64,000 bases of DNA from Nitrospira sp. Lineage in GTDB: Bacteria; Nitrospirota; Nitrospiria; Nitrospirales; Nitrospiraceae. Every line of letters starts with the position of its first letter. The first letter of the stretch is position 1. The translations under genes were made by a program, and so were the position numbers. Location of the stretch: the NCBI GenBank assembly GCA_024998625.1, contig JACOEL010000023.1, positions 1-64,000 on the forward strand, in the 5' to 3' direction. Positions 1 through 64,000 of the stretch are shown here, piece after piece. The notes beneath the pieces are model-generated. The model made no database searches. It was not told the DNA's origin and saw only the letters and a program-made list of their open reading frames with translations.

Positions 1-144
1 GAATACGCTACCCCTAGCACATCGCGAACGGAGAATAAATCAGAGATTCCCTAGAATAAGAGCGTAGATCGGATCGCATATCGCATATGGTTCGGAGGCG
101 GAATCTCCGTTCCGTCCTTGCCAGATGCTCTCCGCGATAAGCCA

Positions 145-2997
145 TTAGCTCGGCAGTATTTTCGCTAGAAACCGTCCTGTGTGAGACTGCGCGACCTTCG
201 CAACCTGCTCCGGTCGTCCTTCCGCCACGATCTGTCCGCCGGCTTCACCGCCCTCCGGTCCGAGGTCGATGACCCAATCGGCCGTCTTGATGACATCCAA
301 ATTGTGTTCGACGATGATGAGGGTATTCCCGGCGTCCACGAGTTTATGCAGCACCGTGAGCAGCTTCTTGATGTCGTCCAGGTGCAGGCCGGTGGTCGGC
401 TCATCGAGGATATAAAGCAGGTTGTGCGCGGACGGATCTTTCAGTTCGGCGGCGATCTTCAGCCGTTGTGCTTCGCCACCGGATAGCGTAGTGGCTGCCT
501 GGCCCAGCCGCAGATAGCCCAATCCAATCGAGGACAGCAGGTAGAGTTTTTCGGTCAGTTTCGGCGATCCCGAGAAAAATCCCTGCGCCTCTGTCACGGT
601 GAGGTTCAGCACATCGTGGATCGATTTGCCCCGGTACCGGATGCTCAGCACCTCCGGTCTGAAGCGCTTGCCGTCGCACTGTTCGCAGGTGGCGTAGATG
701 TCTTCGAAGAAGTACATCTCCAGCTTTTCATACCCGTTCCCTTCGCATCGCTCGCAGCGTCCGTCGGCGCTGTTGAAGGAAAAGTGCCCTGGGGTCAGGC
801 CGCGGCGCAGGGCCTCCCGCTCGGAGGCGAACAGGGTGCGGATCTCATCGAAGGCCTTCAGGTAGGTGATGGGGTTGGAGCGCGGCGTCCGGCCGATCGG
901 TTGCTGGTCGATGAGCCGCACGCCTTTCACATGTTCGAGCCCTTTGATGGCCTGAAACTTTCCCATCGGGAGCGACTCGATGCGAAAGGCGCGGGCGGCG
1001 GCACGGTACAGCGTCTTTTCGATGAGGGTGCTTTTCCCCGATCCCGAGACCCCGGTGACGCAGACCAGCATATGGAGCGGAATGCGGACCACGAGATTCT
1101 TGAGATTGTGCTCGGCCGCGCCGGCGATGCTCAGGACCTTGCCGTTGCCCGAACGTCGCATCTTCGGCAGGGGAATGTGTTGTTCCCCGCGGAGGTAACG
1201 GGCGGTGAGTGGGGCCGGATCGGCGAGGAATTGTTCCCGTGGCGCCGCGCAGACGATGTGTCCACCCTGCTCGCCCGAACCGGGTCCCATTTCGATGATG
1301 TGATCGGCAGCCTGAATCATCAATGGATCGTGCTCCACCACGACGACGGTGTTGCCATGATTGGCGAGATCGCGAAGGATACCGGCCAGAGTGTCCGTGT
1401 CCCGGGCATGCAGGCCGATCGTCGGTTCATCCAGTACGTAGAGCGTGCCCACTAAGCGCGAGCCGAGCTGGTTGGCCAGGGCAATCCGTTGTGCTTCTCC
1501 GCCGGATAAGGTTTTGGTCTGCCGTTCCAGGGTGAGGTAGCTCAACCCCACCCGGAGCAGAAAGTTCAGCTTCGCATGCAGTTGGCGAAGGATATCCTTG
1601 GCGATTTCCGCGTCGAAGGTCGGCAGAGCCAGGCGCTTGAACCAGGCGGCTGCCGCTTCAATGGTGAGTTCGCCGATCTCCACGATGTCCCGCCCCGCCA
1701 GTTTGACGAACCGGGCGGCCGGTTTCAGGCGGCTGCCGTGGCAGGTCGGACAAATGGCCGGACTGCGGTAGCGGCTGAGCAGCACCCGCACATGGAGCTT
1801 GTAGCGTTTGGTTTCCAGATAGTCGAAGTATTGCCGCACTCCTTCAACCCGATCGCTTCCTTCCCAGATCAGCTGGTGCACCTCTTCGGGGAGCTCTTGA
1901 AACGGGGCCGTCAGATCCACGCCCTGTTTCTTCATCGCCAGCAATATCTGCTTCTGCCACCAGTCCGAGCCCGGCTTGCTCCAAGGCTCGATGACGCCGT
2001 CGGCCAGCGATTTGTTGCGATCGGGGATGACCAGGTCCTTATCGTATTGCAGAATATTGCCGAAGCCTTTGCATTCCGGGCAGGCTCCGAGCGGGTGGTT
2101 GAAGGAGAACAGCAGCGGGCGCAACGGTTCGAACGTCCGCCCGCACCCCTGGCAGCGAAAATGGGTGCTGTAGGTCCGGAGCCCCTGTCCGATCACCAGG
2201 ATCTGGCAGGTGCCTTCGGCTTCCTGAAACGCGACTTCGATGGCCTCGATCAACCGGTGTCGGTTATCCGGCCTGAGGAGGAGTCGATCCAGCACGACCT
2301 GGATGCCCGATTCGCGGGTCTCCGGGAGCACGGCCTGCTCGTGCAGATCCAGCAGTTCCTCGCCGCAGCGTAGTCTGGTAAATCCTCGCTTCAGGAGTGA
2401 GTCGAGCAGCGAGCGGTCGTGGCCCGGGCCGAGATCCTTGAGAGGAAAGAGTACCATTGCCCGCGCGTCGGGGAATCGTGCCAGCAGTTCCTCGGCCACC
2501 GACCCTGGATGGTAGCCACGCGCCTCCTGTTTGCAATCCGGGCAGACCGGTTTGCCGATTTTGGCGAAGAGGAGCCGCAGCAGGTCGGCGAGTTCCGTGG
2601 CGGTGCCGACCGTCGAGCGGGCGGTGCGGACCGGATTCTTCTGCTCGATCGCGATCGCGGGGCGGATGTTGGTGATCCGATCGACATCGGGCCGGTTCAC
2701 CTTGTCGAGAAACATCCGCGCGTAGGTCGAGAGCGATTCCACATAGCGCCATTGTCCTTCGGCAAACAGCGTGTCGAAGGCCAGGGACGATTTGCCGGAT
2801 CCCGACAGGCCGGTGATGGCGGTGACCTGATCGTGGGGGATCCGCAGGGAGATGTTCTTGAGGTTATTCTGACGCGCGCCTTCGACGATCAAGTCGTTGG
2901 TGGTGCGATCTGGGGGGCTACGGTGTGCCACGGCAGCGGTTCCTTCCGGAGAAAGACCGACCATCGTAGCAAGCGCCGCAGTCGTCTGCAATGTCAC
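145..2997 (-). CDS. uvrA: Excinuclease ABC subunit A (UvrA)
   Basis: UvrA is the damage-recognition ATPase of nucleotide excision repair; it loads UvrB onto lesions in the cytoplasm. The 950-residue product has the family's usual length. It carries two ABC modules: a first Walker A at about residues 63-71 (GLSGSGKSS) and a second in the C-terminal half (GVSGSGKST), each followed by an LSGGEAQR signature and a DEPT Walker B. Cysteine pairs of the zinc modules are visible (CQGC/CPEC and CERC/CEQC). The region between the first Walker A and the first zinc module is full length, so the UvrB-binding part seems present, unlike short UvrA2 proteins. The predicted start is a GTG at 2997; its first about 35 residues are poorly conserved, so a later start is possible. 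No partner uvr gene is in the window. Confidence 0.95.
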   Translation of the reverse strand: MTLQTTAALATMVGLSPEGTAAVAHRSPPDRTTNDLIVEGARQNNLKNISLRIPHDQVTAITGLSGSGKSSLAFDTLFAEGQWRYVESLSTYARMFLDKVNRPDVDRITNIRPAIAIEQKNPVRTARSTVGTATELADLLRLLFAKIGKPVCPDCKQEARGYHPGSVAEELLARFPDARAMVLFPLKDLGPGHDRSLLDSLLKRGFTRLRCGEELLDLHEQAVLPETRESGIQVVLDRLLLRPDNRHRLIEAIEVAFQEAEGTCQILVIGQGLRTYSTHFRCQGCGRTFEPLRPLLFSFNHPLGACPECKGFGNILQYDKDLVIPDRNKSLADGVIEPWSKPGSDWWQKQILLAMKKQGVDLTAPFQELPEEVHQLIWEGSDRVEGVRQYFDYLETKRYKLHVRVLLSRYRSPAICPTCHGSRLKPAARFVKLAGRDIVEIGELTIEAAAAWFKRLALPTFDAEIAKDILRQLHAKLNFLLRVGLSYLTLERQTKTLSGGEAQRIALANQLGSRLVGTLYVLDEPTIGLHARDTDTLAGILRDLANHGNTVVVVEHDPLMIQAADHIIEMGPGSGEQGGHIVCAAPREQFLADPAPLTARYLRGEQHIPLPKMRRSGNGKVLSIAGAAEHNLKNLVVRIPLHMLVCVTGVSGSGKSTLIEKTLYRAAARAFRIESLPMGKFQAIKGLEHVKGVRLIDQQPIGRTPRSNPITYLKAFDEIRTLFASEREALRRGLTPGHFSFNSADGRCERCEGNGYEKLEMYFFEDIYATCEQCDGKRFRPEVLSIRYRGKSIHDVLNLTVTEAQGFFSGSPKLTEKLYLLSSIGLGYLRLGQAATTLSGGEAQRLKIAAELKDPSAHNLLYILDEPTTGLHLDDIKKLLTVLHKLVDAGNTLIIVEHNLDVIKTADWVIDLGPEGGEAGGQIVAEGRPEQVAKVAQSHTGRFLAKILPS

Positions 2998-3073
2998 CTG
3001 TCGGCGTCGGGGCTGAGACCTGTGTGATCCGCCCGGGCAGATTCGTATAATTTCCCCCTCACCGGAAGACTCT

Positions 3074-3783
3074 ATGGTAGATCGATCGGCCTCTCTCGCG
3101 CGGATCGGATATCAAGGCCTGTTGGTTCCGTCGATTGAGACGTTGCGTGGCTTACATCTCTCCCATGTCCTGGCCGTACCGTTCGAAAATCTGGACATCC
3201 ACCTCGGGCACCTGATCTCGTTGGATCCCTCCGTCCTGTTTCGAACGATCGTGATCAATCGGCGGGGCGGGTATTGCTTCGACTGAACGGATTGTTTGCG
3301 TTGCTGTTGGAGGAGGTTGGTTTTGTCGTTAGGCGACTGGCTGCCCGGGTGTTGTATGGGACGGAAGGCGTAAGGCCGCGGAGTCACCAGGTGCTACTGG
3401 TTCATCTGGACGGAGAGTGCTGGATTGTGGATGTCGGATTCGGAGGGCAGGCATTGCGCGAACCGTTGCCGTTGACGGTCGGCGAGGAACATCGGCAGGG
3501 TCCGGACCGGTTCAGATTCACCAGCGACGAGCGGGGAGAGTCTGTGCTGCAATGCCGCATCGAGGAGGTCTGGGCGAACCTTTATCCCTTCACGCTCGAA
3601 CCCTGGCTGCCGGTGGATTTGTACCATGCCAACCCCGCAGGGCGGAAGAGTCTCATCGATACGGTGTTCAAAGTGCGGGATCAAGATGGTACCCAAGAAC
3701 TTCGTGTAACGAGTGAATGGCAATGCAAAATGCTGCTCCAGGAACAGTTGGGATTAGTTCTCAACGATCACTTGAGCTCTTGA
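3074..3783 (+). pseudogene. Arylamine N-acetyltransferase, frameshifted and internally deleted
   Basis: Reading through two frames gives an arylamine N-acetyltransferase, an enzyme that moves acetyl from acetyl-CoA to aromatic amines through a Cys-His-Asp triad. The first frame (3074-3286) ends at the catalytic cysteine motif RRGGYCF, then hits TGA; the second frame (to 3783) resumes at once with LNGLFALL. One missing base in the codon after CF explains this. The triad residues all remain: Cys (codon 3275-3277), His in RSHQVLLV and Asp in VDVGFGG. The stretch after VDLYHAN lacks about 20 residues usually present before the GR-L segment, so there is a second lesion. The sum, about 235 residues, is shorter than the usual 260-280. 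A sequencing error could explain the frameshift but not the deletion. Confidence 0.75.
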
Positions 3784-3799
3784 TGGGTGAGGCCTGAAG

Positions 3800-3992
3800 T
3801 GGTTGTGAGTGTGCGGTCCGGTCTGCCCGCAAGCCTTCATAATCGTCGAGGAGAAGCGTCGAAAGTCGTCCAGATGCTTCGAGATGATCGTCTGGACGAT
3901 ATCGGGGTTAAGGCGAGTGTGTTCATGCAAGGCCACGTTGCGGAAGCCGACCATCCGCTGCATGCGTTGTTCAGCAGCACGTCATCGGCCAT
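3800..3992 (-). pseudogene. HepT-family toxin remnant with internal deletion
   Basis: HepT (DUF86) is the HEPN ribonuclease toxin paired with the MntA nucleotidyltransferase antitoxin. An ATG at 3992, overlapping the end of the MntA remnant, opens with MADDVLLNN, a typical HepT N-terminus. About ten codons on, the reading frame is lost, and the C-terminal part continues in another frame from the ATG at 3963 (MQRMVGFRNVALHE). That piece holds the HEPN R-x4-H motif (RNVALH) and the usual ending IISKHLDDF. Roughly 65 central codons are missing. The 3' limit is approximate because the open frame runs on into sequence antisense to the neighbouring pseudogene. Confidence 0.65.
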
Positions 3993-4272
3993 AGATCAGC
4001 CCGCGCTTCTTGATGTCCTTGAGTAGCTCCCGCCGTTCTTCGTTGAGCCTCGCATAGTCGGAGTATGCATACATCTCGAATTCAGCGCGGGCCTGATTGT
4101 CGTAACTTTTGAGGCATCGGCCGGTGCTAATAATCTGCGCGCGCATGGCCGTCGTCGTGCTCCTCAGATCCAGGAGGTCCACGTTACGGCCCACTTGTAT
4201 GGTGAGTTCCTGCGCCAAGTGAAAGAGCCGTTCAACGCCTGGAAAAATGTCGAAGTAGACCGCTGCGCTCAA
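3982..4272 (-). pseudogene. MntA-like nucleotidyltransferase antitoxin, N-terminally truncated
   Basis: The 96 residues match the C-terminal two thirds of MNT-domain proteins: GRNVDLLDLRS, a stretch with AQIISTGR, and the conserved ending YARLNEERRELL followed by RGLIYGR. Intact MntA antitoxins carry GSxARG and a DxD metal site upstream and AMPylate HepT. Here the frame opens only at a TTG (4272), just before VYFD, where the DxD strand should be; a TGA lies about 12 codons further upstream and no GSxARG motif is found. The gene was therefore cut, with the intact RelE/Phd pair now occupying the adjacent DNA. It ends overlapping the start of the HepT remnant, the arrangement of intact pairs. 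Confidence 0.65.
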
Positions 4273-4351
4273 GGATGTGTTGCCGCGCCAGCAGCTTCAC
4301 GGCCATGGGGAAGCGAGGATCTGAAGCAGCATCTGTCTTAAGAGGAGCCGC

Positions 4352-4606
4352 CTAGCGATAGATATCCTTGCGATGTTCAATTGCCAGGATATCCAACCAC
4401 TCGCTGCCGGTCTTCCGGTAAAGGATTCGGTAGGGCCAGACCCGGTAGGACCAGACCTTATCTTTCTGAAATTTCCCTTTGAGCGGTTTGCCTTCGAGGG
4501 GATGGTCTGCGAGGTGGCGGATGGCGTCCTTGATTTTGTCGCGGGTTCCGGCGTCGAAGGAGGCCACATCCTTGATTGCCTGTGGGGTGAGCCTCGCCTG
4601 TCTCAC
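4352..4606 (-). CDS. RelE/ParE-family toxin
   Basis: This 84-residue protein has the RelE/ParE fold pattern: N-terminal ARLTPQAIKDVASF, a basic middle (GKPLKGKFQKDKVWSYR) and a final pair of strands with WPYRILYRK and LAIEHRKDIYR. RelE-family toxins are usually ribosome-dependent mRNA interferases that block translation until bound by the antitoxin. The basic residues and the C-terminal histidine-arginine segment (EHRKDIYR) are typical of RelE rather than ParE, but I cannot assign the target. Its ATG overlaps the end of the antitoxin gene by four bases, so translation should be coupled. It appears intact. Confidence 0.85.
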   Translation of the reverse strand: MRQARLTPQAIKDVASFDAGTRDKIKDAIRHLADHPLEGKPLKGKFQKDKVWSYRVWPYRILYRKTGSEWLDILAIEHRKDIYR

Positions 4607-4869
4607 TGCTTTTCGTTGAACACGTCCTTGAACGACCGAAGTTTCCCTGCCTTCGCTTCTTTCAGCCCTTGCTCAAGAGCTTTGACCGCTTTGGGATTTG
4701 AGAGCAGCTCCAATGTTTCAACCCAGCTTTCAAATTCTTCCGCCCCCATGACCACCGCTTTAGGAGTTCCATTTTTTGTCACGATTACCCGCTCGGACAA
4801 ACGATCGGCATTGTCCACCAGGGAGGAGAATCTGGACCGGGCCTGCTTGAGCGACATGATTCTTGTCAT
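4603..4869 (-). CDS. Phd/YefM-family antitoxin
   Basis: The product begins MTRIMSLKQARSRFSSLVD and contains VIVTKNGTPKAVVMGAEEFE, the standard N-terminal DNA-binding fold of Phd/YefM antitoxins. The C-terminal half (LEQGLKEAKAGKLRSFKDVF) is the flexible toxin-binding arm. Upstream in-frame ATGs at 4899 and 4875 exist, but a GAGGT lies seven bases before the ATG at 4869, which I prefer (88 residues). The toxin follows with a four-base overlap. A sigma-70-like promoter with palindromic operator sits directly upstream, which fits autoregulation by the antitoxin-toxin complex. Confidence 0.85.
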   Translation of the reverse strand: MTRIMSLKQARSRFSSLVDNADRLSERVIVTKNGTPKAVVMGAEEFESWVETLELLSNPKAVKALEQGLKEAKAGKLRSFKDVFNEKQ

Positions 4870-4890
4870 CGTCATACCTCGTTGATGTGA

Positions 4891-4919
4891 AGTGTACACA
4901 ATTGTGTCTCGTCGGACAA
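4891..4919 (-). promoter_or_regulatory. Promoter and YefM-type operator of the antitoxin-toxin operon
   Basis: On the minus strand, TTGTCC (4919-4914) and TACACT (4896-4891) are separated by 17 bases, a good sigma-70-like pair. Two palindromes overlap it: a perfect 12-bp ACACAATTGTGT at 4896-4907 in the spacer, and GTGTACAC at 4892-4899 over the -10 box. The second contains TGTACA, the known core of YefM-YoeB operators in E. coli. The first antitoxin codon lies about 22 bases downstream of the -10 box. Confidence 0.6.
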
Positions 4920-4929
4920 GGTATAAGCC

Positions 4930-5268
4930 CTACCGCGACAGCAATTTCACCAGACCCACGCAACCCATATAGAGGATCAGTGAGCCCACCATGGAGAGCC
5001 AGAAGCCGACGCGTTCGACTCCGTAAATCATGCAGCCGACGTAGACGAGCCAGGGCGGCACGAACCAGAGCAGATTCTTGGCATAGGTGACGAGGTGTTC
5101 GCTGCCGCCGTTGAGATAGATGAGGATGAACGTCGCGCCGGTCATCGCGGGAAAGGTGCTGGCGAAGGCGGCGAGAAACGACCGGCCTTGTGATCCCAGA
5201 TAGGTTGAGATGCTGACAATGGTGCCGCCCAACAAGAAGTACAATCCGTACTTCGCCCAGTCGCCCAT
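4930..5268 (-). CDS. Small DUF3147-like inner-membrane protein
   Basis: A 112-residue very hydrophobic protein with about four predicted membrane segments (around residues 7-25, 38-52, 66-84 and 90-109) and few charged residues. The pattern resembles DUF3147/GlpM-type membrane proteins, whose function is unknown; the family assignment is tentative. The ATG at 5268 is preceded by AAGGAGG, and this ribosome-binding site overlaps the stop codon of the upstream hydrolase gene (12-base gap), so the two are probably one operon. Confidence 0.7.
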   Translation of the reverse strand: MGDWAKYGLYFLLGGTIVSISTYLGSQGRSFLAAFASTFPAMTGATFILIYLNGGSEHLVTYAKNLLWFVPPWLVYVGCMIYGVERVGFWLSMVGSLILYMGCVGLVKLLSR

Positions 5269-5280
5269 CCGTAGCCTCCT

Positions 5281-6300
5281 TCAGCTGCCTCGAAATGCCT
5301 GTTGCGCTTCCGCCTCGATCCGGTGGCCTAGTCCCGTGTAACGCGGGGAGAAATGGAACACGACCAACTCGCGGGCGCCGGCTTTCTTCGCCATGATTCC
5401 GGCCTGGCGTGCGGTGAGATGATAGCGAGTCCCGGCTTTCTCCGCGTCTTGGTCCAGATAGGGAGCCTCACAGTAAAAGATGTCGGCGCCTTGCGCAAGT
5501 TCGATGATCTTGGCTTCGTTCTCCTCGTCGTATCTGGCATCCACCACGTAGGCGAGTTTCTGGCCGCGGCTGATGGTGATGAATCGGTCGCGTACGTCAC
5601 CTAGCACGAACTCGCGCTCCTCCTTGTGATGTTCATGGTAGAGCGTGGCGTGAAACCGAAAGTCGTCGGGCTTGCCCTGCCAGAGGTACTGCTTCACTTC
5701 CTTCAGCCAATAGCCCACGGGGAGTCCGGCTTCGTGTAGCCGCTCCTTATTGACGTTCACGTGAAACTGTTCCTGCAGCGAATAGGCCAGGGACGGAATG
5801 CGGTGATTGAGCGCGACTGCTTCGACGGTGAACATGGGATCGTCGAGCACGGAAAACCGATGGCCGGCTTGGCGACTGATGGGGAATACCTCTGGTGCGT
5901 CGTGGCGCTGAAATCCGTCGGTTGCCAGGAAGGTGGCGCGCTGGATTGTCTGCTCGTGGAATTCCTGCACGGTGATGGTGAGGGGATAGCCGTCCACAAG
6001 GTTCCAGGTGTAGCCATGAAGTTTTCCTTGAACATTGGCGATGAGGCTGGGTGGCCCATAGAGGTGGAGTGTTTTCCCGCGTCCGAGGGCCACGCGGAGC
6101 AAGGCATCGAACCCGATGAAGTGGTCCATGTGTGTGTGCGAGATGAAGATGTCGCCGGCGCGTAAGAGGCGGGTGGGGCCCAAGGCATCGTTGTGGCCCA
6201 GATCGAAGAGGAGCGCACGCTTGGACCAGCGCACTTCCACGAACAGGCCTGGATCGCCGAAGACATCATTGACGAGGTAGCTTGAGAAGGACGGGTTCAT
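5281..6300 (-). CDS. RNase Z-like metallo-beta-lactamase-fold hydrolase
   Basis: The 339-residue product has the zinc site HTHMDH at residues 55-60 (H-x-H-x-D-H), a later Asp in YVVDARYDEEN and the C-terminal FHFSPRYTG, the box typical of RNase Z and related tRNA 3'-end processing enzymes. RNase Z endonucleolytically removes tRNA 3' trailers. The long insert with HATLYHEHHKEER is unlike the exosite of short bacterial RNase Z, so a related phosphodiesterase role is possible. It is followed closely by a small membrane protein gene. Confidence 0.75.
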   Translation of the reverse strand: MNPSFSSYLVNDVFGDPGLFVEVRWSKRALLFDLGHNDALGPTRLLRAGDIFISHTHMDHFIGFDALLRVALGRGKTLHLYGPPSLIANVQGKLHGYTWNLVDGYPLTITVQEFHEQTIQRATFLATDGFQRHDAPEVFPISRQAGHRFSVLDDPMFTVEAVALNHRIPSLAYSLQEQFHVNVNKERLHEAGLPVGYWLKEVKQYLWQGKPDDFRFHATLYHEHHKEEREFVLGDVRDRFITISRGQKLAYVVDARYDEENEAKIIELAQGADIFYCEAPYLDQDAEKAGTRYHLTARQAGIMAKKAGARELVVFHFSPRYTGLGHRIEAEAQQAFRGS

Positions 6301-6397
6301 AGTTTGGTGAACGCTGAATCACTCTATCAGGAGCGGTGAATCCATCCTGAGTGCAACCTCTACTTTAAGGTCATCCGAATGCCGGAGAAGGGCAATA

Positions 6398-7081
6398 TCA
6401 GGTCAGTATCGCTCGCATGACACTGTATAGAACGATGACTTCGACGGTGTGCGCCACGATCGGCGCGTAGAGGTTTCTGAGCATGACCCATAGGACACCC
6501 CACACCACGCCGTCCCAGACGGCAATCCAATGCAGGTGTTGAAAGGTTGCCACCAGGAAGGGATCGAACGCAAACAGCAGGGCACTCACCGACACGGCGA
6601 TCGGAACCGGGATCCCCAGGGCGAGGAGCCGCCCCAGGAGAAAGCCGCGGAAGTTCAACTCGACCATGGTGGCGATGAACAGGATGAACCAGGGCACCAT
6701 GATCAGCAGGGGAATCCTGGCGTGCGGGGTATCGGCGAGAAATCGGTAGTCTCCCCAAAGAATTGGAACGAGGTAGAGAATGGTAAGTACGTTGATTAGT
6801 CCGAGCGTCAGTCCGATGAGCAGGCCCCAACGGAGGCCCTGCAGGACAAGCGGGCGAGCAAGCCCGATTCGACGGGCGACGGATCCATTGATCCTGCTCC
6901 AGGCGATGAAGGCGGCATAGGCGCAGGCTTGGGGCAGAAACTGAAAGAGGCTGTGTTGTTGGAGCGTGGTCGGTGAGCTGTAAAACAGGATGGTGGCGGT
7001 GAGGGGGAGCAGCACGAGGGCTGCTCCCCGTTCGCCGGCCTGAGTCGCATGGGTCGAGGACGCGTCGTCAGGCTTGATCAT
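6398..7081 (-). CDS. CPBP-like intramembrane protein with degenerate motifs
   Basis: A 227-residue polytopic membrane protein with about seven to eight hydrophobic segments. The C-terminal half resembles the CPBP (Abi/Rce1-like) family: ELNFRGFLLGR in place of EExxxR, and APIVAHTVEVI in place of the final histidine-asparagine motif. The second motif (usually FxxxH) reads FAFDPF and lacks histidine, so protease activity is doubtful. An upstream in-frame ATG at 7117 would overlap the preceding channel gene; I prefer the ATG at 7081, seven bases after that gene's stop. No clear ribosome-binding site is seen, which suggests translational coupling. Confidence 0.6.
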   Translation of the reverse strand: MIKPDDASSTHATQAGERGAALVLLPLTATILFYSSPTTLQQHSLFQFLPQACAYAAFIAWSRINGSVARRIGLARPLVLQGLRWGLLIGLTLGLINVLTILYLVPILWGDYRFLADTPHARIPLLIMVPWFILFIATMVELNFRGFLLGRLLALGIPVPIAVSVSALLFAFDPFLVATFQHLHWIAVWDGVVWGVLWVMLRNLYAPIVAHTVEVIVLYSVMRAILT

Positions 7082-7088
7082 GGACAGG

Positions 7089-8639
7089 TTAGTCGAGCCG
7101 CAGACTGTATCGCTCAAGGGTGGTGGCTTTGTTACGAGCCAGATTCGACAGCGACTTGTTGTAATCCAGCACCGCTCGAAGCTCGTTGCCCTGGGCGGTG
7201 GCCAGGTCGCGCTGAAAGTCCAGTACGAAGCGTGTCGTGCTGAGGCCGACCTTTAACCGTTCCTGTTCGGCCTGTAGTTGTTTCTCGGCCATGATACGGG
7301 CCGACCGGGTGGTTTCGATGCGCTTGAAATCGGTGTGGACGCGTCGGACCGCTTCCCGAACGCCGACGATCACCTGCTGACGGACGCTCTGGAGCGACGA
7401 CTGGGCGTTGCGGGATTCCAATTGCCGCTTGTTGTAGGTGCTGTACGCCGATCGGTTGCCGATGGGGTAACTCAGGACGAGGCCCGCGCCGTAGTTGTAG
7501 AAGTCACCGCCGAAATTCCGCCTCGTGGCGTCGCCGTAGTCTGCGCCGAGCCCCGACAGTCCCATCGTTCCCTGAACGGACAGGGTCGGGAGGAGTTGGT
7601 TCTTGGCGAACTTCACATTCAGGTCGCTGCTCTCCACATTCTTTCCTGCTTGTAACACCTCGGGTCGGCGTTCCATGGCGATGTCGATGGCTTCCTGCAG
7701 GCTGATTGCTTCCAGTGAGGTGACAGGTGGATCGGTCGGAATGAGGCGCAAGTCCTGCCGGAGTTCCTCCTCGGCGGGGTTCAAGAGGCGGCGTAACTGG
7801 TCCTCCTGATCGCGAATCGATTTTTCCGCGACGAGGATCTGTTCGACTCGCGAGGCGACGGCGGCTTCGGCTTGCAGCACATCGACGATCGACATGACCC
7901 CGGCCTTGGCCTTGGCGCGGTTGCTGGCCAGCAGTTCTTCCGCCGCCTTAAGCGCGGCCTGCGCGACTTTGAGATTCTCATTCGCGAACACCATCTCCCA
8001 AAATGTCTGTTCGACACTGGCGATGACGGTGAGCACACGGTCGAGAAAAACATGTTGTTCGACCGTGGCATTGTTCTGCGCGATCGAGATGAACGTCTTG
8101 TTGATGTCGGTTCCGAAGTTCTTCAACAACGGTTGGGTGACCGTCAAGGCGAGCCCGCCGGTCCAGGCCGGGTTGAAGAGGAAGGTGTTGGGGCCGCTCA
8201 CGTAGCTGCGTTGGGGACTGTAGTTCAAATCGTAGTTGGCGCCTGTCGGCAGATTTTGCGTGATGTCGGCGGTGAGCGAGTGGGAGTTCTGGTCGAATTT
8301 GGTGATCTCCTGCAGGTTTGCCCCGGTGAATCCCAGGATCGGCCGGTTGAGCGGCGAGACCTGACGGTTGTATTGCCCGTTCAAACTGACGGTCGGATCG
8401 AACTTCGCCTGCTCGATCACGATGTCGGCCAGGCGACTCTCTCTCGTTTGGCGACCGATACTGATATCGAGATTGTTCTGCAAGGCTTTCAGGACGGCGT
8501 CGGCGAGCGACATGGCCTCCCGGCGTTCCGTCGGGACCGGCTTGTTCACTTCCAGTCCGAAGGAATCGGGTGCCGTCCAGAGGAGGAGCGCCGCTGCGCT
8601 CCCGATGAAAAGGCACCCCCGGAGGATTGAATTCGTCAT
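7089..8639 (-). CDS. TolC-family outer-membrane efflux protein
   Basis: TolC-type proteins form trimeric channels that let efflux pumps and type I secretion systems cross the outer membrane. The 516-residue product has a signal peptide (hydrophobic run ending in a cleavage site near SFGLEV) and two repeated halves rich in coiled-coil helices, such as LKVAQAALKAAEELLASN in the first and the R-S-A-R-I-M-A-E-K-Q-L helix in the second. The open frame extends upstream to 9056, but that part is low-complexity basic sequence; the ATG at 8639 follows AGGAG and starts the signal peptide. No membrane fusion protein or pump gene is adjacent, so the partner must be elsewhere. Confidence 0.88.
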   Translation of the reverse strand: MTNSILRGCLFIGSAAALLLWTAPDSFGLEVNKPVPTERREAMSLADAVLKALQNNLDISIGRQTRESRLADIVIEQAKFDPTVSLNGQYNRQVSPLNRPILGFTGANLQEITKFDQNSHSLTADITQNLPTGANYDLNYSPQRSYVSGPNTFLFNPAWTGGLALTVTQPLLKNFGTDINKTFISIAQNNATVEQHVFLDRVLTVIASVEQTFWEMVFANENLKVAQAALKAAEELLASNRAKAKAGVMSIVDVLQAEAAVASRVEQILVAEKSIRDQEDQLRRLLNPAEEELRQDLRLIPTDPPVTSLEAISLQEAIDIAMERRPEVLQAGKNVESSDLNVKFAKNQLLPTLSVQGTMGLSGLGADYGDATRRNFGGDFYNYGAGLVLSYPIGNRSAYSTYNKRQLESRNAQSSLQSVRQQVIVGVREAVRRVHTDFKRIETTRSARIMAEKQLQAEQERLKVGLSTTRFVLDFQRDLATAQGNELRAVLDYNKSLSNLARNKATTLERYSLRLD

Positions 8640-8726
8640 AACAAACTCCTTGATGCGAGGTCTGCGTTGGGCCATACTGAATTCGAAATGATGCTGGCGT
8701 GGTACCATAAACAGAAGTCGGTGTCC

Positions 8727-9149
8727 ATGCTGGGGAGTGTGCCGGTGGCTACGAATCGCGCGAACAGGATCCTCTCGGTGGCTGGTCTGACGATACTGCT
8801 GTTGGCCTCCCCGGCAGCGGCGCAATCCGTCTCGAGTGTACGAGGTCTGGGGGGAGGGGTCGCGCCGCTGTTTGGTCTGGTGGGGCCGGGAAACCTCTAT
8901 ATCGATAACCAGGGGACGCAAGGGTACATATATAATTTGGGCAATAACTTCGAATCGTATAACTTCCGCAATCCGGCGACCGGGCGGGCCTGGAGCGGCG
9001 CCTTGATGACGCTCGGTCCGCAACTCTCGGTGGGGCTGATTCAGGGTGCGAATCAAGCTGGATCGCCCGTGGTCTTTCCACCCGTCCCGCGTGAGGCGGG
9101 GCCGCTCTCTCCCGTTCAGTCGGGTCTGCTCGACGACATCATTCCCTAG
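8727..9149 (+). CDS. Hypothetical secreted protein
   Basis: I do not recognise this protein. From the ATG at 8727 it is 140 residues with a basic N-terminus, a hydrophobic run and a signal-peptidase-type site ending in PAAAQS. The mature part is rich in Gly, Asn and Pro (for example GNLYIDNQGTQGYIYN and GNNFESYNFRNPATG). It is divergently transcribed from the TolC-type gene with an 87-bp gap. The frame is open to 8667 and other starts are possible. Its TAG stop overlaps the left end of the inverted-repeat element that follows. Confidence 0.55.
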   Translation: MLGSVPVATNRANRILSVAGLTILLLASPAAAQSVSSVRGLGGGVAPLFGLVGPGNLYIDNQGTQGYIYNLGNNFESYNFRNPATGRAWSGALMTLGPQLSVGLIQGANQAGSPVVFPPVPREAGPLSPVQSGLLDDIIP

Positions 9150-9325
9150 CCCGGACTATTTATGAATCCCTGCTTCGGCGTCCGATTCTGTCGCCCGGCG
9201 AGGCTGTTCTCGTTCGGCCTCCTCGACGGACTGCACGTACGCCTGCGTCGGCCTTACGTGCGAGCAGCCTCGGTGGGCTTCCGTCTCGAACGTCTCGCGA
9301 CGGCATTCATGAATAGTCCGGGCTA
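9147..9325. mobile_element. MITE-like element with 19-bp terminal inverted repeats
   Basis: The ends 9149-9167 (GCCCGGACTATTTATGAAT) and 9305-9323 are inverted copies with one mismatch. Both are flanked by TA (9147-9148 and 9324-9325), the target duplication typical of IS630/Tc1-type transposition. The 179-bp unit has no credible gene. The left TA and first base also form the stop codon of the preceding gene, so insertion may have set that protein's C-terminus. Confidence 0.5.
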
Positions 9326-9943
9326 AGCAGTATGTTGGATCACCTGCTCGGCCGCGTTGGCGGATGTGCCCCTGCGCCGGATGGTCTCGCCTTTCGATAC
9401 TCAATATTTTCCTGAACGAAGGTTTTCTTCTTTGTGGCGCCATGCGTCTGTCGTGATGGATGCGTGCGCGAGGCTTCGACGAAGGGGAGGGAATCGGGCG
9501 GAGGACATTGTCTGAGCGCAGAGCAGGAAATTTCTGTGGCGGTTTGGTTTGTCGATGCAAGCCTGTCACAGCCGATTCGGGCCGGGAACTGAATTATCAA
9601 CAGAATCCACAGCACACAGATCCATCGATGTACAGATGAAATGTTGCGTCGGTTATGCTAAGTTATTGATTAACAATTGTTTTGAATGCTTGTGTTCGTG
9701 AGTTTCACTCACGGGGCACACGACGGTACAACGCTTGCTTTGCCTTCCGGTCATCGCGAGCATTCACTCCATTTACATCAAGACGACAAAAACAATCAGC
9801 CCGTGTCAAAGATGTCAATTGAATCGGATAGGCAGAACAGAAAGAATGCGGCAGATGGTGGTGTGGCGCGGTGTGCGGTGTAAGGTTCGATGCCGTTTCC
9901 GGCACCGGCCGCTGACCGTTCAAGACTAGAAGGAGATGTCTCT
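9326..9943. other. Intergenic stretch without a convincing gene
   Basis: About 620 bp between the inverted-repeat element and the glycosyltransferase. Short open frames exist on both strands but lack ribosome-binding sites and coding-like composition. An AT-rich patch at about 9650-9685 (TTATTGATTAACAATTG) may be promoter sequence for the downstream genes, and a small hairpin (CGTGAG/CTCACG, five-base loop) lies near 9695-9712. Confidence 0.5.
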
Positions 9944-11017
9944 ATGAGGATTGCCCAGGTATCGCCGCTGTGGGAGAGCGTCCCTCCAAAGTTGTACGGA
10001 GGCACGGAACGCATCGTCTCCTACCTGACGGAAGAACTCGTCCGTCAAGGCCACCAGGTGACGTTGTTCGCCAGCGGTGATTCGGTCACGCGGGCAAAGC
10101 TGGAAGCCCCCTGCCAGCAGGCCTTGCGTTTGAACACCGGGATCTTCAATCGAGAAGCGCCGCTTATTCAGATGATGGAGCAGGTCTTTGCTTCCGCCGA
10201 CCAGTTCGACCTGATTCACTCCCATCTCGACTTTCTGGCATTTTCTCTCTCTCGCCGATGTCGTGTGCCCGTCGTGACGACGCTCCATGGCCGGCTGGAT
10301 TTGCCCGAACTCGTGCCGGTCTTCCGTGACTTTGCGGAGCTACCGCTGGTCTCCATTTCTGATTCGCAACGTCGGCCGTTGCCCTGGTGCAATTGGCAAA
10401 ACACCGTCTATCACGGCCTGCCGCACGACCTCTATAAATTCCATCCTGAGCCGGGCAAGTACTTGGCGTTCCTGGGGCGGGTCTCGCCGGAAAAGTGTCC
10501 GGATCAAGCGATCGAACTGGCCAAACGTGTCGGGATCCCCATGAAGATGGCGGCAAAGGTCGACCCGGCCGATCGGGCCTATTTCGAGCGGGTCGTCGAG
10601 CCCCTCCTCGACCATCCCTTGATCGAGTTTGTGGGAGAGATCACCGATGCGGAGAAGAGTGATTTTATCGGGAATGCCATCGGCCTGATCTGCCCTTACG
10701 ATTGGCCGGAGCCCTTCGGCCTCGTGTTGATCGAAAGTCTTGCATGTGGCACACCGGTTCTCGCCTACCGACGGGGATCCATCCCGGAAATTATCGGCCA
10801 CGGTGTCACCGGTTTCATCAGCGAAAATCTCGATGAAATGGTGAGCCAGGTCGACAAGCTTGGCACGATCGATCGTAACCGATGCCGGCAGGTGTTCGAT
10901 GAGCGGTTCACCGCCCAACGGATGACGAACGACTACGTGAAGATCTACCAGCAGTTAATCACCGATGCCGCTGCGCTCCCTGGTAAGTCCGGGCAGCAGC
11001 ACGCTTCGAACCTCTAG
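9944..11017 (+). CDS. Family 4 glycosyltransferase
   Basis: GT4 enzymes transfer a sugar from a nucleotide-sugar with retention of configuration. The 357-residue protein starts MRIAQVSPLW and has the N-terminal acceptor-side motif PPKLYGGTERIVSYL followed by HSHLD, and the C-terminal donor-side motifs FLGRVSPEK and PEPFGLVLIESLACGTPVLA, with the E-x7-E pattern of GT4. An upstream in-frame ATG (9890) lacks a ribosome-binding site; the ATG at 9944 follows AAGGAG. It lies 33 bp before an MFS exporter gene and a few kilobases upstream of an amylo-glucosidase, which hints at storage polysaccharide or oligosaccharide metabolism; the substrate is unknown. Confidence 0.88.
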   Translation: MRIAQVSPLWESVPPKLYGGTERIVSYLTEELVRQGHQVTLFASGDSVTRAKLEAPCQQALRLNTGIFNREAPLIQMMEQVFASADQFDLIHSHLDFLAFSLSRRCRVPVVTTLHGRLDLPELVPVFRDFAELPLVSISDSQRRPLPWCNWQNTVYHGLPHDLYKFHPEPGKYLAFLGRVSPEKCPDQAIELAKRVGIPMKMAAKVDPADRAYFERVVEPLLDHPLIEFVGEITDAEKSDFIGNAIGLICPYDWPEPFGLVLIESLACGTPVLAYRRGSIPEIIGHGVTGFISENLDEMVSQVDKLGTIDRNRCRQVFDERFTAQRMTNDYVKIYQQLITDAAALPGKSGQQHASNL

Positions 11018-11050
11018 TCAGCGCGACATTAACCTCGCGGAAGGACAAGC

Positions 11051-12331
11051 ATGGCAGCTGAGTCGCAATCTACCCCTGAGTCGAACGTCAACGGGTGGCG
11101 GTTATTGGGGACCCGTGATTTCGGCTGTCTCTGGGCTGGCCAGGTCGTCTCCCAGATCGGCGATGGTCTCAACAAGGTGGCGCTCCTTTGGTTCGTCTAT
11201 GAAATGACCGGGTCGGCGCTCAAGATGACCGCCATCGGGTTATTGCAGACGATTCCCCCCCTGGTCTTCGGTCCGTTGATCGGCGTCTACCTCGATTACC
11301 TCCCCAAGAAGACTGTCATGATTGTCGTCGATCTCTTGCGCACATTGATGGTGCTCCTGATCCCGCTCTTCTATGCGTTCGACATGTTGACGCTTGAGCG
11401 GTTGTACGTGCTGGTCTTCCTCATCTCCATTGTGTCCACAGTGTTCGGCCCGGCTCTGGCGTCCGCGGTGCCGCTGATCGTCCAGCGCTCGCAACTCACG
11501 ACGGCGAATGCGTTTCTCCAGAGCACCACCAACATCGGTGTCTTGCTGGGGCCGGCCATGAGCGGTTTGGGTATCGCGTTGATTGGCGCTCAAAATGTGC
11601 TTTATGTGGATGCTGCGACCTTTCTGGTGTCCGCGCTCTTCCTCCTGCCGATTCGTGTGCGAGACAGCCGGACGGTGAAGGGACTCGACGTGCTGGCGAC
11701 ACCCGTCATGCAGGACATGATGGTCGGATTCCGCTTCGTGTTCCTCCAACACCGAGTGGTATTCGCGCTGATGATTACCGCAGTGCTCTACAACCTGGCG
11801 ATCAGTGCCTTCGTATTCCTCCTCCCGGTGGTGGCGAAGGAGTTGTTGCAAGTCGGGCCCATGGAGCTGGGCTGGTTGTGGTCGGCCTTGGGCATCGGAA
11901 TGCTGGCGGCCTCTATTTGGCTGGCGCGGACGCCCCAGGGGAGCTTTCAGGATCGCATCGGCAAGATCGGGCGTTCTCTGACGATCGGCGGTATTGCGGT
12001 CTGTGCATTGGGACTGATTCAGACGCCTGTCCTGTTCAGTACGTTCTTGCTGATCGTTATCATCGGCGGAAGTACCTCGCTCTTCTACCCGGTCGTATGG
12101 GCCATGCTCCAGGAAGTTACCCCCGAACATTTGCTGGGACGCGTATTCACCACGTTCAGCGTCGGAGGGATGGCCTCCGCCATGGTCGGGATGGCCGGGT
12201 TTGGATGGGCCGCCGACACGCTCGGTCCGGCCGTAAGCCTCATCGGGATCGGACTGCTCTTATTGCTCACTGCGATGGTCACGGTGCAGGTAAGCCGCCG
12301 TGGCCACGTGGTGAGTCCGGCTGTTGCATAA
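11051..12331 (+). CDS. MFS exporter (MFS_3/EntS-like), copy 1
   Basis: The 426-residue protein has about twelve membrane segments and the N-terminal signature of EntS/macrolide-efflux type MFS proteins: FGCLWAGQVVSQIGDGLNKVAL, then the loop 2 motif LDYLPKKTVMIV. Members export siderophores, macrolides or unknown small molecules by proton antiport. The ATG is preceded by GGAAGGA. A paralogue with the same motifs lies 1.3 kb downstream beyond a BON-domain gene. The substrate cannot be told from the sequence. Confidence 0.85.
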   Translation: MAAESQSTPESNVNGWRLLGTRDFGCLWAGQVVSQIGDGLNKVALLWFVYEMTGSALKMTAIGLLQTIPPLVFGPLIGVYLDYLPKKTVMIVVDLLRTLMVLLIPLFYAFDMLTLERLYVLVFLISIVSTVFGPALASAVPLIVQRSQLTTANAFLQSTTNIGVLLGPAMSGLGIALIGAQNVLYVDAATFLVSALFLLPIRVRDSRTVKGLDVLATPVMQDMMVGFRFVFLQHRVVFALMITAVLYNLAISAFVFLLPVVAKELLQVGPMELGWLWSALGIGMLAASIWLARTPQGSFQDRIGKIGRSLTIGGIAVCALGLIQTPVLFSTFLLIVIIGGSTSLFYPVVWAMLQEVTPEHLLGRVFTTFSVGGMASAMVGMAGFGWAADTLGPAVSLIGIGLLLLLTAMVTVQVSRRGHVVSPAVA

Positions 12332-12562
12332 TTTTCTCCTCACATCGGCTTCGTATCGGCCTGCAGGGCACCTCAGCGGCGCCTGCGAGTCTCGTAGTGT
12401 CATGGCACGATCTTCGGGCGGGGCATTGTCGGTGTTGCTTTCTGCCCCTCCGTCGCGTATGTCTTTTCTTCCGGGGATGTTTCGTATGCCGAGATGCTGG
12501 TGAAGGCCGACTCTCGGTAATCGGCTTCGCAGTCTCGGTTCAATTCAATACATGAGGGGCAC

Positions 12563-13567
12563 ATGCCTATGCGGGTGATTCGAACCGTCTATGCGACAGG
12601 TGTCCTGGCGCTTTTCGCGGCGTTGGGAATGGGGAATGTGAATTGGTCTGCTCAGGCAGAATCGATGCCTGAGGGAAAGTCTGAAGCCCCGCCGGTGCCA
12701 CGACCGAAGGATCCCGATGCGAAGCTGAAGGAGCCGGAGTCCAAAGCGAAGGAGTCGGACTCGAAGCCTAAGGAATCAGACGCCAAGCCTCCTGAAAAAC
12801 TTAAAGAGGTGGATGCGAAACCCAGGGAACCGGAATCAAAAATAAAGGAACCGGAGGCGAAGGTCAAAGATCAGGAGCCGAAAGCCAAGGAGCCCGCGGC
12901 AAAGGGTAAGGATTCCGAACACAAGGCCAAAGAGGCCGAGCAGAAGTCTAAGGACCCGGAGCCTAAAGCAAAAGAACCTGATGCGGCGGCTGAACATCCC
13001 TGCCCAGCGGTGCCCCATGCGGCAGAGGTGAAACCGACAGTCGAGGGGCAGGTAGCTCCCGGAGAGCCTGGCGTAGGAGAACGCTCCAAGACGGCGGAGC
13101 CGGAGAGTAAAAAACCGATACGTTCGTCGATGGTCACGGCTAAGTTGGCCCTCATGGCGGATCCGCACCTGTTTCCCTATGACATCGAGGTGGATGCGAA
13201 GGACAAGGATCTCGTGCTGCTTGGGAAGGTGTCGCAGGAATCGGATAAGCGAGTGGCGACCGACATCGTACGATGTCTCGAAGGGGTGCACGCCGTCGAG
13301 AATCGACTCAAAGTTGAGCCGGATGCAGCCCATGGTCTCTTCGCGGAACGAGACAAGATCATCACGCAATTGGTGAAAGAGCGGTTCGAGAAGAGCAAAA
13401 CCTTGCAATCGGTCAAGTTCGATGTAAAAACTGAGGACGGCATCGTCACCCTTAACGGGGCGACGCGGTTCCAGATCATCGTACTCGAAGCGGCGCAAGC
13501 AGCCCGACAGGTTCCGGGTGTGCGTGCGGTGAACACCGATGCCGTGCGTTTGGTAGCCGGAGAATAG
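12563..13567 (+). CDS. Periplasmic BON-domain protein with Lys-Glu-Pro repeats
   Basis: The 334-residue product has a signal peptide (cleavage near AQAES), then about 110 residues of imperfect repeats built on K-x-K-E-P/S-x-(S/A/D)-K, highly charged and probably extended. The C-terminal 140 residues contain two BON-like domains: one with IEVDAKDKDLVLLGKV and VHAVENRLKVE, the other with VKFDVKTEDGIVTLNG and VPGVRAVNTDAV. BON domains bind phospholipid or envelope surfaces and occur in osmotic-stress proteins such as OsmY. It sits between two paralogous exporters. The repeat tract could span the periplasm, but its role is not known. Confidence 0.8.
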   Translation: MPMRVIRTVYATGVLALFAALGMGNVNWSAQAESMPEGKSEAPPVPRPKDPDAKLKEPESKAKESDSKPKESDAKPPEKLKEVDAKPREPESKIKEPEAKVKDQEPKAKEPAAKGKDSEHKAKEAEQKSKDPEPKAKEPDAAAEHPCPAVPHAAEVKPTVEGQVAPGEPGVGERSKTAEPESKKPIRSSMVTAKLALMADPHLFPYDIEVDAKDKDLVLLGKVSQESDKRVATDIVRCLEGVHAVENRLKVEPDAAHGLFAERDKIITQLVKERFEKSKTLQSVKFDVKTEDGIVTLNGATRFQIIVLEAAQAARQVPGVRAVNTDAVRLVAGE

Positions 13568-13622
13568 GAACGGTTCGTGACGACAGAGATACAGGAGGTC
13601 CGACACGCAGTCTGTTGACACT

Positions 13623-14963
13623 ATGGAACCACGGCACGTGAACGGAGGAGGAACGGGACGCCCCAACGTGAAGTGGTCGCCGCATCTGCTGACGCGCGAC
13701 TTCACGCTCGTCTGGTGGGGCCAGATGGTCTCGCAAGTCGGCGATGGTGTGTCGAAGCTCGCGTTGCTCTGGTTCGTCTACTCCATCACAGGTTCTCCTC
13801 TCAAGACCACCATGATCGGGCTGTTGCAGACCCTGCCGCCCATTCTGTTCGGTCCTTTCATCGGCGTCATCGTCGATCGCGTTCCCAAGAAACTCTTGCT
13901 GATCAGCAGCGACCTGATTCGCGCGCTGGTGCTAGGCGTGCTGCCCTGTTTGTTGCCGGTAGACTCGTTCAGTATCGAGCGGTTGTATCTCATGGTGTTC
14001 GTCCATGCGGTCGCCTCCGCGGTATTCGGTCCGGCATTGACTGCCGCCATTCCGTCCCTGGTCTCCCGCCACGAATTCACCGCCGCCAACGCGTTGCTGC
14101 AGACGACGACCAGCATCGGAATCATTGTCGGCCCGGCGCTGAGTGGCGTCGGAATCGCGACCATGAGTTCTCAGGAAGTGCTCTGTGTGAATGCGGTCAG
14201 CTATGTCATTTCCGCCGCCTGTTTTGCGTTCATTCGTTTTCCGCGGGCCGAATCTCAGCCGGCCGGCGGCGGCTCCCTGGCGGGAACCTTCAGTGATGTG
14301 CTGGATGGCTTCCACTATGTGCTCCATCGCCAACGGGTCATTTTGATGCTCGTCGGAGCGGCGTCCATGTATACCTTCGCCACGAGCGCCTTCAGCACGC
14401 TCTTTCCGGTGTTCGGCAAGAAGTTGCTGGACCTTGGCCCTATCGAGGTCGGGTACCTCTGGTCGGCATTCGGCATCGGGCTGTTGCTGGTGTCACTGGG
14501 GCTCGTCTCTCTGTCGGCCTGGTCCCTGCCTAAACGGATCCAGTTGATGGCGCTCTCCAGCTTCATCAGCGGCCTGGCGCTGCTCGGTTTAATTGTGACG
14601 TCGAATCGGTTGATCGCGGCGGCACTCATGGTCATCATTGGGATGGGGGCCGGGACGCTCACACCGGTGGCCTGGGGCGTGTTGCAGGAAATTGCCCCGG
14701 CATCGCTCCTGGGACGGGTGCTGGCGATTTACAACCTGGGCGCGATGACCTCCGCCATTGCCGGCATGACGATTTTCGGCTGGGTGACGCAGGAATTCGG
14801 CGAACGTCCCAGCGTGTTTGGGATCGGCGTGGGGTTATTCCTGTCGGCGCTGGTCTCGATGCGGGTGGCACGCTGGGTGCAGACTCATTGGGCGGAGGCG
14901 ACCGTTCCTGCTGAGGAGGAGCCGCAGTCTGTGGTCATGGTCACGCAGCCCACGAGTCATTAA
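13623..14963 (+). CDS. MFS exporter (MFS_3/EntS-like), copy 2
   Basis: A 446-residue, roughly twelve-segment transporter clearly paralogous to the upstream copy: both share WxGQxVSQ(V/I)GDG, ALLWFVY, a GLLQT-PP-(L/I)-FGP stretch, and VPKKxL/VMI-type loop residues. A basic N-terminus of about 25 residues differs between the two. It begins 55 bp after the BON-domain gene, so the three are probably cotranscribed. As for copy 1, the exported compound is unknown. Confidence 0.85.
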   Translation: MEPRHVNGGGTGRPNVKWSPHLLTRDFTLVWWGQMVSQVGDGVSKLALLWFVYSITGSPLKTTMIGLLQTLPPILFGPFIGVIVDRVPKKLLLISSDLIRALVLGVLPCLLPVDSFSIERLYLMVFVHAVASAVFGPALTAAIPSLVSRHEFTAANALLQTTTSIGIIVGPALSGVGIATMSSQEVLCVNAVSYVISAACFAFIRFPRAESQPAGGGSLAGTFSDVLDGFHYVLHRQRVILMLVGAASMYTFATSAFSTLFPVFGKKLLDLGPIEVGYLWSAFGIGLLLVSLGLVSLSAWSLPKRIQLMALSSFISGLALLGLIVTSNRLIAAALMVIIGMGAGTLTPVAWGVLQEIAPASLLGRVLAIYNLGAMTSAIAGMTIFGWVTQEFGERPSVFGIGVGLFLSALVSMRVARWVQTHWAEATVPAEEEPQSVVMVTQPTSH

Positions 14964-15113
14964 TATCATTCAGCGGGTGGTCGAGGGGATTGGCCTTCTC
15001 TGGAAGAGGAACCGGACGAGGCACAGCTTGAGTAGGGAAGAAACGGAACGAGCGCGTCGTGATGTCGGCCATGACTCGTCGCGTCGGTGATTCTGGGAGC
15101 AGGGGAGGAAGAC

Positions 15114-17279
15114 GTGGAAGAAATTATCAGTGTCAATGATCAGTTCTATATCCTGGCCAGTTCATCGATGGCGGATGATCGCACGCGCGTGCTCAAACAT
15201 GGAGAAACGTTCGGCGTCTACGATCGGTATGGGGATATCCAGCCGGTGGGTCGAGGAACCCAGGGTGTCTTTCACCAGGGGACTCGGTTTTTGTCGCGCC
15301 AGGAACTATTCCTGAATAATGACCGGCCGATGCTGCTCAGCTCAACGGTCAAGGAGGACAATGCCTTGCTGGCCGTGGACCTCACGAATCCGGACTTGTA
15401 TCGGGACGGGCGCATCTCAATTCCGCGCGGGAGTGTGCATGTATTTCGGTCGCGCTTCCTCTGGAACGGGGTGAGTTACGAACGCTTCCGATTGTCCAAC
15501 TACAGTCTGTCGACCGTGAAGATGACGTTATCGATCCGGTTTGAAGCAGACTTTGCGGATATCTTCGAGGTGCGTGGGAAAAAGCGTGAGCGGAAGGGGC
15601 GGATGCTGCCGAACGTGTTGCGGAGGGATCTGTTGGTGCTGAGATACGAAGGCCTCGATGAGGTGACCCGGCAGGCACGGATTCAGTTTACTCCGGAGCC
15701 GATGGAGATCACGGCTTCACAAGCCACCTTCGAAATTGAACTCGACCCGAAGGGGGAGACGGCGGTGGTGGTGATGGTGGCCTGCGATGTGGGGGACAGC
15801 CATCGGCCCCTGTTGGCGTACGATGCGGCCATGGCCGAAGCGGGACTGGCCTTTGGTGCAGAGCAGACCGAGGATTGCACGATTCAGACCTCCAATGCCC
15901 AATTCAATGAATGGTGGAATCGCTCGGTGTTGGATGTTCGCATGATGGTCACCGATACGAATGAGGGCCCCTACCCTTATGCCGGTGTGCCCTGGTTCAG
16001 CACGCCCTTCGGACGGGACGGGGTTATCACGGCGCTCGAATGTCTGTGGATCAGGCCGGAATTGGCCCGCGGCGTCCTGGCTTATCTGGCATCGACGCAG
16101 GCCAAAGAGGTGAACCCCGCTCAGGATGCCGAGCCGGGGAAGATCCTCCACGAGACCCGCAAAGGTGAGATGGCGGCGCTGAACGAGATTCCCTTCGGCC
16201 TCTACTACGGCAGTGTCGATTCCACGCCGCTGTTTCTGATGCTGGCCGGCGCCTATTACGAACGGACGGCCGATCTGGCGTTTATCCAGTCGATCTGGGC
16301 CAACCTCGAAGCGGCGCTGACCTGGATGGACACCTTCGGCGATCCCGACCGTGACGGGTTTGTGGAGTATGTACGGAAATCACCCACCGGTCTGGACAAT
16401 CAGGGCTGGAAAGATTCCCATGATTCGATTTCGCATGAGGACGGTTCGCTGGCTGAAGGACCGATCGCCCTGTGTGAAGTGCAAGGGTATGTGTACGACG
16501 CCAAAGTACAGGCGTCGAAGCTGGCAGATGCGCTGGGCTATATCGATCGTGCCAGTCAGCTTCGGCGGCAGGCGCGGTCGCTCAAGGAACGTTTCGAAGA
16601 GGCATTCTGGTGCGAGGAATCGTCAACCTATGCGCTTGCCCTGGATGGCCAGAAACGGCCCTGTCAGGTGAAGACATCCAACGCCGGCCACTGTCTCTAT
16701 ACGGGGATTGCAAGCGATGAGCATGCCAGGCGTGTGGCGGAGACGCTCATGTCGGATGAGCTGTTCAGCGGATGGGGTGTGCGGACCCTTGCCGATTCGG
16801 AGCGCCGGTATAATCCGATGTCCTACCATAACGGATCGATCTGGCCGCACGACAACGCCATGATTGCGGTCGGTCTCGCCCGGTACGGCCTCAAGTCCGG
16901 TGTGGAAAAAATCATGACCGGCATGTTCGAGGTCAGTCTCGTGCTCGACTTTCACCGCTTGCCGGAACTCTTCTGCGGATTCGTACGCAGACCGGGTCAA
17001 GGCCTGACGCGGTATCCGGTGGCCTGTAATCCTCAGGCCTGGGCTGCGGGGTCGGCCTTCATGGTGCTTCAGGCCTGTCTCGGCTTATCGATCATCGCCT
17101 CGGAGCAAAAGGTGGTGTTCAACCATCCGATCCTCCCGGAGTTCATCGACAAGATGCAGATCAAGAACTTGAAGGTGGGAACCGCCTCGGTGGACCTCCT
17201 GTTGCGGCGCCATGACCTCGATGTGGGCATCACGGTTATCCGCCGTGCCGGTAAAGTTGAAGTGGTCTCGGTGAAGTAG
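15114..17279 (+). CDS. Amylo-alpha-1,6-glucosidase / glycogen debranching-type glycoside hydrolase
   Basis: The N-terminal third is the beta-sandwich found in bacterial debranching-type proteins (VLKHGETFGVYDRYGDI, then FHQGTRFLSRQEL). The rest is an (alpha/alpha)6 barrel with PWFSTPFGRDG, NQGWKDSHDSI and YHNGSIWPHDNAM, which carry the likely catalytic acids and substrate contacts. Such enzymes cut alpha-1,6 branches or related alpha-glucosides. No signal peptide is seen, so it is cytoplasmic. The open frame starts at 15087, but the GTG at 15114 is preceded by GGGGAGGAAGAC at ideal spacing and gives 721 residues. It may act with the upstream GT4 enzyme; the true substrate could be another alpha-glucan or a glycoside. 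Confidence 0.85.
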   Translation: MEEIISVNDQFYILASSSMADDRTRVLKHGETFGVYDRYGDIQPVGRGTQGVFHQGTRFLSRQELFLNNDRPMLLSSTVKEDNALLAVDLTNPDLYRDGRISIPRGSVHVFRSRFLWNGVSYERFRLSNYSLSTVKMTLSIRFEADFADIFEVRGKKRERKGRMLPNVLRRDLLVLRYEGLDEVTRQARIQFTPEPMEITASQATFEIELDPKGETAVVVMVACDVGDSHRPLLAYDAAMAEAGLAFGAEQTEDCTIQTSNAQFNEWWNRSVLDVRMMVTDTNEGPYPYAGVPWFSTPFGRDGVITALECLWIRPELARGVLAYLASTQAKEVNPAQDAEPGKILHETRKGEMAALNEIPFGLYYGSVDSTPLFLMLAGAYYERTADLAFIQSIWANLEAALTWMDTFGDPDRDGFVEYVRKSPTGLDNQGWKDSHDSISHEDGSLAEGPIALCEVQGYVYDAKVQASKLADALGYIDRASQLRRQARSLKERFEEAFWCEESSTYALALDGQKRPCQVKTSNAGHCLYTGIASDEHARRVAETLMSDELFSGWGVRTLADSERRYNPMSYHNGSIWPHDNAMIAVGLARYGLKSGVEKIMTGMFEVSLVLDFHRLPELFCGFVRRPGQGLTRYPVACNPQAWAAGSAFMVLQACLGLSIIASEQKVVFNHPILPEFIDKMQIKNLKVGTASVDLLLRRHDLDVGITVIRRAGKVEVVSVK

Positions 17280-17369
17280 CGGCGCCTGCTCGAACGGTCG
17301 GCCGCTGCGTGCGGGCCGGATCGACAGCATCCGGTTGGGCGCAGAACGGCCTGCAAGCACGCTGAGGTG

Positions 17370-18962
17370 TTAGGGCGCGTCGGCGAGTTGCCAGGCTATG
17401 GCGAGTACGTAGCGCGCGGCGGCTGAGAGAATATCTGCATTGACGGTGTCTGCCGTGTCGGTGGGCTGATGGAAGTGCGGATGGACTCCGCCGCTCACCA
17501 CGGTTACGGTGGGAACTCCCGCTTCCTTAAACGGCACATGGTCTCCCCCCGGGAAAAAACCGAACAGATCGATACGGTCCGCAAGTCCGGCGCGTTCTCC
17601 GGCCTGCTGCGCAGCAGGCTTTTCTAAACCGGTCACCCCGATCGTAAGCCGTCCGTTTCCGACTGCCGCATGATCCACATTGATCATGGCCTCGGTAGCG
17701 GGCAGTGGCATCATGGGTTGAGTCACATAGAGTTTCGATCCCAGCAAGCCCTGTTCTTCTCCGCTGAACGACACCAATATAATCGAACGTTTCGGGCTGA
17801 CGGGCATGGATGTGAGCACCCGGGCGACCTCCAGGATCACGGCGGTGCCTGATGCGTTGTCGTCGGCTCCGGCAAAGAGTAACCCGCCTTGTTTTCCAAA
17901 ATGATCGCGGTGAGCTCCGATCAGGATGGCGTCGTGCTGATGCGCGGCATCCTGTCCGGGAAGGAGTGCGACGACGTTCTGAAGCGTGCCGTTTTGTTGT
18001 GTACTCTGCCACCGCATTCGAATCGAGATGTCGGTGGTCATGGATTGCGGGGTCATGGTGTCGTTGAGTTGCTGCTGCAAGCGCCGCAACCGGTTGTCCT
18101 CGCCGGGTTGCTGCGCGCCGAGGATGGCTGAGGCGAGAGCGGTACTGATCCATGCGCCGGGAATCGTCCGGTGAGGGTCCGTGAGTCCGTAGAAGGCACT
18201 GGGACGACCCGTGACGCCACGACGGGTTTCATAGGCATTGAGGATCGGTCCGGTCGCGGTGAGGTAGCTGATGGCGCCATGTGCGTGGGCCATGTGCACT
18301 TTATCTGCGTGGGAGACCTGTTTGGCATACCGGTCAGGTTTTCCCCGGAGAAACAACACCACTTTGTTCCGGACGTCGATCTCGGCATAGTCATCGAGTC
18401 CGCCGGCCGGATCGGAAATTCCGTATCCGACAAAAACAATCGAGGCTTCCAGCTCTGCTGAAGGGGAATCGAGGATCGGGAGGTAGTCGGTGCCGATCAC
18501 GGCAGGTTGACTCTCAGAGATCGGCCCAATCTGGAGCCGTGACCCGTCGCCGATTTGAGTGGTGCGGACGGGGGCGGACTGAATCTGGGTGTGCGCGGGG
18601 AGTCGATCAGGCGGGGCGGAAGACTCGGAGCCCGGTGAGCGATGTTGTTGTAGAGCCAGGAATCGTTGCCGCACGAACTCCGCAGAAGCAAGGTCGTCAG
18701 GGGTCCCGGTCTGGCGTCCGTTGAATGCCGGTCCGCTTAACACGCGGATATCCGCCAGCATGCGCTCACTGGAAACCAGGCTCAATGCCTGTGTGAGCGC
18801 TGTGGACGAGGAGTCCGTTTCTGCGGCGAGACCCCGGCCGGCAGCCAGGGTCATGCACAGGATGAACAGCAGGTGAAACGGAAGTCGAGCAATGTATGAC
18901 GATTCAGTGGCCCTGGTCTCTCGCCGGCAAGGCGCCAATGGTATGGAGCGATTGCAGAACAT
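17370..18962 (-). CDS. M28-family zinc peptidase, exported
   Basis: The 530-residue protein has an N-terminal hydrophobic signal (FHLLFILCMTLAAG), a PA-like insert, and an M28 catalytic domain: GAHRDHFG, GADDNASG, SGEEQGLLGS, NVDHAAVG and a terminal HFHQPTDT, which together supply the two-zinc ligand set and the general-base Glu. M28 enzymes are aminopeptidases or glutaminyl cyclases; this looks like a periplasmic or secreted aminopeptidase. Its ATG overlaps the stop of the upstream DUF5069 gene as TGATG, so translation is coupled. The frame is open to 19010 but that part lies inside the upstream gene. Confidence 0.85.
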   Translation of the reverse strand: MFCNRSIPLAPCRRETRATESSYIARLPFHLLFILCMTLAAGRGLAAETDSSSTALTQALSLVSSERMLADIRVLSGPAFNGRQTGTPDDLASAEFVRQRFLALQQHRSPGSESSAPPDRLPAHTQIQSAPVRTTQIGDGSRLQIGPISESQPAVIGTDYLPILDSPSAELEASIVFVGYGISDPAGGLDDYAEIDVRNKVVLFLRGKPDRYAKQVSHADKVHMAHAHGAISYLTATGPILNAYETRRGVTGRPSAFYGLTDPHRTIPGAWISTALASAILGAQQPGEDNRLRRLQQQLNDTMTPQSMTTDISIRMRWQSTQQNGTLQNVVALLPGQDAAHQHDAILIGAHRDHFGKQGGLLFAGADDNASGTAVILEVARVLTSMPVSPKRSIILVSFSGEEQGLLGSKLYVTQPMMPLPATEAMINVDHAAVGNGRLTIGVTGLEKPAAQQAGERAGLADRIDLFGFFPGGDHVPFKEAGVPTVTVVSGGVHPHFHQPTDTADTVNADILSAAARYVLAIAWQLADAP

Positions 18963-19399
18963 CAGATAGACGTGGCAGAGGCCTTTTGCGCCGACCAGCG
19001 TTGATACCATCGCCAGAGTGGTGGCTGCAGAAAACGCGGAATCGGATACCCCAGGCCGCGGACATAGCCATCGTCTCGATCCAGCACGGCGAATGCCAGC
19101 CGGTACTTGTTGCGGAAGATCGCACAGCGGTGGTGCACCTCTTCGTCGCTCAGTTGGAGGCGCGCCCGGATTGCGGTTCCGATGGCCTCATCGGATGCCG
19201 CGTCACGGACCAGCGATTCGATGTAGGCAGGCGTCAGCTGAAACCGTCGCATGAATGATTGGTCCAGTGCGGAGGGGTAGGCATAGGTTCCGAGCGTGCC
19301 GGCCTGAAAGGCGCACACCTTATCGATCAAGCGGGGCAGCCAGATCATGCCTGCCAGGGTATCGCTCCATCGTCGCGGCGGCTGATGGGATAGGTCCAT
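18962..19399 (-). CDS. DUF5069 protein
   Basis: The 145-residue product matches DUF5069: it begins MDLSHQPPRRWSDTLAG and has IWLPRLIDKVCAF followed by AGTLGTYAYP, the conserved core of the family. The function is unknown. The frame is open to 19495, but the ATG at 19399 starts at the family's N-terminus and follows GAGGC. The stop overlaps the start of the M28 peptidase gene, and the two are probably an operon. Confidence 0.75.
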   Translation of the reverse strand: MDLSHQPPRRWSDTLAGMIWLPRLIDKVCAFQAGTLGTYAYPSALDQSFMRRFQLTPAYIESLVRDAASDEAIGTAIRARLQLSDEEVHHRCAIFRNKYRLAFAVLDRDDGYVRGLGYPIPRFLQPPLWRWYQRWSAQKASATSI

Positions 19400-19599
19400 C
19401 CGGTGCCTCATAACCAGGGGTGCCAGAGGTTTCTTGTGAACGGGCAGCACTATAGCATACCCGGTCGATCCCATTGCAGAGAACCGAGGGCTCAATGTAC
19501 TATCGGCTATCAGGTGAGCGTCGGACCCCTTTCTTTCAGGAGCCGATACGCTGCAGGGCGCCGGGCACAGATCGACGAGCGAGGCGAAGGGTAGGACCT

Positions 19600-19845
19600 A
19601 TGGCAGAGCAGGGAAAGGGTCTTTACGACCATCAGTACGGACGGTTTCGCGAGAATCAAGGCACACATCAAGGCTATGAATTTCAGCACGGGCCTGTCGG
19701 GAGCATGCCTCCCCCCGTGGTGACGTTCATGGACAAGATAAAGTGGTGGACGTTGCGCGGCTGGCGACGAAAAAAGATCCTGGCTGAACGCGATCGATTT
19801 CAGCAGGACATCATCCGGATCAAGCAGACCCAGCCGAAATCGTAA
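19600..19845 (+). CDS. Hypothetical small protein
   Basis: An 81-residue protein, not recognised. It is rich in Gly, His and Tyr at the N-terminus (LYDHQYGRFRENQGTHQGYE) and strongly basic later (WWTLRGWRRKKILAERDRF). No signal peptide or membrane segment. GGGTAGG lies just before the ATG at 19600. It ends 26 bp before the next gene, so the two may be cotranscribed. Confidence 0.55.
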   Translation: MAEQGKGLYDHQYGRFRENQGTHQGYEFQHGPVGSMPPPVVTFMDKIKWWTLRGWRRKKILAERDRFQQDIIRIKQTQPKS

Positions 19846-19871
19846 GATCCGCTCGAAGGAGGAGTGCTCCC

Positions 19872-20699
19872 GTGCAATATGGAAACGAGCTGGTAAGGCA
19901 GATACAGTCCCGTGACAGTCAGTCGCTTTCTGTGGCGCATCTCAGGACTATCAGGAGATACGTCGGTGTCATGGTGTTGACCATGATGTCGGTGAGCGGG
20001 GTGGAATCGGTGTTGGCGGTGCCCAAGGAAACGTCTACGGAAAAGGCGGAACATTTGCGGCAACAGGCGAATCCCCAGCTCTTCAACAATTGGACATTCG
20101 ATAAAGATCAGGCGGGAGGGGTTCCAAAGGGATTTCTTGCCGTGGCTTCGGGCGATCAACCGGGCGGGGAGTGGAAAGTGGAGGCGCAATCGGCGGCGCC
20201 TTCTTCGCCCAATGTCGTCCTGGGGGCCTCTTCTTGTCCCGCCTGTGTTGAGTTGTTGGTCGCGCAAGGATTTCAGTATGAATATCCTGAGCTGGTCGTC
20301 CGGATTCGTCAGGGAGCCGATACCACGTCCGGGCAGATTGGAGTGGTGTTCGGCCTGAAAGATCCGAAGAATTATTATGCGACGGTAGTGGATTTGTCGC
20401 AGAAGTCCATAGAGGTGGTGCGGGTGATCGAAGGCAAAGAGTCGGTTTTGGGCCGGGCGGCGATTAAGTTGAAGCCGGTTGAGTGGCATACGCTTCGGGT
20501 CCAACGGAACACCATCATCAGTAAGGATTTTGTGGAGACCTTCTTCGACGGGAGCCTGGCGCTTTCTGTTGAGGATCAAACGCTTGGTGTCGGAGAGGTG
20601 GGGATTCTGGTGCGAGGGCAGGCGACTGCGCGATTTGATAATTTCAACGCCTCGCCATTGTATTCCAGCCGTCCGTTGTCGGCCCCGGCTGCCTACTAG
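19872..20699 (+). CDS. Exported LamG/DUF1080-like beta-sandwich protein
   Basis: The 275-residue product starts at a GTG with AAGGAGGA eight bases upstream. A long basic N-terminus precedes a hydrophobic run (VGVMVLTMMSVSGVESVLA), probably a signal peptide. The body looks like a concanavalin-type sandwich: NNWTFDKDQAGGVPKGF, GQIGVVFGLKDPKNYYATVV, VEWHTLRVQRN, FFDGSLALSVED and ARFDNF at the end. Such domains bind carbohydrate or occur in 3-keto-glycoside hydrolases; no catalytic residues can be assigned. A CPAC pair (residues about 122-125) could form a disulfide. Confidence 0.65.
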   Translation: MQYGNELVRQIQSRDSQSLSVAHLRTIRRYVGVMVLTMMSVSGVESVLAVPKETSTEKAEHLRQQANPQLFNNWTFDKDQAGGVPKGFLAVASGDQPGGEWKVEAQSAAPSSPNVVLGASSCPACVELLVAQGFQYEYPELVVRIRQGADTTSGQIGVVFGLKDPKNYYATVVDLSQKSIEVVRVIEGKESVLGRAAIKLKPVEWHTLRVQRNTIISKDFVETFFDGSLALSVEDQTLGVGEVGILVRGQATARFDNFNASPLYSSRPLSAPAAY

Positions 20700-20742
20700 G
20701 CGCGATGCCGGCGGGTCGATTCGACCGGAAGCAATTTCACGC

Positions 20743-20771
20743 TTGCCTTTCCTATTTCGGTAGGATACATT
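20743..20771 (+). promoter_or_regulatory. Candidate promoter of the RNA-binding protein gene
   Basis: TTGCCT (20743-20748) and TACATT (20766-20771) are 17 bases apart, about 205 bp upstream of the RRM gene start. If used, the mRNA would carry a leader of roughly 195 bases, as is common for cold-regulated RNA-binding protein genes. The leader contains no credible gene. Confidence 0.3.
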
Positions 20772-20974
20772 GAAGGTGCTTCATTGCGAAGAGCCTTGGC
20801 GGTGAAGTAGAAAAAGAATTACAGGGCTCGAATTCGATGTTGTTTTGGGTTCTTCCCGGGAATTTCGGAAGCCAGAGCTAAGATTGCCGCTGTGTTTGCA
20901 TCTTCGCCCCATTCCTTCCTCGTTTCTTTCTCGAGTCCCAGACAACACCATTTTATTCTCAAAGGAGGAACCCA

Positions 20975-21274
20975 ATGGGTTCGAAGATCTACGTTGGCGG
21001 CTTGCCATATTCGACCACCGAGCAACAGCTGAGTGACCTGTTTGCGGTGCACGGGGCGGTGACGTCGGCGCGCATCATCACGGACAAATTCACCGGCCAG
21101 TCTCGGGGCTTCGGCTTCGTCGAAATGTCGGGAGATTCCGAGGCGCAGGCGGCGATCAACGCGTTGAACGGAACACAATTCGGTGGCCGCACGTTGACTG
21201 TGAATGAAGCTCGTCCGCAGGAGCCCCGTTCCGGTGGTGGCGGAGGACGTGGAATGGGCGGGGGCCGGCACTAA
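20975..21274 (+). CDS. RRM-type RNA-binding protein
   Basis: A 99-residue protein with one RNA recognition motif: RNP2 IYVGGL near the N-terminus and RNP1 RGFGFVEM at about residues 44-51, both with the aromatic residues that stack on RNA. The C-terminal tail is glycine-rich (GGGGGRGMGGG). Such small RRM proteins in bacteria and cyanobacteria are RNA chaperones, often cold-induced. AAAGGAGGAA precedes the ATG. A rho-independent terminator follows, and a DEAD-box helicase gene comes next on the same strand, which suggests a shared role in RNA remodelling. Confidence 0.93.
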   Translation: MGSKIYVGGLPYSTTEQQLSDLFAVHGAVTSARIITDKFTGQSRGFGFVEMSGDSEAQAAINALNGTQFGGRTLTVNEARPQEPRSGGGGGRGMGGGRH

Positions 21275-21300
21275 GCTGCGCTTGTTTCGCTATACCTATT

Positions 21301-21334
21301 CAGGGGCTGCCGACAGGGTAGCCCCTGCGTTTTT
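21301..21334 (+). terminator. Rho-independent terminator after the RRM gene
   Basis: AGGGGCT pairs with AGCCCCT (hairpin about 21301-21327, extended by GCC/GG pairs), followed by GCGTTTTT. It separates the RRM gene from the helicase gene. Confidence 0.8.
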
Positions 21335-21422
21335 CTTACCGTGTTGTCCTCTCTCTGGTCTGCAGGGCCATCAGATTATCTGCCCCTGTTTTCCCAAGAT
21401 AGAGATTTAGGAGTGTTGTTGC

Positions 21423-22775
21423 ATGGTGTCGTTTGCTGAATTGTCTCTTACATCGTTTCTCGCTGACCGTTTACAACAGGCCGGGTTTACCGCGCCGACT
21501 CCCATTCAGTGCGCGGCGATTCCGCTGGCGTTAGAGGGGCGTGATTTGTTGGCCCAGGCCAAGACCGGCAGCGGGAAAACGCTGGCCTTTCTCATCCCCT
21601 TGATCGAACGGGCCGTCAAAGAGGGCTGGAAGCCTGTCGGTCATGCCGCCGCGTCGCATGCCGGATCCGCCAGATCGCCGCGCGCGCTTGTGCTCGCGCC
21701 GACCCGTGAACTGGCCCTTCAAATTGAAATGGAATTGCGCAAGTATGCGCCGCCGTCAGTCACGTCTTTGGCTGTGTACGGTGGGGTCCCCATCGAGCGG
21801 CACTACCGCGCCTTGCGCCAACCGCCGTTGATCGTGATAGGAACGCCGGGGCGTTTGTTGGACGTGGCGGGGACTCGCCATTTGGACTTGCGCGGTGTCG
21901 AATATGTGGTCATGGATGAAGCGGATCAAATGTTGGATCGCGGATTCCTGCGCGACATTCAGCGTATTCTGCAATTGCTCCCCACCCAACGGCAGACCAT
22001 GCTGTTTTCGGCAACCTTCTCGCCGGAAATTCTGACGCTCGCGGAATCGATGCTGAAGAATCCGGCCCGAACGGCGGTGGATCCCGGCGTGAATACGCCG
22101 ACCACGATTACCCACGCGTACTACGTGGTGCCAAGCGAATCTTCACGGGTGCAGTTGATTCACACACTGCTCCAGTCTCCGGAGTCCGGTGATCAGTCGA
22201 TGGTGTTTTGCGATCAGAAATACAAAGTGAAGCGATTGGCTGCCCGTCTGGGCGGAGAGCCGGCGTCGGTCGGGGCCATCACCGGAAACCATTCGCAGGC
22301 CCAGCGGGAACGAACCCTTACGGCGTTCCGGTCGGGTCGGTTGCGCACATTAGTCGCGACCGATGTCGCAGCTCGCGGCTTGGACGTACCGTCAGTGTCG
22401 CAGGTCATTCATTACGAACTGCCCGGCAACCCGACCTCTTACGTGCATCGCACCGGCCGAACGGGACGGGCTGAACGATCCGGCGCGACACTCTTGATTC
22501 TCTCTCCGCAGGAAGAGCATGAATACTTAGCGATGGTGCGCCGTTTGAGAATCCAAACGAAGCGCCTGACGTTGCCCGCGCTGGCGGTACTGCCGCCTCC
22601 TGCACATGAGCCTGAGTCGAACGGCCAATCCAGGCATGATGGACGGGGGCGCGATGCCCGACCCCGTCGTGCCGGAGAGCGCCAGAACTCTATGCCTCAG
22701 GATGCGAGAGGCGGGCAGGGTCGTCGAGGTTGGCGGGCGGATCGTCCCGCCGCTCCGCGTCGTGGCAACAGTTGA
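21423..22775 (+). CDS. DEAD-box ATP-dependent RNA helicase
   Basis: The 450-residue protein has all core motifs in order: the Q motif (FTAPTPIQ), motif I AKTGSGKT, PTRELA, GTPGR, the DEAD box in VMDEADQML, SAT in LFSATF, then TDVAARGLDVP and HRTGRTGR. It unwinds RNA duplexes using ATP. The C-terminal 60 residues are basic, rich in Arg, Gly and Pro, as in RhlE-type helicases. The insert KPVGHAAASHAGSARSPRA after the Walker A helix is longer than usual. An ATG at 21423 is preceded by TTAGGAGTGTTG. Confidence 0.93.
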   Translation: MVSFAELSLTSFLADRLQQAGFTAPTPIQCAAIPLALEGRDLLAQAKTGSGKTLAFLIPLIERAVKEGWKPVGHAAASHAGSARSPRALVLAPTRELALQIEMELRKYAPPSVTSLAVYGGVPIERHYRALRQPPLIVIGTPGRLLDVAGTRHLDLRGVEYVVMDEADQMLDRGFLRDIQRILQLLPTQRQTMLFSATFSPEILTLAESMLKNPARTAVDPGVNTPTTITHAYYVVPSESSRVQLIHTLLQSPESGDQSMVFCDQKYKVKRLAARLGGEPASVGAITGNHSQAQRERTLTAFRSGRLRTLVATDVAARGLDVPSVSQVIHYELPGNPTSYVHRTGRTGRAERSGATLLILSPQEEHEYLAMVRRLRIQTKRLTLPALAVLPPPAHEPESNGQSRHDGRGRDARPRRAGERQNSMPQDARGGQGRRGWRADRPAAPRRGNS

Positions 22776-22831
22776 AGAACCGCATGGTTCGGCAGGGATT
22801 GTCGGACCGGCATGATTAGGAGGACGCGTCG

Positions 22832-23365
22832 ATGAAATTCGGACGGAGTCTGTTGCTGAGCATGCTGCTGGCCGTCGGCGGGCAGTTGATGGGGGCGGGC
22901 GCCTACGCGCAAGGCGATCTCGCCATTGCCGACGGTGTGAAAGTGTCATTGGAGTACGTTCTGACGCTTCCCGACAAGTCCGTCGCCGATTCGAATGTCG
23001 GGCAGGAGCCGATTGTCTTTGTGCAGGGGGCTCATGAAATTGTCCCCGGCCTCGAGAAGGCTCTCGACGGCATGAAGGCCGGACAGAAGCGGCGCATCGA
23101 GGTGGCGGCGCAGGATGCCTACGGTCCCTACAACAACAAACTACGCCAGAGCGTGGACAAAGAGAAGCTTCCCAAGGACGTGAAAGTCGGGGACATTTTG
23201 CAGGCGTCGGACAACCGGCTGGTGAAGGTCTTGGAAGTGAATGACAAGAAGGTGTTGATCGATCTCAACCATCCATTGGCTGGAAAGATGCTCACCTTCG
23301 ATGTGAATATCCTCAAAGTCGAAAAGGGGGATACCGCGGACGCCCCTGTAAGCAAGACCCCCTAA
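22832..23365 (+). CDS. Periplasmic FKBP-type peptidyl-prolyl isomerase (SlyD-like)
   Basis: The 177-residue product has a cleavable signal peptide (MKFGRSLLLSMLLAVGG to AYAQG) followed by a SlyD-type FKBP domain: VSLEYVLTLPDKSV, FVQGAHEIVPGLEKAL and GMKAGQKRRIEV, an IF domain insert, and HPLAGKMLTFDVNIL at the end. The enzyme catalyses proline isomerisation and chaperones folding; the signal places it in the periplasm, unlike cytoplasmic SlyD. The metal-binding His-rich tail of E. coli SlyD is absent. A strong hairpin follows the gene. Confidence 0.9.
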   Translation: MKFGRSLLLSMLLAVGGQLMGAGAYAQGDLAIADGVKVSLEYVLTLPDKSVADSNVGQEPIVFVQGAHEIVPGLEKALDGMKAGQKRRIEVAAQDAYGPYNNKLRQSVDKEKLPKDVKVGDILQASDNRLVKVLEVNDKKVLIDLNHPLAGKMLTFDVNILKVEKGDTADAPVSKTP

Positions 23366-23382
23366 ACGCTCTCTCTTCACCG

Positions 23383-23426
23383 GAGCGGCGGGCAGCCGGC
23401 TTGAAACCGGCTGTGCTCCGCCGCTC
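23383..23426 (+). terminator. Strong hairpin after the FKBP gene
   Basis: GAGCGGCGG (23383-23391) pairs with CCGCCGCTC (23418-23426), and an inner AGCCGG/CCGGCT stem closes the loop. There is no T-run, so it may act as an mRNA-stabilising hairpin or a rho-dependent end. Confidence 0.5.
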
Positions 23427-23624
23427 TGCGTCTGAATCGTCGTCACAAGTACTCGAACCACATCGATCGTTCTGTCGCTCAGCAAGGGCGTGTCCCGGTT
23501 CTTGACGCGTTCTCCGTCTCCGTGTAGGGTCCCAGCAGGAGACGTTCCAGAATGGTGTGAGGGCTGACGCGCTATTGAGTAGAGGCAAGCAAAACGTTCC
23601 ACGCTTAGAGGAGATCCAGGGCAG

Positions 23625-24890
23625 ATGGGAACCATCAAGCAACGACCGGTGGTGGCGATTCTTGTGGGCGGCGGGCCGGCGCCCGGCATTAATAGTGTCA
23701 TCGGGGCCGCCACGATTCGAAGCATTCTTGGTGGGTGCGATGTGATCGGCATTCAGGATGGCTTCAAGTGGATCATGGAAGGCAACACGAGCAAGGTCAG
23801 ACGCCTGTCGATCGAGGACATCAGCCGGATTCACTTCAGTGGTGGCTCCTGCCTCGGTACGGCGCGCGCGAACCCCACCCAGAACATCGAGCATCTCGAT
23901 GTCTGCCTGACGAGTCTGAACGCACTTGGCGTGACTCGATTGATTACAATCGGAGGTGACGATACCGCGTTCTCCGCGCTGAAGTTGGAACAGCGGGCCG
24001 CCGGCCGCCTCCAGGTTGTGCATGTACCGAAGACCATCGACAACGATCTGGACCTGCCGCACGGCATTCCGACATTCGGGTTCCAGACGGCGCGCCATAT
24101 CGGCGTTGAGCTCGTGAAGAGTTTGATGGTGGATGCGGAGACGACCTCACGCTGGTATTTCGTGGTGACGATGGGGCGCAAGGCCGGGCATCTGGCACTC
24201 GGGATCGGGAAGGCGGCCGGCGCCACGTTGACTGTGATTCCTGAGGAGTTTCGACAGAAACCTCTTCGTCTGAAGACGCTGGTCGATGTTCTGGCCGGCG
24301 CGTTCATCAAGCGGCTCAATGCCGGACGATCGGATGGCGTGGCGGTCCTGGCAGAAGGGCTTGTGGAAAGTCTCGCTCAGCAGGATCTCGAGGTTCTGCA
24401 GGATGTGGAGCGGGACCAGCACGGACATGTGCGGCTGGCGGAAATCAACTTCGGCTTTGTGCTCAAGCGCGCGGTCGAGAAGGAACTGCGTTCTTTCGGC
24501 ATTAAGACCACCATCGTCGAGAAGAACATCGGGTACGAGCTTCGCTGCGCCGATCCCATTTCGTTCGATATGGAATATACCCGCGATCTCGGTTATTGCG
24601 CGGCCCAGTTTCTCCTGGATGGCGGGAATGCGGCGATGGTGTCGATTCAAAATGGCCGGTTCATTCCCATTCCGTTCGGCGACATTCTGGATCCGGCGAC
24701 CGGCCGTACCAGGGTGCGGATGGTGGATGTGGCGTCTGAGTCGTACGCCATTGCGAGGCGGTACATGATTCGATTGGCTCCGGATGATTTCAGTCAACCT
24801 CAGGGACTGGTTCGCTTGGCCACCACGGCCGGTCTGGCCGTGGATGATTTCCGGAAACGGTTTGAATATCTGGTAGGCAAGGATCGGTGA
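23625..24890 (+). CDS. 6-phosphofructokinase, probably pyrophosphate-dependent
   Basis: The 421-residue enzyme phosphorylates fructose 6-phosphate at C1. N-terminal GGGPAPGIN and GGSCLGTAR bind the phosphoryl donor; PKTIDND at about residues 135-141 holds the catalytic Asp. At residues 110-113 it reads GGDD, where ATP-dependent enzymes have GGDG; the second Asp blocks ATP and is the mark of PPi-dependent PFK. The lysine in MGRKAGHLAL fits as well. A PPi enzyme works reversibly and could serve both glycolysis and gluconeogenesis. An aldose 1-epimerase gene follows after 50 bp. Confidence 0.85.
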   Translation: MGTIKQRPVVAILVGGGPAPGINSVIGAATIRSILGGCDVIGIQDGFKWIMEGNTSKVRRLSIEDISRIHFSGGSCLGTARANPTQNIEHLDVCLTSLNALGVTRLITIGGDDTAFSALKLEQRAAGRLQVVHVPKTIDNDLDLPHGIPTFGFQTARHIGVELVKSLMVDAETTSRWYFVVTMGRKAGHLALGIGKAAGATLTVIPEEFRQKPLRLKTLVDVLAGAFIKRLNAGRSDGVAVLAEGLVESLAQQDLEVLQDVERDQHGHVRLAEINFGFVLKRAVEKELRSFGIKTTIVEKNIGYELRCADPISFDMEYTRDLGYCAAQFLLDGGNAAMVSIQNGRFIPIPFGDILDPATGRTRVRMVDVASESYAIARRYMIRLAPDDFSQPQGLVRLATTAGLAVDDFRKRFEYLVGKDR

Positions 24891-24940
24891 AAGAGTCGCG
24901 AAGGATCGGACTCGCCTCATCTGCTGTGACGTAGGGCGTC

Positions 24941-25894
24941 ATGACGAATGAAACGACACCGGATACAGAAATTACGCTCGCATGCGGGCAGCAGCGCGCG
25001 TTGGTGTCGCCCTGGGGTGCGGCGCTACGCCGGTATTACCTGCTTGAAGACAATGGGAGCGAAACCGACATTGTCTGGGGGTATGCCGGCGGCGCGCGCA
25101 AAAAGGGTGGGCAGGGCGATGTGCTCATTCCTTTTCCCGGTCGTGTGGCAGAGGGGCGCTACTCTTTCGATGGGCAGCCGTTGCAGCTTGAACGAAACGA
25201 CAAAGAAGGTCCGAACGCGATCCATGGATTTGTCCGGACCCTGCCGTGGACCACGCAGCAGTCCGATTCGAATAGCGTCGCGTTTGAGGTCCGGCTGGAA
25301 GCGGCCGACTATGCCTTCAGAGGGTATCCGTTCTCACTCGCGGTCCGTGTTGCGTATCGGTTGGACAGGCAGGGATTGACCTGCTCGTTTGCCGTTCGCA
25401 ATGCAGGGCGTGAGGTTGCGCCGGTCGGAGTGGGATTTCATCCCTATTTCACGGTCGGGACTGCGCTGGTGGATGAAGCGGAGGCCCGGATCCCTGCTTC
25501 GGGGTACCTTGAGTTCAATGACCGGCTCGCACCGACCGGCAAGGTCCTCGATGCGCAGGATACCGAGTGGGATTTTCGCGAGTGTCGCCGGATCGGCAAG
25601 CTCCGCTTCAATCACTGCTATGTCGGGTTGGAGCGCGATGCGGATGGGATGGCGAGGGCCACACTGCGGCATCTGCAGAGTGGCCGCAGGATCGAGGTGG
25701 AGATGGATCGTTCGTTTTCCGCCATCGTAGTCTATACCGGCGATGCGATCGTCGATGTGCCGCGCCGCGCGTTGGCAATTGAGCCGATGACCTGCGCAAC
25801 CGATGCCTTCAATCATCCCGAGTGGGGGTTGAAGCGACTGCAGCCCGATGAGACTTTCACCGGACGGTATCTCGTCACACATCGCCTTCTGTAA
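24941..25894 (+). CDS. galM: Aldose 1-epimerase (mutarotase) family protein
   Basis: The 317-residue product has the galactose mutarotase fold with the catalytic pair of histidines (AIHGFVRTLPW and VGVGFHPYF) and the catalytic Glu in LAIEPMTC. It interconverts alpha and beta anomers of aldoses, or of hexose-6-phosphates in some subfamilies. It sits 50 bp downstream of the phosphofructokinase gene, which favours a role in hexose (phosphate) metabolism. The gene converges on the TPR gene downstream. Family assignment is firm; the symbol assumes the common name. Confidence 0.85.
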   Translation: MTNETTPDTEITLACGQQRALVSPWGAALRRYYLLEDNGSETDIVWGYAGGARKKGGQGDVLIPFPGRVAEGRYSFDGQPLQLERNDKEGPNAIHGFVRTLPWTTQQSDSNSVAFEVRLEAADYAFRGYPFSLAVRVAYRLDRQGLTCSFAVRNAGREVAPVGVGFHPYFTVGTALVDEAEARIPASGYLEFNDRLAPTGKVLDAQDTEWDFRECRRIGKLRFNHCYVGLERDADGMARATLRHLQSGRRIEVEMDRSFSAIVVYTGDAIVDVPRRALAIEPMTCATDAFNHPEWGLKRLQPDETFTGRYLVTHRLL

Positions 25895-25976
25895 GGCTTC
25901 TTGTTCGGTGTGGGTTGTGCGTTCCCGTTACCCGCCATACGCGATCGGCTATGTGCTCTAGCCTGCGCAGACTCCG

Positions 25977-27731
25977 TTACGACGGCTTCGTCGATTCAAC
26001 GATACGGAATCGTACTTCATCCACCTGGGTGTAGGCCGAGGTTTGCTCTCCTGCGAACAACCCGCATCGGTAGAGTCCCGTCGTCCAGCCGGTGGAGGGA
26101 CGTGACAAGACGAAATACCCGGATTGGTCGTTGGTGGACATGATGAGCCGATCCTGCGCCACCGCCGGCTGCGCGCCGGCCAGTTCCGTGCGCTCTTTGA
26201 AACAGCGCGCCGCGAGCGGAACTTCATCGTACGACGCCGTCACCAGTCCGAACACCAGGTAAATGTCCTGCTGGGTAGCGGGAAAGCTGATCCCGGGCTC
26301 CAGGGGAATGAAGTCATGGGCGCCGGTGGGCGAATCGTCCCGCATGACTTTCTTGGCGGGGATGACGAATCGGAACCAGGCGAAATCGGCATCCCGTCCG
26401 ATCAGGGAGGCTGCCGTATCCAAGGTGTTCTGTGGCTTCAGGTTCTCCATGGCCTTCGCGGCCAGCTCTGCTTCCGAGGGCACGACCGGTGCGGTCGGTG
26501 GGCCCGGGGTGGCGTCCTCCATCTCCATTTCCTTGGCTAGTTCTGGGACATGCGGACGAATCCTGTCCAACCATCGCAGCAGCTTATTTGTATCCAGCAC
26601 TCTCGTTCCGATCGGAAGTTCGACCTCCTTCGTCGACTGTTCAAATGCCACGGTCGTGTCGTAGAGAATCTTGAATTGAATGTATGCGTCTTCCCATTTT
26701 CCCAAATCCACCAGACATTGACCCAGGCGATAGACTGTCGCCGCATAGTCCTCATCGAGGGGATCGAGGCCCTCCATTTTCGGGATGATGCCGATCGCCT
26801 CTTTGCAGCGGCCCAGGTTCATGAGAATCAATCCGAGATGCTGCTTGGCGAGGGGGTCCATCGGATTGAGGAGCAGGAGTTGCCGATACATCGGTTCGGC
26901 TTCCTGATAGCGCCCGGCCTCGAAGAGTGCGTAGGCGTCGTGGCGAATCATCGACCAGTCTCTGAGTTGTTTCGGGTTCGCGTCCGGGCTCATCATGGGT
27001 GCAAAGCGGCGGCCTCGCTCCGTCGATCCGTAAAACACGGTCAGCAGATTCTTGGCAGACAGCTCCAGCGGGGAACCGGGCGAGACCTGTTGCAACACAG
27101 ATTGCACCTCGCGATCCGCGCCTTCGTAATCCAAAATATCGAAGCGCGCGCGTGCCATGGCCAACCGCCAGTTGAGCATGTCGGGTCCCAGCTCCACCGC
27201 CTGCTGATAGGACTTCAGGGACTCCTCCAGCCGGTCGAGTTTCCGGAGCTCACGGGCCAGTCGCAAATGGATCAACGGGTTCTGAGGGTCGATGGCGGCA
27301 ATGCGCTGCAATTCAGTAACCGCTTCTTCCACCTGCCCGGACCGCACCAGCACACTCCACTTCGCCCATCGCACGTCCAGAGCCCTGGGAATACTCGCCA
27401 GGACGGTTTCATAGGACTCAAGAGCCGCTTCGGTGTGGCGTGAGGTGGCCAGCAAGTCGCCGCGGAGTTGATGCAGCGCGAACGCCTCTGGGTGCTCATG
27501 AATGCCTTGGTCAAGAATGCCGAGGGCTAGGTCAGTCGTACCCTGCTCCCACGCGGCTTTCGCGCGTTGAGCGACCTGGTTTTCCGAGTGGGGTCCCTGG
27601 TCGTTCGCCATGGCCCTGGAGGCGTTTGTCAGCGTGACGGGCAGGGGCAGGAGGAGAAACCCAATGAGGTAATAGGTCAGCGGGATGAACGGCCGCGGCG
27701 CGCGAACGGGCGAACATATATGGATCATCAT
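25977..27731 (-). CDS. Exported tetratricopeptide-repeat protein
   Basis: About 584 residues from the ATG at 27731. A basic N-terminus with a hydrophobic run (YYLIGFLLLPLPVTLT) is a signal peptide or anchor. Residues about 40-390 consist of tandem TPR helices, for example ALRLARELRKLDRLEES-type and YRQLLLLNPMDPLAKQH units. The C-terminal 130 residues form a separate beta-rich domain (FAWFRFVIPAKKV, YLVFGLVTASYDEVPLAARC, TGLYRCGLFAGEQ) that I do not recognise. Probably a periplasmic protein-protein scaffold. The frame is open to 27785; no start has a convincing ribosome-binding site. Confidence 0.7.
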   Translation of the reverse strand: MMIHICSPVRAPRPFIPLTYYLIGFLLLPLPVTLTNASRAMANDQGPHSENQVAQRAKAAWEQGTTDLALGILDQGIHEHPEAFALHQLRGDLLATSRHTEAALESYETVLASIPRALDVRWAKWSVLVRSGQVEEAVTELQRIAAIDPQNPLIHLRLARELRKLDRLEESLKSYQQAVELGPDMLNWRLAMARARFDILDYEGADREVQSVLQQVSPGSPLELSAKNLLTVFYGSTERGRRFAPMMSPDANPKQLRDWSMIRHDAYALFEAGRYQEAEPMYRQLLLLNPMDPLAKQHLGLILMNLGRCKEAIGIIPKMEGLDPLDEDYAATVYRLGQCLVDLGKWEDAYIQFKILYDTTVAFEQSTKEVELPIGTRVLDTNKLLRWLDRIRPHVPELAKEMEMEDATPGPPTAPVVPSEAELAAKAMENLKPQNTLDTAASLIGRDADFAWFRFVIPAKKVMRDDSPTGAHDFIPLEPGISFPATQQDIYLVFGLVTASYDEVPLAARCFKERTELAGAQPAVAQDRLIMSTNDQSGYFVLSRPSTGWTTGLYRCGLFAGEQTSAYTQVDEVRFRIVESTKPS

Positions 27732-28037
27732 GAGGTGAGTCTCTGGTTGAGGTGAACAGGTCCCTTTCATGGTCGGGAGGCACATCGTGCAGTGAGGGGC
27801 TTGCCACGGCGCGCCGGCCTGTATCCGATTAGAGGCATCCTGAGGGAGAAGGATTCGTCGCCCTCAGCGGTTCCAGGCATCACGGATTATCTTACTGTAC
27901 GATGGGCAGGCTCTGGAGGTGTCTGGACGGATCCGGCTGAGGGCGGAGAGTGGGGCCCATCCGGTCCGGAGAGTCCCGGTCAGCCGGTGAATGTGGTTCC
28001 CAAAGCCGTTGTCTCGATAAAGCTGAATCAAATCCGC

Positions 28038-29600
28038 TCATCGCACGTTGACGAAGCGGCCGTGAGCCATGGTTCGAAGCCGATCGATGTCTTCGTGGCG
28101 AGTGACCGAGAGCGGCACGGTGCCGGATAATTCTTGAATCAAGAGATCGGTCGTCAGTGGGGTTTTATCGTGTAAGGCCCGGTAGAGTGCGGCGACCACC
28201 GCCTGTTCGATTTCCGAGCCGCTGAACCCGTCACTGGCGCTGACAATTTTCTCAAGGTCGAATCCCACGCTGTCTTGTTTGCGGAGCGCAAGGTGGATCT
28301 TCCAGATGGCGGTCCGTTCGTGGTCGTCCGGCAAGTCCACGAAGAAGATTTCGTCGAACCGTCCTTTGCGTAGCAGTTCCGGCGGGAGGGACGCAAGGTT
28401 GTTTGCCGTGGCGACGACGAACACCTCCTGTTTCTTTTCCTGCAGCCAGGTGAGAAAGGCGCCGAAGAGCCGGCGGCTCAATCCGGCATCGGCATCTCCG
28501 CTCCCGCCGCCGGCCACCATGGCCTTCTCTATTTCATCGATCCAGAGCACGATCGGCGAGAGGGATTCGGCCAACTCGATCGCCTTCCGGAAATTCTTCT
28601 CCGATTCGCCGACGAATTTGTCGAAGAGCCGCCCGGCATCGAGTTTGAGCAGTGGGAGTTGCCACTCGCGCGCAATGGCTTTTGCCGCGAGCGACTTGCC
28701 GCAGCCCGGCACCCCTACCAGCATGATGCCGCGCGGCGGCGTCAGGTTGAGCGCCTTGGCTTCTGCCGTGAATCCCACCTTCGCCCGTTCCAGCCAGGAT
28801 TTCAGATTCACGAACCCGCCCAATTCGAACCGGTTGTCTTCGAGGGGATAATATTCCAGCAGCCCTCCGTCCTTGATCGCCTGGACCTTGCGTTTCAGGA
28901 TGGTCTGCACATCATCAGCGGACAATCTGCCGTCCTCAACGAGGCATTGCGTGATGACCAGCCGGGCTTGATGCAGCGTCAATCCCTGCAAGGCGCGGAG
29001 AATGGCGTCGGATTCTTGCGTCGAGGGGCTTGCCTGCGTCGGTTTGGAATCGGCGAGCGAGTGAAGAATACTCTGCACCACGGTGGTGGAGCCGGGGCGG
29101 CGTGGCGACGTTCTCGTGCCGAGTGACTGCAGCACACTGTGGAGCATGGACTGCAGTTCGTTACGATCCGGCAGCTGCAGGTCGAGCCGGACCGCAATCT
29201 GTTCAATGTCGGTCGGAAGGACGATGGGATGGCCGGTGAGCACACAGGTCGTACGAGATCGGCCGAAGTGATGACTCACTTCCCGAAGCTGGCGGGCCAC
29301 GGCGGCGTCCTGCAGGTGCGGCGCAAGATCTTTGAGCCAGAACAAGGCTTCTACGGTCAGACCGTTGAGGTGTTGAAGGACTGCCAGAGGGGTGGCCGTC
29401 ATCTTACTGATGCTCTGCCCCTCGTCCTGCCTGGTGAGGCCCCTGGTAATCGACCATTCGAACAGCGGCATGCGTTCCTGCGCTGCCACGGATTGGAGCA
29501 ACGCCAGCACCCGCTCTTCTTCCACCGTCTCGATGACGATCAGGGGGTGGCAGGAGCGAATCAGTGTGCGGAGGTCATGCACGCTCGTCGATAACGCCAT
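28038..29600 (-). CDS. Ycf46-like AAA+ ATPase
   Basis: The 520-residue protein resembles cyanobacterial Ycf46: an N-terminal domain starting with LRTLIRSCHPLIVIETVEEERVL, a middle helical region, and one AAA module with Walker A GVPGCGKSLAAKA, Walker B VLWIDEIEKAM, sensor 1 VVATANN and the arginine-finger region LLRKGRFDEIFFV. It is a cytoplasmic AAA+ motor of unknown client; in cyanobacteria Ycf46 has been linked to carbon-limitation responses. No partner gene is obvious nearby. Confidence 0.88.
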   Translation of the reverse strand: MALSTSVHDLRTLIRSCHPLIVIETVEEERVLALLQSVAAQERMPLFEWSITRGLTRQDEGQSISKMTATPLAVLQHLNGLTVEALFWLKDLAPHLQDAAVARQLREVSHHFGRSRTTCVLTGHPIVLPTDIEQIAVRLDLQLPDRNELQSMLHSVLQSLGTRTSPRRPGSTTVVQSILHSLADSKPTQASPSTQESDAILRALQGLTLHQARLVITQCLVEDGRLSADDVQTILKRKVQAIKDGGLLEYYPLEDNRFELGGFVNLKSWLERAKVGFTAEAKALNLTPPRGIMLVGVPGCGKSLAAKAIAREWQLPLLKLDAGRLFDKFVGESEKNFRKAIELAESLSPIVLWIDEIEKAMVAGGGSGDADAGLSRRLFGAFLTWLQEKKQEVFVVATANNLASLPPELLRKGRFDEIFFVDLPDDHERTAIWKIHLALRKQDSVGFDLEKIVSASDGFSGSEIEQAVVAALYRALHDKTPLTTDLLIQELSGTVPLSVTRHEDIDRLRTMAHGRFVNVR

Positions 29601-29825
29601 AGGAGTGAAATGCTAGCACGGGGGTTTCACCTCACCAAGGAAAGGAGCGATTGTGACGGGGCGGGAGCATGAGAGCAGGGACAGGCGCTGATGGAGGATA
29701 GCTGATGATAAGTAGTGGGAAGGAAACTGGCGAGAGATTATCCATATTGTGCGGATCAAATTGACAGGTGATTCCACTGAGGCAACAATCACCTGACCAG
29801 AAGAATGCTTTGGAAGGGAATTGGC

Positions 29826-30635
29826 ATGACATCTAATCCAGAAAATCCCTGCGACGACGAAGACAAGCTGACGCCTCGGATCGCCACATTCTGGCGACGT
29901 ATTGGAGCTGCTGTGGTGGACGCATTCCTGCTTGGCGCGATCGGAGCTTGTCTAGGTTTCCTATGGTTCGATCAGTTGGCCGCACTGGGACGAACGGGGC
30001 GATTCATTGGTGGTGCCATTGCATTGGTGTATTTCGGCACGCTGAACAGCCAAATTGGACAGGGGCAGACTCTCGGCAAACGTCTCTTGAAGATCCGCGT
30101 CACAGATGCCGTGGGCGCGCTGATTAGCCTGCCCCGGTCGGCTTTCCGTGCGACGATCTTATTGTTGCCAGTAGCGCTCAATGGAATGCCCGTGCCTGCG
30201 GGGGAGCATGAGCAACTTTGGGGCATTGCTCTCAGTATCTTGATTTTTGGTGTCAGTGTGGCAGGCGTGTATCTCTACTTCTGCAATCGACGAACAAGAC
30301 AATCCATTCACGACTTAGCGGTCGGAACATTTGTGAGGAATGCGGAGAGCACTTCAGAGATTCATGAAGAGATTTGGAAACCCCATTTGGCAATTGCTGG
30401 AGGGCTTTGCCTTGCAGCGCTTGGAGTAGTGTTGATGCCGTACACTTCTGAGCAGCCTGAGTTCATGCAACAGTTGGTTGAGGTACGACGGGTGGTTCAG
30501 TCTGCAGTGCCGGATGCCGCTGTTTCCGTGCAGGGGGGCACAACCAAGGCCAGCGCATCAACGATTGGGCAGACCGCTACTTCAAAGATTGGTATCGTCG
30601 TGTCCCTGTGGGGAAAACCAAAAAAATGGAGATAG
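29826..30635 (+). CDS. RDD-family membrane protein, upstream part of a split gene
   Basis: The product opens with a short acidic tail and then the RDD domain: TFWRRIGAAVVDAFLLG (R, D and D residues), two membrane segments, GQTLGKRLLKIRV and RQSIHDLAVGT. A further membrane segment lies near residues 185-205. RDD proteins are small integral membrane proteins, some of them ion antiporters. The ATG at 29826 follows GGAAGGGA. This frame ends GKPKKWR-stop right after an A7 run, while coding-like sequence continues in the -1 frame, so the full protein is probably about 380 residues. Confidence 0.75.
   Translation: MTSNPENPCDDEDKLTPRIATFWRRIGAAVVDAFLLGAIGACLGFLWFDQLAALGRTGRFIGGAIALVYFGTLNSQIGQGQTLGKRLLKIRVTDAVGALISLPRSAFRATILLLPVALNGMPVPAGEHEQLWGIALSILIFGVSVAGVYLYFCNRRTRQSIHDLAVGTFVRNAESTSEIHEEIWKPHLAIAGGLCLAALGVVLMPYTSEQPEFMQQLVEVRRVVQSAVPDAAVSVQGGTTKASASTIGQTATSKIGIVVSLWGKPKKWR
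30620..30626 (+). other. In-frame slippery heptamer A AAA AAA
   Basis: Seven consecutive A fall as the last base of a CCA codon plus two AAA codons, the register needed for tandem slippage into the -1 frame. The zero-frame stop TAG lies seven bases further on. A downstream stem is weak (TGGC/GCCA), so programmed frameshifting is possible but not shown. A simple homopolymer indel would look the same. Confidence 0.4.
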
Positions 30636-30973
30636 TGGCTGACCAAGTTGCCATGGCGATGTTTGAGTCCCCATTCGGCGTTCGTGATGTTGAGCAGGTG
30701 TCGATAGTGATTTCCTATGGCTACGACATCATGATCTCACATGTACGAACAACAAAAGCGTTCGTGCATTCTCCTGGGGAATGGCTGAAGCGACTTGGGA
30801 TCGACGATCCAACGAGAGCCGCGCCGCAAGTATCATCGTCGATGGCGAATGACGATAGTGTCGAGCGGGATACGAACTTCGAGGATCCGTGCTTCTTCCG
30901 AGCAACAAGCTATATTCCATCGGTTCTTCACTCCGGCTACCAGCCCAATCAGGATCTCCGTTTAAGTTGTTGA
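30627..30973 (+). CDS. C-terminal domain of the RDD protein in the -1 frame
   Basis: After the A7 run the -1 frame continues MEIVADQVAMAMFESPF and then VEQVSIVISYGYDIMISHVRT, with HSPGEWLKRLG towards the end. Composition and codon use look coding, and the sequence joins naturally to the preceding VVSLWGKPKK of the zero frame. I do not recognise the domain; it follows the last membrane segment and should be soluble. Residues beyond about RLG may be non-genic run-on, as the frame overlaps the end of the convergent PIN gene by about 25 bases. Confidence 0.5.
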
Positions 30974-31365
30974 AGGAAGGCTGTGGCGGAGAGGATGTCG
31001 ACCGATTCGACGTGATGCAGGCTGCGGAGATCGTCGTCGCCGCTCACGAGCCATCGGACGCCGGCGGCCACCGCGCAGGTACTGAACTTGGCATCGTCTG
31101 GGTCGCGTAAGTCGGGAATGTTCGTTGGGACCGCAGTCACCGTTTCAATGAAGGGGATCAGCTCTTCTTCCAGTAGCCCTCGTATTTCGGTATTCGTCAG
31201 CGTGAATTTTGGATAGGCGAGGACGCGGATATATTCGTCGAGGATAGGAGCGGATACGACAGGGCGAAGTCGGCCGGATTGCCAGGCAGAAATAAGTCGT
31301 GATGGTGGCCTGGAGAATAGCAATGCCGAGACGACGACATTCGTCTCGAGAACGGCTCGGATTAC
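30949..31365 (-). CDS. PIN-domain toxin with aberrant start
   Basis: PIN toxins of this family (COG1569) are Mg-dependent ribonucleases. The frame contains LLFSRPPSRLI, SAPILDEYIRVLAYPKF, DPDDAKFSTCAVAAG with catalytic Asp residues, and the ending LVSGDDDLRSL. Family proteins begin M/V-I-R-x-V-L-D-T-N; here the same frame reads VIRAVLETN from 31365, but its first codon is GTA rather than GTG or ATG, and the first catalytic Asp is Glu. The nearest usable codons are CTG at 31389 or TTG at 31323 (which loses the first strand). It overlaps the stop of the antitoxin gene, as normal for such pairs. It may be inactive. Confidence 0.65.
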   Translation of the reverse strand, partial: VIRAVLETNVVVSALLFSRPPSRLISAWQSGRLRPVVSAPILDEYIRVLAYPKFTLTNTEIRGLLEEELIPFIETVTAVPTNIPDLRDPDDAKFSTCAVAAGVRWLVSGDDDLRSLHHVESVDILSATAFLQQLKRRS

Positions 31366-31604
31366 CGGCGGCGACGTCCTCTCGCCCAGGCAATGGCGCG
31401 ATCCACGTCTTTCATCTCAATTCCGAGCTCTTTGATTTTCTGGCGAACCGCTGTGAGGCGCGAGCCCGGCTCTGCCATGGTTACCGTCTTTAGTATCAGG
31501 ACTCCGCCCTTGGCCGTGACATCAAAATAGTCGGTTTCAGGAATCTCTTGCAACGCCTTCTTGGGCAATGTCACCTGATTCTTCGATGTTTTCTTTGCCA
31601 ACAT
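31362..31604 (-). CDS. AbrB/SpoVT-like antitoxin
   Basis: An 80-residue protein starting MLAKKTSKNQVTLPKKAL, the swapped-hairpin AbrB DNA-binding pattern, followed by YFDVTAKGGVLILKTV and a basic end RGRRRR. The C-terminal half should bind the PIN toxin encoded directly downstream (stop and toxin frame overlap). GAGGGG stands before the ATG at 31604; the frame is open to 31736, but that part overlaps the next gene. Antitoxin-toxin complexes usually repress their own promoter. Confidence 0.75.
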   Translation of the reverse strand: MLAKKTSKNQVTLPKKALQEIPETDYFDVTAKGGVLILKTVTMAEPGSRLTAVRQKIKELGIEMKDVDRAIAWARGRRRR

Positions 31605-31674
31605 GGCGGACCCCTCACGACAAAGTAAGGATATCTTCCATCCTGGTATCCTGGCAAGGAGGCTCTTCTTCCTC

Positions 31675-32535
31675 CTAGACGTCATTCTCCGTGAGGCAGC
31701 GACCGAGGCCCTGCTGTTCGGCGAGGTGATAGGCATAGTGCAGGGCCGCCAGGTTCGCCACGCGCTCCTCGGCTTCCTCGCGACTATCTGAATAAATGAT
31801 CTGCAGCCCGAATCTGGCCGTCAGGGAATCCAGAAAGTCCACGATGCCGTTTCGGTGATACTGGCCGAGCCGCCCTCCGCCGCGGTTGTACTGGATGGTC
31901 CCTTCGATCAGCAGAAAGCGATGGGGAAAAGCACGGAGAGGTTCGAGCTCACGGAGAAAACGCGGGCGATTGTCGGACGGGTTGGAGAAGATGGTGTCGA
32001 ACTCCTCTACGCGACGGCGTTCCACGCAAAAAATAGCCGGGGCTTCCGCAATCGCATAGTCACCGGCCGGCAGTGTCTGTTTCATCGTTCCGGCGATGCG
32101 CACGAGTCCCTTGAATTCGTACGGCAGATGTTCGCGGCTGTCGACCAGCATATGGATGGCCGGCACCATGATTTTGGGATGACTGAACCGGGTGACGTTC
32201 AGCATCGTTTGGGGCCCGCGCAGTTCCTGGCGCGGTCGTGGAGCGGCTTGCGGACGGGGTGTCGGCGAGGGGCGTGGAGGCGGCGTCGGTGATGAGGGAT
32301 GTTGTCTGCCGGCGTCGTACCGGGCGCGGGCTGCGGGGTCGCTGAGGGTCTGATAGGCCTGGTTGATCAGCTGCGTGCGGGCTTCGGCTTTCCGGTGCAA
32401 GGTCGGCGAATGCACAAAGCGATCGGGATGCCAGACTTGCATGTGTTCATGCCAGGCTCGCTTGATTTCCGCGTCTGACGCGCCGGGAGAGAGTTCAAGG
32501 ATGGCGTAGTAGTTCGTGGTCCGTTCGTCTCGCAT
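31675..32535 (-). CDS. J-domain fused to an ERCC4-type nuclease domain
   Basis: The 286-residue protein has a DnaJ J-domain at residues 8-75 with the HPD motif at 36-38 (QVWHPDRF), a Pro/Arg-rich linker at about 78-105, and an ERCC4/XPF nuclease-like domain from about residue 124: VDSRE at 131-135, GDY at 158-160 and VERRR at 171-175 with Asp180, corresponding to the GDx(n)ERKx3D metal site. XPF/Mus81 nucleases cut branched DNA; J-domains recruit Hsp70. The pairing is unusual. No dnaK or grpE is in the window. The antitoxin gene follows downstream, with the unlikely longer antitoxin frame overlapping it. Confidence 0.8.
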   Translation of the reverse strand: MRDERTTNYYAILELSPGASDAEIKRAWHEHMQVWHPDRFVHSPTLHRKAEARTQLINQAYQTLSDPAARARYDAGRQHPSSPTPPPRPSPTPRPQAAPRPRQELRGPQTMLNVTRFSHPKIMVPAIHMLVDSREHLPYEFKGLVRIAGTMKQTLPAGDYAIAEAPAIFCVERRRVEEFDTIFSNPSDNRPRFLRELEPLRAFPHRFLLIEGTIQYNRGGGRLGQYHRNGIVDFLDSLTARFGLQIIYSDSREEAEERVANLAALHYAYHLAEQQGLGRCLTENDV

Positions 32536-32715
32536 ACGGTGTCCTGATCGATACGATGAAGTGTAGCGGAGTGCGACAGCGGAGCGCTAGGTTGAAATGA
32601 GCGAGCGCCGTACCGGCGCCTCAAGCTGATTCGTCATTGTGAGAAAATTGTCGGCGGTGTATCGTAGGCAAAAGCCAGCTTACTCCTTCGGCATTTTTCA
32701 TCGGAGGCGATACGC

Positions 32716-33735
32716 ATGATTTTAGTCACCGGCGGTGCCGGCTATATCGGTTCGCACACCTGTGTGGAACTGCTCAACGCCGGCTGTGCGGTCACGGTCT
32801 TTGATAATTTTTCCAACAGTCATCCCGAAGCGTTGGCTCGTGTGGAGCGGATTACTGGACAATCCCTTCGCGTGATACGCGGCGATTGCCGTGATCGCGC
32901 AGCATTGGTTGCCGCGCTTCGCGAGAGCGGCGCGACGGCAGTCATTCATTTCGCCGGTCTGAAGGCGGTAGGGGAGTCGGTGCAGCAGCCCATGGCCTAC
33001 TATGACAACAATGTCGTCGGGTCACTGCGTCTCTTGGAAGCCATGCGGGAGTGCGGTGTGCAGCGGCTGGTGTTCAGCTCCTCTGCCACAGTCTACGGCG
33101 ATCCGCAACGGCTCCCGCTCACGGAGGACCATCCGTTGTCGGCTACAAATCCCTACGGCAGAACGAAGCTCATGGTTGAGGAGATCCTCCGCGACCTCCA
33201 GCAGAGCGATGCCTCCTGGAGAATCTGCATTCTTCGCTATTTTAATCCTGTCGGGGCTCATACCAGCGGACTGATCGGAGAGGATCCTCAGGGGCCGCCG
33301 AACAATCTCCTGCCCTTCGTGGCTCAGGTGGCGGTGGGCCGGCGGGAATGTCTGAACGTGTGGGGCAACGATTATTCGACGCCGGACGGCACCGGGGTGC
33401 GGGATTATATTCATGTGGTGGATCTGGCCCTGGGCCATCTCAAGGCGCTGGAAACGCTTGATCGGCTGGAACGTCCGGGCGAATGTTTGACGGTGAATCT
33501 CGGGACGGGGAATGGATACAGCGTGTTGGAGATCGTGCGGGCGTTTGAAGCAGCAAGTGGAAAGCCTGTTCCTTACAAAGTCGCTCCCCGTAGGCCCGGT
33601 GACGTGGCCTCCTGCTATGCCGACCCCAAGCACGCCTTGCAATCCTTAGGGTGGCGAGCCGCGCGCGGATTGAATGAGATGTGTGCCGATGCCTGGCGTT
33701 GGCAGAGTACGAATCCAAAGGGGTATGCGGGCTGA
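32716..33735 (+). CDS. galE: UDP-glucose 4-epimerase
   Basis: GalE interconverts UDP-glucose and UDP-galactose using bound NAD, supplying galactose for envelope glycans. The 339-residue protein is full length: NAD-binding GGAGYIGSHT at the N-terminus, FAGLKAVGESV, the catalytic serine stretch VFSSSATVYG, YGRTKLMVE with the Tyr-x3-Lys pair, RYFNPVGAH, and GTGVRDYIHVVDLA, all typical of GalE proper. The ATG follows GGAGGCGATACGC. It is divergent from the J-domain gene. Confidence 0.96.
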   Translation: MILVTGGAGYIGSHTCVELLNAGCAVTVFDNFSNSHPEALARVERITGQSLRVIRGDCRDRAALVAALRESGATAVIHFAGLKAVGESVQQPMAYYDNNVVGSLRLLEAMRECGVQRLVFSSSATVYGDPQRLPLTEDHPLSATNPYGRTKLMVEEILRDLQQSDASWRICILRYFNPVGAHTSGLIGEDPQGPPNNLLPFVAQVAVGRRECLNVWGNDYSTPDGTGVRDYIHVVDLALGHLKALETLDRLERPGECLTVNLGTGNGYSVLEIVRAFEAASGKPVPYKVAPRRPGDVASCYADPKHALQSLGWRAARGLNEMCADAWRWQSTNPKGYAG

Positions 33736-33776
33736 GCGTCCAGTGGGGCGGGCGCTGTGAGTCGGGAGATCTTCGG

Positions 33777-35048
33777 ATGAATCTGATCGACCAGCACAAT
33801 GAGCCGGCGTTCGATTGTCGACTGGGGGGCGTTCTGCATCTGACTACCCGTTTCCGCCGGGCGGGTCCCATCATCCTGCTGTCCCGGGCTTCGCCATGGG
33901 CAATCGGCGCCGGGGCGGTCGCTTGCGCTCTCTTCTTCGTGCCGGTGGCTCATGCGAACCACCAAGGGCACGTAAGCCATCCGGATGGCGAGGCTCATAT
34001 CACGGTGGGAACGGGGCACTCGATCCCCGGCGCGTCCTTTCAGATTTTCTTGGGGCCAGGTAACGATGCCGCAGCCGAGACCGGTCTGACTCAGGCAGAC
34101 AGGAGCGCCGCCCTTGAAACGGTACGAGAAGCGTTCGCCGTTCTCTTACAACATCGGAACGACTATCCGCGTTTCGATGAAAGCCTCAAGAAAGAGGCGC
34201 TGGCCAGGGTCGTAATTGAGACGACCGTGGTGAATGACGAGGGGAAAGTCTTTCCGTTTCTGGTCGCCCGCACAAAAGAGCCGGGACGAGTCACACTCTT
34301 GATCAGCGCGTCGTCACTGAAGGCGAACAGGTATCTGCATCACCCCGACATCCTGGCTCCGGTGCTGGCCAGAGAATTTCAATGGGTGGCCAGCAAGGCG
34401 GACACCGCGCCGAAGCCAAAAATGGTGTCAGGTGAGCGAGCGTTGAAGTCGGCGCCGATTCGCACGGACCAGGACATCGCGGCCCTCTCCGGGGAGGAGC
34501 GGGCACGTCTCCTTCAACAACTGTTCGACACCTATCTGCGAACGGTGGATGATCAGAGAAGCCTCGACGGCCAGTCCTACTATGAAGTCGGCAGCACCGC
34601 GCTGGTCGCGCCGACTCGTCCGGATTCGACGACCAAGCTCTATGAGATCCGGGTTCGTGAGGCCCTGCAGCATATCGTCCGGGAACAACAGTTCTGGGAA
34701 CGTACGCCGAAAGCAGTCAGAAGCTTGCTGAATGGGAAGGTGTGGACTGTCGCGTTCGTAAAAATCGACCAGCGGGATTGGGCCACTCGGACCAGGGTGC
34801 TCCCGGAGGAGAAGGCCGTTGTAGTGGGAGGGCACGACCACCGCGTTCAGCCGGCCGCAATTTTGGTGAATACCTATCGAACGGCTGCGCCCGATGACCC
34901 GTTTTATTCGGACACGCAGGGACTGCCTATGGGCGCACTCTCGGCGGAGCAATTGGCGCGCGTGATTGCCCTGGAGATCCAGCACAATATTCAGGAAAAA
35001 TCGATGACCGGCCATGTTGCGCAGGATGCACTCACAGCTCCTCAGTAG
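33777..35048 (+). CDS. Hypothetical exported protein
   Basis: A 423-residue protein that I do not recognise. A hydrophobic run (WAIGAGAVACALFFVPVAHAN) 40-60 residues from the start reads as a signal peptide with a long n-region, cleaved after AHA. The mature protein has a short His-rich start (NHQGHVSHPDGEAHI) that could bind metal, then mixed alpha/beta sequence with EFQWVASKAD and IVREQQFWERTPKAV. An ATG at 33777 has GGGAG nine bases upstream. It starts 41 bp after galE and may be cotranscribed. Confidence 0.6.
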   Translation: MNLIDQHNEPAFDCRLGGVLHLTTRFRRAGPIILLSRASPWAIGAGAVACALFFVPVAHANHQGHVSHPDGEAHITVGTGHSIPGASFQIFLGPGNDAAAETGLTQADRSAALETVREAFAVLLQHRNDYPRFDESLKKEALARVVIETTVVNDEGKVFPFLVARTKEPGRVTLLISASSLKANRYLHHPDILAPVLAREFQWVASKADTAPKPKMVSGERALKSAPIRTDQDIAALSGEERARLLQQLFDTYLRTVDDQRSLDGQSYYEVGSTALVAPTRPDSTTKLYEIRVREALQHIVREQQFWERTPKAVRSLLNGKVWTVAFVKIDQRDWATRTRVLPEEKAVVVGGHDHRVQPAAILVNTYRTAAPDDPFYSDTQGLPMGALSAEQLARVIALEIQHNIQEKSMTGHVAQDALTAPQ

Positions 35049-35273
35049 GGACAGAGCGAAGCGGGAGGGGAAATCTTTCTGTCGCGTGCTGTGAGTGCTG
35101 ATCCTGCTGGAGAAGCCCCGTAACGACATTCGAGAAAAGTGAGTGCCCGGTAGACTGCTCGTCATCTGTCGGTGCTTCGCGCACTCGTGCCCTCTCGACC
35201 ACGACGCCACTACTGCATCATGCCGTCGTTCTGCCGGGGTTTTCCTCGTCTGGCTTTCTGTCTTGCCGGTGTC

Positions 35274-36197
35274 CTACCCTCCACGGCTTGTTTGTGGTGT
35301 CTGACCCAATGGATGACGATCGGCAATGGATGGTATTCCGTAATCCCGATGCGGCGCTGCCGTCGAGACCTGCTTCGGCTGGCTCTCCGGAGGGGCATGG
35401 TCGGACGGTCCCGTAGCGGCGGGGAAAGGTCGCTCTTGAGTGGGACCGTCAGGGTCCGGCGTGAGGGGAACGCCTCCGGTTCCGTTGTGTCGTGGTGAGT
35501 CGGGCTGGCGGCTGATCTGTTTCGGTTGCCCCGCTTTGGCTAATTGCACATTCACGGTCACGATTCCCTCATTGAGATTTCGATAGGGATAGGCGGCAGT
35601 GATGAGCGGGAGGGCATCGGCTTGTTCCTGTGTGGTCACGAGGGTGAGCGCCGGCACATATCGGCCTGCAGCGACTTTGACCCCGATCAGCTTCGCGCCC
35701 GGTTCGACCACAACGTGGTCACCGAGTTCGGTGCGAAAAACAAGGGCCTGCATGCCGACGAAGGTATCGTCTCCGATTCTGGCTGGTCCATGCACCTGCG
35801 ATTGGTGAGCCAGTGAGACGCGCTTGCCGATATAGACGGAATAGGTCTTGCCCGAGATCTGCACTTCGTTTTCCGGCAATTCATGGTCCCCTTCGAACGT
35901 CTCCAGTCCATGGATGACGACCCCGTCCTGCACGTTACTGTGATCCCCGACATAAATGTTCTGCCCTTCGTCGCCGCGGACCGAAGCGCCCGGTGCGATG
36001 AAAATCAACTCGCCGATGGTTACGGATCCAATGACCGCCGCTAGGGGATGAATGCGTGCCGATGCGGCAATCGTCGGCACCGCGACGTGGGGATTAAATG
36101 TGGCAGGAACGTTGGGGGCCACCCAGCCGACCAGCGCGATGCCGAGGAGGAGCAGGTTCAGGCCCAGGCTGAGTGAGAGGGGCAACGATCGAAGCAT
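35274..36197 (-). CDS. Exported Cam-type gamma-carbonic anhydrase
   Basis: Gamma-carbonic anhydrases hydrate CO2 at a metal site formed between subunits of a left-handed beta-helix trimer. The 307-residue product has a signal peptide (SLGLNLLLLGIALVGW), then hexapeptide repeats with SNVQDGVVIHG and SLAHQSQVHGPARIG; the three histidines are the metal ligands. The acidic loop LETFEGDHELPENEV is the mark of the archetypal Cam subclass rather than CamH. A 75-residue Pro-rich C-terminal tail is extra. The ATG at 36197 follows GGAG. An exported enzyme could supply bicarbonate or CO2 across the envelope for carbon fixation. Confidence 0.88.
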   Translation of the reverse strand: MLRSLPLSLSLGLNLLLLGIALVGWVAPNVPATFNPHVAVPTIAASARIHPLAAVIGSVTIGELIFIAPGASVRGDEGQNIYVGDHSNVQDGVVIHGLETFEGDHELPENEVQISGKTYSVYIGKRVSLAHQSQVHGPARIGDDTFVGMQALVFRTELGDHVVVEPGAKLIGVKVAAGRYVPALTLVTTQEQADALPLITAAYPYRNLNEGIVTVNVQLAKAGQPKQISRQPDSPRHNGTGGVPLTPDPDGPTQERPFPAATGPSDHAPPESQPKQVSTAAPHRDYGIPSIADRHPLGQTPQTSRGG

Positions 36198-36490
36198 CAA
36201 TGATTCTCCAGGAGGCACGGGCGCTCACCCCCACGCTGTTGATCCAGTATTCGTAGAGCTGGTCCACGGTTCTTGTCGGTACCGGTGCAGGTTCCCCTCG
36301 TCTCCATGTCGGCGGATGGAGCCTTAAACTTAAGGCATGCGTCGAGTCCCCTCATTCCGGCACTCGGGAGTGGACCGGACCGGCCTGGAACACGTAAAAT
36401 GCGCGTCCGCGGTGCTCACCCCCTTCAGCCGTGAGGGCCTGGGAAACGGCAGGGCTGAAACAACAGTGGGCTGACTAGGAAGGGATTGTC

Positions 36491-37582
36491 ATGAGTGTGA
36501 AATGTGGAATCGTCGGGCTGCCGAATGTGGGCAAGTCCACCCTGTTTAATGCGCTGACCAAGTCCGGGATCGCAGCGGAGAACTATCCGTTTTGCACGAT
36601 CGAGCCGAACATCGGCATTGTAGAGGTGCCGGATGCACGGATGCAGGCGCTGGCGGACATCGTGAAGCCGCAGCGGATGCAGTATGCGACGACCGAATTC
36701 GTGGACATCGCCGGGTTAGTGGCCGGAGCGTCAAAGGGGGAAGGACTGGGAAACCAGTTTTTAGCCACTATTCGCGAGACCGACGGGATTGTGAATGTGG
36801 TGCGCTGTTTTGAGGATGACAACGTCGTCCACGTGGCAGGGAAGGTCGACCCGATCTCCGACATCGCGACCATCGTGACGGAACTTGCGCTGGCCGACCT
36901 CACGACTGTGGAGAAAGCTCAGGAGCGGAACGTGAAGCTCGTGCGCTCCGGCGATAAAGATGCGGCGAAGCTGGGGGAACTGCTGGTGCAGGTGGCCGCC
37001 TGTTTGAACGAAGGAAAGCCGGCTCGCACCCTGAAGCTCGATCCGGCGCAGCGCACCTTGTTGAAGCCTTTGTGTCTGCTTACGATGAAGCCGGTGATGT
37101 ATGTGGCCAACGTGGCTGAAAAAGGCTTTACCAATAATCCGCTGCTGACGCGCGTGGAAGAATATGCTGCGCATGAAGGGGCGCCGGTCGTCGCCATCTG
37201 CGCCGCACTGGAGTCCGAAATCGCAGTGCTCTCTGATGAGGAAAAGCGGGAATTCCTGGCCGACATCGGCATGAACGAACCGGGGCTGAATCGACTGATC
37301 CGCGCGGCCTACCAGCTCCTGGGCTTGCAGACGTATTTTACCGCCGGCGTGAAAGAAGTCCGCGCATGGACGATTCATATCGGCGATACGGCGCCGCAGG
37401 CCGCCGGCGTCATTCACGGCGATTTTGAGAAGGGGTTCATTCGCGCGGAGGTGATCGGTTACAACGACTTCATCGCCTGCAAAGGCGAACAGGGAGCGAA
37501 GGAGAAAGGGAAGATGCGGCTGGAAGGGAAGGAGTACGTGGTGCAGGACGGCGATGTGATGCACTTCCGGTTCAACGTCTAG
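36491..37582 (+). CDS. ychF: Redox-regulated ATPase YchF
   Basis: YchF/OLA1 is an Obg-related P-loop protein that prefers ATP and binds ribosomes. The 363-residue protein shows the G1 motif GLPNVGKST, the switch region [32 protein letters not shown] and a C-terminal TGS-like domain ([14 protein letters not shown] through [10 protein letters not shown]). Its length and sequence are those of typical bacterial YchF. The upstream gap of about 290 bp to the carbonic anhydrase gene holds no gene. Confidence 0.96.
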
Positions 37583-37639
37583 CGACGCTCTTTTACCATG
37601 TCATGAGGCAACTGATTGTTGCCTGATCGGAGATCCAAC

Positions 37640-38095
37640 GTGAACGAACAAGACACACAGCGGGCCGTTGATGTTCTCAATCGAATTATGGAACATGAAT
37701 TAGCAGGCGTGGTTCGGTATACGCACTACGCGCTGATGATCTACGGGTACAACCGTATCCCGATCGTGTCCTGGCTCAAGGGCAATGCGGATGAAAGTCT
37801 CGCCCATGCCCATAAAGCCGGTGAACTGGTGACTCTATTGGGCGGTCATCCCTCGTTGAAGATCGGCACCCTGCTCGAAACCGAGAAGCACGATGTGGGC
37901 GATATTCTGCGCGAGAGTCTGGAGCACGAGAAAGCCGCCGTCGCCTCGTATTACGAATTGCTGAAACTGGCTGAGGGCAAGTCCGTGTTGTTGGAAGAAT
38001 ATGCGCGAGAAATGATCGTGGGCGAAGAACTGCATCTGGACGAAGTGAATAAGATGCTGCGCAAGTCCGGCGATGTGCAGGCCTTCACGTCCTAA
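37640..38095 (+). CDS. Bacterioferritin-like protein
   Basis: A 151-residue four-helix-bundle protein of the bacterioferritin/Dps superfamily. Likely diiron ligands are in MEHELAG, DESLAHAHKAGE, LEHEKAAVASYYEL and GEELHLDEV, one set per helix pair. It probably oxidises and stores iron, or protects from peroxide. The GTG at 37640 starts VNEQDTQRAV; upstream frame to 37616 has no ribosome-binding support. It starts 57 bp after ychF. A strong hairpin follows the stop. Confidence 0.82.
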   Translation: MNEQDTQRAVDVLNRIMEHELAGVVRYTHYALMIYGYNRIPIVSWLKGNADESLAHAHKAGELVTLLGGHPSLKIGTLLETEKHDVGDILRESLEHEKAAVASYYELLKLAEGKSVLLEEYAREMIVGEELHLDEVNKMLRKSGDVQAFTS

Positions 38096-38116
38096 CTCTT
38101 CACGCTGCCTGACGGT

Positions 38117-38150
38117 GCAGGCTTGGTCCGGAGTTCCGGACCAGGCTTGC
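38117..38150 (+). terminator. Hairpin downstream of the ferritin-like gene
   Basis: A 15-bp stem (38117-38131 with 38136-38150, two G-T pairs, four-base loop AGTT) begins about 20 bp after the stop codon. There is no T-run. A likely transcript end or stabilising structure. Confidence 0.45.
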
Positions 38151-38223
38151 GTCATGATCCATGACGCCGATTGTTGCCGAGCACTGAAGCCGGCCACTCA
38201 CCGTCACCCATGACTCTGCCTTC

Positions 38224-38688
38224 ATGTTTAACGTGATTCTATATCAGCCGGAAATTCCTCCGAACACGGGGAACATCATCCGGCTCTGCGCCAACACCGG
38301 CGCCTCGTTGCACCTGGTCAAGCCGTTGGGCTTTACGCTGGAAGACAAACAATTGCTGCGAGCCGGACTGGATTATCACGAATTCGCCTCGATCACGGTA
38401 CACGAGACGTGGGCGGACTGTCTGGAACGGATGAAGGATCGCCGTATCTTTGCCGTATCCACAAAAGGCCGGCAACGGTACGATCTGGTCCGATATACCG
38501 AAGGCGATGCATTCGTCTTTGGTCCGGAAAGTCGTGGATTGCCGGCGGAGATTCTCGGCAGCGTCCCTGAACAGCAGTGTCTACGCGTACCGATGGTGCC
38601 GGGAAGCCGTAGCCTCAACCTCTCCAACTCGGTGGCGGTGGTGCTCTACGAAGCCTGGCGGCAGGTTGAATTTGGAAATTACGTGTAA
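38224..38688 (+). CDS. trmL: tRNA (cytidine(34)-2'-O)-methyltransferase TrmL
   Basis: TrmL methylates the 2'-O of the wobble C/cmnm5U34 of tRNA-Leu isoacceptors with S-adenosylmethionine. The 154-residue SPOUT protein has motif 1 in PEIPPNTGNIIRLCANTG, motif 2 in FVFGPESRGLP and motif 3 in SRSLNLSNSVAVVLYEAWR, all in the TrmL form. Length is typical. It is the last gene before the accessory island on the opposite strand. Confidence 0.93.
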   Translation: MFNVILYQPEIPPNTGNIIRLCANTGASLHLVKPLGFTLEDKQLLRAGLDYHEFASITVHETWADCLERMKDRRIFAVSTKGRQRYDLVRYTEGDAFVFGPESRGLPAEILGSVPEQQCLRVPMVPGSRSLNLSNSVAVVLYEAWRQVEFGNYV

Positions 38689-38773
38689 CGAAGTGAAGAG
38701 CACATAGCCTATGGCTTACAGACGACAGGCCGCCGCAGAAAAAACAGGACTCCTCTGCTCGTGCTGGCGTCGC

Positions 38774-39961
38774 TCAGGCGCTGGTCTGCGAAAATGGATG
38801 CAGATGGCTCAGGCTGACATGTTTCTGTGCGAAGGCCTCACCGACCCGCTGGATGTCCGCGATGTGTTTCACCGAATCCATCACCTGCACATTTTCCGCT
38901 TGTACGTTGCCGAGACCCAAGGTGTCTAAGCCGGTTTGGCTCACGTCCGGATCGTAGCGCACATAGGTGAACTGTTTCGCTCCGGTCCAGTTGGATGCTT
39001 TTGCGTCCGCCGCAAGCACCATGTCGCCGATTTCACGGTCGATTGATGCGCCGAAACGGCAATCGCCTAACATGCGGCAGGCCATGTCCCAGCCGGCGCA
39101 GGCCGCATTCATTAAGGCCCGCGGGACATTCTTGGCGTGATCTCCTAACCAGAGGTCATCTGCTTGCAGGTTGGGGCGCGCGAAAGCGGCGCAGCCCGTT
39201 CCCACTGAGACGATTAACAGCTTGTCCGTCCCGGTGGACCAGTTGAGCTTATATGGCGCCGCTGTCGCCATCTGAAAGGCGAGGAACGCGGGATTGTTGT
39301 ACGTGGTCACGCCGCCATCGACGAAAATGAATTGATACTCGCTCGGTGTGCCGGGGGCGAAGATCACCACCTCGGGCGGGAAGAAGGTCGGCGCGGCGGT
39401 GCTGGCGCGCACCAGTTGCCACAGCGGCAAGTTCAGATTGCAGTCTTTGCGATCACGCTGGTTGTACTTGGCTTTGGGGTTATTCCAGATCGGCCAGGGG
39501 GAATCCGTGGTGTGGTTGCGCAACACCATCATCAGCAAGGTGCGCAGTCCCGCGTCGCCGAGGGTGGCGGGTGGTGCGCCGTCTGAATAACCCAACGCCC
39601 GGTTGAGTTCGGCGCGTAGTTTGGCGGCCAGCGGTTCATCGTCATAGCTATAGCGTAGCCGCTTGAAGACCGAAGCCTTGTCGAACATTTGTTGTCCGCT
39701 CGAGACATAGAAGGCGCGAATCTTGTCCATGGACATGCCCGCCGAAATGCAGGCGGCGATGATGGCTCCCGTGCTGGTCCCGCAGACGAAATCAAACCAG
39801 TCGCCCAGGACCAATTCCGGTTTTCCAAGTTGTGCGCGGAGGTCGGCCTCCAGCTTGGCGAGAATTTCCGCGCTCATCAGTCCAAGAATCCCACCGCCGT
39901 CACAGGCGAGAATTGTTTTGAGGCCGGAGGGTTCAATGCGGGTTTTCAACCTCTCGCTCAT
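38774..39961 (-). CDS. Patatin-like phospholipase
   Basis: The 395-residue protein has the patatin catalytic dyad: oxyanion hole CDGGGILG at residues 20-27, nucleophile elbow GTSTG at 61-65 (Ser63) and the Asp of VDGG at 215-217. Patatins hydrolyse membrane phospholipids; relatives such as CapV act as membrane-damaging effectors in anti-phage systems. AGGAGG precedes the ATG. It lies 39 bp after a TIR-WD40 gene and ends a three-gene minus-strand operon. No signal peptide or membrane segment, so it acts from the cytoplasm. No cyclic-nucleotide synthase gene is nearby. Confidence 0.9.
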   Translation of the reverse strand: MSERLKTRIEPSGLKTILACDGGGILGLMSAEILAKLEADLRAQLGKPELVLGDWFDFVCGTSTGAIIAACISAGMSMDKIRAFYVSSGQQMFDKASVFKRLRYSYDDEPLAAKLRAELNRALGYSDGAPPATLGDAGLRTLLMMVLRNHTTDSPWPIWNNPKAKYNQRDRKDCNLNLPLWQLVRASTAAPTFFPPEVVIFAPGTPSEYQFIFVDGGVTTYNNPAFLAFQMATAAPYKLNWSTGTDKLLIVSVGTGCAAFARPNLQADDLWLGDHAKNVPRALMNAACAGWDMACRMLGDCRFGASIDREIGDMVLAADAKASNWTGAKQFTYVRYDPDVSQTGLDTLGLGNVQAENVQVMDSVKHIADIQRVGEAFAQKHVSLSHLHPFSQTSA

Positions 39962-40000
39962 GTTGCCTCCTGAAGATAGTCCGTAGAAGTGAATGGCTCG

Positions 40001-41497
40001 CTAGTCCGTTTTATTGTCTTTGCCTGGGGCAATGCTGGGTGACTCTTGTGCCGGCGCATCCGGCGGAATCGGCAAACCTGGGCATTGTTCGCGATACTCA
40101 ATGTCCGGTGAGACCTGTTCGCGCCATTCCTTACGGCTCATGTTACGGGTGAGCTTGGCACAGAGTTCGTTGGGCCAGGCATCGGGTGCTGGCCAGAGTC
40201 GCAGCGTCTTGTCCAAACTACCCGAGACAAGGCGGCGGCCATCAGGGCTGAACGCCACACTCGTCACCCACGAGCCATGGCTGTCCAACGGCTCACCAAT
40301 GGGCTGGCCCGTCTCGCTATTCCAAAGCCGGAGTATCCCGTCCTTACTGCCCGTGACGAGGCGGCGACCGTCCGGGCTGAACGCCATACTCATCACCTCC
40401 GCTTTGGGCCCTTTCAGTGATACGCCGATCGACTGGCCGGTCTCCGCATCCCAGCGCCGCACTGTTCCATCGGCACCGCCGGAGAGGAGATGGGTCCCGT
40501 CCGGGCTGAACGCCACACTCCTCACCCACGCGTTATGCCCCTTCAACGGCTCGCCGATTGGCTGGCCCGTCTGGGCATCCCAGAGCCGTACCGTTCCATC
40601 CCCACTGCCGGAAAGGAAGCGACGGCCGTCCGGGCTGAATCTGACTACTTCAGCCGAAGAGTTGGTTTTGATTATTTTGTTCACTCGCTCTAGCGCAAAT
40701 ACCTCAGTCCACATCGTGTTCTCGATTTCGATATGTGGCGCAATCCGGTGCGCCGCCAGCAGTTTCGACAACCCAAGCACCAACCCCCCTGGACGGGCGC
40801 CGGATAGCATGGTCTGTGCTTCCGTATTCAGTCGCAGCGCTGTGGCGTTTCGGAGTGCGATTTCAAGATGGTTCTTGCTGTCGATCACCCGAAAAGTGGC
40901 AACTGCAAGAGCAATCGCCAGGGCTGCCAGCAACGTAAACACAGTGCGAGTCATCCAGCGCCAGCGCTGGTTTGCCTTCTTCGAATTAGGTGCGGTGGCC
41001 AGTCGATTGACGACGTCATCAGATGCGAGGCCAGCCGAGACGGCCTCGTTTGATTCATTGATCCAAATATTGCCTTGGTGTGCGAGCCACTCCTGAACTC
41101 TTGATGAAAGTTCACCATCTTGCAGCGCTCCTCCAACGTTGATCGGAACAATCGGTCGGTCTCGACGCACCTTGCGGAACTCCTCAACTTCGGTTCGAAC
41201 CCAGCGGGGCTCTTCCAATGTTTCGCGGTTGGCGATGACGACCAGTGCATGAGAACGGAGGAGGGCTTGGTGTAGCGTGCTGTCGAGTTGATTGCCGACC
41301 GGGGCCTCGTCCTCACTGAAAAAGACCGTATAGTCAGCTTCGCGAAGGCGGCGAGTGAGATCAGACGCATAACTGCGAGTTCCCCGTGGCGGCGGGCCGA
41401 GAGCGAATGAAATGAAGATATCGTAGCCAAATAACCGCGCTGCATAGCTGCGCTTGGGCGCTGCTGACCTGGGAGTGGCTTCCACTGAATTCAGCAT
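40001..41497 (-). CDS. TIR-transmembrane-WD40 protein
   Basis: From the ATG at 41497 the protein is 498 residues. A TIR domain covers about residues 24-140: DIFISFALG, FFSEDEAPVGNQL and the helix RWVRTEVEEF, where Glu103 sits at the NADase catalytic position. A single membrane segment follows (about 185-204), then a helical linker (LEIALRNATALRLNTEA, LGLSKLLAAHRI) like that of STAND-type proteins, then four WD40 repeats (about 284-434) and a C-terminal tail. TIR domains cleave NAD or make signalling nucleotides in bacterial immunity. The frame is open to 41674 but that part lies inside the upstream gene, whose stop is 14 bp before this ATG. Confidence 0.85.
   Translation of the reverse strand: MLNSVEATPRSAAPKRSYAARLFGYDIFISFALGPPPRGTRSYASDLTRRLREADYTVFFSEDEAPVGNQLDSTLHQALLRSHALVVIANRETLEEPRWVRTEVEEFRKVRRDRPIVPINVGGALQDGELSSRVQEWLAHQGNIWINESNEAVSAGLASDDVVNRLATAPNSKKANQRWRWMTRTVFTLLAALAIALAVATFRVIDSKNHLEIALRNATALRLNTEAQTMLSGARPGGLVLGLSKLLAAHRIAPHIEIENTMWTEVFALERVNKIIKTNSSAEVVRFSPDGRRFLSGSGDGTVRLWDAQTGQPIGEPLKGHNAWVRSVAFSPDGTHLLSGGADGTVRRWDAETGQSIGVSLKGPKAEVMSMAFSPDGRRLVTGSKDGILRLWNSETGQPIGEPLDSHGSWVTSVAFSPDGRRLVSGSLDKTLRLWPAPDAWPNELCAKLTRNMSRKEWREQVSPDIEYREQCPGLPIPPDAPAQESPSIAPGKDNKTD
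40140..40660 (-). repeat. Four 129-bp DNA repeats encoding WD40 blades
   Basis: The string GGGCTGAA or a close variant recurs at 40245, 40374, 40503 and 40632, an exact 129-base (43-codon) period, with long near-identical stretches around it. It is coding repeat sequence, not a CRISPR array. The high similarity suggests recent duplication or gene conversion. Confidence 0.75.
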
Positions 41498-41511
41498 AGG
41501 AACAATGTGGT

Positions 41512-43494
41512 CTACAGACTCCTGCTGTCGATCCACGCGACTCTTCCTGTTCTCCGCTTCACTTCTTCGTACATGTGGGCCGTGCCGCCCGGTCCGTCGC
41601 CGCCGCCTCCGTCCCACAAGCAAATGAACCGCACTTTGTTGATGCCGTAGGATAGGGCGGTGTAGAGCAGCCACCGATTGCAGCGTTCGAATGGGTTCAC
41701 ACCATTGGGCAACGGGCCGAGTTCGTCCGGCATGATGCGAGGTTCGTCCTTCAGGCCTGATTTGAGGCGGTAGAACCGCTCACGCCACTTGTCACCGTCG
41801 GCAGAGGGAAGGATCGAGCGCTGGATGAATTCCGGCTCCGGGAGCGGCAGCAACAGTTGCAGCCGTACATTTCGTTGCCGGCAGGCTTCGAGAAACAGCA
41901 AATCCCCTCCGCTGGCCCCCTGGGTGAGCGCGAGGTCCTCCGGTCCGGCGCCCAGTTGATCCAACGCCGAGGCGATGTTCTGCGCCGCGACCGATTCCTT
42001 CTCGGCCGGGAACCGCTCGCTGGGGCGGCCCGGCGCGTCGATCATGTGGCCGCTGAAGAGGATCACCTGTCGCGGTTGCCAGTCTTCGGGCTTCTGAAGT
42101 TTCTGCAAGGCGCGGTCGAAGGTCGCGGTGCCGGCCTCGACGTTCTTCGGCCTGAAGCCTAAATCCTTGAGCAACTGGAGTTGGGCGCGACCGGAGTTGA
42201 GCGCAAACCAGTCCTTGTCATTTTTTGCCAGGGCTTCCTTGTACGCGGCCTGTGCCGCCTCCGGCGTACCGACCAGCACCTCTAGATCGCCCAGCGTCAT
42301 GTTGGACCAGAAGCGCTGCTGTTCATCCGGCTCGGACTCCGCTGCAAATCGGATGGCTCCGGCCATGGTGTCCATTTCACCGTCGTAGCGTGGATCTTTG
42401 ATGATGAGGTGGCGATGGAGGTGCATCAAGGTGAGCGCGTTGATGCCGGAGTAGTAATGACCGGGGTTGCGGCGGAAGGCGGTCGTGTAGCTGTCGATGG
42501 CGGCGCGTAGCAGGGCCTCTTCGTAGGCCGCTTCGTCTTGCATCTGTTCCGGGCTGTTGCCGGCGCGGCGCCAGGCGATGACCCAAGCATCCTTATCGAC
42601 GCGGCCGAGCAAGGCCCAGGTTTCCGGGTCATGCGGATACAACTCCAAGATTTTTCGGTAGTGCGCCCGCGCGCGGTCCATCGAATGGCCTGGGCGGCCG
42701 GCCAAGGCGAGCCGCTGCAAACAGATGCCCTGCTCGCGCAGACCCTTGAGATTGTGCGGTTCGACCGCCAGGCCTCGTTCGAGCTGTTCCAAGGCAAAGC
42801 CGAAGCGTTCTGCCTTGCGCAAGGCCTCGCCGGCCTTGATCCAGGCCTCGGCTCGAAACGCCGCGATCGGCGCCTCGTCCGCAAGGACCAGGACATCACC
42901 GATGTGCCCCGTTTTTCGCGCCAAGGCGATGCGGCTTTCCCATGTCTCATGCTGTTGCCAGAATTCCCGCACGTCGCCGATGCGAAGCGATTTCCAATCT
43001 GGCTCCTGGAGATTCGGCATCAATTGATAGACCGGACTCACCTTGCGGCCGTGCCACGACTCCATCGTCGCTGTGACCATGTCTGCAAGGTTCTTCTTGT
43101 CCAGCTTCAGGGCCGCAGGATCCGGTCCCCTGTTTGTGATGCTGTAGCGGAGCTTCCGATCGGTATAGAGGTCGAAGGCGGCGGGCACTCGCCCGCCGCA
43201 GGTCAAGACGACGCCGCGGGCGCGCAGCGCATGGCGCACGCCCAGTTCGTACCAGACGTTGGGATTATCCAGGGTGAGGTCCGCCACGACGAGGTCGGCG
43301 ATGAGGAGTTCCTGGAACATGTCGGTGCGGATATCGCCGGCCTGTACCTCTTCATCCGCACGAAATACGTCCAAGCCAGCGGCCTCCAGTGCCGGCTTGA
43401 TCAACTCAACATAGACACGATTAAAATCGATCTCGTTGCCTTGGTTGTCGCGCTTCACGCCGAACGGCATGGCGACAAAGGCATGTGGTTTCAT
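41512..43494 (-). CDS. Deoxyribosyltransferase-like / DUF4071 (TRAFs-binding) / SLOG-like protein
   Basis: The 660-residue protein has three parts. Residues 1-100 resemble nucleoside 2-deoxyribosyltransferase/TIR-like folds: FVAMPFG, then DLTLDNPNVWYELG with Glu83 in the catalytic position. Residues about 170-470 are TPR-like helices with the DUF4071 (MAP3K TRAFs-binding) signature LLGRVDKDAW, then FRRNPGHYYSGINALTL. Residues 476-660 begin VILFSGHMIDAPGR and contain TQGASGGDLLFLEAC and LLPLPEPEFI, a SLOG-type nucleotide-binding pattern. It is the first gene of a probable operon with the TIR-WD40 and patatin genes. I infer a sensor or nucleotide-signalling role; no experimental function is known to me. 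Confidence 0.75.
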   Translation of the reverse strand: MKPHAFVAMPFGVKRDNQGNEIDFNRVYVELIKPALEAAGLDVFRADEEVQAGDIRTDMFQELLIADLVVADLTLDNPNVWYELGVRHALRARGVVLTCGGRVPAAFDLYTDRKLRYSITNRGPDPAALKLDKKNLADMVTATMESWHGRKVSPVYQLMPNLQEPDWKSLRIGDVREFWQQHETWESRIALARKTGHIGDVLVLADEAPIAAFRAEAWIKAGEALRKAERFGFALEQLERGLAVEPHNLKGLREQGICLQRLALAGRPGHSMDRARAHYRKILELYPHDPETWALLGRVDKDAWVIAWRRAGNSPEQMQDEAAYEEALLRAAIDSYTTAFRRNPGHYYSGINALTLMHLHRHLIIKDPRYDGEMDTMAGAIRFAAESEPDEQQRFWSNMTLGDLEVLVGTPEAAQAAYKEALAKNDKDWFALNSGRAQLQLLKDLGFRPKNVEAGTATFDRALQKLQKPEDWQPRQVILFSGHMIDAPGRPSERFPAEKESVAAQNIASALDQLGAGPEDLALTQGASGGDLLFLEACRQRNVRLQLLLPLPEPEFIQRSILPSADGDKWRERFYRLKSGLKDEPRIMPDELGPLPNGVNPFERCNRWLLYTALSYGINKVRFICLWDGGGGDGPGGTAHMYEEVKRRTGRVAWIDSRSL

Positions 43495-43914
43495 GCGAGT
43501 CTCCGATTGGGAGTACGATGGCCTGCCGATTCGAGTTTCTCGTGTGACGGCCTGTGTACTATGGAGCGGCTAGGAACGCATCATACTCCGTTTGTAACCC
43601 GCTGAACATTGCGATGAGCCGGCCGAGCTGCTGTGCTTCGATTCCACCATGTCGAAGTCGAAACGCCAGGATCGCAAGCCGCAGTCAAGGCTCCACCGCA
43701 TCAATTCAACAGCAAATGCTGTACCGGGAAATGCGGTGAGCGGTCTTTGCTTATTTTGTGCAGTGATGCGAAATGCATGTATTTGTGGAGAATGGGAGCA
43801 TGACGGAATGCAGTATCTGAAAAACACGGCGCTGTTATCAAAAGAGATACAGCGGATCACTTCTGCAATTCACCGACCGGCGCGGGCCTGTCCCCTGAGG
43901 GCGGCTCTATGCAA
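43495..43914. other. Intergenic stretch with a possible gene remnant
   Basis: About 420 bp between the island's first gene and kup. No intact gene is convincing. On the minus strand, about 41 coding-like codons (LRLAILAFRLRHGGIEAQ and on to a stop near 43560) begin straight after a TGA, which may be the decayed tail of a gene. The promoter of the minus-strand operon should lie in the part next to 43494, but I see no clear boxes. Confidence 0.4.
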
Positions 43915-45798
43915 TCAAATCTCCAGCACCAGCCCGATTTCAATCACCTGTTCCGCCGGTAGGTGGAAATAGGAACTGGCCCTCTGAGTATTTCGTGACA
44001 GGAAGACGAATATTTTCTCCCGCCAGATTGCCATCCCCGGTTTCGGCGTCGCCAAAAAGGTCAGTCTGCTCAGGAAGAACGTCGTCTCATCGACAGGGAG
44101 GGGATGGCCGCGGGCTGCGAGGTGGGTGAGTACACGTGGGATGTCCGGCGTTTCCATGAATCCGCATCTTGCGACGACTTGAAACAGGTTCTCCCGGATG
44201 GTGGTGATCTCCAACGGGCCTCCCGACGGAACAAACGGCACAGGCTCTGTGCGGACCGTGAGCAGATAGACCTGCTCGTGGAGAGATTTATTATGCCTGA
44301 CATTTTGCAGCAAGGCGGGCGGGGTGATGTCGGGATGTTGCGATAAAAATACGGCGCGTCCGGCGGTTCTGCATTGCACCTGCGACAAGACTTCCTGGAC
44401 GAACTGAACGAGGGGAGGAAACTGCTCGCGCAAGTGGTCCGCCACAATCGCGCGTCCTCGCGCCCAGGTACTCATGACGGTGAATAGGGCCGCGCCGAGC
44501 AGCAGCGGGAACCATCCGCCATGGGAAATTTTTTGGGCATTTGCGAGAAAGAAGGCGAGATCGATGAGCAGGAATACCCCGACGGCCATGGCGGCCGGTA
44601 GCGGGTTCCATTGCCAATGGGCTTGGGCCACGCGGTACATCAGGAGCGTCGTGATGATCATGGAGCCCGAGACGGCGATGCCATAGGCCGCGGCCAGGTT
44701 GCTGGACGATCCGAACGAGAGGATCAGACCGACGGTCCCGATGAACATCAACCAGTTCAATAGGCCGAAATAGATTTGGCCATGTTGCTCGGCGGACGTG
44801 TGGGTGACCCGCAACGGCGGCAGATAGCCCAGTTGAACGGCTTGTAAGGTCAACGAGAAGGCTCCGGACAGCATGGCTTGCGATGCGATGATGGTGGCCA
44901 TGGTCGCCAGCGCGATCAAGGGGTACAGCATCCAGTCGGGGGCCAGGAAGTAAAAGGGATTAACCAGAGCCGTTGGGGTTCGCATGAGGAGTGCGCCCTG
45001 GCCGAAGTACTGGAGTAAGAGGGCGGGTAGGGCCACAGCAAACCAGCCGAGTTGGATCGGTCGGCGTCCAAAGTGGCCCATGTCGGCATACAAAGCTTCG
45101 GCCCCCGTGAGGACCAGAAACACACTGCCCAGCACCAGGATGCCGACTCCTGCATGGTGAATCAAAAATTGGATCGCATAGAGCGGATTGGCGGCACGCA
45201 GAACCTCCGGGGTTTGGAACAAACTGTGGAGCCCGAGCAGGGCCATCGTGACAAACCAGAGCAGCATGACGGGGCCGAAGATGTTCCCGATCGTCCCGGA
45301 GCCACGGCGCTGGATCATAAACAGCAAGGCGACCAGCGTGACGGTCAGAGGCAGGATGTAGGGGGTGAACAGATCGGTGGTCAGCGTCAGCCCTTCGACC
45401 GCGCTGAGGACCGAAATGGCCGGTGTAATGATGCCGTCGCTATAGAGAAAGGCCACGCCGATCAAGCCGAGTGTGACGACAACGTTGAGTCCTTTGCGGA
45501 GATCGACCGGGCGGGACCGCTGGCTGGGCGCCATGAGTGCCAGCATGCCGCCTTCGCCCTCGTTGTCGGCTTTCATCACGAATAACAGATATTTTACGGT
45601 GACGACGAGTACGAGCGACCACACGATCATGGACAGGATCCCCAGCACGTTGTCGGGAGTGGCCGACAGGCCATGCGATTCGTGAAAACATTCGCGCAGG
45701 GCATACAGCGGGCTGGTTCCGATGTCGCCATAGACCACGCCCATGGCGGCCACGGTGAGGGAGACGGAAGAAGATTGGTTGTTGAGATGCTTCGGCAT
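43915..45798 (-). CDS. kup: Low-affinity potassium transporter Kup
   Basis: Kup is a proton-coupled K+ uptake permease of the inner membrane. The 627-residue protein starts with the family signature VYGDIGTSPLYALRECF, followed by about twelve membrane segments (for example SDGIITPAISVLSAVEGL) and a hydrophilic C-terminal domain of about 170 residues ending IEIGLVLEI. Length and motifs are those of intact Kup. It is divergent from tex. Confidence 0.95.
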   Translation of the reverse strand: MPKHLNNQSSSVSLTVAAMGVVYGDIGTSPLYALRECFHESHGLSATPDNVLGILSMIVWSLVLVVTVKYLLFVMKADNEGEGGMLALMAPSQRSRPVDLRKGLNVVVTLGLIGVAFLYSDGIITPAISVLSAVEGLTLTTDLFTPYILPLTVTLVALLFMIQRRGSGTIGNIFGPVMLLWFVTMALLGLHSLFQTPEVLRAANPLYAIQFLIHHAGVGILVLGSVFLVLTGAEALYADMGHFGRRPIQLGWFAVALPALLLQYFGQGALLMRTPTALVNPFYFLAPDWMLYPLIALATMATIIASQAMLSGAFSLTLQAVQLGYLPPLRVTHTSAEQHGQIYFGLLNWLMFIGTVGLILSFGSSSNLAAAYGIAVSGSMIITTLLMYRVAQAHWQWNPLPAAMAVGVFLLIDLAFFLANAQKISHGGWFPLLLGAALFTVMSTWARGRAIVADHLREQFPPLVQFVQEVLSQVQCRTAGRAVFLSQHPDITPPALLQNVRHNKSLHEQVYLLTVRTEPVPFVPSGGPLEITTIRENLFQVVARCGFMETPDIPRVLTHLAARGHPLPVDETTFFLSRLTFLATPKPGMAIWREKIFVFLSRNTQRASSYFHLPAEQVIEIGLVLEI

Positions 45799-46117
45799 GG
45801 ATACGTGATAGGGGCCGGACCCGATTCACGATGGTCTTGTGCTGCGACGGGCGCACTATACCATGTTCGATGAGGGGATACCGGTTGGTTCCGCAGGGCG
45901 TCGTATACCGCAGCATCTGTTCCCATGTGGAGAGAGGTGAGTGGCCGCGCATCCGGCCTGGAAGTTGCGCGAATCTTCTGCTAGATTCTCCGTCGGCCCG
46001 TGCGAACGATCATAGGAGTCGCGCCGGCCAAGTCTTCGAATTCATCTCACAAGAAAGCCGCTGAGACCGGGGGGAGCCTCCCGCAGGTCTCGCTTTCGGA
46101 AAGCCCGATACGCACCT
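45799..46117. other. Divergent intergenic region between kup and tex
   Basis: About 320 bp that should hold both promoters. I see no clear -35/-10 pairs, no hairpin of note and no credible gene. Confidence 0.4.
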
Positions 46118-48517
46118 ATGACTTCTCCAACGACACCGACCATTTCATCCGCAGCCCAGCAACGCATCGTCGATCTCATCGCCAGGGAGCTTGGAGTGAC
46201 CGCTCCGCAGATTGCGGCCGCGGTGACGTTGCTGGACGGTGGAGCGACGGTGCCCTTTATCGCGCGTTATCGCAAAGAGGCCACCAACAATCTGGACGAC
46301 ACGCACCTGCGCACTCTGGAAGAGCGCCTCCTGTATCTACGTGAATTGGAAGAGCGGCGGCAGACGATTCTCGCGTCGATCGAGGAGCAGGGGAAACTGA
46401 CCGATGAACTGCGCCGGGCGGTCGAGCAGGCTGCGACGAAACAAGCCGTGGAAGACATCTATCTGCCCTATAAACCCAAACGTCGCACCAAGGCACAGAT
46501 TGCGCGCGAAGCAGGATTGGAGCCCTTGGCCGATGCGCTCCTCGCCGATCCGACGCTCGATCCGGACCAGGAAGCCGCCAAGTATGTGAAGGTGGTGCCC
46601 GCGGCGGAAGGTGTGGACGCCGTCAATGTGTCCGACGCGAAGACCGCGCTCGAGGGCGCCCGCGATATTCTGGTCGAACGATTCGCTGAAACCGCCGAGC
46701 TGCTCGCGACCTTGCGCGCCAAATTGTGGAACGAAGGCATCGTCACTTCCACGGTCATGCCGGGGAAAGAAACGGCGGAAGAAGAAAAGTTTCGCGATTA
46801 CTACGCCTATTCGGAAACCATTCGCACCATTCCCTCGCATCGCGCTCTGGCGATGTTTCGCGGCCGTACGTTGGGTGTGTTGAAGCTCGATCTCGGGTTA
46901 GGCGAAAGTCTCGAGGCCGTCGTGCCCCATCCCTGCGCGGCGATGATTGCCGCCCACTTCGGGATTGAGCATCGCGGTCGCCGTGCCGACAAATGGCTGA
47001 CCGATGTCTGCTATTGGGCCTGGCGTGTGAAGGTGCATCTGCATCTGAGCACGGAGCTGTTGCTGCAGGTGCGTGAAGCTGCCGAGGCCGAGGCAATCAA
47101 GATTTTCGGACGGAATCTCCATGAGCTGCTGCTGGCGGCGCCCGCCGGTCCAAAGGCCGTGCTCGGTCTCGATCCTGGTCTCCGCACCGGCTGCAAAGTG
47201 GCGGTCGTGGATGCGACCGGGAAATTGCTGGACACGGCGACGATCTACCCGCATCAGCCCCGCAACGATTGGCAGGGGGCCCTGGCGACGATCACCCCGT
47301 TGGTGCTGCGGCACGGTGTCGAATTGATTTCCATCGGCAACGGTACCGCAAGCCGGGAGACCGACAAGTTCGCCGCCGAAGTCGTCACGCTGGTGGCGGA
47401 GCAGAAGCCGGAACAGAAAGTGGCGAAGATCGTCGTGAGCGAAGCCGGCGCCTCCGTCTATTCGGCCTCGGCTTTTGCCGCGGCGGAGTTTCCAGCGCTG
47501 GATGTGAGTCTGCGCGGCGCCGTGTCGATTGCCAGACGGTTGCAGGATCCGTTGGCCGAGCTGGTCAAGATCGATCCCAAATCAATCGGCGTCGGCCAGT
47601 ACCAACACGATGTCAATCAGCGGGCTCTGGCGCGATCGTTGGGTGCAACGGTTGAAGACTGCGTGAATGCGGTGGGTGTGGATGTGAATACCGCGTCGGC
47701 TCCGTTGCTGGCGAGGGTATCCGGCTTGAATCGCGTGCTGGCTCAAAACATCGTGGAGTACCGTGACACCCACGGCCGGTTCCAGAACCGGCATATGATC
47801 CTCAAAGTGCCGCGTCTCGGCGAGAAGGCGTTCGAGCAGGCGGCGGGGTTTCTGCGGATCAACAACGGCGACAATCCGCTGGACCGTTCCGCCGTCCATC
47901 CGGAAGCCTATCCGGTGGTCGAGCGCATGCTGGCGCGGTTGAATAAAGGCATTGCCGAAGTCATGGGGAAGCCGGCCGCACTGAAGGAGCTCTCGCCGGC
48001 GGAATTCACGGACGAGACCTTCGGCCTGCCGACGGTGCGCGATATCCTCACGGAGCTGGAAAAACCCGGCCGTGATCCGCGTCCGGAGTTCAAGACGGCT
48101 ACCTTCAGAGACGGAGTCGAGTCGGTTGCCGACTTACAGCCCGGGATGGTGCTTGAAGGAGTGGTGACCAATGTCGCGGCCTTCGGCGCATTTGTGGATG
48201 TCGGTGTGCATCAGGACGGCCTCGTGCATGTGTCTGCGCTGGCGAGCAAGTTCGTCAAAGATCCGCACGAAGTCGTGAAACCGGGTCAGATTGTGAAGGT
48301 GAAGGTGCTGGCCGTCGATGTGCCGCGACAGCGGATTTCGCTGACCATGCGCATGGAGGATGCCACAACGCCGGCCTCGCAGCCTGATCCCCGTGCGGGA
48401 GGGCCGCGTGACGCACGCGAGCGGCGCCCCGCCGATCAGCAACGGGGTGGATCCCGTGAGCCTCAGCCCATCGGGGCATTTGCCCTGGCCCTGGCGCGCG
48501 CCAAAGAGAAAAAGTAG
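46118..48517 (+). CDS. tex: Tex-family RNA-binding transcription accessory protein
   Basis: Tex is a conserved nucleic-acid-binding protein implicated in transcription and RNA decay. The 799-residue protein has the N-terminal helical part ([17 protein letters not shown] and [15 protein letters not shown]), a YqgF/RNase H-like domain ([17 protein letters not shown]), a helix-hairpin-helix region ([34 protein letters not shown]) and an S1 domain ([19 protein letters not shown]). A short basic tail follows. No strong ribosome-binding site is seen before the ATG. Confidence 0.96.
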
Positions 48518-48525
48518 CGAGCGGC

Positions 48526-49164
48526 CTACTCGCAATCTGGCGCGCCCGGCGGTGGATCAGGGGTGACCTTGAAGAAATTGCCGCCTTTGGCCTGCTCGTC
48601 GTCGCTGCCCCAGGCAATGTGCTTATCCAGTCGCTTGAGGAGCGGCACATGCTTGGAACAGTGGATGTAGGCTTCTTCCACCCCGATGAGGACCCAGGCT
48701 TTGGGATGGCGCCCGCCCTTGACGTGAGCGGCTTCGGCGATGCGCGCGCGAAGGTGGGGGAGACGCTCTGTGTCCGCAGGGTCGAGCACGCGTGCGGTTC
48801 CGTTCACGTGTAGCCCGACCGTGCTCTGACAGAAGTCGAGAAAAATCAACCCGATGTGCGGATTCTCCAGCATGTTTCCAAGACTCGCCAGCACCCCGTT
48901 GCCCCGGTATTCCGGGTAGACCAATGTCTTCTCATCGAGTACCTGAACGAATCCCGGTTCACCGGCTCGAAATGAACAATCGCATGCACCCTTCCCGTCG
49001 GCGGTCGCAATGAAGACCATGTCCATTCGTGCGATGAACTGCTGCATCTGTTGATTCAGGTGGGGCAGGGTTTGATGGGCATAGAATGCTGCGGCTCGAG
49101 CCGATGTGCCGAATCGCTCTTGCGCGCGTTGTTCGCCTGATGATCCAGACCGTCTCATGGTCAT
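48526..49164 (-). CDS. Pyridoxamine 5'-phosphate oxidase-family protein
   Basis: The 212-residue protein has the flavin-binding split-barrel pattern: FIARMDMVFIATADGKGACDCSFRAG, then FVQVLDEKTLVYPEYRGNG and NPHIGLIFLDF, with VNGTARVLD. Members use FMN or F420 in oxidoreduction of various small molecules. The C-terminal part has CSKHVP, common in the subgroup annotated simply as PNPOx family. It is not PdxH itself (no substrate-binding signature). It converges on tex with an 8-bp gap. Confidence 0.85.
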   Translation of the reverse strand: MTMRRSGSSGEQRAQERFGTSARAAAFYAHQTLPHLNQQMQQFIARMDMVFIATADGKGACDCSFRAGEPGFVQVLDEKTLVYPEYRGNGVLASLGNMLENPHIGLIFLDFCQSTVGLHVNGTARVLDPADTERLPHLRARIAEAAHVKGGRHPKAWVLIGVEEAYIHCSKHVPLLKRLDKHIAWGSDDEQAKGGNFFKVTPDPPPGAPDCE

Positions 49165-49316
49165 GCTCCCTCCAGACCGGCTTGGGGGTGATGATACCTG
49201 ACCTATTGTCTGCCACTGAGGGGTGCGCTGTCGATGAGGGGCGCTGAGGCCTCGATCTCAGATGGAGGGGCTGTGAGGCCGGTGTGCTGAAGTCCTGCCA
49301 GGGCTGGTTCGATTCC

Positions 49317-49350
49317 CCCGCAGAGAGCGCAATGCCGGGCTCTCTGCGGG
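49317..49350 (-). terminator. Perfect 11-bp hairpin after the secreted-protein gene
   Basis: CCCGCAGAGAG (49317-49327) and CTCTCTGCGGG (49340-49350) form a perfect stem with a 12-base loop, about ten bases after the stop of the minus-strand gene. There is no T-run on that strand. Confidence 0.55.
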
Positions 49351-49359
49351 AGCATACGG

Positions 49360-49965
49360 CTACTTCATTTTCTTCGGATCTTGATAAATCATCAGGTGCG
49401 CGTAAGGACTGCCGTCGAACATGATATAGCTTCCTGAAGGGTTCGGAGCGGTGGGCAGTTTGGTCGCCGCCGGATCGAACGGCCACATCACCATCCAGTG
49501 CGGTGGTTCCTTCACCACCCTCGCGCCCGTCTCCTTTTCCATCACGACTTTCTTGTCCTTCTCAAAGTGCGATCCGCCGCGAGCCATGTAGGCGACGCCG
49601 GGGACGGTGTTGGACGGTTTCGGCGCCTTATTCATGATGTCCGTCATCCACTGATAGGCCGCGCCATCCATGCACATGGGGTCCGGGTCAGGCAGGTTCA
49701 TCACAGTCGGGATGCAAGTAAAACCGTTCTCGCTTTTCTTCGCCTCGATAAGTTTGCCGTCCGCTCCGAACACCATCACTCCGGCTTCTTTGGCGATATG
49801 TGCCGGTGCTGCGCTGAGGGCAAGCGCCGTCTGTTCCTTTTCAGACATGGCCTTGACCTCCTTGACCGAGGCGCCTTTCTTGGCAGCAGCCTGAACATCA
49901 GTGAGTATTCCGGCCATGACGACCGGGAGAGCGATGAGCAGGGAGAGTGCAAGAATACGTATCAT
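49360..49965 (-). CDS. Secreted hypothetical protein
   Basis: A 201-residue protein with a signal peptide (LALSLLIALPVVMAG, cleaved near VQAAA). The mature part contains GVMVFGADGKLIEAKK, then GFTCIPTVMNLPDPDPMCMDGAA, a cysteine pair in a Pro-rich context, and GVAYMARGGSHF, PPHWMVMWPFD. The same layout recurs in unnamed secreted proteins of several phyla; the function is unknown. GAGGTCGTT stands before the ATG. An 11-bp hairpin follows. Confidence 0.7.
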   Translation of the reverse strand: MIRILALSLLIALPVVMAGILTDVQAAAKKGASVKEVKAMSEKEQTALALSAAPAHIAKEAGVMVFGADGKLIEAKKSENGFTCIPTVMNLPDPDPMCMDGAAYQWMTDIMNKAPKPSNTVPGVAYMARGGSHFEKDKKVVMEKETGARVVKEPPHWMVMWPFDPAATKLPTAPNPSGSYIMFDGSPYAHLMIYQDPKKMK

Positions 49966-50086
49966 AACGACCTCTTTTGGCTAAGGAGACATGGGGGATT
50001 CGCTGAGATGAACAATGCTAGCGCGTTTTTAGTGCAGTGTCCATGGTGTCCCAGAGACGAGATTGGGCGGGTCCGAAGGGCCAACT

Positions 50087-51430
50087 TTAGGCGCCCAGGT
50101 TGTACTTCTTCAGCTTACTCAGCAGGGTCTTGTAGTCGATCTGAAGGGTTTGGGCGGCTTTGGTTTTGTTGCCGCCGCTGGATTCCAGCACCAGTTGAAT
50201 ATGCAGGCGTTCGATCTCGTCGAGGGGCAGGTGCGACCGGTCGTCGGGTGATGATGCCGATGTCGCCTGAGGGAGCACCTGCAGGACTTCTTCGCGGGTG
50301 ATCGGTCCGGAGTTTGGACTCATCAGGACAATGCGTTCGATCACATTGCGTAGTTCGCGCACGTTTCCCGGCCAGCGGTAAGTAGCCAGGGGTGCCAAGG
50401 CTTCCGGGCTGAGCGTTCTCGTTGCGGCGCCCGGGATGCGAAGGTGGTGCAGAATATGATCGACCAGCAGGGCAAGATCCTCCGGTCGTTCGCGCAACGG
50501 CGGCACATGCAGCGTCACCGTGTTGATCCGGTACAGGAGATCATCTCGAAACCGGCCTTGCAGCACGAGTTCCTGGATGTCGCGATTCGTGGCGCAGATG
50601 ATCCGGACATCGGCCCGGAGGGTGCGCGTACTGCCGACAGGGCGGTATTCGTTCCGGTCGAGAAAGCGCAGCAGGCTGACCTGCATCGGCCCCGGCATCT
50701 CGCCGATCTCGTCCAGAAACAACGAGCCGCCTTCGGCGGCAGCGATGAGTCCGGGTTTCGACTGGGCGGCGCCGGTAAACGCGCCTTTCTCGTAGCCGAA
50801 TAACTCGCTTTCCAGCAACTCCCGACTCACCGCTCCGCAATTGACGGCGATGAAGGGCCCGTCGGCCCGACGGCTGTGCGCGTGCAGCAGGCGCGCGACC
50901 ACGTCTTTCCCGGAACCGGTTTCCCCCTGAATCAGCACCGAGGCCTGCGATGGCGCCACTTGCGCGATCTGTGCTTTCACCGTCCGCCAAGCTTGGCTGG
51001 TCCCCTCGACGATCGCGTCCTGGCGATACCCGCCGTGCCGCGCCGCCAGATTCTCGCGGCGAAGCTCCCGCACTGTGCGAAGTCTTGCGAGAGCAGCGGT
51101 CACGGCCGCGCCGTCGAACGGGGTGTCCTTGATGAGAAAATCCCACGCGCCGTCTTTCATCGCAGCCACGGCGTCTTTGACGTCACCATGGCCGGTCAGG
51201 ACGATCACATCGACGTCCGGTTGATGCTCCTTCACCCAGCGCAAGATCGCTCGGCCGTCGAGACCGGGCATGCGGAGATCGGTGATGACACAGTCGAAGG
51301 AGCCCGTACGGAGTCGATCGAGGCCTTCCTGCCCGCCGCCCACCGTTTGGGTGTCGCAGCTTTCCTCACGGAGCGCCTGTTCCACGATGAGACGGACAAA
51401 TTCTTCGTCGTCGACAATAAGGGTGCGCAT
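50087..51430 (-). CDS. Sigma-54-dependent NtrC-type response regulator
   Basis: The 447-residue protein has a receiver domain ([19 protein letters not shown] with the phosphoacceptor Asp), an AAA+ sigma-54 activation domain (GETGSGKD Walker A, GAFTGA loop in [22 protein letters not shown]) and a Fis-type helix-turn-helix ([20 protein letters not shown]). Phosphorylation by its kinase would drive open-complex formation at sigma-54 promoters. A TTG at 51448 directly follows the kinase stop; I prefer the ATG at 51430. It is cotranscribed with the upstream kinase gene. Confidence 0.93.
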
Positions 51431-51448
51431 TGGTGTTGCTTTCAGCAA

Positions 51449-53032
51449 TCAGCCGTCAGCCTTGTCTCGTCGCCGAGGCTGAGGGCCGACAGCTTCTCGG
51501 CGATCCGGAAATGCGAGATAGAACGTGCTGCCCGATCCAGGAGCGGATTCCACCCAGGCCCGGCCGTCATGTTTGTCCGTGACGAGTTTCACGATCGCGA
51601 GGCCCACGCCCGTGCCCTCGTATTCCTGTGGGCTGTGGAGCCGCTCGAAGAGCCCGAAGATCTTGTCGTTGTGAGATGGGTCGAAGCCGATCCCGTTATC
51701 CTGAACCCACAGGATGCGTTCGTGTTCCATCCGGGTGCCGCCGATGGTGATGGTCGGCGGTGAGGCCTGGCGGGAGAACTTCGCCGCATTGTCGAGGAGG
51801 TTTGCGATCGCTTGACGAATGCTTACCGGTTCACCGTAGAGATCGGCAAACGGCAAGGCGACCTGGATTTTCGGCTTCGGGCCCTGGAGCCCGGTGAACC
51901 GGTCGGTGATGAGCGTGGTGATCATTTCCAATACATTGAAGCGCTGACGAGGCAGATTCTGTTGTTCCAGCCGAGAATATTTGAGCAAGGCGTCGATCAT
52001 GTGGGTGAGCCGCAGCGCCGAGCGTCGGATCACATCGATCTGGTGCCGGGTTTGGGCGTCGCCGCCGTCGGCGAATTGTTTTTCCAGCAGGGAAGAGAAG
52101 CCCTCGATTTCCCGCAAGGGGCCTTTGAGGTCGTGCGCCACAGAATAGGTAAAGGCTTCAAGCTCTTTGGTTTTCCTGGCAGTCGCGGCCGTCTGTTCGC
52201 GCAAGCTGGTAACCATGGACGAGAGGGAGGCGGCCAAAGTGCCGACTTCGTCCCGGCCGGGCCAGGATTCGAATTGCGCGGTGAGGTCGTGGTGAGCGAC
52301 GCGGTCGGCCGTGACCGAGAGACGTTGGAGCGGCGTGGCGATCTGCCGATTGACGGAGGCATAGATCACGGTGATCACCAGACCAAGCACGGCGACCAGG
52401 CTTAACGCAATCAGCCGCGCTTGTTGGAGCAGCAGATCGCCTTCCACTTTCATTTCCACATCGATATCCCGATGGGCGGCGACCAGTTGGTCGAGATTGT
52501 TCATCAGTTCCATGATAAGGCCGTCGGTCTTCGCGACCGGTGAGGGTGCCGCGCCGGCGCCTTGAGGTCCGGTGAGCGCGGTCTGCCACAAGGCGGACAG
52601 ATCCAACAGGATTCGATCGACCTCGTCGATGGCCCGATCTTCCTGGTCGGCGAGATCCATGCGTTGGTGCTGGATCAGCATGCCCAGGAGAATCGGGTGG
52701 GTGCGGGCCGCATGGGTGGAACGATACAGGTCGAGGGAACTGCGGATCTGTTCGGCGTGGCGGCTGAGCCGGGCAAGGGTGTCGGCCGCATCGGCCTTCG
52801 TGATCTGCTCCAGAAACAGATGCAGCGTGAGGTTCATTTCATAGGCGGAACGTTGCATGGTGGCCGCTGTCACGATGGCGGGGACCGTGATGCGTTTGTG
52901 GCGGTCCACATAGCTGTTGATGCGACTGAGGTACACGAGTAGCGCGGTGAGGCTCAAGGCCAGCAGGCTGAGAATGACTCCGAAGGAGATGAAGAATTTT
53001 TGTCCGATCGAGCGGTCGTGGAGCCAGCGCAT
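51449..53032 (-). CDS. Membrane sensor histidine kinase
   Basis: The 527-residue protein has membrane segments at about residues 12-35 and 207-226 enclosing a helical periplasmic sensor of about 170 residues, then HAMP (about 227-280), a HisKA domain with the phosphorylation site SVAHDLKGP (His300) and an ATPase domain (NLLDNAAKFS, DNGIGFDP, GTGVGLAIVK). The sensor helices contain no recognisable ligand site. GAGG before the ATG supports the start. It pairs with the NtrC-type regulator downstream. Its signal is unknown; the molybdate-type locus next door may or may not be a target. Confidence 0.92.
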   Translation of the reverse strand: MRWLHDRSIGQKFFISFGVILSLLALSLTALLVYLSRINSYVDRHKRITVPAIVTAATMQRSAYEMNLTLHLFLEQITKADAADTLARLSRHAEQIRSSLDLYRSTHAARTHPILLGMLIQHQRMDLADQEDRAIDEVDRILLDLSALWQTALTGPQGAGAAPSPVAKTDGLIMELMNNLDQLVAAHRDIDVEMKVEGDLLLQQARLIALSLVAVLGLVITVIYASVNRQIATPLQRLSVTADRVAHHDLTAQFESWPGRDEVGTLAASLSSMVTSLREQTAATARKTKELEAFTYSVAHDLKGPLREIEGFSSLLEKQFADGGDAQTRHQIDVIRRSALRLTHMIDALLKYSRLEQQNLPRQRFNVLEMITTLITDRFTGLQGPKPKIQVALPFADLYGEPVSIRQAIANLLDNAAKFSRQASPPTITIGGTRMEHERILWVQDNGIGFDPSHNDKIFGLFERLHSPQEYEGTGVGLAIVKLVTDKHDGRAWVESAPGSGSTFYLAFPDRREAVGPQPRRRDKADG

Positions 53033-53465
53033 GCAGGCCTCGTGTGAGGGCCTACGGTATCACAGTGACTGGTGTGGTGCCAGTAAGGTTCATAGCGAAT
53101 AGGCGGTCATTCACGAGTCTTGGCTAGTGTGCCTCCTTCACCCCTTTCGTCCAGGTTCGTTGCAAGCCGAACCGTCCGGCGATGGAGATCGTGCCACGCC
53201 TTTGTGAGGCTTTGGTTATCGGTCATAGGTCATGAGGTCGGCCTTCACCAGCTGTTGCGGGTCACCTCCACCGACGGGGCCACGCTGTCCGCATCGAGCC
53301 CTCCGACGGCAGCTCGTGCCTGCGCACCGGATGCTGCGGATGAGCTCCGGACCTGAATGGCTCCCCTGTCTTCTGTTTCCACCGCCGGATGAAGGCGGGA
53401 ATGATGCGCAATGTTCGACGCATCCATGCGTGGCACAGGTGTCCTTTCTCTCGTGTCGGATGGCA
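53033..53465. other. Intergenic stretch with no convincing gene
   Basis: About 430 bp between the kinase gene start and the end of the lipoprotein gene. A 73-codon frame on the minus strand (53245-53466) has no ribosome-binding site and odd composition, and I do not call it. The kinase promoter should lie near 53040-53110. Confidence 0.4.
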
Positions 53466-54197
53466 CTAGGGCTGCGAAGGCCTCTCGCTTCCGCGTTCCA
53501 GTCCCGGCTGTACAGGCATGGATGACAGCGCTTCTCGATAGCGGATCTGGAGCTCTTCCCGTTGATCGGGGGCGAAGAGGCGGCTACCGGAACTGACCTT
53601 GACCAGAAACTCCTCCGGCTCGAATGTCACATCGTGCGCGGCCGAGGCTTCCGGAATGTTCGGCAGTTGCCGGTCGTATTTACTGATATCGGGACCTGGG
53701 CTGTGCCGGTCATGTACCCCGCTGATGGTAAGGTGCAGGATGGGACTTCTGATGGAGATCCAGCCGGTCGTCGTTTCTTCATCCCCCTGATCCGTGGCGT
53801 GGCTCAGGTGGAAGTACACTCGTTCCGCCGGCCCGGCCTGTGCGAGGCCCTTCGCGAGAGGCAGCGCCAAGGCGGTGATTTCTTCGTTCCGGAAGGCTCT
53901 CGTGCGATCCGCTTCCCCGACAAATAACCGATGAAGGACGTTTCGTCGTTCCCAGGCACGGACTCCTCGGAGCAGGGTTCCGACCTCGGTTGCCGTTAAA
54001 TTGACTGGATGGCTATTGGCCGTCGAGTCCGGATCCTGTTCCACTCGTACCTCGCTCAGACCCGACTGATAGATGATCTTGGGCGGCGTCACCGGCCTGC
54101 CGGCGCAACCGGCGACCAATGTCAGTCCGATGAGGGCGAGCATCACCCGTCTCGACAAAGGATGTGTCTGTCGTACTGTGTTCCGGATACCGTTCAT
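53466..54197 (-). CDS. Lipoprotein of an unknown oxyanion-transport-linked family, copy 1
   Basis: From the ATG at 54197 (AGGAGG upstream) the protein is 243 residues with a lipoprotein signal ending LTLVAGC. The body shares with the copy at 59059-59733 the pattern HPVxLT-x-x-E-I/V-x-x-LLRG, a FR(N/E)(E/D)E-x-x-ALAL-x-L run, TTGW-type sequence and a final FEPEEF/FEPGRF. I do not recognise the family. The ATG overlaps the stop of the binding-protein gene (ATGA), and a porin gene precedes both, so it probably helps bring the anion from the outer membrane to the binding protein. Upstream frame to 54338 is inside the neighbouring gene. Confidence 0.75.
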   Translation of the reverse strand: MNGIRNTVRQTHPLSRRVMLALIGLTLVAGCAGRPVTPPKIIYQSGLSEVRVEQDPDSTANSHPVNLTATEVGTLLRGVRAWERRNVLHRLFVGEADRTRAFRNEEITALALPLAKGLAQAGPAERVYFHLSHATDQGDEETTTGWISIRSPILHLTISGVHDRHSPGPDISKYDRQLPNIPEASAAHDVTFEPEEFLVKVSSGSRLFAPDQREELQIRYREALSSMPVQPGLERGSERPSQP

Positions 54198-55018
54198 GAT
54201 TTCACCTCCTGCCGCTGAACGAGACCAACGTCTCCCGTGACACGATCGAATCCATATTCCTGAAAGAGCGCTTGGGTCTGGGGCGCGAGCAAAAATTCGA
54301 TGAAGTCCCCTGCGCCGGAGACGTTCTTCGCCGTCCATACAGCCGCGACGCCGTAGCGGACCGGTGTGTGGGATTCCACCGGGGCCGTATCCAGGATGCG
54401 GACCTTGTCGTTAAGGGCGGCATCGGTGCGATACACCACGCCGACTTCGGCTTCGCCCTTGGCCACGAGGTCGAGGACCGCGCGCGAGTGCTCACCGAAG
54501 ATGTATTGCGACTTCAGTTTGGGTTCGAGTTTGCTGTACTTCAAAAACTGCGCGGCGACTTTTCCCACCGATGACGTTTTGGGGTCGCCGATCGCAAGGC
54601 GCCGGACCGGGACGGTTTCGAGGTCGTGGATCGTTCGAACCGGTGCCGGAAGGGCGGATCCGGTGATCAATACCAGCGAGGTGCCGGCGAAGGCGCGTTT
54701 CGTGCCTTGAATGATCAGTCCCTTTGTTTCGAGTTGATCGATTTCGTCAAAGAGCGACGGCAGGAAAATGTCGACCGGCGCGCCCTCTTCGATCTGCTTG
54801 CGGAGGCTTTGCGAGGGGCCGTAGATCACCCGCACGTTGATTCCAGGGTGCTCGGCCTCAAATCGTGGCAACACTTTTCTGAGCGCGTCTTTCAAGCTGT
54901 TGGCGGCGGCAATGGTCAATGTCTCCGGCTGGGCCTGCGCCGACGGCACCACCCCGGTGAGGCCGATCAGCATACTGAAGAAGAGCCAGATGCCGAAGAA
55001 TGTGTTTCGTCGTCTCAT
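54194..55018 (-). CDS. ModA-like periplasmic substrate-binding protein, copy 1
   Basis: The 274-residue product has a signal peptide (FFSMLIGLTGVVPSAQAQ) and the ModA/Wtp fold: AAANSLKDALRKV, YGPSQSLRKQIEEGAPVDIF, IGDPKTSSVGKVAAQ and GEAEVGVVYRTDA. Both oxyanion-contacting serine positions (ANS and PSQS) are present, but the segment usually NPxxAPYG reads DPKTSSVG, so specificity may differ from true ModA. GGAGGACGATC precedes the ATG. It lies 32 bp after a porin gene and is translationally coupled to a lipoprotein gene. There is no permease in this operon. Confidence 0.85.
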   Translation of the reverse strand: MRRRNTFFGIWLFFSMLIGLTGVVPSAQAQPETLTIAAANSLKDALRKVLPRFEAEHPGINVRVIYGPSQSLRKQIEEGAPVDIFLPSLFDEIDQLETKGLIIQGTKRAFAGTSLVLITGSALPAPVRTIHDLETVPVRRLAIGDPKTSSVGKVAAQFLKYSKLEPKLKSQYIFGEHSRAVLDLVAKGEAEVGVVYRTDAALNDKVRILDTAPVESHTPVRYGVAAVWTAKNVSGAGDFIEFLLAPQTQALFQEYGFDRVTGDVGLVQRQEVKS

Positions 55019-55050
55019 GATCGTCCTCCCGTGACTGTCACGTATTCTGT

Positions 55051-56670
55051 TTAGAAGAAGAACTGATATTGGACATTGATTCGATTCTCGACGAGGTCTC
55101 GCCCGAATCCCGGCTGGCTCTCAAACGGGAACCGGTCGGGGGCGCGACCTCCGCTGCCCATGGTGATGTTGGAGTAATCGACGACGAGCCGGTTGTTGTA
55201 GGTACCGTCGAAGCTATAGTTGATGGCGACGCCGAACTCTTTCACGAGATCGTCGACCTGTTGAGTTGAGGGGTCCATGAATCCATATCGAACGGCCAGC
55301 TCAAGCTTCCGCGGGATGATGTATTTCCCCACTTGCGCGTACCAGCCATAGGCCTGGCCGAGATTCACCGCCGGGCCCAAGACGGTTGCGGTAACCGGAT
55401 CGAACGGGATTGTTCCGGAATCGGCGTTCCGGACCCGTTGGTGGCGATAGTATCCTTCGGCCTGGAAGGACCAGCCCTGATACTTCGTGATGAAATCGGC
55501 TTCATAGGTTTGAAAATCCCAGATGCCCCCGCCGAGCAGGCGTCCGTTGTATGCTTTCGTGACACGCTGACGGTAGGCGCGGTCGGTAATGTCCGAACGG
55601 ATCGAACTCAGGTAGTTTTGGGCCGGGTTGTAAGCATAGCCAAAGGCGATGGCCATCTGCGGCGTGCGTGAATTCAGAATGTCTCCCTGGCCATATCCGG
55701 GGTTGCCGGAAATTTTGTACAGCAGACGGACCGTGTACATCATCTCGCCCGTCAGAACGCGGGTGTCGTAATTGAATGTGCGACGCTGGGCGGCCGGAAG
55801 GCTTGAATTGTTGAGAAGCGCTTGGCTGACGGCCGTGCCTTCCCGGGCCAGGTTGGCACCGACTCCCCCCCAGATTCCGAAGGCATAGTTCAATTTATAC
55901 TGGTCTTCATCGCTGGAAATGCTGACGCCGATATCGCGACTGCTCTGTTGATTGGCGGCAAACGCGTTCTGGACAATCAGATTGTCCGCGAATGTTGAGG
56001 TCGCCATGGAACTGATCGTGGCGCGATTGAACCACACTCGTTGCTGTCCTGCCTGGATGGTTAACCAGGGGATGTGCCAGGAAGAGATGTAGGCGTCGAG
56101 GAGACCGGCACGTCCGCTGCCGCCCTCTTGATCCCATGTCGTCTGATCGAAGGCCCAGGAAATGTTGTAGCGGAAGTCAGGATCGAAGGCATAGCCCAGG
56201 AATTGGAGGCGGGTGCGAGGCACGCTGAACTGGTTGGAGTCGCTTTGCTTGCTGACGGCTCGATACTCCACCTGGCCTCCGAGGATCTCGGGATTTCTCG
56301 AATCGCCGACGGCTCCCCAGGCGCCATTGTAAGCACTGTGGCTGTAACGAACCTGGGTGAGCAGGCGCAGTTTCAAAAAGAATTTCGATCCCACACGGAA
56401 GTTCAAACCGTTGTTGACGTCGATGCTGTAGTTGGGCTTAGCAACCTGTTCCCTGGTTTCCAGGACTCTCAGGCCCTTGTCGTATTCCTCTTGCGTGATA
56501 ATGCCTTTCAGATAGAGATATTTCAGACCGGGATCCTCCCCGGAATAGTATTCCCACTTTCCGTCTTTCTTAACGAGTTGGCCTTCCTCGACAGCAGTGG
56601 CGGTGGTTGCAGCACCAGCTACCAGCCAGCCAGCCGAGACGGCGATCCTGAAAAATACAGAAATTTTCAT
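55051..56670 (-). CDS. Phosphate-selective-type outer-membrane porin, copy 1
   Basis: The 539-residue protein has a signal peptide (cleaved near ATAVEE), a short N-terminal helix with IITQEEYDKGL, then a long series of amphipathic strands ending in QYQFFF, with the terminal Phe recognised by the BAM machinery. This is the OprP/OprO-like layout; such porins pass anions. GGAGG stands before the ATG. It opens an operon with a ModA-like binding protein and a lipoprotein, so an oxyanion such as molybdate is the likely cargo; that is inference from context. Confidence 0.85.
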   Translation of the reverse strand: MKISVFFRIAVSAGWLVAGAATTATAVEEGQLVKKDGKWEYYSGEDPGLKYLYLKGIITQEEYDKGLRVLETREQVAKPNYSIDVNNGLNFRVGSKFFLKLRLLTQVRYSHSAYNGAWGAVGDSRNPEILGGQVEYRAVSKQSDSNQFSVPRTRLQFLGYAFDPDFRYNISWAFDQTTWDQEGGSGRAGLLDAYISSWHIPWLTIQAGQQRVWFNRATISSMATSTFADNLIVQNAFAANQQSSRDIGVSISSDEDQYKLNYAFGIWGGVGANLAREGTAVSQALLNNSSLPAAQRRTFNYDTRVLTGEMMYTVRLLYKISGNPGYGQGDILNSRTPQMAIAFGYAYNPAQNYLSSIRSDITDRAYRQRVTKAYNGRLLGGGIWDFQTYEADFITKYQGWSFQAEGYYRHQRVRNADSGTIPFDPVTATVLGPAVNLGQAYGWYAQVGKYIIPRKLELAVRYGFMDPSTQQVDDLVKEFGVAINYSFDGTYNNRLVVDYSNITMGSGGRAPDRFPFESQPGFGRDLVENRINVQYQFFF

Positions 56671-56850
56671 CTTTCTATCCTCCGAGTAAATCGAGACGTT
56701 CGTCTTTATTTGTTATGAAAATAGCTATTAGTCAATAAGTTATATAATATCTGTATTCCGATGATGATTAATTACATCAAGTTATGTAAGATTGTCAACA
56801 ATTGGCGATTAAAATTCATGTGCACATGAGGATAATTTTCTAGTTGAATT

Positions 56851-56880
56851 AATGCTTGACATATGTAAAGCATTATGTCA
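56851..56880 (+). promoter_or_regulatory. Nested palindromes, candidate operator for the molybdate-type regulator
   Basis: TGACATA (56857-56863) and TATGTCA (56874-56880) are perfect inverted repeats 10 bases apart. A second pair, AATGCT (56851-56856) and AGCATT (56869-56874), is interleaved. The site lies 15 bp before the regulator ATG, in a strongly AT-rich 220-bp divergent region, and could control both operons. It is not the classical ModE box. Confidence 0.5.
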
Positions 56881-56894
56881 TCTTCGGTCCCGCC

Positions 56895-58094
56895 ATGAAG
56901 AAGACGCCTGCCGCTGATAACGCTCTCCCTGTTGAGAACCTCTTGTCCCAAATACGTCAGGCCAAGGGCCTGTCACGCATCGACCTCGCGGCGCAGGCAG
57001 ATATTACGCGGCAAGCCGTACATGCTATCGAAACGAATCAATATCTTCCGACCACTGCAGTCGCGCTCCGGCTTGCGCAGGCCCTCGGGTGCCGGGTGGA
57101 AGATCTCTTCCGACTGCTTCCGCAGGAGGAGATCGTTGAAGGTGAGTGGTTCACAGCTTCGGCTCCGGTGCAAGTTCCCCACAACGCCACGCGTGTGAAG
57201 GTGGCTCGAGTGGGTGCGCGATTCATCGTCCGACCGGTGGCTGAGCTAGGGGAGGTGATGAACTACGCCGTACCGGCAGACGGGCTAGTTCTTCCGTTGC
57301 CGACCTCCCGCCACTCGCCACGTTCCCAGCACCCATCCTGCGCAGTGCAGGTTCGGCTCCTCCGCAACCGTCGCGTCATCGAACAGGAAATTGCCGTGGC
57401 TGGATGCGACCCTTCGGTGTTTCTGGCCGGCGACTACCTGCGACGGCAAAAAGAAGACTGTACGGTGGTGGGATGGACACTAGGGAGTGCCGCTGCGATC
57501 GATGCGCTGAAGCGGGGCGAGGTGCACATGGCGGGCGTGCACGTCGTGGATGCGCAGTCAGGAGAGTCAAACCTTCCCTATCTTCGTCGGCATCTCAAGG
57601 GCAACGAGTATTTGATCGTCACGTTTGCCGTCTGGGAAGAAGGGCTGCTCGTAGCCTCGGGCAATCCGAAATCGATTTGTGGAATCGAGGCCCTCGCTCG
57701 CACTGATATCAGTCTTATCAACCGGGAGGCGGGGTCAGGTGCGCGGCTGCTGCTCGATCAAAAGCTGGCTGCTGTCGGCATTGCCCCGGGGACAGTCCTC
57801 GGCTATGACCGAATCGGGCGGTCCCATTTTCAGGTGGCGCGCACCATTGCGGAAGGTCATGCGGATGTGGCCGTCGGGGTGAGGGCGGCGGCCAATCTGT
57901 TCGGGCTCGAGTTTCTTCCCCTCCAACGGGCCCGCTATGACTTCGTGGTACCCAAGGCGCACCTCACAGACCATCCGGGCATTGAGGCCTTTTTGAACAT
58001 TCTGGTGAGTCGATCCTTTCGAGCGGAAATCGATGCCCTCGGCGGGTACGACATGACGGAGACCGGAACGGTGCATGATCTGCGCGCGCATTGA
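56895..58094 (+). CDS. HTH regulator fused to a substrate-binding-like domain
   Basis: The 399-residue protein has an XRE-type helix-turn-helix at the N-terminus (NLLSQIRQAKGLSRIDLAA, ITRQAVHAIETNQY) and, from about residue 160, a periplasmic-binding-protein fold in a cytoplasmic protein: GCDPSVFLAGDYL, GSAAAIDALKRGEVHMAGVHVVD, INREAGSGARLLLDQ and IAEGHADVAVGVRAAANLFG. This layout is known from molybdate-responsive regulators related to ModE/MolR-type one-component sensors. It heads the operon and sits beside a palindromic site; I infer that it senses the anion and controls both divergent operons. The ATG at 56895 starts the family's N-terminus (the frame opens at 56856). Confidence 0.85.
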   Translation: MKKTPAADNALPVENLLSQIRQAKGLSRIDLAAQADITRQAVHAIETNQYLPTTAVALRLAQALGCRVEDLFRLLPQEEIVEGEWFTASAPVQVPHNATRVKVARVGARFIVRPVAELGEVMNYAVPADGLVLPLPTSRHSPRSQHPSCAVQVRLLRNRRVIEQEIAVAGCDPSVFLAGDYLRRQKEDCTVVGWTLGSAAAIDALKRGEVHMAGVHVVDAQSGESNLPYLRRHLKGNEYLIVTFAVWEEGLLVASGNPKSICGIEALARTDISLINREAGSGARLLLDQKLAAVGIAPGTVLGYDRIGRSHFQVARTIAEGHADVAVGVRAAANLFGLEFLPLQRARYDFVVPKAHLTDHPGIEAFLNILVSRSFRAEIDALGGYDMTETGTVHDLRAH

Positions 58095-58111
58095 GGCCAG
58101 TCCTGTCGGCA

Positions 58112-58972
58112 ATGCAATTGGCGACTACGAGGTGGCGTGACGTGACAGGTCGAAACAGGGCGATCATTTTCAGGCGCATGACTCTCGTGTGCGCAAGTCT
58201 CCTCCTGTTCGACGGCTCTGCTCGGGCCGGACAGGAAGCGTTCGTGATTGCCGGTTCGCCCAGCGTCAAGGGAGTGATTGATCGACTCGGTGCCGGATTT
58301 GAACGGACCCATCATGACGTCCGCACGAGGCTCTACGTCGATAGCGGTTTGGAGTTGAGGCGAACGATTGCGGGCATGGAAAACAGTATGGTCGGTCAGT
58401 ATTTCATCGGCAGCGGCCCCATCCATGTTGTGGCTCCGGGCGGAGACGAGGTGCTCACCAGGCTGGAGCAAAAATACTATGTGCTACCGGGAACGAAACA
58501 CTCCTACGCGGTGGAACAACTGGTTCTAGTGGTTCCTGAATCGTTGGTCGACGCGGCTGATTCACTGGAAGCCTTGAGCCGCAGGACCGGTCGCCTCGCA
58601 GTGGCCGACCCGTCTCACACCCGCTTGGGAGCGCAGACCGGTGCCATGCTGCGCACGCTGGGTCTCGAGGCATCCTTCAAGGGGCGTCTCGATGTGGCGA
58701 CTGATTCCCGTGGCGTCCTCGACCATGTGCTGAGCGGGCAGGCCGATGCAGGCATTCTTTTCGGGCATGAGGCAGTGAAGGCACAGGAGCGGGTTCGGGT
58801 CGTGGCGAGGTTGGAAAAAGGATATGCCCAAACCGTGCATTCGATGGCCATGGAACGGTACTGCCCCAACCGAAGTCTCTGCGAAGAGTTTTTGGGATAT
58901 CTGTGCAGCGCGGAGGCGCAAGCCATTGTGCGGGAGGCCGGGTATGGCGTGCCGTCGGCTTGTCGTCCATAG
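58112..58972 (+). CDS. Divergent ModA-like substrate-binding protein, copy 2
   Basis: About 286 residues from an ATG at 58112; a later ATG at 58178 is also possible and no start has a strong ribosome-binding site. The signal peptide is IIFRRMTLVCASLLLFDGSA. The mature part has the binding-protein pattern (AGSPSVKGVIDRLG, YVDSGLELRRTIAG, VADPSHTRLGAQTGAML, SGQADAGILFGHEA) but with an insert MENSMVGQYFIGSGP in place of the usual GAPxDI, so the ligand may differ. Two cysteines near the end (ERYCPNRSLCEEF) could form a disulfide, with another in CSAEA. It follows the regulator by 17 bp. Confidence 0.75.
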   Translation: MQLATTRWRDVTGRNRAIIFRRMTLVCASLLLFDGSARAGQEAFVIAGSPSVKGVIDRLGAGFERTHHDVRTRLYVDSGLELRRTIAGMENSMVGQYFIGSGPIHVVAPGGDEVLTRLEQKYYVLPGTKHSYAVEQLVLVVPESLVDAADSLEALSRRTGRLAVADPSHTRLGAQTGAMLRTLGLEASFKGRLDVATDSRGVLDHVLSGQADAGILFGHEAVKAQERVRVVARLEKGYAQTVHSMAMERYCPNRSLCEEFLGYLCSAEAQAIVREAGYGVPSACRP

Positions 58973-59058
58973 CGGACATGCGCATCATCCACAGGTGTGA
59001 TCAATTCTACGTTCTTATACTTTCGTCACCATTTTTCCGCATACATGAGGAGAGGCAG

Positions 59059-59733
59059 ATGGGAGGCATAACGAGACAGACTCTGTGGAGGCGCATGGTT
59101 CTCTGGACCTGCGTCGCCGGTTGGTCAGTCGGCCTGACCCTAGGCGGCTGTGCCAGGCTCCCCTATACGACGCGTACGGTGCACGAAGATCAGCGGGTGG
59201 TGGTCAGGGTGCAACGAGAAGTCGAGCCCAAATCGTATACGCATCCGGTGCAATTGACCAGCGGGGAAATAGCCAGTTTATTGCGGGGCTTTTCGATCCG
59301 CGAACAGCAGCGCTTGCCGTTACGCTGGTTCACGGAAGAATTGCCGCCCAAACCTCTCTTTCGAGAAGACGAACTCCAGGCCCTGGCGCTACACCTCGAG
59401 CAGGGTCTTCAGCAAGTCGGCCCGAACGAGCGAGCGCATTTCGAACTCCGTAGCCCCGGGTTCAATCCGGAGTATGGCCGGGATACGACTGCCGGATGGA
59501 TGGCCGTCCGTGATCCCTACCTCTATGTCACGATCGAGTATTTTCACACGCAAATCCCTGTGCGGAAGTCGGACAATTACGACTCCAACTATCCCCTCCC
59601 ACCGCCCACACCGAAGGACTACATCCTCTACTTCGAGCCGGGACGTTTCTGGAACACCGATGATAGGCAGACTCGAGCGGTGGCGTATCGGCAGTTCTTG
59701 AAATCCGGAGAGGCCGGTACGGCACCGCGCTGA
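59059..59733 (+). CDS. Lipoprotein of an unknown oxyanion-transport-linked family, copy 2
   Basis: A 224-residue lipoprotein; the lipobox is LTLGGC, and GAGGAGAGGC lies before the ATG at 59059. The body has HPVQLTSGEIASLLRGF, FREDELQALALHLEQGL, TTAGWMAVRDPYLYVTI and FEPGRFWN, matching the copy at 53466-54197 across its length. It carries a Pro-rich stretch near the C-terminus (YPLPPPTPKDY). The position between a binding protein and a porin repeats the arrangement of the other operon. The function is unknown. Confidence 0.78.
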   Translation: MGGITRQTLWRRMVLWTCVAGWSVGLTLGGCARLPYTTRTVHEDQRVVVRVQREVEPKSYTHPVQLTSGEIASLLRGFSIREQQRLPLRWFTEELPPKPLFREDELQALALHLEQGLQQVGPNERAHFELRSPGFNPEYGRDTTAGWMAVRDPYLYVTIEYFHTQIPVRKSDNYDSNYPLPPPTPKDYILYFEPGRFWNTDDRQTRAVAYRQFLKSGEAGTAPR

Positions 59734-59799
59734 CAGCCGGTCGGCCCCTGAACTGATTGATCCGTTCAGCGATCACAACTGGATATCATGGAGTTGGTT

Positions 59800-61494
59800 A
59801 TGAGCACATACAGGAGAGGTTTGCGCGCATGGATGATGGCCGCGCTGTTCGTGGGGTCCGCTTGTGTGACATTCGCTCAGGCAGCGGATTCCGGCAAGCT
59901 GGTGGAAAAGGACGGCAAGTACGTCTTCGTCGAAAGCATGGACCCGTCGCTCAAACTCCTGCTCGAGCGATCCGTCAAGAGCGGCATGATCACCCAGGAG
60001 GAGTACGACCAGGTGCTGAAAGATTCGGAGGAACGCACCCAGTTGCTGTCGCCGAGTTTTCGCGGTTGGTACGATCGGGGATTCAATCTCTCGATGAACG
60101 ACAACGCCTTCTTCCTCAAAATCCGTTTTCGCAGTCAACTGCGATTTACGCAGCGGTTCCGCAACGACGCCTGGCGTAATCCCGGCGAAGCCAAAAATTT
60201 CCCTGAATTGCTGGGTGTCTTCGGCGATTATCGAGCCAATCGTTCGGAGAACGGCGCGTCATCGTTCAACGTGAGACGGTTGCGGTTCTATTTCATGGGC
60301 CACTTGTTCGATCCGGACTTTAAATACTACATCCAGATGCGGGCGGAGACGGCCGAGAACGCGCAGTCGCCAGGATCCCTGTCGCTCTTCGATGTCAACT
60401 TTACCTACACCCGTCTGCCGTGGGCGAACGTGCAATTCGGCCAATACAAGGTTTACTTCAATCGGTCGCAGATCAACTCCACAGCCTCGATGCAATTCGC
60501 CGAACGTGCGCTCGTGCAGGATGCCTTCACGGCGAGTGGCTTGGATCGTCGGGATATCGGCATCACGATCATGAACGATGAAGAGTTGTTCCCCGTGAAT
60601 TACTATCTCGGCGTGTTCAACGGCGCGGGGCCGAGCTTCAATCGGCTGGGCTCCTTTACGTCGGAAGAAGCCACCGTCGGTTGCCCAGGCGGGCAGACGG
60701 GCGGCAATCCCTTTCCCTCCCCGGCAGGCTGTCCAGTCAATCAACGCAACCTGAACGCGAATACGCGCATCGATGTGGACCGGTTCATGTATGTCGCGCG
60801 GTTGAACTGGAACATTCTGGGCCGCCCCGGTTACGGCGAAGGTGATCTTGCCTATTCCGAAACGCCGCAGGTGGCCGTCGGCGGAGGGTATTCGTACAAC
60901 CCAGGGGTCAATACCAGTTCCGACAATGCCTTCGTCGGGTTGGACTTGGCCAATCTAAATATCCGCCGGCAGCTCGCGGCCTTCGGCAACGGCCGTCAGC
61001 TGGGCTTGGGTATCGTCGACTATTCCACCTGGGCGGCCGATGGCGTGTTCAAGTATCGCGGTTTCTCGCTGCAGGGAGAGTTTTACTTCAAGAACGTCAT
61101 CCGGCACGACAAGGGCTTGCCTTGCATGAACGTCGCCTGTACGGCGTCCGCGCCGAACAACTTCGGCAACGCCATGGGCTGGTATGTGCAAAGCGGCTAC
61201 TATCTCATCCCGCGCACCCTGGAACTCGCGGCACGGTACGCCTATTGGGATCCTGACACCAACTCGGCCGATGATTTGATCAAACAGGCGGATGTGTCAC
61301 TCAATTGGTTCTTGAACGGGACCTACGATCATCAAATCATGGTGACCTACAGCAATACCCAGTTCGGCACCGGGGGCTACACCATCGGCCGCAGTGCGCC
61401 CCTGCCCCCCGGGTCCGGGACTGTGCCGCTCGACGCGGTGGGCGGCACCTTGATCGAAAACGCCATCCGGGTTCAGTATCAGATCTTTTTCTAA
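59800..61494 (+). CDS. Phosphate-selective-type outer-membrane porin, copy 2
   Basis: A 564-residue porin with a signal peptide (cleaved near AQAADS) and the same layout as copy 1: an N-terminal MITQEEYDQVL helix, many amphipathic strands and a terminal YQIFF. Similar landmark strings occur in both copies (FDPDFxY, W-x-x-VQ/IQ-x-G-x-x-x-V-x-FNR, GRPGYGEGD and GNPGYGQGD), so they are paralogues. A Cys-bearing loop (VGCPGG, AGCPVN) is specific to this copy. The ATG at 59800 has GGAG six bases upstream and is preferred to that at 59788. modA starts 12 bp later. Confidence 0.85.
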   Translation: MSTYRRGLRAWMMAALFVGSACVTFAQAADSGKLVEKDGKYVFVESMDPSLKLLLERSVKSGMITQEEYDQVLKDSEERTQLLSPSFRGWYDRGFNLSMNDNAFFLKIRFRSQLRFTQRFRNDAWRNPGEAKNFPELLGVFGDYRANRSENGASSFNVRRLRFYFMGHLFDPDFKYYIQMRAETAENAQSPGSLSLFDVNFTYTRLPWANVQFGQYKVYFNRSQINSTASMQFAERALVQDAFTASGLDRRDIGITIMNDEELFPVNYYLGVFNGAGPSFNRLGSFTSEEATVGCPGGQTGGNPFPSPAGCPVNQRNLNANTRIDVDRFMYVARLNWNILGRPGYGEGDLAYSETPQVAVGGGYSYNPGVNTSSDNAFVGLDLANLNIRRQLAAFGNGRQLGLGIVDYSTWAADGVFKYRGFSLQGEFYFKNVIRHDKGLPCMNVACTASAPNNFGNAMGWYVQSGYYLIPRTLELAARYAYWDPDTNSADDLIKQADVSLNWFLNGTYDHQIMVTYSNTQFGTGGYTIGRSAPLPPGSGTVPLDAVGGTLIENAIRVQYQIFF

Positions 61495-61506
61495 GGAGTA
61501 CCGAAT

Positions 61507-62265
61507 ATGAAATGGCTCATTGCTGCTGTTCTTCTCCTGTTCTGCGCCACGAGTCCGGTATGCGCAGAAGAGATTGCCGTGGCTGCGGCGTCGGACTTGA
61601 GCTTTGCGATTAAGGAGGTGATCGGTGAATTTGAGACGCAGACCGGTCACCATGTGAAACTCTCCCTAGGATCGTCGGGAAACTTTTTCGCCCAGCTCCA
61701 GCAGGGCGCCCCCTTCGATCTGTACTTTTCCGCTGACATCGGCTATCCCAAAAAGCTGGAGGAGGCGGGGCTGACGGTGCCGGGTTCGTTGTATCGTTAC
61801 GCGGTGGGACGGGTGGTCCTTTGGGCGCCGAAAAGTTCGCCGCTCGAGGTGTCGAAGGGGCTCACGATGCTTCGTGATCCAGCGATACGAAAAATTGCCA
61901 TTGCCAATCCGAAGCACGCGCCCTACGGACGTGCGGCGGTTGCGGCGATGGAGCATGCGCAGGTGTATGTGGATGTGAAGGATCGCCTGGTGCTGGGAGA
62001 AAACATTTCGCAGGCGGCGCAGTTTATTGAATCCGGCGCCTGCGATGTGGGCATCATCGCCCTCTCCTTAGCATTGGCTCCCGTGATGAAGAACGCCGGC
62101 GGCTACTGGGAAATCCCGGCGGAGTTTCATTCGCCGTTGGAGCAGGGTGCGGTGATTCTGAAACAGTCTAAACAGCAAGAGGTGGCCCGGCAGTTTCTTG
62201 CCTTTATGCAGGGCCCGCAGGGCCAGGAGATGATGACCCGATATGGATTTACACTACCGAAGTAG
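61507..62265 (+). CDS. modA: Molybdate-binding protein ModA
   Basis: The 252-residue protein has a signal peptide (cleaved after PVCAEE) and canonical ModA motifs: AAASDLSFAIKEV and LGSSGNFFAQLQQGAPFDLYFSAD with the two serines that contact the anion, then ANPKHAPYGRAAVAAM, and GACDVGIIALSLAL. It binds molybdate or tungstate in the periplasm and delivers it to ModBC encoded downstream. GGAGT precedes the ATG, 12 bp after the porin stop. Its 3' end overlaps the next gene by 23 bp. Confidence 0.93.
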   Translation: MKWLIAAVLLLFCATSPVCAEEIAVAAASDLSFAIKEVIGEFETQTGHHVKLSLGSSGNFFAQLQQGAPFDLYFSADIGYPKKLEEAGLTVPGSLYRYAVGRVVLWAPKSSPLEVSKGLTMLRDPAIRKIAIANPKHAPYGRAAVAAMEHAQVYVDVKDRLVLGENISQAAQFIESGACDVGIIALSLALAPVMKNAGGYWEIPAEFHSPLEQGAVILKQSKQQEVARQFLAFMQGPQGQEMMTRYGFTLPK

Positions 62266-62611
62266 CCGCTGGGCCTTGGTCCACTGTACGTTGGCGCTCC
62301 TGCTTGCGGTTGGTTGTTCCGAGGCTGTGCTCATGAGCCAGGAATCGGACCATGGCGGGGTGGTGACCTATATGTTCAAGCAGGACCGTGGCGGGCCGAT
62401 GGGATCGCCCTACCGACGGCAAGCGCTTGACGCGATACAGACCAAGTGCAAGGCCGGTTCTCGGGTACTGCGCGAGGGCGAGGTGAAAGGATACACCAGT
62501 GCGGGTATGGGCACCATTGAGGGCACGGAAGACGAAGAGCGTGGCAGGCGATGGGGGATTCAGTTCGAGTGCAAGGACGGAGAGCGAGACCTCAAGGCGA
62601 ATGGCCGGTAG
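62243..62611 (+). CDS. Small hypothetical lipoprotein between modA and modB
   Basis: A 122-residue protein with a lipoprotein signal ending ALLLAVGC. The mature part contains GGVVTYMFKQDRGGPMGSPY and ends in a charged stretch (EDEERGRRWGIQFECKD) with two cysteines (TKCKAGS, FECKDGE) that may pair. I do not recognise it. The ATG lies inside the modA reading frame and there is no clear ribosome-binding site, so translation is likely coupled. It is placed within the transport operon, which suggests an envelope role there. Confidence 0.65.
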   Translation: MDLHYRSSRWALVHCTLALLLAVGCSEAVLMSQESDHGGVVTYMFKQDRGGPMGSPYRRQALDAIQTKCKAGSRVLREGEVKGYTSAGMGTIEGTEDEERGRRWGIQFECKDGERDLKANGR

Positions 62612-62691
62612 TCGCTCATTGACTTCCCCGATCGCCGGTTTCTACCATGGCGGCGTTTCTGCGCCGGGCGGGGAGTTGCGGGAGGACGCGT

Positions 62692-63366
62692 GTGAACTGG
62701 ATTGCGATTTGGGTGACATTCAAGTTAGCGGCGCTCACGGCGTTGATCCTCTTGATGGTGGGCCTGCCCATTGCCTACTGGGTGAGTTTTTCGCGCCGGC
62801 GCTGGAAGTTTCTGGTGGAGTCGGTGGTGGCACTGCCTTTGGTGCTGCCGCCGACCGTGCTGGGATTTTACATTCTCGTCGCCATCGGTCCGCACAGCCC
62901 ACTCGGACGGTTGTACAACGAACTCGTCGGCCATCCGCTCCCTTTCACTTTCGAAGGCCTCCTGCTGGCTTCCGTCCTCTACAGTCTACCCTTCGCGGTG
63001 CAGCCATTTGCTGCGGCGTTTGAGCAGGTGGATCGGCGGTTGATCGAAGCTTCCTGGACGTTGGGCGTGTCGAAGCTCGGCACGTTTTTTAGGCTGATCG
63101 TACCCTTGTCCAAGGCCGGATTGTTGACCGGTGCCGTGCTGAGCTTCGCCCATACGATGGGAGAGTTCGGAGTCGTCTTGATGGTCGGAGGCAATTTGGA
63201 GGGCGAGACGCGCACCGTGTCTATCGATATCTATGATGAGGTGCAGGCCTTAAATTATGCAGGGGCTGCCAAGACGGCGCTCTTTCTCTTGGTCGTCTCA
63301 TATGCCATCTTGCTCCTCGTGTATGCGGTCAATCGGAACGTCTGGGCAGCATGGCCGCAGAAATAA
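62692..63366 (+). CDS. modB: Molybdate ABC transporter permease ModB
   Basis: The 224-residue inner-membrane permease has about five membrane segments and the EAA loop EASWTLGVSKLGTFFRLIVP that docks on ModC. Early landmarks LPLVLPPTVLGFYIL and HTMGEFGVVLMVGG are standard for ModB. The frame opens at 62647, but the GTG at 62692 has GGGAGGACGC upstream and starts VNWIAIWVTFKL, the family's first membrane segment. It overlaps modC by 16 bp. Confidence 0.93.
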   Translation: MNWIAIWVTFKLAALTALILLMVGLPIAYWVSFSRRRWKFLVESVVALPLVLPPTVLGFYILVAIGPHSPLGRLYNELVGHPLPFTFEGLLLASVLYSLPFAVQPFAAAFEQVDRRLIEASWTLGVSKLGTFFRLIVPLSKAGLLTGAVLSFAHTMGEFGVVLMVGGNLEGETRTVSIDIYDEVQALNYAGAAKTALFLLVVSYAILLLVYAVNRNVWAAWPQK

Positions 63367-64000
63367 GCATCGACCTCGTCAAAACCTTCTCAGGCCGTCC
63401 TCCGATTCGGGCGCGCATTGCCTATCCGGTCGAGGCGTCGACGGTCCTCATCCTCTTCGGTCCGTCAGGCTCGGGAAAAACGACGATCCTTCGATCGGTG
63501 GCCGGGCTGGAATGGCCGGAAGAGGGCAACATTCAATTTGTGTCGCGCACGTGGCTGGATACCGCGTCAGGGGTCAGGGTGGCGCCGCAAGATCGCCACA
63601 TCGGCTACATGGCTCAGGACTATGCGCTCTTCCCGACCTATACGGTGGCGGGAAATATCGGGTATGGTCTCCACCACCTCTCCGCACCGGATCGCAAAAA
63701 GCGCGTTGATGAGATGGTGGAGCTGTTCCAGTTGCGTGGACTGGAGAATGCGAAGCCGAGGGAGCTGTCCGGCGGACAACAACAACGGGTAGCCCTTGCG
63801 CGCGCGGTGGCGCCTCGACCGTTGTTGCTGTTGTTGGACGAACCGCTTTCCGCCTTGGACGCGCCGACACGGGTGCACCTCAGGGACGAGCTGCGAAGTC
63901 TGTTGAAACAGCTTGCGTTACCGTCGATCATCGTCACGCATGATTGGACCGAAGCCCTCACCCTCGGCGATGTGATGGCTGTCATCAGTGCGGGGAACGT
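63351..64000 (+). CDS. modC: Molybdate ABC transporter ATP-binding protein ModC (partial, runs off the window)
   Basis: The 216 visible residues from the ATG at 63351 are the N-terminal ATPase domain: Walker A GPSGSGKTTI, Q-loop MAQDYALFP, signature LSGGQQQRVALARA, Walker B LLLLDEPLSALD and the H-loop IVTHDWTEAL. ModC energises uptake through ModB. The C-terminal regulatory (TOBE/Mop) domain, if present, lies beyond the window. It begins inside the modB coding sequence (16-bp overlap), so translation is coupled. Confidence 0.93.
   Translation, partial: MAAEISIDLVKTFSGRPPIRARIAYPVEASTVLILFGPSGSGKTTILRSVAGLEWPEEGNIQFVSRTWLDTASGVRVAPQDRHIGYMAQDYALFPTYTVAGNIGYGLHHLSAPDRKKRVDEMVELFQLRGLENAKPRELSGGQQQRVALARAVAPRPLLLLLDEPLSALDAPTRVHLRDELRSLLKQLALPSIIVTHDWTEALTLGDVMAVISAGN

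Follow-up and report, generated by a model that had tools for sequence, protein, structure and literature searches.

What is known of ERCC4 proteins without catalytic activity comes mainly from the repair complexes of eukaryotes, and bacterial ERCC4 domains have, to our knowledge, been little studied. Nucleases of the XPF type are recognised by the catalytic motif GDXnERKX3D (PMC3905867; PMC7048804), and the proteins of the XPF family are dimers, in which one subunit is dead in several eukaryotic complexes (PMC3905867). A number of family members with an altered motif have been characterised: in FANCM it reads CDXnERRX3E, the nuclease activity of FANCM-FAAP24 is undetectable, and the ERCC4 domain has no metal bound in the crystal (PMC3905867); SHOC1, which has ERKX3E, showed no activity in vitro, a result that, as its authors acknowledge, may be an artefact of working with recombinant protein (PMC5962103); and in ERCC1 the former catalytic site, or the region around it, binds XPA (PMC6320978). 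These three precedents are analogies for the protein described here and not tests of it. On the chaperone side, AtcJ offers a bacterial example of a short J-protein with a dedicated role (PMC6715715).

The gene considered here, which combines a J-domain with an ERCC4 domain, occupies 31675..32535 on the reverse strand of a 64,000-nucleotide stretch of Nitrospira sp. DNA (referred to below as the window) and encodes 286 residues; it was defined from its open reading frame, its Pfam domains and its relatives. The J-domain comprises residues 8-74 (32314..32514, on the reverse strand, as are all other features of the gene; PF00226, E 9.6e-17) and matches the fold of solved J-domains with Z 12.4, the HPD motif being at residues 36-38 (32422..32430). 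There follows a Pro/Arg-rich linker, residues 77-124 (32164..32307), with a net charge of +7, low pLDDT and, over residues 77-104, relaxed constraint; by eye, its last part can be aligned with the arm at the N-terminus of the stand-alone ERCC4 proteins. The ERCC4 domain itself, residues 131-261 (31753..32145; PF02732, E 1.2e-11), has the Hef/XPF fold, and behind it come a C-terminal helix and tail (31678..31752) ending in GLGRCLTENDV, for which the stand-alone ERCC4 proteins have GLGRVLQEGDL. Both Pfam matches exceed the curated cut-offs. The first-pass annotation had claimed a complete HPD-bearing J-domain, with a Pro-rich linker leading to a domain of ERCC4 type, and so far it was right in every particular, including the presence of VDSRE, of GDY (residues 158-160) and of VERRR (residues 171-175). 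Beyond DnaJ and ERCC4 Pfam reports nothing in the protein, and in particular neither the substrate-binding C-terminal domains or zinc finger of class A and B DnaJ proteins nor an (HhH)2 module, the chain stopping with the tail behind the ERCC4 core; it also scores far below the NCBIfam cut-offs for DnaJ. The net charge of the ERCC4 part is -4. Upstream of the gene, CACTCCGCTACACTTC is conserved in the window's clade some 20-25 bases ahead of the start codon, while inspection by eye of the upstream region revealed no LexA box of the E. coli type.

Chance or an assembly artefact can be ruled out as the origin of this fusion, because the same fusion is carried by independent genomes, complete ones among them (N. 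defluvii, FP929003.1, and N. moscoviensis, NZ_CP011801.1). Within the Nitrospirota, to which all occurrence counts given here refer (the patterns used to scan the genome collection being too specific for distant fusions), 75 of the 147 genomes examined from the window's family (Nitrospira/Nitrospiraceae) have a match, almost always as a single copy, and the fusion is found also in a sister family of the same order (L146, L147), so that the further examples which the first-pass annotation had proposed looking for do indeed exist. In the genus a full or near-full copy is present in 24 of 29 genomes, and most of the genomes of the genus have the fusion at 79-97% identity; the closest named relatives are those of a Nitrospiraceae bacterium (97%), Candidatus N. 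defluvii (95%) and N. moscoviensis (70%). About half of the family's genomes are without the gene, and its role is accordingly dispensable or lineage-specific. Three complete genomes of the genus that do not have it also fail to show galE and the AAA gene at the threshold used, implying that the block is absent as a whole and that no empty site can be demonstrated. Two further genes deserve mention: a J-ERCC4 gene broken by a frame change, with a repeated stretch, is apparently a pseudogene (L148:4001-5057, reverse strand), and a 445-residue frame from the same family (L154, reverse strand) has a J-domain 46% identical to that of the window protein, followed by Sel1-like repeats, and is thus a J fusion of a different, likewise unusual kind.

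The active-site motif of the window protein reads GDX12ERRX3E and so departs from GDXnERKX3D. The GD is at residues 158-159 (32059..32064), and ERRRVEE at residues 172-178 (32002..32022) stands in place of the canonical ERKX3D, with R at the lysine position (174) and E at the position of the final aspartate (178). The aspartate with which the first-pass annotation had closed its signature, written as VERRR...D, is D180; this is not the catalytic one, and it recurs in only 3 of 74 relatives. When the motif was counted in 74 distinct J-fused sequences, the complete combination of GD, ERK and D was found in none: D159 is kept in 48, E172 in 40, K174 in 16 and D178 in 7, while 34 lack the metal-site aspartate or glutamate (D159 or E172), both being gone in 26 of these. 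Over the same set HPD is kept in 73 sequences, and within VDSRE (residues 131-135; 32131..32145) the D and E of the VDxxE motif, at columns 132 and 135, are almost invariant (D132 in 74/74, E135 in 72/74; R134 in 49/74). Taken together, the five columns of the motif have a mean entropy of 1.36 bits, above the 0.80 bits averaged over the domain; a value this high came up in 4.5% of draws when five columns were picked at random, and by itself this variability is modest evidence of decay. By clade, the sister family (L146/L147) has ERKX3E, the window's clade ERRX3E and other clades (L/V)RK, while in the most decayed clade SGY is found together with KR(I/M)G. On these counts the original reading of the protein as a nuclease is not upheld.

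The domain as a whole has nevertheless been maintained. The most decayed clade has a pN/pS of 0.12 over the ERCC4 part, a sign of purifying selection; its J-domain has 0.16 and its linker 0.46. The ERCC4 value implies that the domain is still needed in that clade, and the clades that have lost the active site have kept the same overall constraint. Structure prediction points the same way. The model of a decayed relative (L042) has a mean pLDDT of 77.9, rising to about 92 over the ERCC4 core, and it matches ApXPF with Z 14.6 and an rmsd of 2.0 over 127 residues, Hef with Z 14.2, FANCM with Z 13.0 and ERCC1 with Z about 12; the AlphaFold model of the window protein is weak (mean pLDDT 66), matching Hef/XPF at Z about 10. 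As judged from these models, the restriction-like XPF/Hef core is retained despite the decay. The first-pass annotation had regarded a missing core or metal site as fatal to its proposal: the core is there, but much of the family has no metal site, and that of the window protein is in doubt.

A likely starting point for such a domain is provided by stand-alone ERCC4 proteins of about 190-212 residues, found in other families of the Nitrospirota (L142-L145) and encoded by a conjugative plasmid of Rhodoferax (P0001). All of these have the complete motif (VD(T/S)RE, GDY and ERKX3D); they have no J-domain, but have in common with the window protein the C-terminal tail GLGRxLxExDL, and the plasmid protein is 34% identical to the window domain across the entire ERCC4 part. 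A quickly made tree, from which the motif columns had been left out and in which many forks have weak support, places these canonical proteins outside all of the fused ones. The minimum number of changes required by parsimony is three for E172, two for D159 and four for K174, a count that is in itself directionless, such that a complete ancestral motif rests on the outgroup. With the canonical stand-alone proteins in that role, the tree suggests that fusion came first and that the motif then decayed stepwise. As regards the surroundings of the stand-alone genes, in one case (L145:27-6582, reverse strand) a canonical gene is followed on the same strand by AddA-like and AddB-like genes, the spacings being 20 bases and an overlap, an array that is possibly a repair operon; in another (L143) the gene precedes one that weakly matches uracil-DNA glycosylases. 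An ERCC4 protein with the full motif (VDSRE, GDY and ERKSLPD) is found also in tailed viruses of Halorubrum (L153:2995-3432).

The explanation that best accommodates these results, and probably the right one, is that the protein serves as a J-domain co-chaperone, targeted by an ERCC4 domain of XPF/Hef type that has been exapted and has decayed catalytically, and positions DnaK on a partner. A stand-alone ERCC4 nuclease with the full motif would have become joined to a J-domain through the Pro-rich linker within the Nitrospirales, after which residues of the metal site would have been lost in several branches, the HPD and the remainder of the domain being conserved. In the present-day protein the J-domain would recruit and stimulate DnaK, and the ERCC4 fold would supply the address, acting as a non-cutting platform for binding or dimerisation in the manner of ERCC1, EME1 or FANCM; the place where DnaK acts would then be a DNA structure or, more likely, a protein bound to DNA. 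Recruitment of Hsp70 is plausible because the fusion is genuine and has both an intact HPD and a restriction-like core. A protein partner seems somewhat more likely than a DNA structure as the address because the ERCC4 part is net negative and there is no (HhH)2, properties that also speak against strong DNA binding by the ERCC4 part alone. A hetero-dimer with another XPF-family protein is unlikely, because the window's genome has no second ERCC4 gene, its one match to PF02732 being the fusion gene. A bolder version, which must be considered doubtful, is that the protein is an independently evolved, FANCM-like dead XPF nuclease wired to Hsp70, that is, an adaptor that would recognise DNA structures or DNA-bound complexes for DnaK to dismantle.

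The first-pass annotation had suggested a DNA repair or defence nuclease and had proposed a look at the neighbouring genes; a survey of 69 non-redundant loci points to no repair or defence operon, there being no recurrent repair or defence gene beside the fusion, and the protein has no match among the PADLOC models. In PHROGs it gives weak matches to a family of ERCC4-type nucleases and to J-domain families of unassigned function. Several neighbours were considered as partners and set aside: galE (25/69 loci) and a TrmL-like gene (45/69) run in the opposite direction; the gene of a TPR protein, likewise in 45/69, shares the strand of the fusion gene at a median distance of 3.2 kb; a Ycf46-type AAA ATPase is directly downstream on the same strand in just 14/69 loci, which belong to the window's clade; and a toxin-antitoxin pair found downstream is sporadic. 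In the window, the AAA ATPase gene is at 28038-29600 (reverse strand) and has a weak match to IetA that covers the AAA module only. The pair, just downstream of the fusion gene at 30949-31604 (reverse strand), consists of an AbrB-like antitoxin candidate (31362-31604, with no Pfam match) and a PIN_3 protein, which together are probably a toxin-antitoxin system; both recur in L056 and L104, and the antitoxin alone in L051. Further away, a possible defence cluster at 38774-45798 (reverse strand) contains a patatin-like phospholipase, which PADLOC effector models recognise with E 5e-41, an open reading frame with HEAT/ARM matches and a TPR-S protein whose match to TIR effectors is weak.

Other explanations fare less well. 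One that is rather unlikely, and that in any case amounts to a sub-case of the co-chaperone explanation in which only the ligand differs, would make the protein an AtcJ-like J-protein for a single cellular client, its ERCC4 fold being a mere protein-binding surface with no link to DNA. The negative charge of the domain, the loss of catalytic residues, the absence of DNA-repair neighbours and the precedent of AtcJ (PMC6715715) would all be in keeping with this, but relatives of the fold almost all work at DNA junctions. It is also quite unlikely that the window's clade has kept an active structure-specific nuclease, with R174 and E178 substituting for K and D, DnaK loading or remodelling it, and the decayed clades representing later losses. 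Because GD and ER are kept across this clade, where the motif columns are constrained (pN/pS 0.115), some residual or altered nuclease activity may persist there, and the sister family keeps ERK; against this, even that family has ERKX3E, the full motif being absent from every J-fused sequence, FANCM, in which both substitutions are found as well, is inactive and binds no metal in the crystal (PMC3905867), and clades without the site are equally constrained overall. Least credible of all is a decoy subunit that would pair with the canonical ERCC4 nuclease of an incoming phage or plasmid and hand it to DnaK for dissociation, as a counter to mobile elements, since, although a conjugative plasmid and viruses of Halorubrum carry canonical relatives and XPF-family dimers in several eukaryotic complexes do have one dead subunit (PMC3905867), the gene is vertical, slowly evolving and single-copy, has neither a matching defence model nor recurrent defence neighbours, and its kind of ERCC4 domain was found neither in phages of bacteria (by tblastn) nor in viral contigs (in two scans).

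A single phylum thus holds canonical stand-alone nucleases, fusions in which little has changed and fusions in which the site has been erased, and with all three stages available the conversion of an enzyme into a binding module can be traced, and tested step by step. If the co-chaperone explanation is correct, it suggests a route by which a bacterial Hsp70 might be directed by a borrowed nuclease fold. There is also a practical caution, in that a match to ERCC4 should not be annotated as a nuclease unless the motif has been read.

As to known systems, both domains are already familiar, and their fusion is apparently undescribed, no account of it having been found in the open-access literature. 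The archaeal Hef/XPF nucleases share the restriction-like core (Z 14, using the relative's model) but have a complete active site and an (HhH)2 module, and no J-domain. With the C-terminal ERCC4 domain of FANCM there is likeness both in the fold and in the K-to-R and D-to-E changes that give ERRX3E; FANCM differs, however, in that the G of GD is C, in being partnered by FAAP24 and in possessing a helicase part and (HhH)2, and it has no J-domain. More generally, the non-catalytic members of the XPF family (ERCC1, EME1, FANCM and FAAP24) resemble the present protein in combining an ERCC4 fold with a degenerate motif, but have (HhH)2 beside the ERCC4 domain, which the fusion protein lacks, so that it is not filed here as one of them and would at most work in a similar way. 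Its J-domain side is closest to the class C J-domain proteins such as AtcJ, with which it has in common an HPD-bearing J-domain and a non-canonical C-terminal part, with no G/F region or zinc finger; where AtcJ has a 21-residue extension (PMC6715715), the fusion protein has an entire ERCC4 domain.

What the first reader, a model, noticed from the sequence alone, without database searches (positions are those of the whole stretch)
41512..43494. Protein with two nucleotide-type domains at either end of a TPR/DUF4071 core
The N-terminal FVAMPFG...WYELG module and C-terminal FSGH...GASGGDLLF module both resemble nucleotide or NAD-handling folds, joined by a DUF4071 core better known from eukaryotic MAP3K proteins. 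This could make or sense a nucleotide signal for the two downstream effectors.
Basis: partly seen in the sequence, partly recalled or inferred. Interest (0 to 1): 0.55.

Follow-up and report, generated by a model that had tools for sequence, protein, structure and literature searches.

The report
Bacterial ASK1-like NAD-signalling switch protein
This gene encodes a probable bacterial immune switch with a nucleotide-cutting-type fold at one end, a nucleotide-binding-type fold at the other and a middle built like the human cell-death kinase ASK1, sitting beside swappable cell-killing effector genes; what signal it makes or senses is still unproven.

Summary
The 660-aa minus-strand ORF has three parts. 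Residues 1-145 have the DNPH1 / deoxyribosyltransferase (DrHyd) fold, with the catalytic-type E83 in 62 of 62 aligned homologues. The core is a TPR-S domain (Pfam PF20308, E=3e-16) whose best structural row is the ASK1 central region (Z 16.0, tied with Rap proteins). The C-terminus has a YpsA-like SLOG fold (Z 15.3) but no Pfam match.

It opens a three-gene operon with a TIR-WD40 protein and a patatin phospholipase. Patatin, caspase, CHAT, TIR, SIR2 or STAND genes follow on the same strand in 56 of 73 usable loci of 80. In relatives the same chromosomal site is empty (6 regions) or holds the conserved gene with different modules.

Best reading: a TPR-S-type NAD/nucleotide-signalling conflict system. 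Bacterial roots of the ASK signalosome were proposed in 2020 (paper not held; cited in PMC8195603). Signal, ligand and phage defence are untested. A variant of a predicted kind.

The parts
41512..43494 (-). TPR-S regulator gene, 660 aa (DrHyd - TPR-S - SLOG)
43060..43494 (-). N-terminal DrHyd (DNPH1/NDT-type) domain, residues 1-145; invariant K14, R45, D47, D67, D72, D76, N77, N79, W81, Y82, E83
   Evidence: VIA-align Z 14.6, rmsd 2.2 over 124 residues to DNPH1; conservation 62 of 62
42082..42954 (-). TPR / TPR-S superhelix, about residues 181-471 (Pfam TPR-S hit at residues 233-357)
   Evidence: best structural row ASK1 central region 5ulm, Z 16.0
41515..42075 (-). C-terminal SLOG (YpsA-like) domain, residues 474-660
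   Evidence: VIA-align Z 15.3, rmsd 3.4 over 158 residues to YpsA 2nx2; no Pfam match at E<=0.5
40001..41497 (-). TIR - probable transmembrane helix (read by eye) - WD40 protein, 498 aa; starts 14 nt after the regulator's stop
   Evidence: TIR_2 E=4.9e-10 over cut-off; WD40 E=3.4e-46; gap
38774..39961 (-). patatin-like phospholipase, 395 aa, with GTSTG and DGG motifs; 39 nt after the TIR-WD40 stop
   Evidence: Patatin E=2.9e-22; CBASS_lipase NF041079 E=6.7e-31 but under cut-off; nearest solved relatives patatin-17 and CapV-type phospholipases; gap
38224..38688 (+). flank: TrmL-type RNA methyltransferase (name from recall), one edge of the insertion site
43915..45798 (-). flank: KUP-type K+ transporter, other edge of the insertion site
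   Evidence: the neighbouring homologue in L007 is Pfam K_trans

Best explanation
A TPR-S-type conflict (probably anti-phage) system. The 660-aa protein is the conserved regulator. Its N-terminal DrHyd domain is probably an N-glycosidase acting on NAD+ or another nucleotide through E83. Its C-terminal SLOG domain probably binds a nucleotide product as a threshold sensor. The TPR-S superhelix couples ligand binding to the partner effector. On infection, the TIR arm (membrane TIR-WD40 in the window; SIR2-TIR or TIR-STAND elsewhere) and/or the DrHyd domain makes the signal; the switch then turns on the patatin lipase, which damages the membrane and stops the infected cell. Shown here: the three domains and their conserved residues, the operon layout, the recurrent effector context, and the site that is empty or differently filled in relatives. 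Inferred: catalysis, ligand, order of steps, phage as trigger.
For: Folds. TPR-S profile 62 of 62 members. A PADLOC TIR-effector model matches 62 of 62 members at E<=0.1, in the window protein over residues 24-115. [quoted passage not shown] The N-terminal profile matches proteins that themselves hit PF05014 weakly (hhalign prob 98.9, E 1.9e-17). Effector-type genes downstream on the same strand in 56 of 73 loci; in 57 loci with both flanks, 43 have one within 3 kb downstream and 6 upstream, either strand. Pfam on the nearest gene: patatin 14 of 57 and caspase 7 of 57 downstream; neither is among the 25 commonest families upstream. Patchy: 19 of 61 genomes searched match, some by one domain only. 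Insertion site empty in 6 regions, filled with different modules in others. Weaker relatives on plasmids next to TIR, DUF4231 or patatin genes.
Against: No activity, ligand or defence phenotype was tested. Pfam does not call Nuc_deoxyrib_tr (P0001 at E<=5; N-terminus alone at E<=0.5) or any SLOG family. The C-terminal profile has no similarity to a roughly assembled LDcluster4 SLOG set, so SLOG rests on structure alone. In 17 of 73 loci no labelled effector follows on the same strand. The DNPH1 residue mutated in the solved D80A/D80N entries has no exact counterpart; D58 is one position off in the HMMER alignment. No full-length homologue in viral contigs (1 distant N-terminal hit). GC content is flat, so there is no sign of recent import by composition.
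Confidence: 0.5

Rival explanations
1. DrHyd is not a signal maker but the toxic arm: on triggering it depletes NAD+ or nucleotides directly, and the SLOG domain only senses depletion or a product to release it. Patatin and TIR are parallel killing arms.
For: DrHyd domains are described as NADase effectors in conflict systems; E83 and neighbours invariant; no labelled effector gene on the same strand in 17 of 73 loci.
Against: The usual layout keeps a dedicated effector gene beside it (56 of 73), which a self-sufficient effector would not need.
Confidence: 0.2
2. Both ends are non-catalytic sensors: DrHyd and SLOG bind a nucleotide made by the TIR/SIR2 partner, and the TPR protein is a pure adaptor.
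For: Inactive members of this class are described as sensors. TIR, SIR2-TIR or STAND-TIR modules are common partners.
Against: 21 of 73 loci show patatin as the only labelled partner, leaving no other obvious signal enzyme; the catalytic-type Glu is invariant, which a pure sensor would not need.
Confidence: 0.2
3. A housekeeping or stress-response regulator of nucleotide or lipid metabolism, not a defence gene.
For: No phage-challenge data; strong purifying selection; chromosomal in the genomes examined at the KUP site.
Against: Patchy within the genus, empty insertion sites, swapped modules and partners of toxic classes.
Confidence: 0.1

Closest known systems
TPR-S proteins of predicted prokaryotic immune systems (Burroughs and Aravind 2020, J Bacteriol e00365-20; text not held, content recalled; cited in PMC8195603 section 20)
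   Same: TPR-S core over the Pfam cut-off; partners of nucleotide-signalling and effector classes
   Different: Whether this DrHyd-TPR-S-SLOG order with swapped modules at one site was described there could not be checked
Animal ASK1 (MAP3K5) N-terminal half
   Same: TPR core: best structural row 5ulm Z 16.0; 8qgy aligns over model residues 7-468, Z 14.5 but rmsd 12.1
   Different: No kinase, no PH domain; SLOG instead. ASK1's N-terminal domain is described as thioredoxin-fold-like in PMC10972558 (passages) and is not in the 50 rows for the N-terminal model
DNPH1 / nucleoside 2-deoxyribosyltransferase / MilB
   Same: Fold (Z 12-14.6) and the YELG-type Glu
   Different: 15-23% identity in the structural rows; Pfam Nuc_deoxyrib_tr not matched; fused to TPR and SLOG
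Thoeris (TIR signal, SLOG sensor, SIR2 effector)
   Same: TIR, SLOG and, in some loci, SIR2 in one neighbourhood
   Different: SLOG is on the TPR-S protein, SIR2 is fused to TIR, and a lipase is the commonest labelled partner
CBASS with CapV-type phospholipase
   Same: Patatin related to CapV
   Different: No cyclase matched among the three proteins; patatin under the CBASS_lipase cut-off

Membership tests
TPR-S (PF20308) | profile score over the curated cut-off | tested here: met
   60.3 bits against 27.6; 62 of 62 members at E<=0.1
MAP3K_TRAF_bd / DUF4071 (PF13281) | profile score over the curated cut-off | tested here: not met
   20.7 bits against 24.1; 60 of 62 relatives match at E<=0.1; a divergent neighbour in L023 is over it with 35.9
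ASK1 N-terminal regulatory architecture | N-terminal DrHyd-like domain plus ASK-type TPR in one chain | tested here: inconclusive
   5ulm Z 16.0 tied with Rap; 8qgy joint alignment has rmsd 12.1
DrHyd (DNPH1/NDT superfamily) | fold | tested here: met
   DNPH1 Z 14.6, rmsd 2.2, 124 aligned; NDT Z 13.1; TIR-1 Z 12.2. Foldseek ranks TIR-STING first
DrHyd (DNPH1/NDT superfamily) | catalytic Glu in the helix after strand 3 | tested here: met
   E83 62 of 62, aligned to the YELG Glu of Rcl/DNPH1, profile E 0.16
Nuc_deoxyrib_tr (PF05014) | profile match | tested here: not met
   no hit for P0001 at E<=5 or its N-terminus at E<=0.5; linked only through intermediates
TIR (N-terminal domain) | TIR_2 profile over cut-off | tested here: not met
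   15.4 bits against 28; 9 of 62 members at E<=0.1
SLOG | fold | tested here: met
   YpsA Z 15.3, rmsd 3.4, 158 aligned of 178; one solved structure only
SLOG | sequence profile | tested here: not met
   no Pfam family at E<=0.5; no similarity to the LDcluster4 set, which held some wrong-frame rows
CBASS | CD-NTase in the operon | tested here: not met
   three genes scanned, no cyclase hit
Thoeris | ThsB TIR with ThsA (SIR2/TM-SLOG) | tested here: not met
   ThsB_TIR 19.8 bits against 21.2; no ThsA hit
anti-phage defence system | protects against phage | not testable with these tools
   needs a plaque assay

The most novel reading that the evidence does not exclude
A single protein that both makes (DrHyd) and reads (SLOG) its own NAD-derived signal across an ASK-type TPR scaffold, used as a conserved hub into which patatin, caspase-CHAT, SIR2-TIR-STAND or TIR-WD40 modules are plugged; this DrHyd-TPR half would be a living relative of what became the stress-sensing half of animal ASK kinases, implying that ASK1's thioredoxin-binding region descends from a nucleotide-cutting enzyme.
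Probability: 0.25. Interest if true: 0.75.

Novelty: new variant of a known kind. Interest (0 to 1): 0.5.

Why it matters
It gives a compact, highly conserved test case for a predicted but, as far as the papers searched here show, unassayed class: TPR-S switches and the nucleotide they read. Because the core is shared with ASK1, finding the bacterial ligand would make it testable whether animal stress-kinase control began as a nucleotide-sensing immune switch. The insertion site, with closely related regulators and different modules, is a natural swap experiment.

Tried and rejected
Whole-model Foldseek was filled by unrelated TPR proteins, so VIA-align and an N-terminal model were used. The PDB sequence profile of the C-terminal domain gave only chance-looking hits. 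phmmer of the L023 paralogue against PDB did not find ASK1. ASK1 does not appear among the 50 rows for the N-terminal model, which does not exclude it. A first hhalign set took wrong frames; the corrected one still holds three LDcluster4 rows that look wrong-frame (L136, L141, L143), so its negative is weak. The promoter and terminator scan was at or below chance. Looking for a defence filling at the same site in G003 found ATP-grasp, DUF169, radical-SAM and GDSL genes; G020 has ORFs of similar size. The 39:2 flank contrast used seeds picked mostly from downstream genes and related loci, so its p-value is not quoted as proof; searches are the fairer check. Literature searches for TPR-S, DRHyd, ASK signalosome, PF20308, PF13281 and DUF4071 listed no paper that I recognised as an assay of a TPR-S system.

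Full report
Observation. The ORF at 41512-43494 (minus) is real: 660 aa, TPR-S PF20308 at E=3e-16, homologues over nearly the whole length in public genomes (80 loci kept, best-segment identity 52-91%) and dN/dS 0.07-0.24 over its parts in seven comparisons. The alignment A1 used the window protein and 61 of the 80 loci; these form 48 clusters at 80% identity.

Anatomy. AlphaFold2 gives mean pLDDT 88 for the whole protein and 83 for residues 1-150. Residues 1-145 match DNPH1 (Z 14.6, rmsd 2.2, 124 aligned), 2-deoxyribosyltransferases (Z about 13) and, less well, TIR domains (TIR-1 Z 12.2); Foldseek by itself ranks a TIR-STING structure first. A profile of the region picks Rcl/DNPH1 as best of the PDB sequences, though only at E 0.16. 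[quoted passage not shown] Residues 181-471 match the ASK1 central region best (Z 16.0), but Rap proteins are tied at 15.6, so the ASK link rests more on the profiles: TPR-S 62 of 62, MAP3K_TRAF_bd 60 of 62 at E<=0.1. Residues 474-660 match YpsA, a SLOG protein (Z 15.3, 158 aligned). Pfam has no family for this part, and G482, D486, R490, R494, G529-G530, R573, R604, N606 are invariant.

Operon and neighbours. In the window a TIR-WD40 gene starts 14 nt after the regulator and a patatin gene 39 nt after that (domains). Over the 73 loci with at least 1 kb beyond the regulator, 56 have a labelled partner on the same strand within 6 kb: patatin alone 21; patatin with TIR 6; patatin with STAND 3; patatin with SIR2, STAND and TIR 2; SIR2, STAND and TIR without patatin 1; various caspase, CHAT and hydrolase sets; 17 have none. 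Pfam on the nearest gene on each side of 57 loci gives patatin 14, TIR_2 9, caspase 7, TPR-S 7, CHAT 5 downstream, against TIR_2 4 and CHAT 3 upstream, where patatin and caspase are not among the 25 commonest families.

Insertion site. Of 17 regions fetched from 16 related genomes, TrmL and KUP are direct neighbours in six (L099, L103, L104, L105, L107, L109), while in the window and in G015, G022 and G005 the cassette lies between them; in G024 it lies beside KUP, and in G001, G007 and G004, where one search found no KUP, it lies between TrmL and Tex. Two regions hold unrelated metabolic-type genes or ORFs there, one is rearranged (L102) and one genome, G021, has its copy elsewhere (L112). 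The regulators are 79-91% identical to the window's, while the middle module is TIR-WD40 (window), TIR-nSTAND1-TPR (G022), a TIR protein plus a STAND-like protein (G015), SIR2-TIR plus nSTAND1 (G024, G001, G007, G004), or nothing before patatin plus a TIR protein (G005). This is the strongest sign of a modular conflict cassette.

Mobility. The gene is patchy: 19 of 61 genomes searched match, the window's own included. Plasmid relatives are partial (69 records, none covering 80% of the query); a Rhizobium plasmid carries the SLOG-type part as its own gene, 12 bp before a TPR-S gene, with DUF4231, patatin and DUF4071 genes nearby.

Literature. I saw passages of PMC9503650 and its section 15, passages of PMC8195603, PMC7159879 and PMC10972558. 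PMC8195603 states that components of the ASK signalosome originate in bacterial conflict systems, citing Burroughs and Aravind 2020 among others. That paper is not held; that it names TPR-S as a likely reader of NAD-derived signals, and that Pfam has a DRHyd-ASK family, is recalled. ASK1's own paper calls its N-terminal domain thioredoxin-fold-like.

Conclusion. Domain anatomy about 0.9; a conflict system about 0.75; the specific make-and-read mechanism about 0.5. The finding is sound and mostly anticipated by published prediction; what is added here is the three-domain layout, the invariant sites and the swap of modules at one site.

Noticed in passing
L023:8496-9773 (-); also L079: A second, divergent TPR-S gene (425 aa, MAP3K_TRAF_bd over cut-off) without the SLOG part, on the opposite strand beside the main one, with its own patatin.
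   Followed up: partly
L036:2261-7999, L078:1-5940: Giant CHAT / alpha-beta hydrolase proteins that carry a TPR-S-like stretch themselves (under the cut-off in L078), next to the TPR-S gene.
   Followed up: partly
L117:5031-6491 (CP050566): SLOG-type part as a stand-alone gene 12 bp before a TPR-S gene on a Rhizobium plasmid: a natural split version.
   Followed up: partly
window 38689-43914 and the same site in related genomes: TrmL-KUP gap is an insertion spot: empty in six fetched regions, other genes in two.
   Followed up: yes
L009:1487-2059: DUF4231 / SLATT_3 two-TM gene directly upstream of the regulator; the same gene cluster appears in three other loci.
   Followed up: no
L120 (9.9 kb Acinetobacter plasmid): A TPR-type relative among three TIR-domain genes on a very small plasmid.
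   Followed up: no
L127, L129, L131: Proteins (162-255 aa) in related genomes that resemble the N-terminal domain and weakly match Nuc_deoxyrib_tr.
   Followed up: partly
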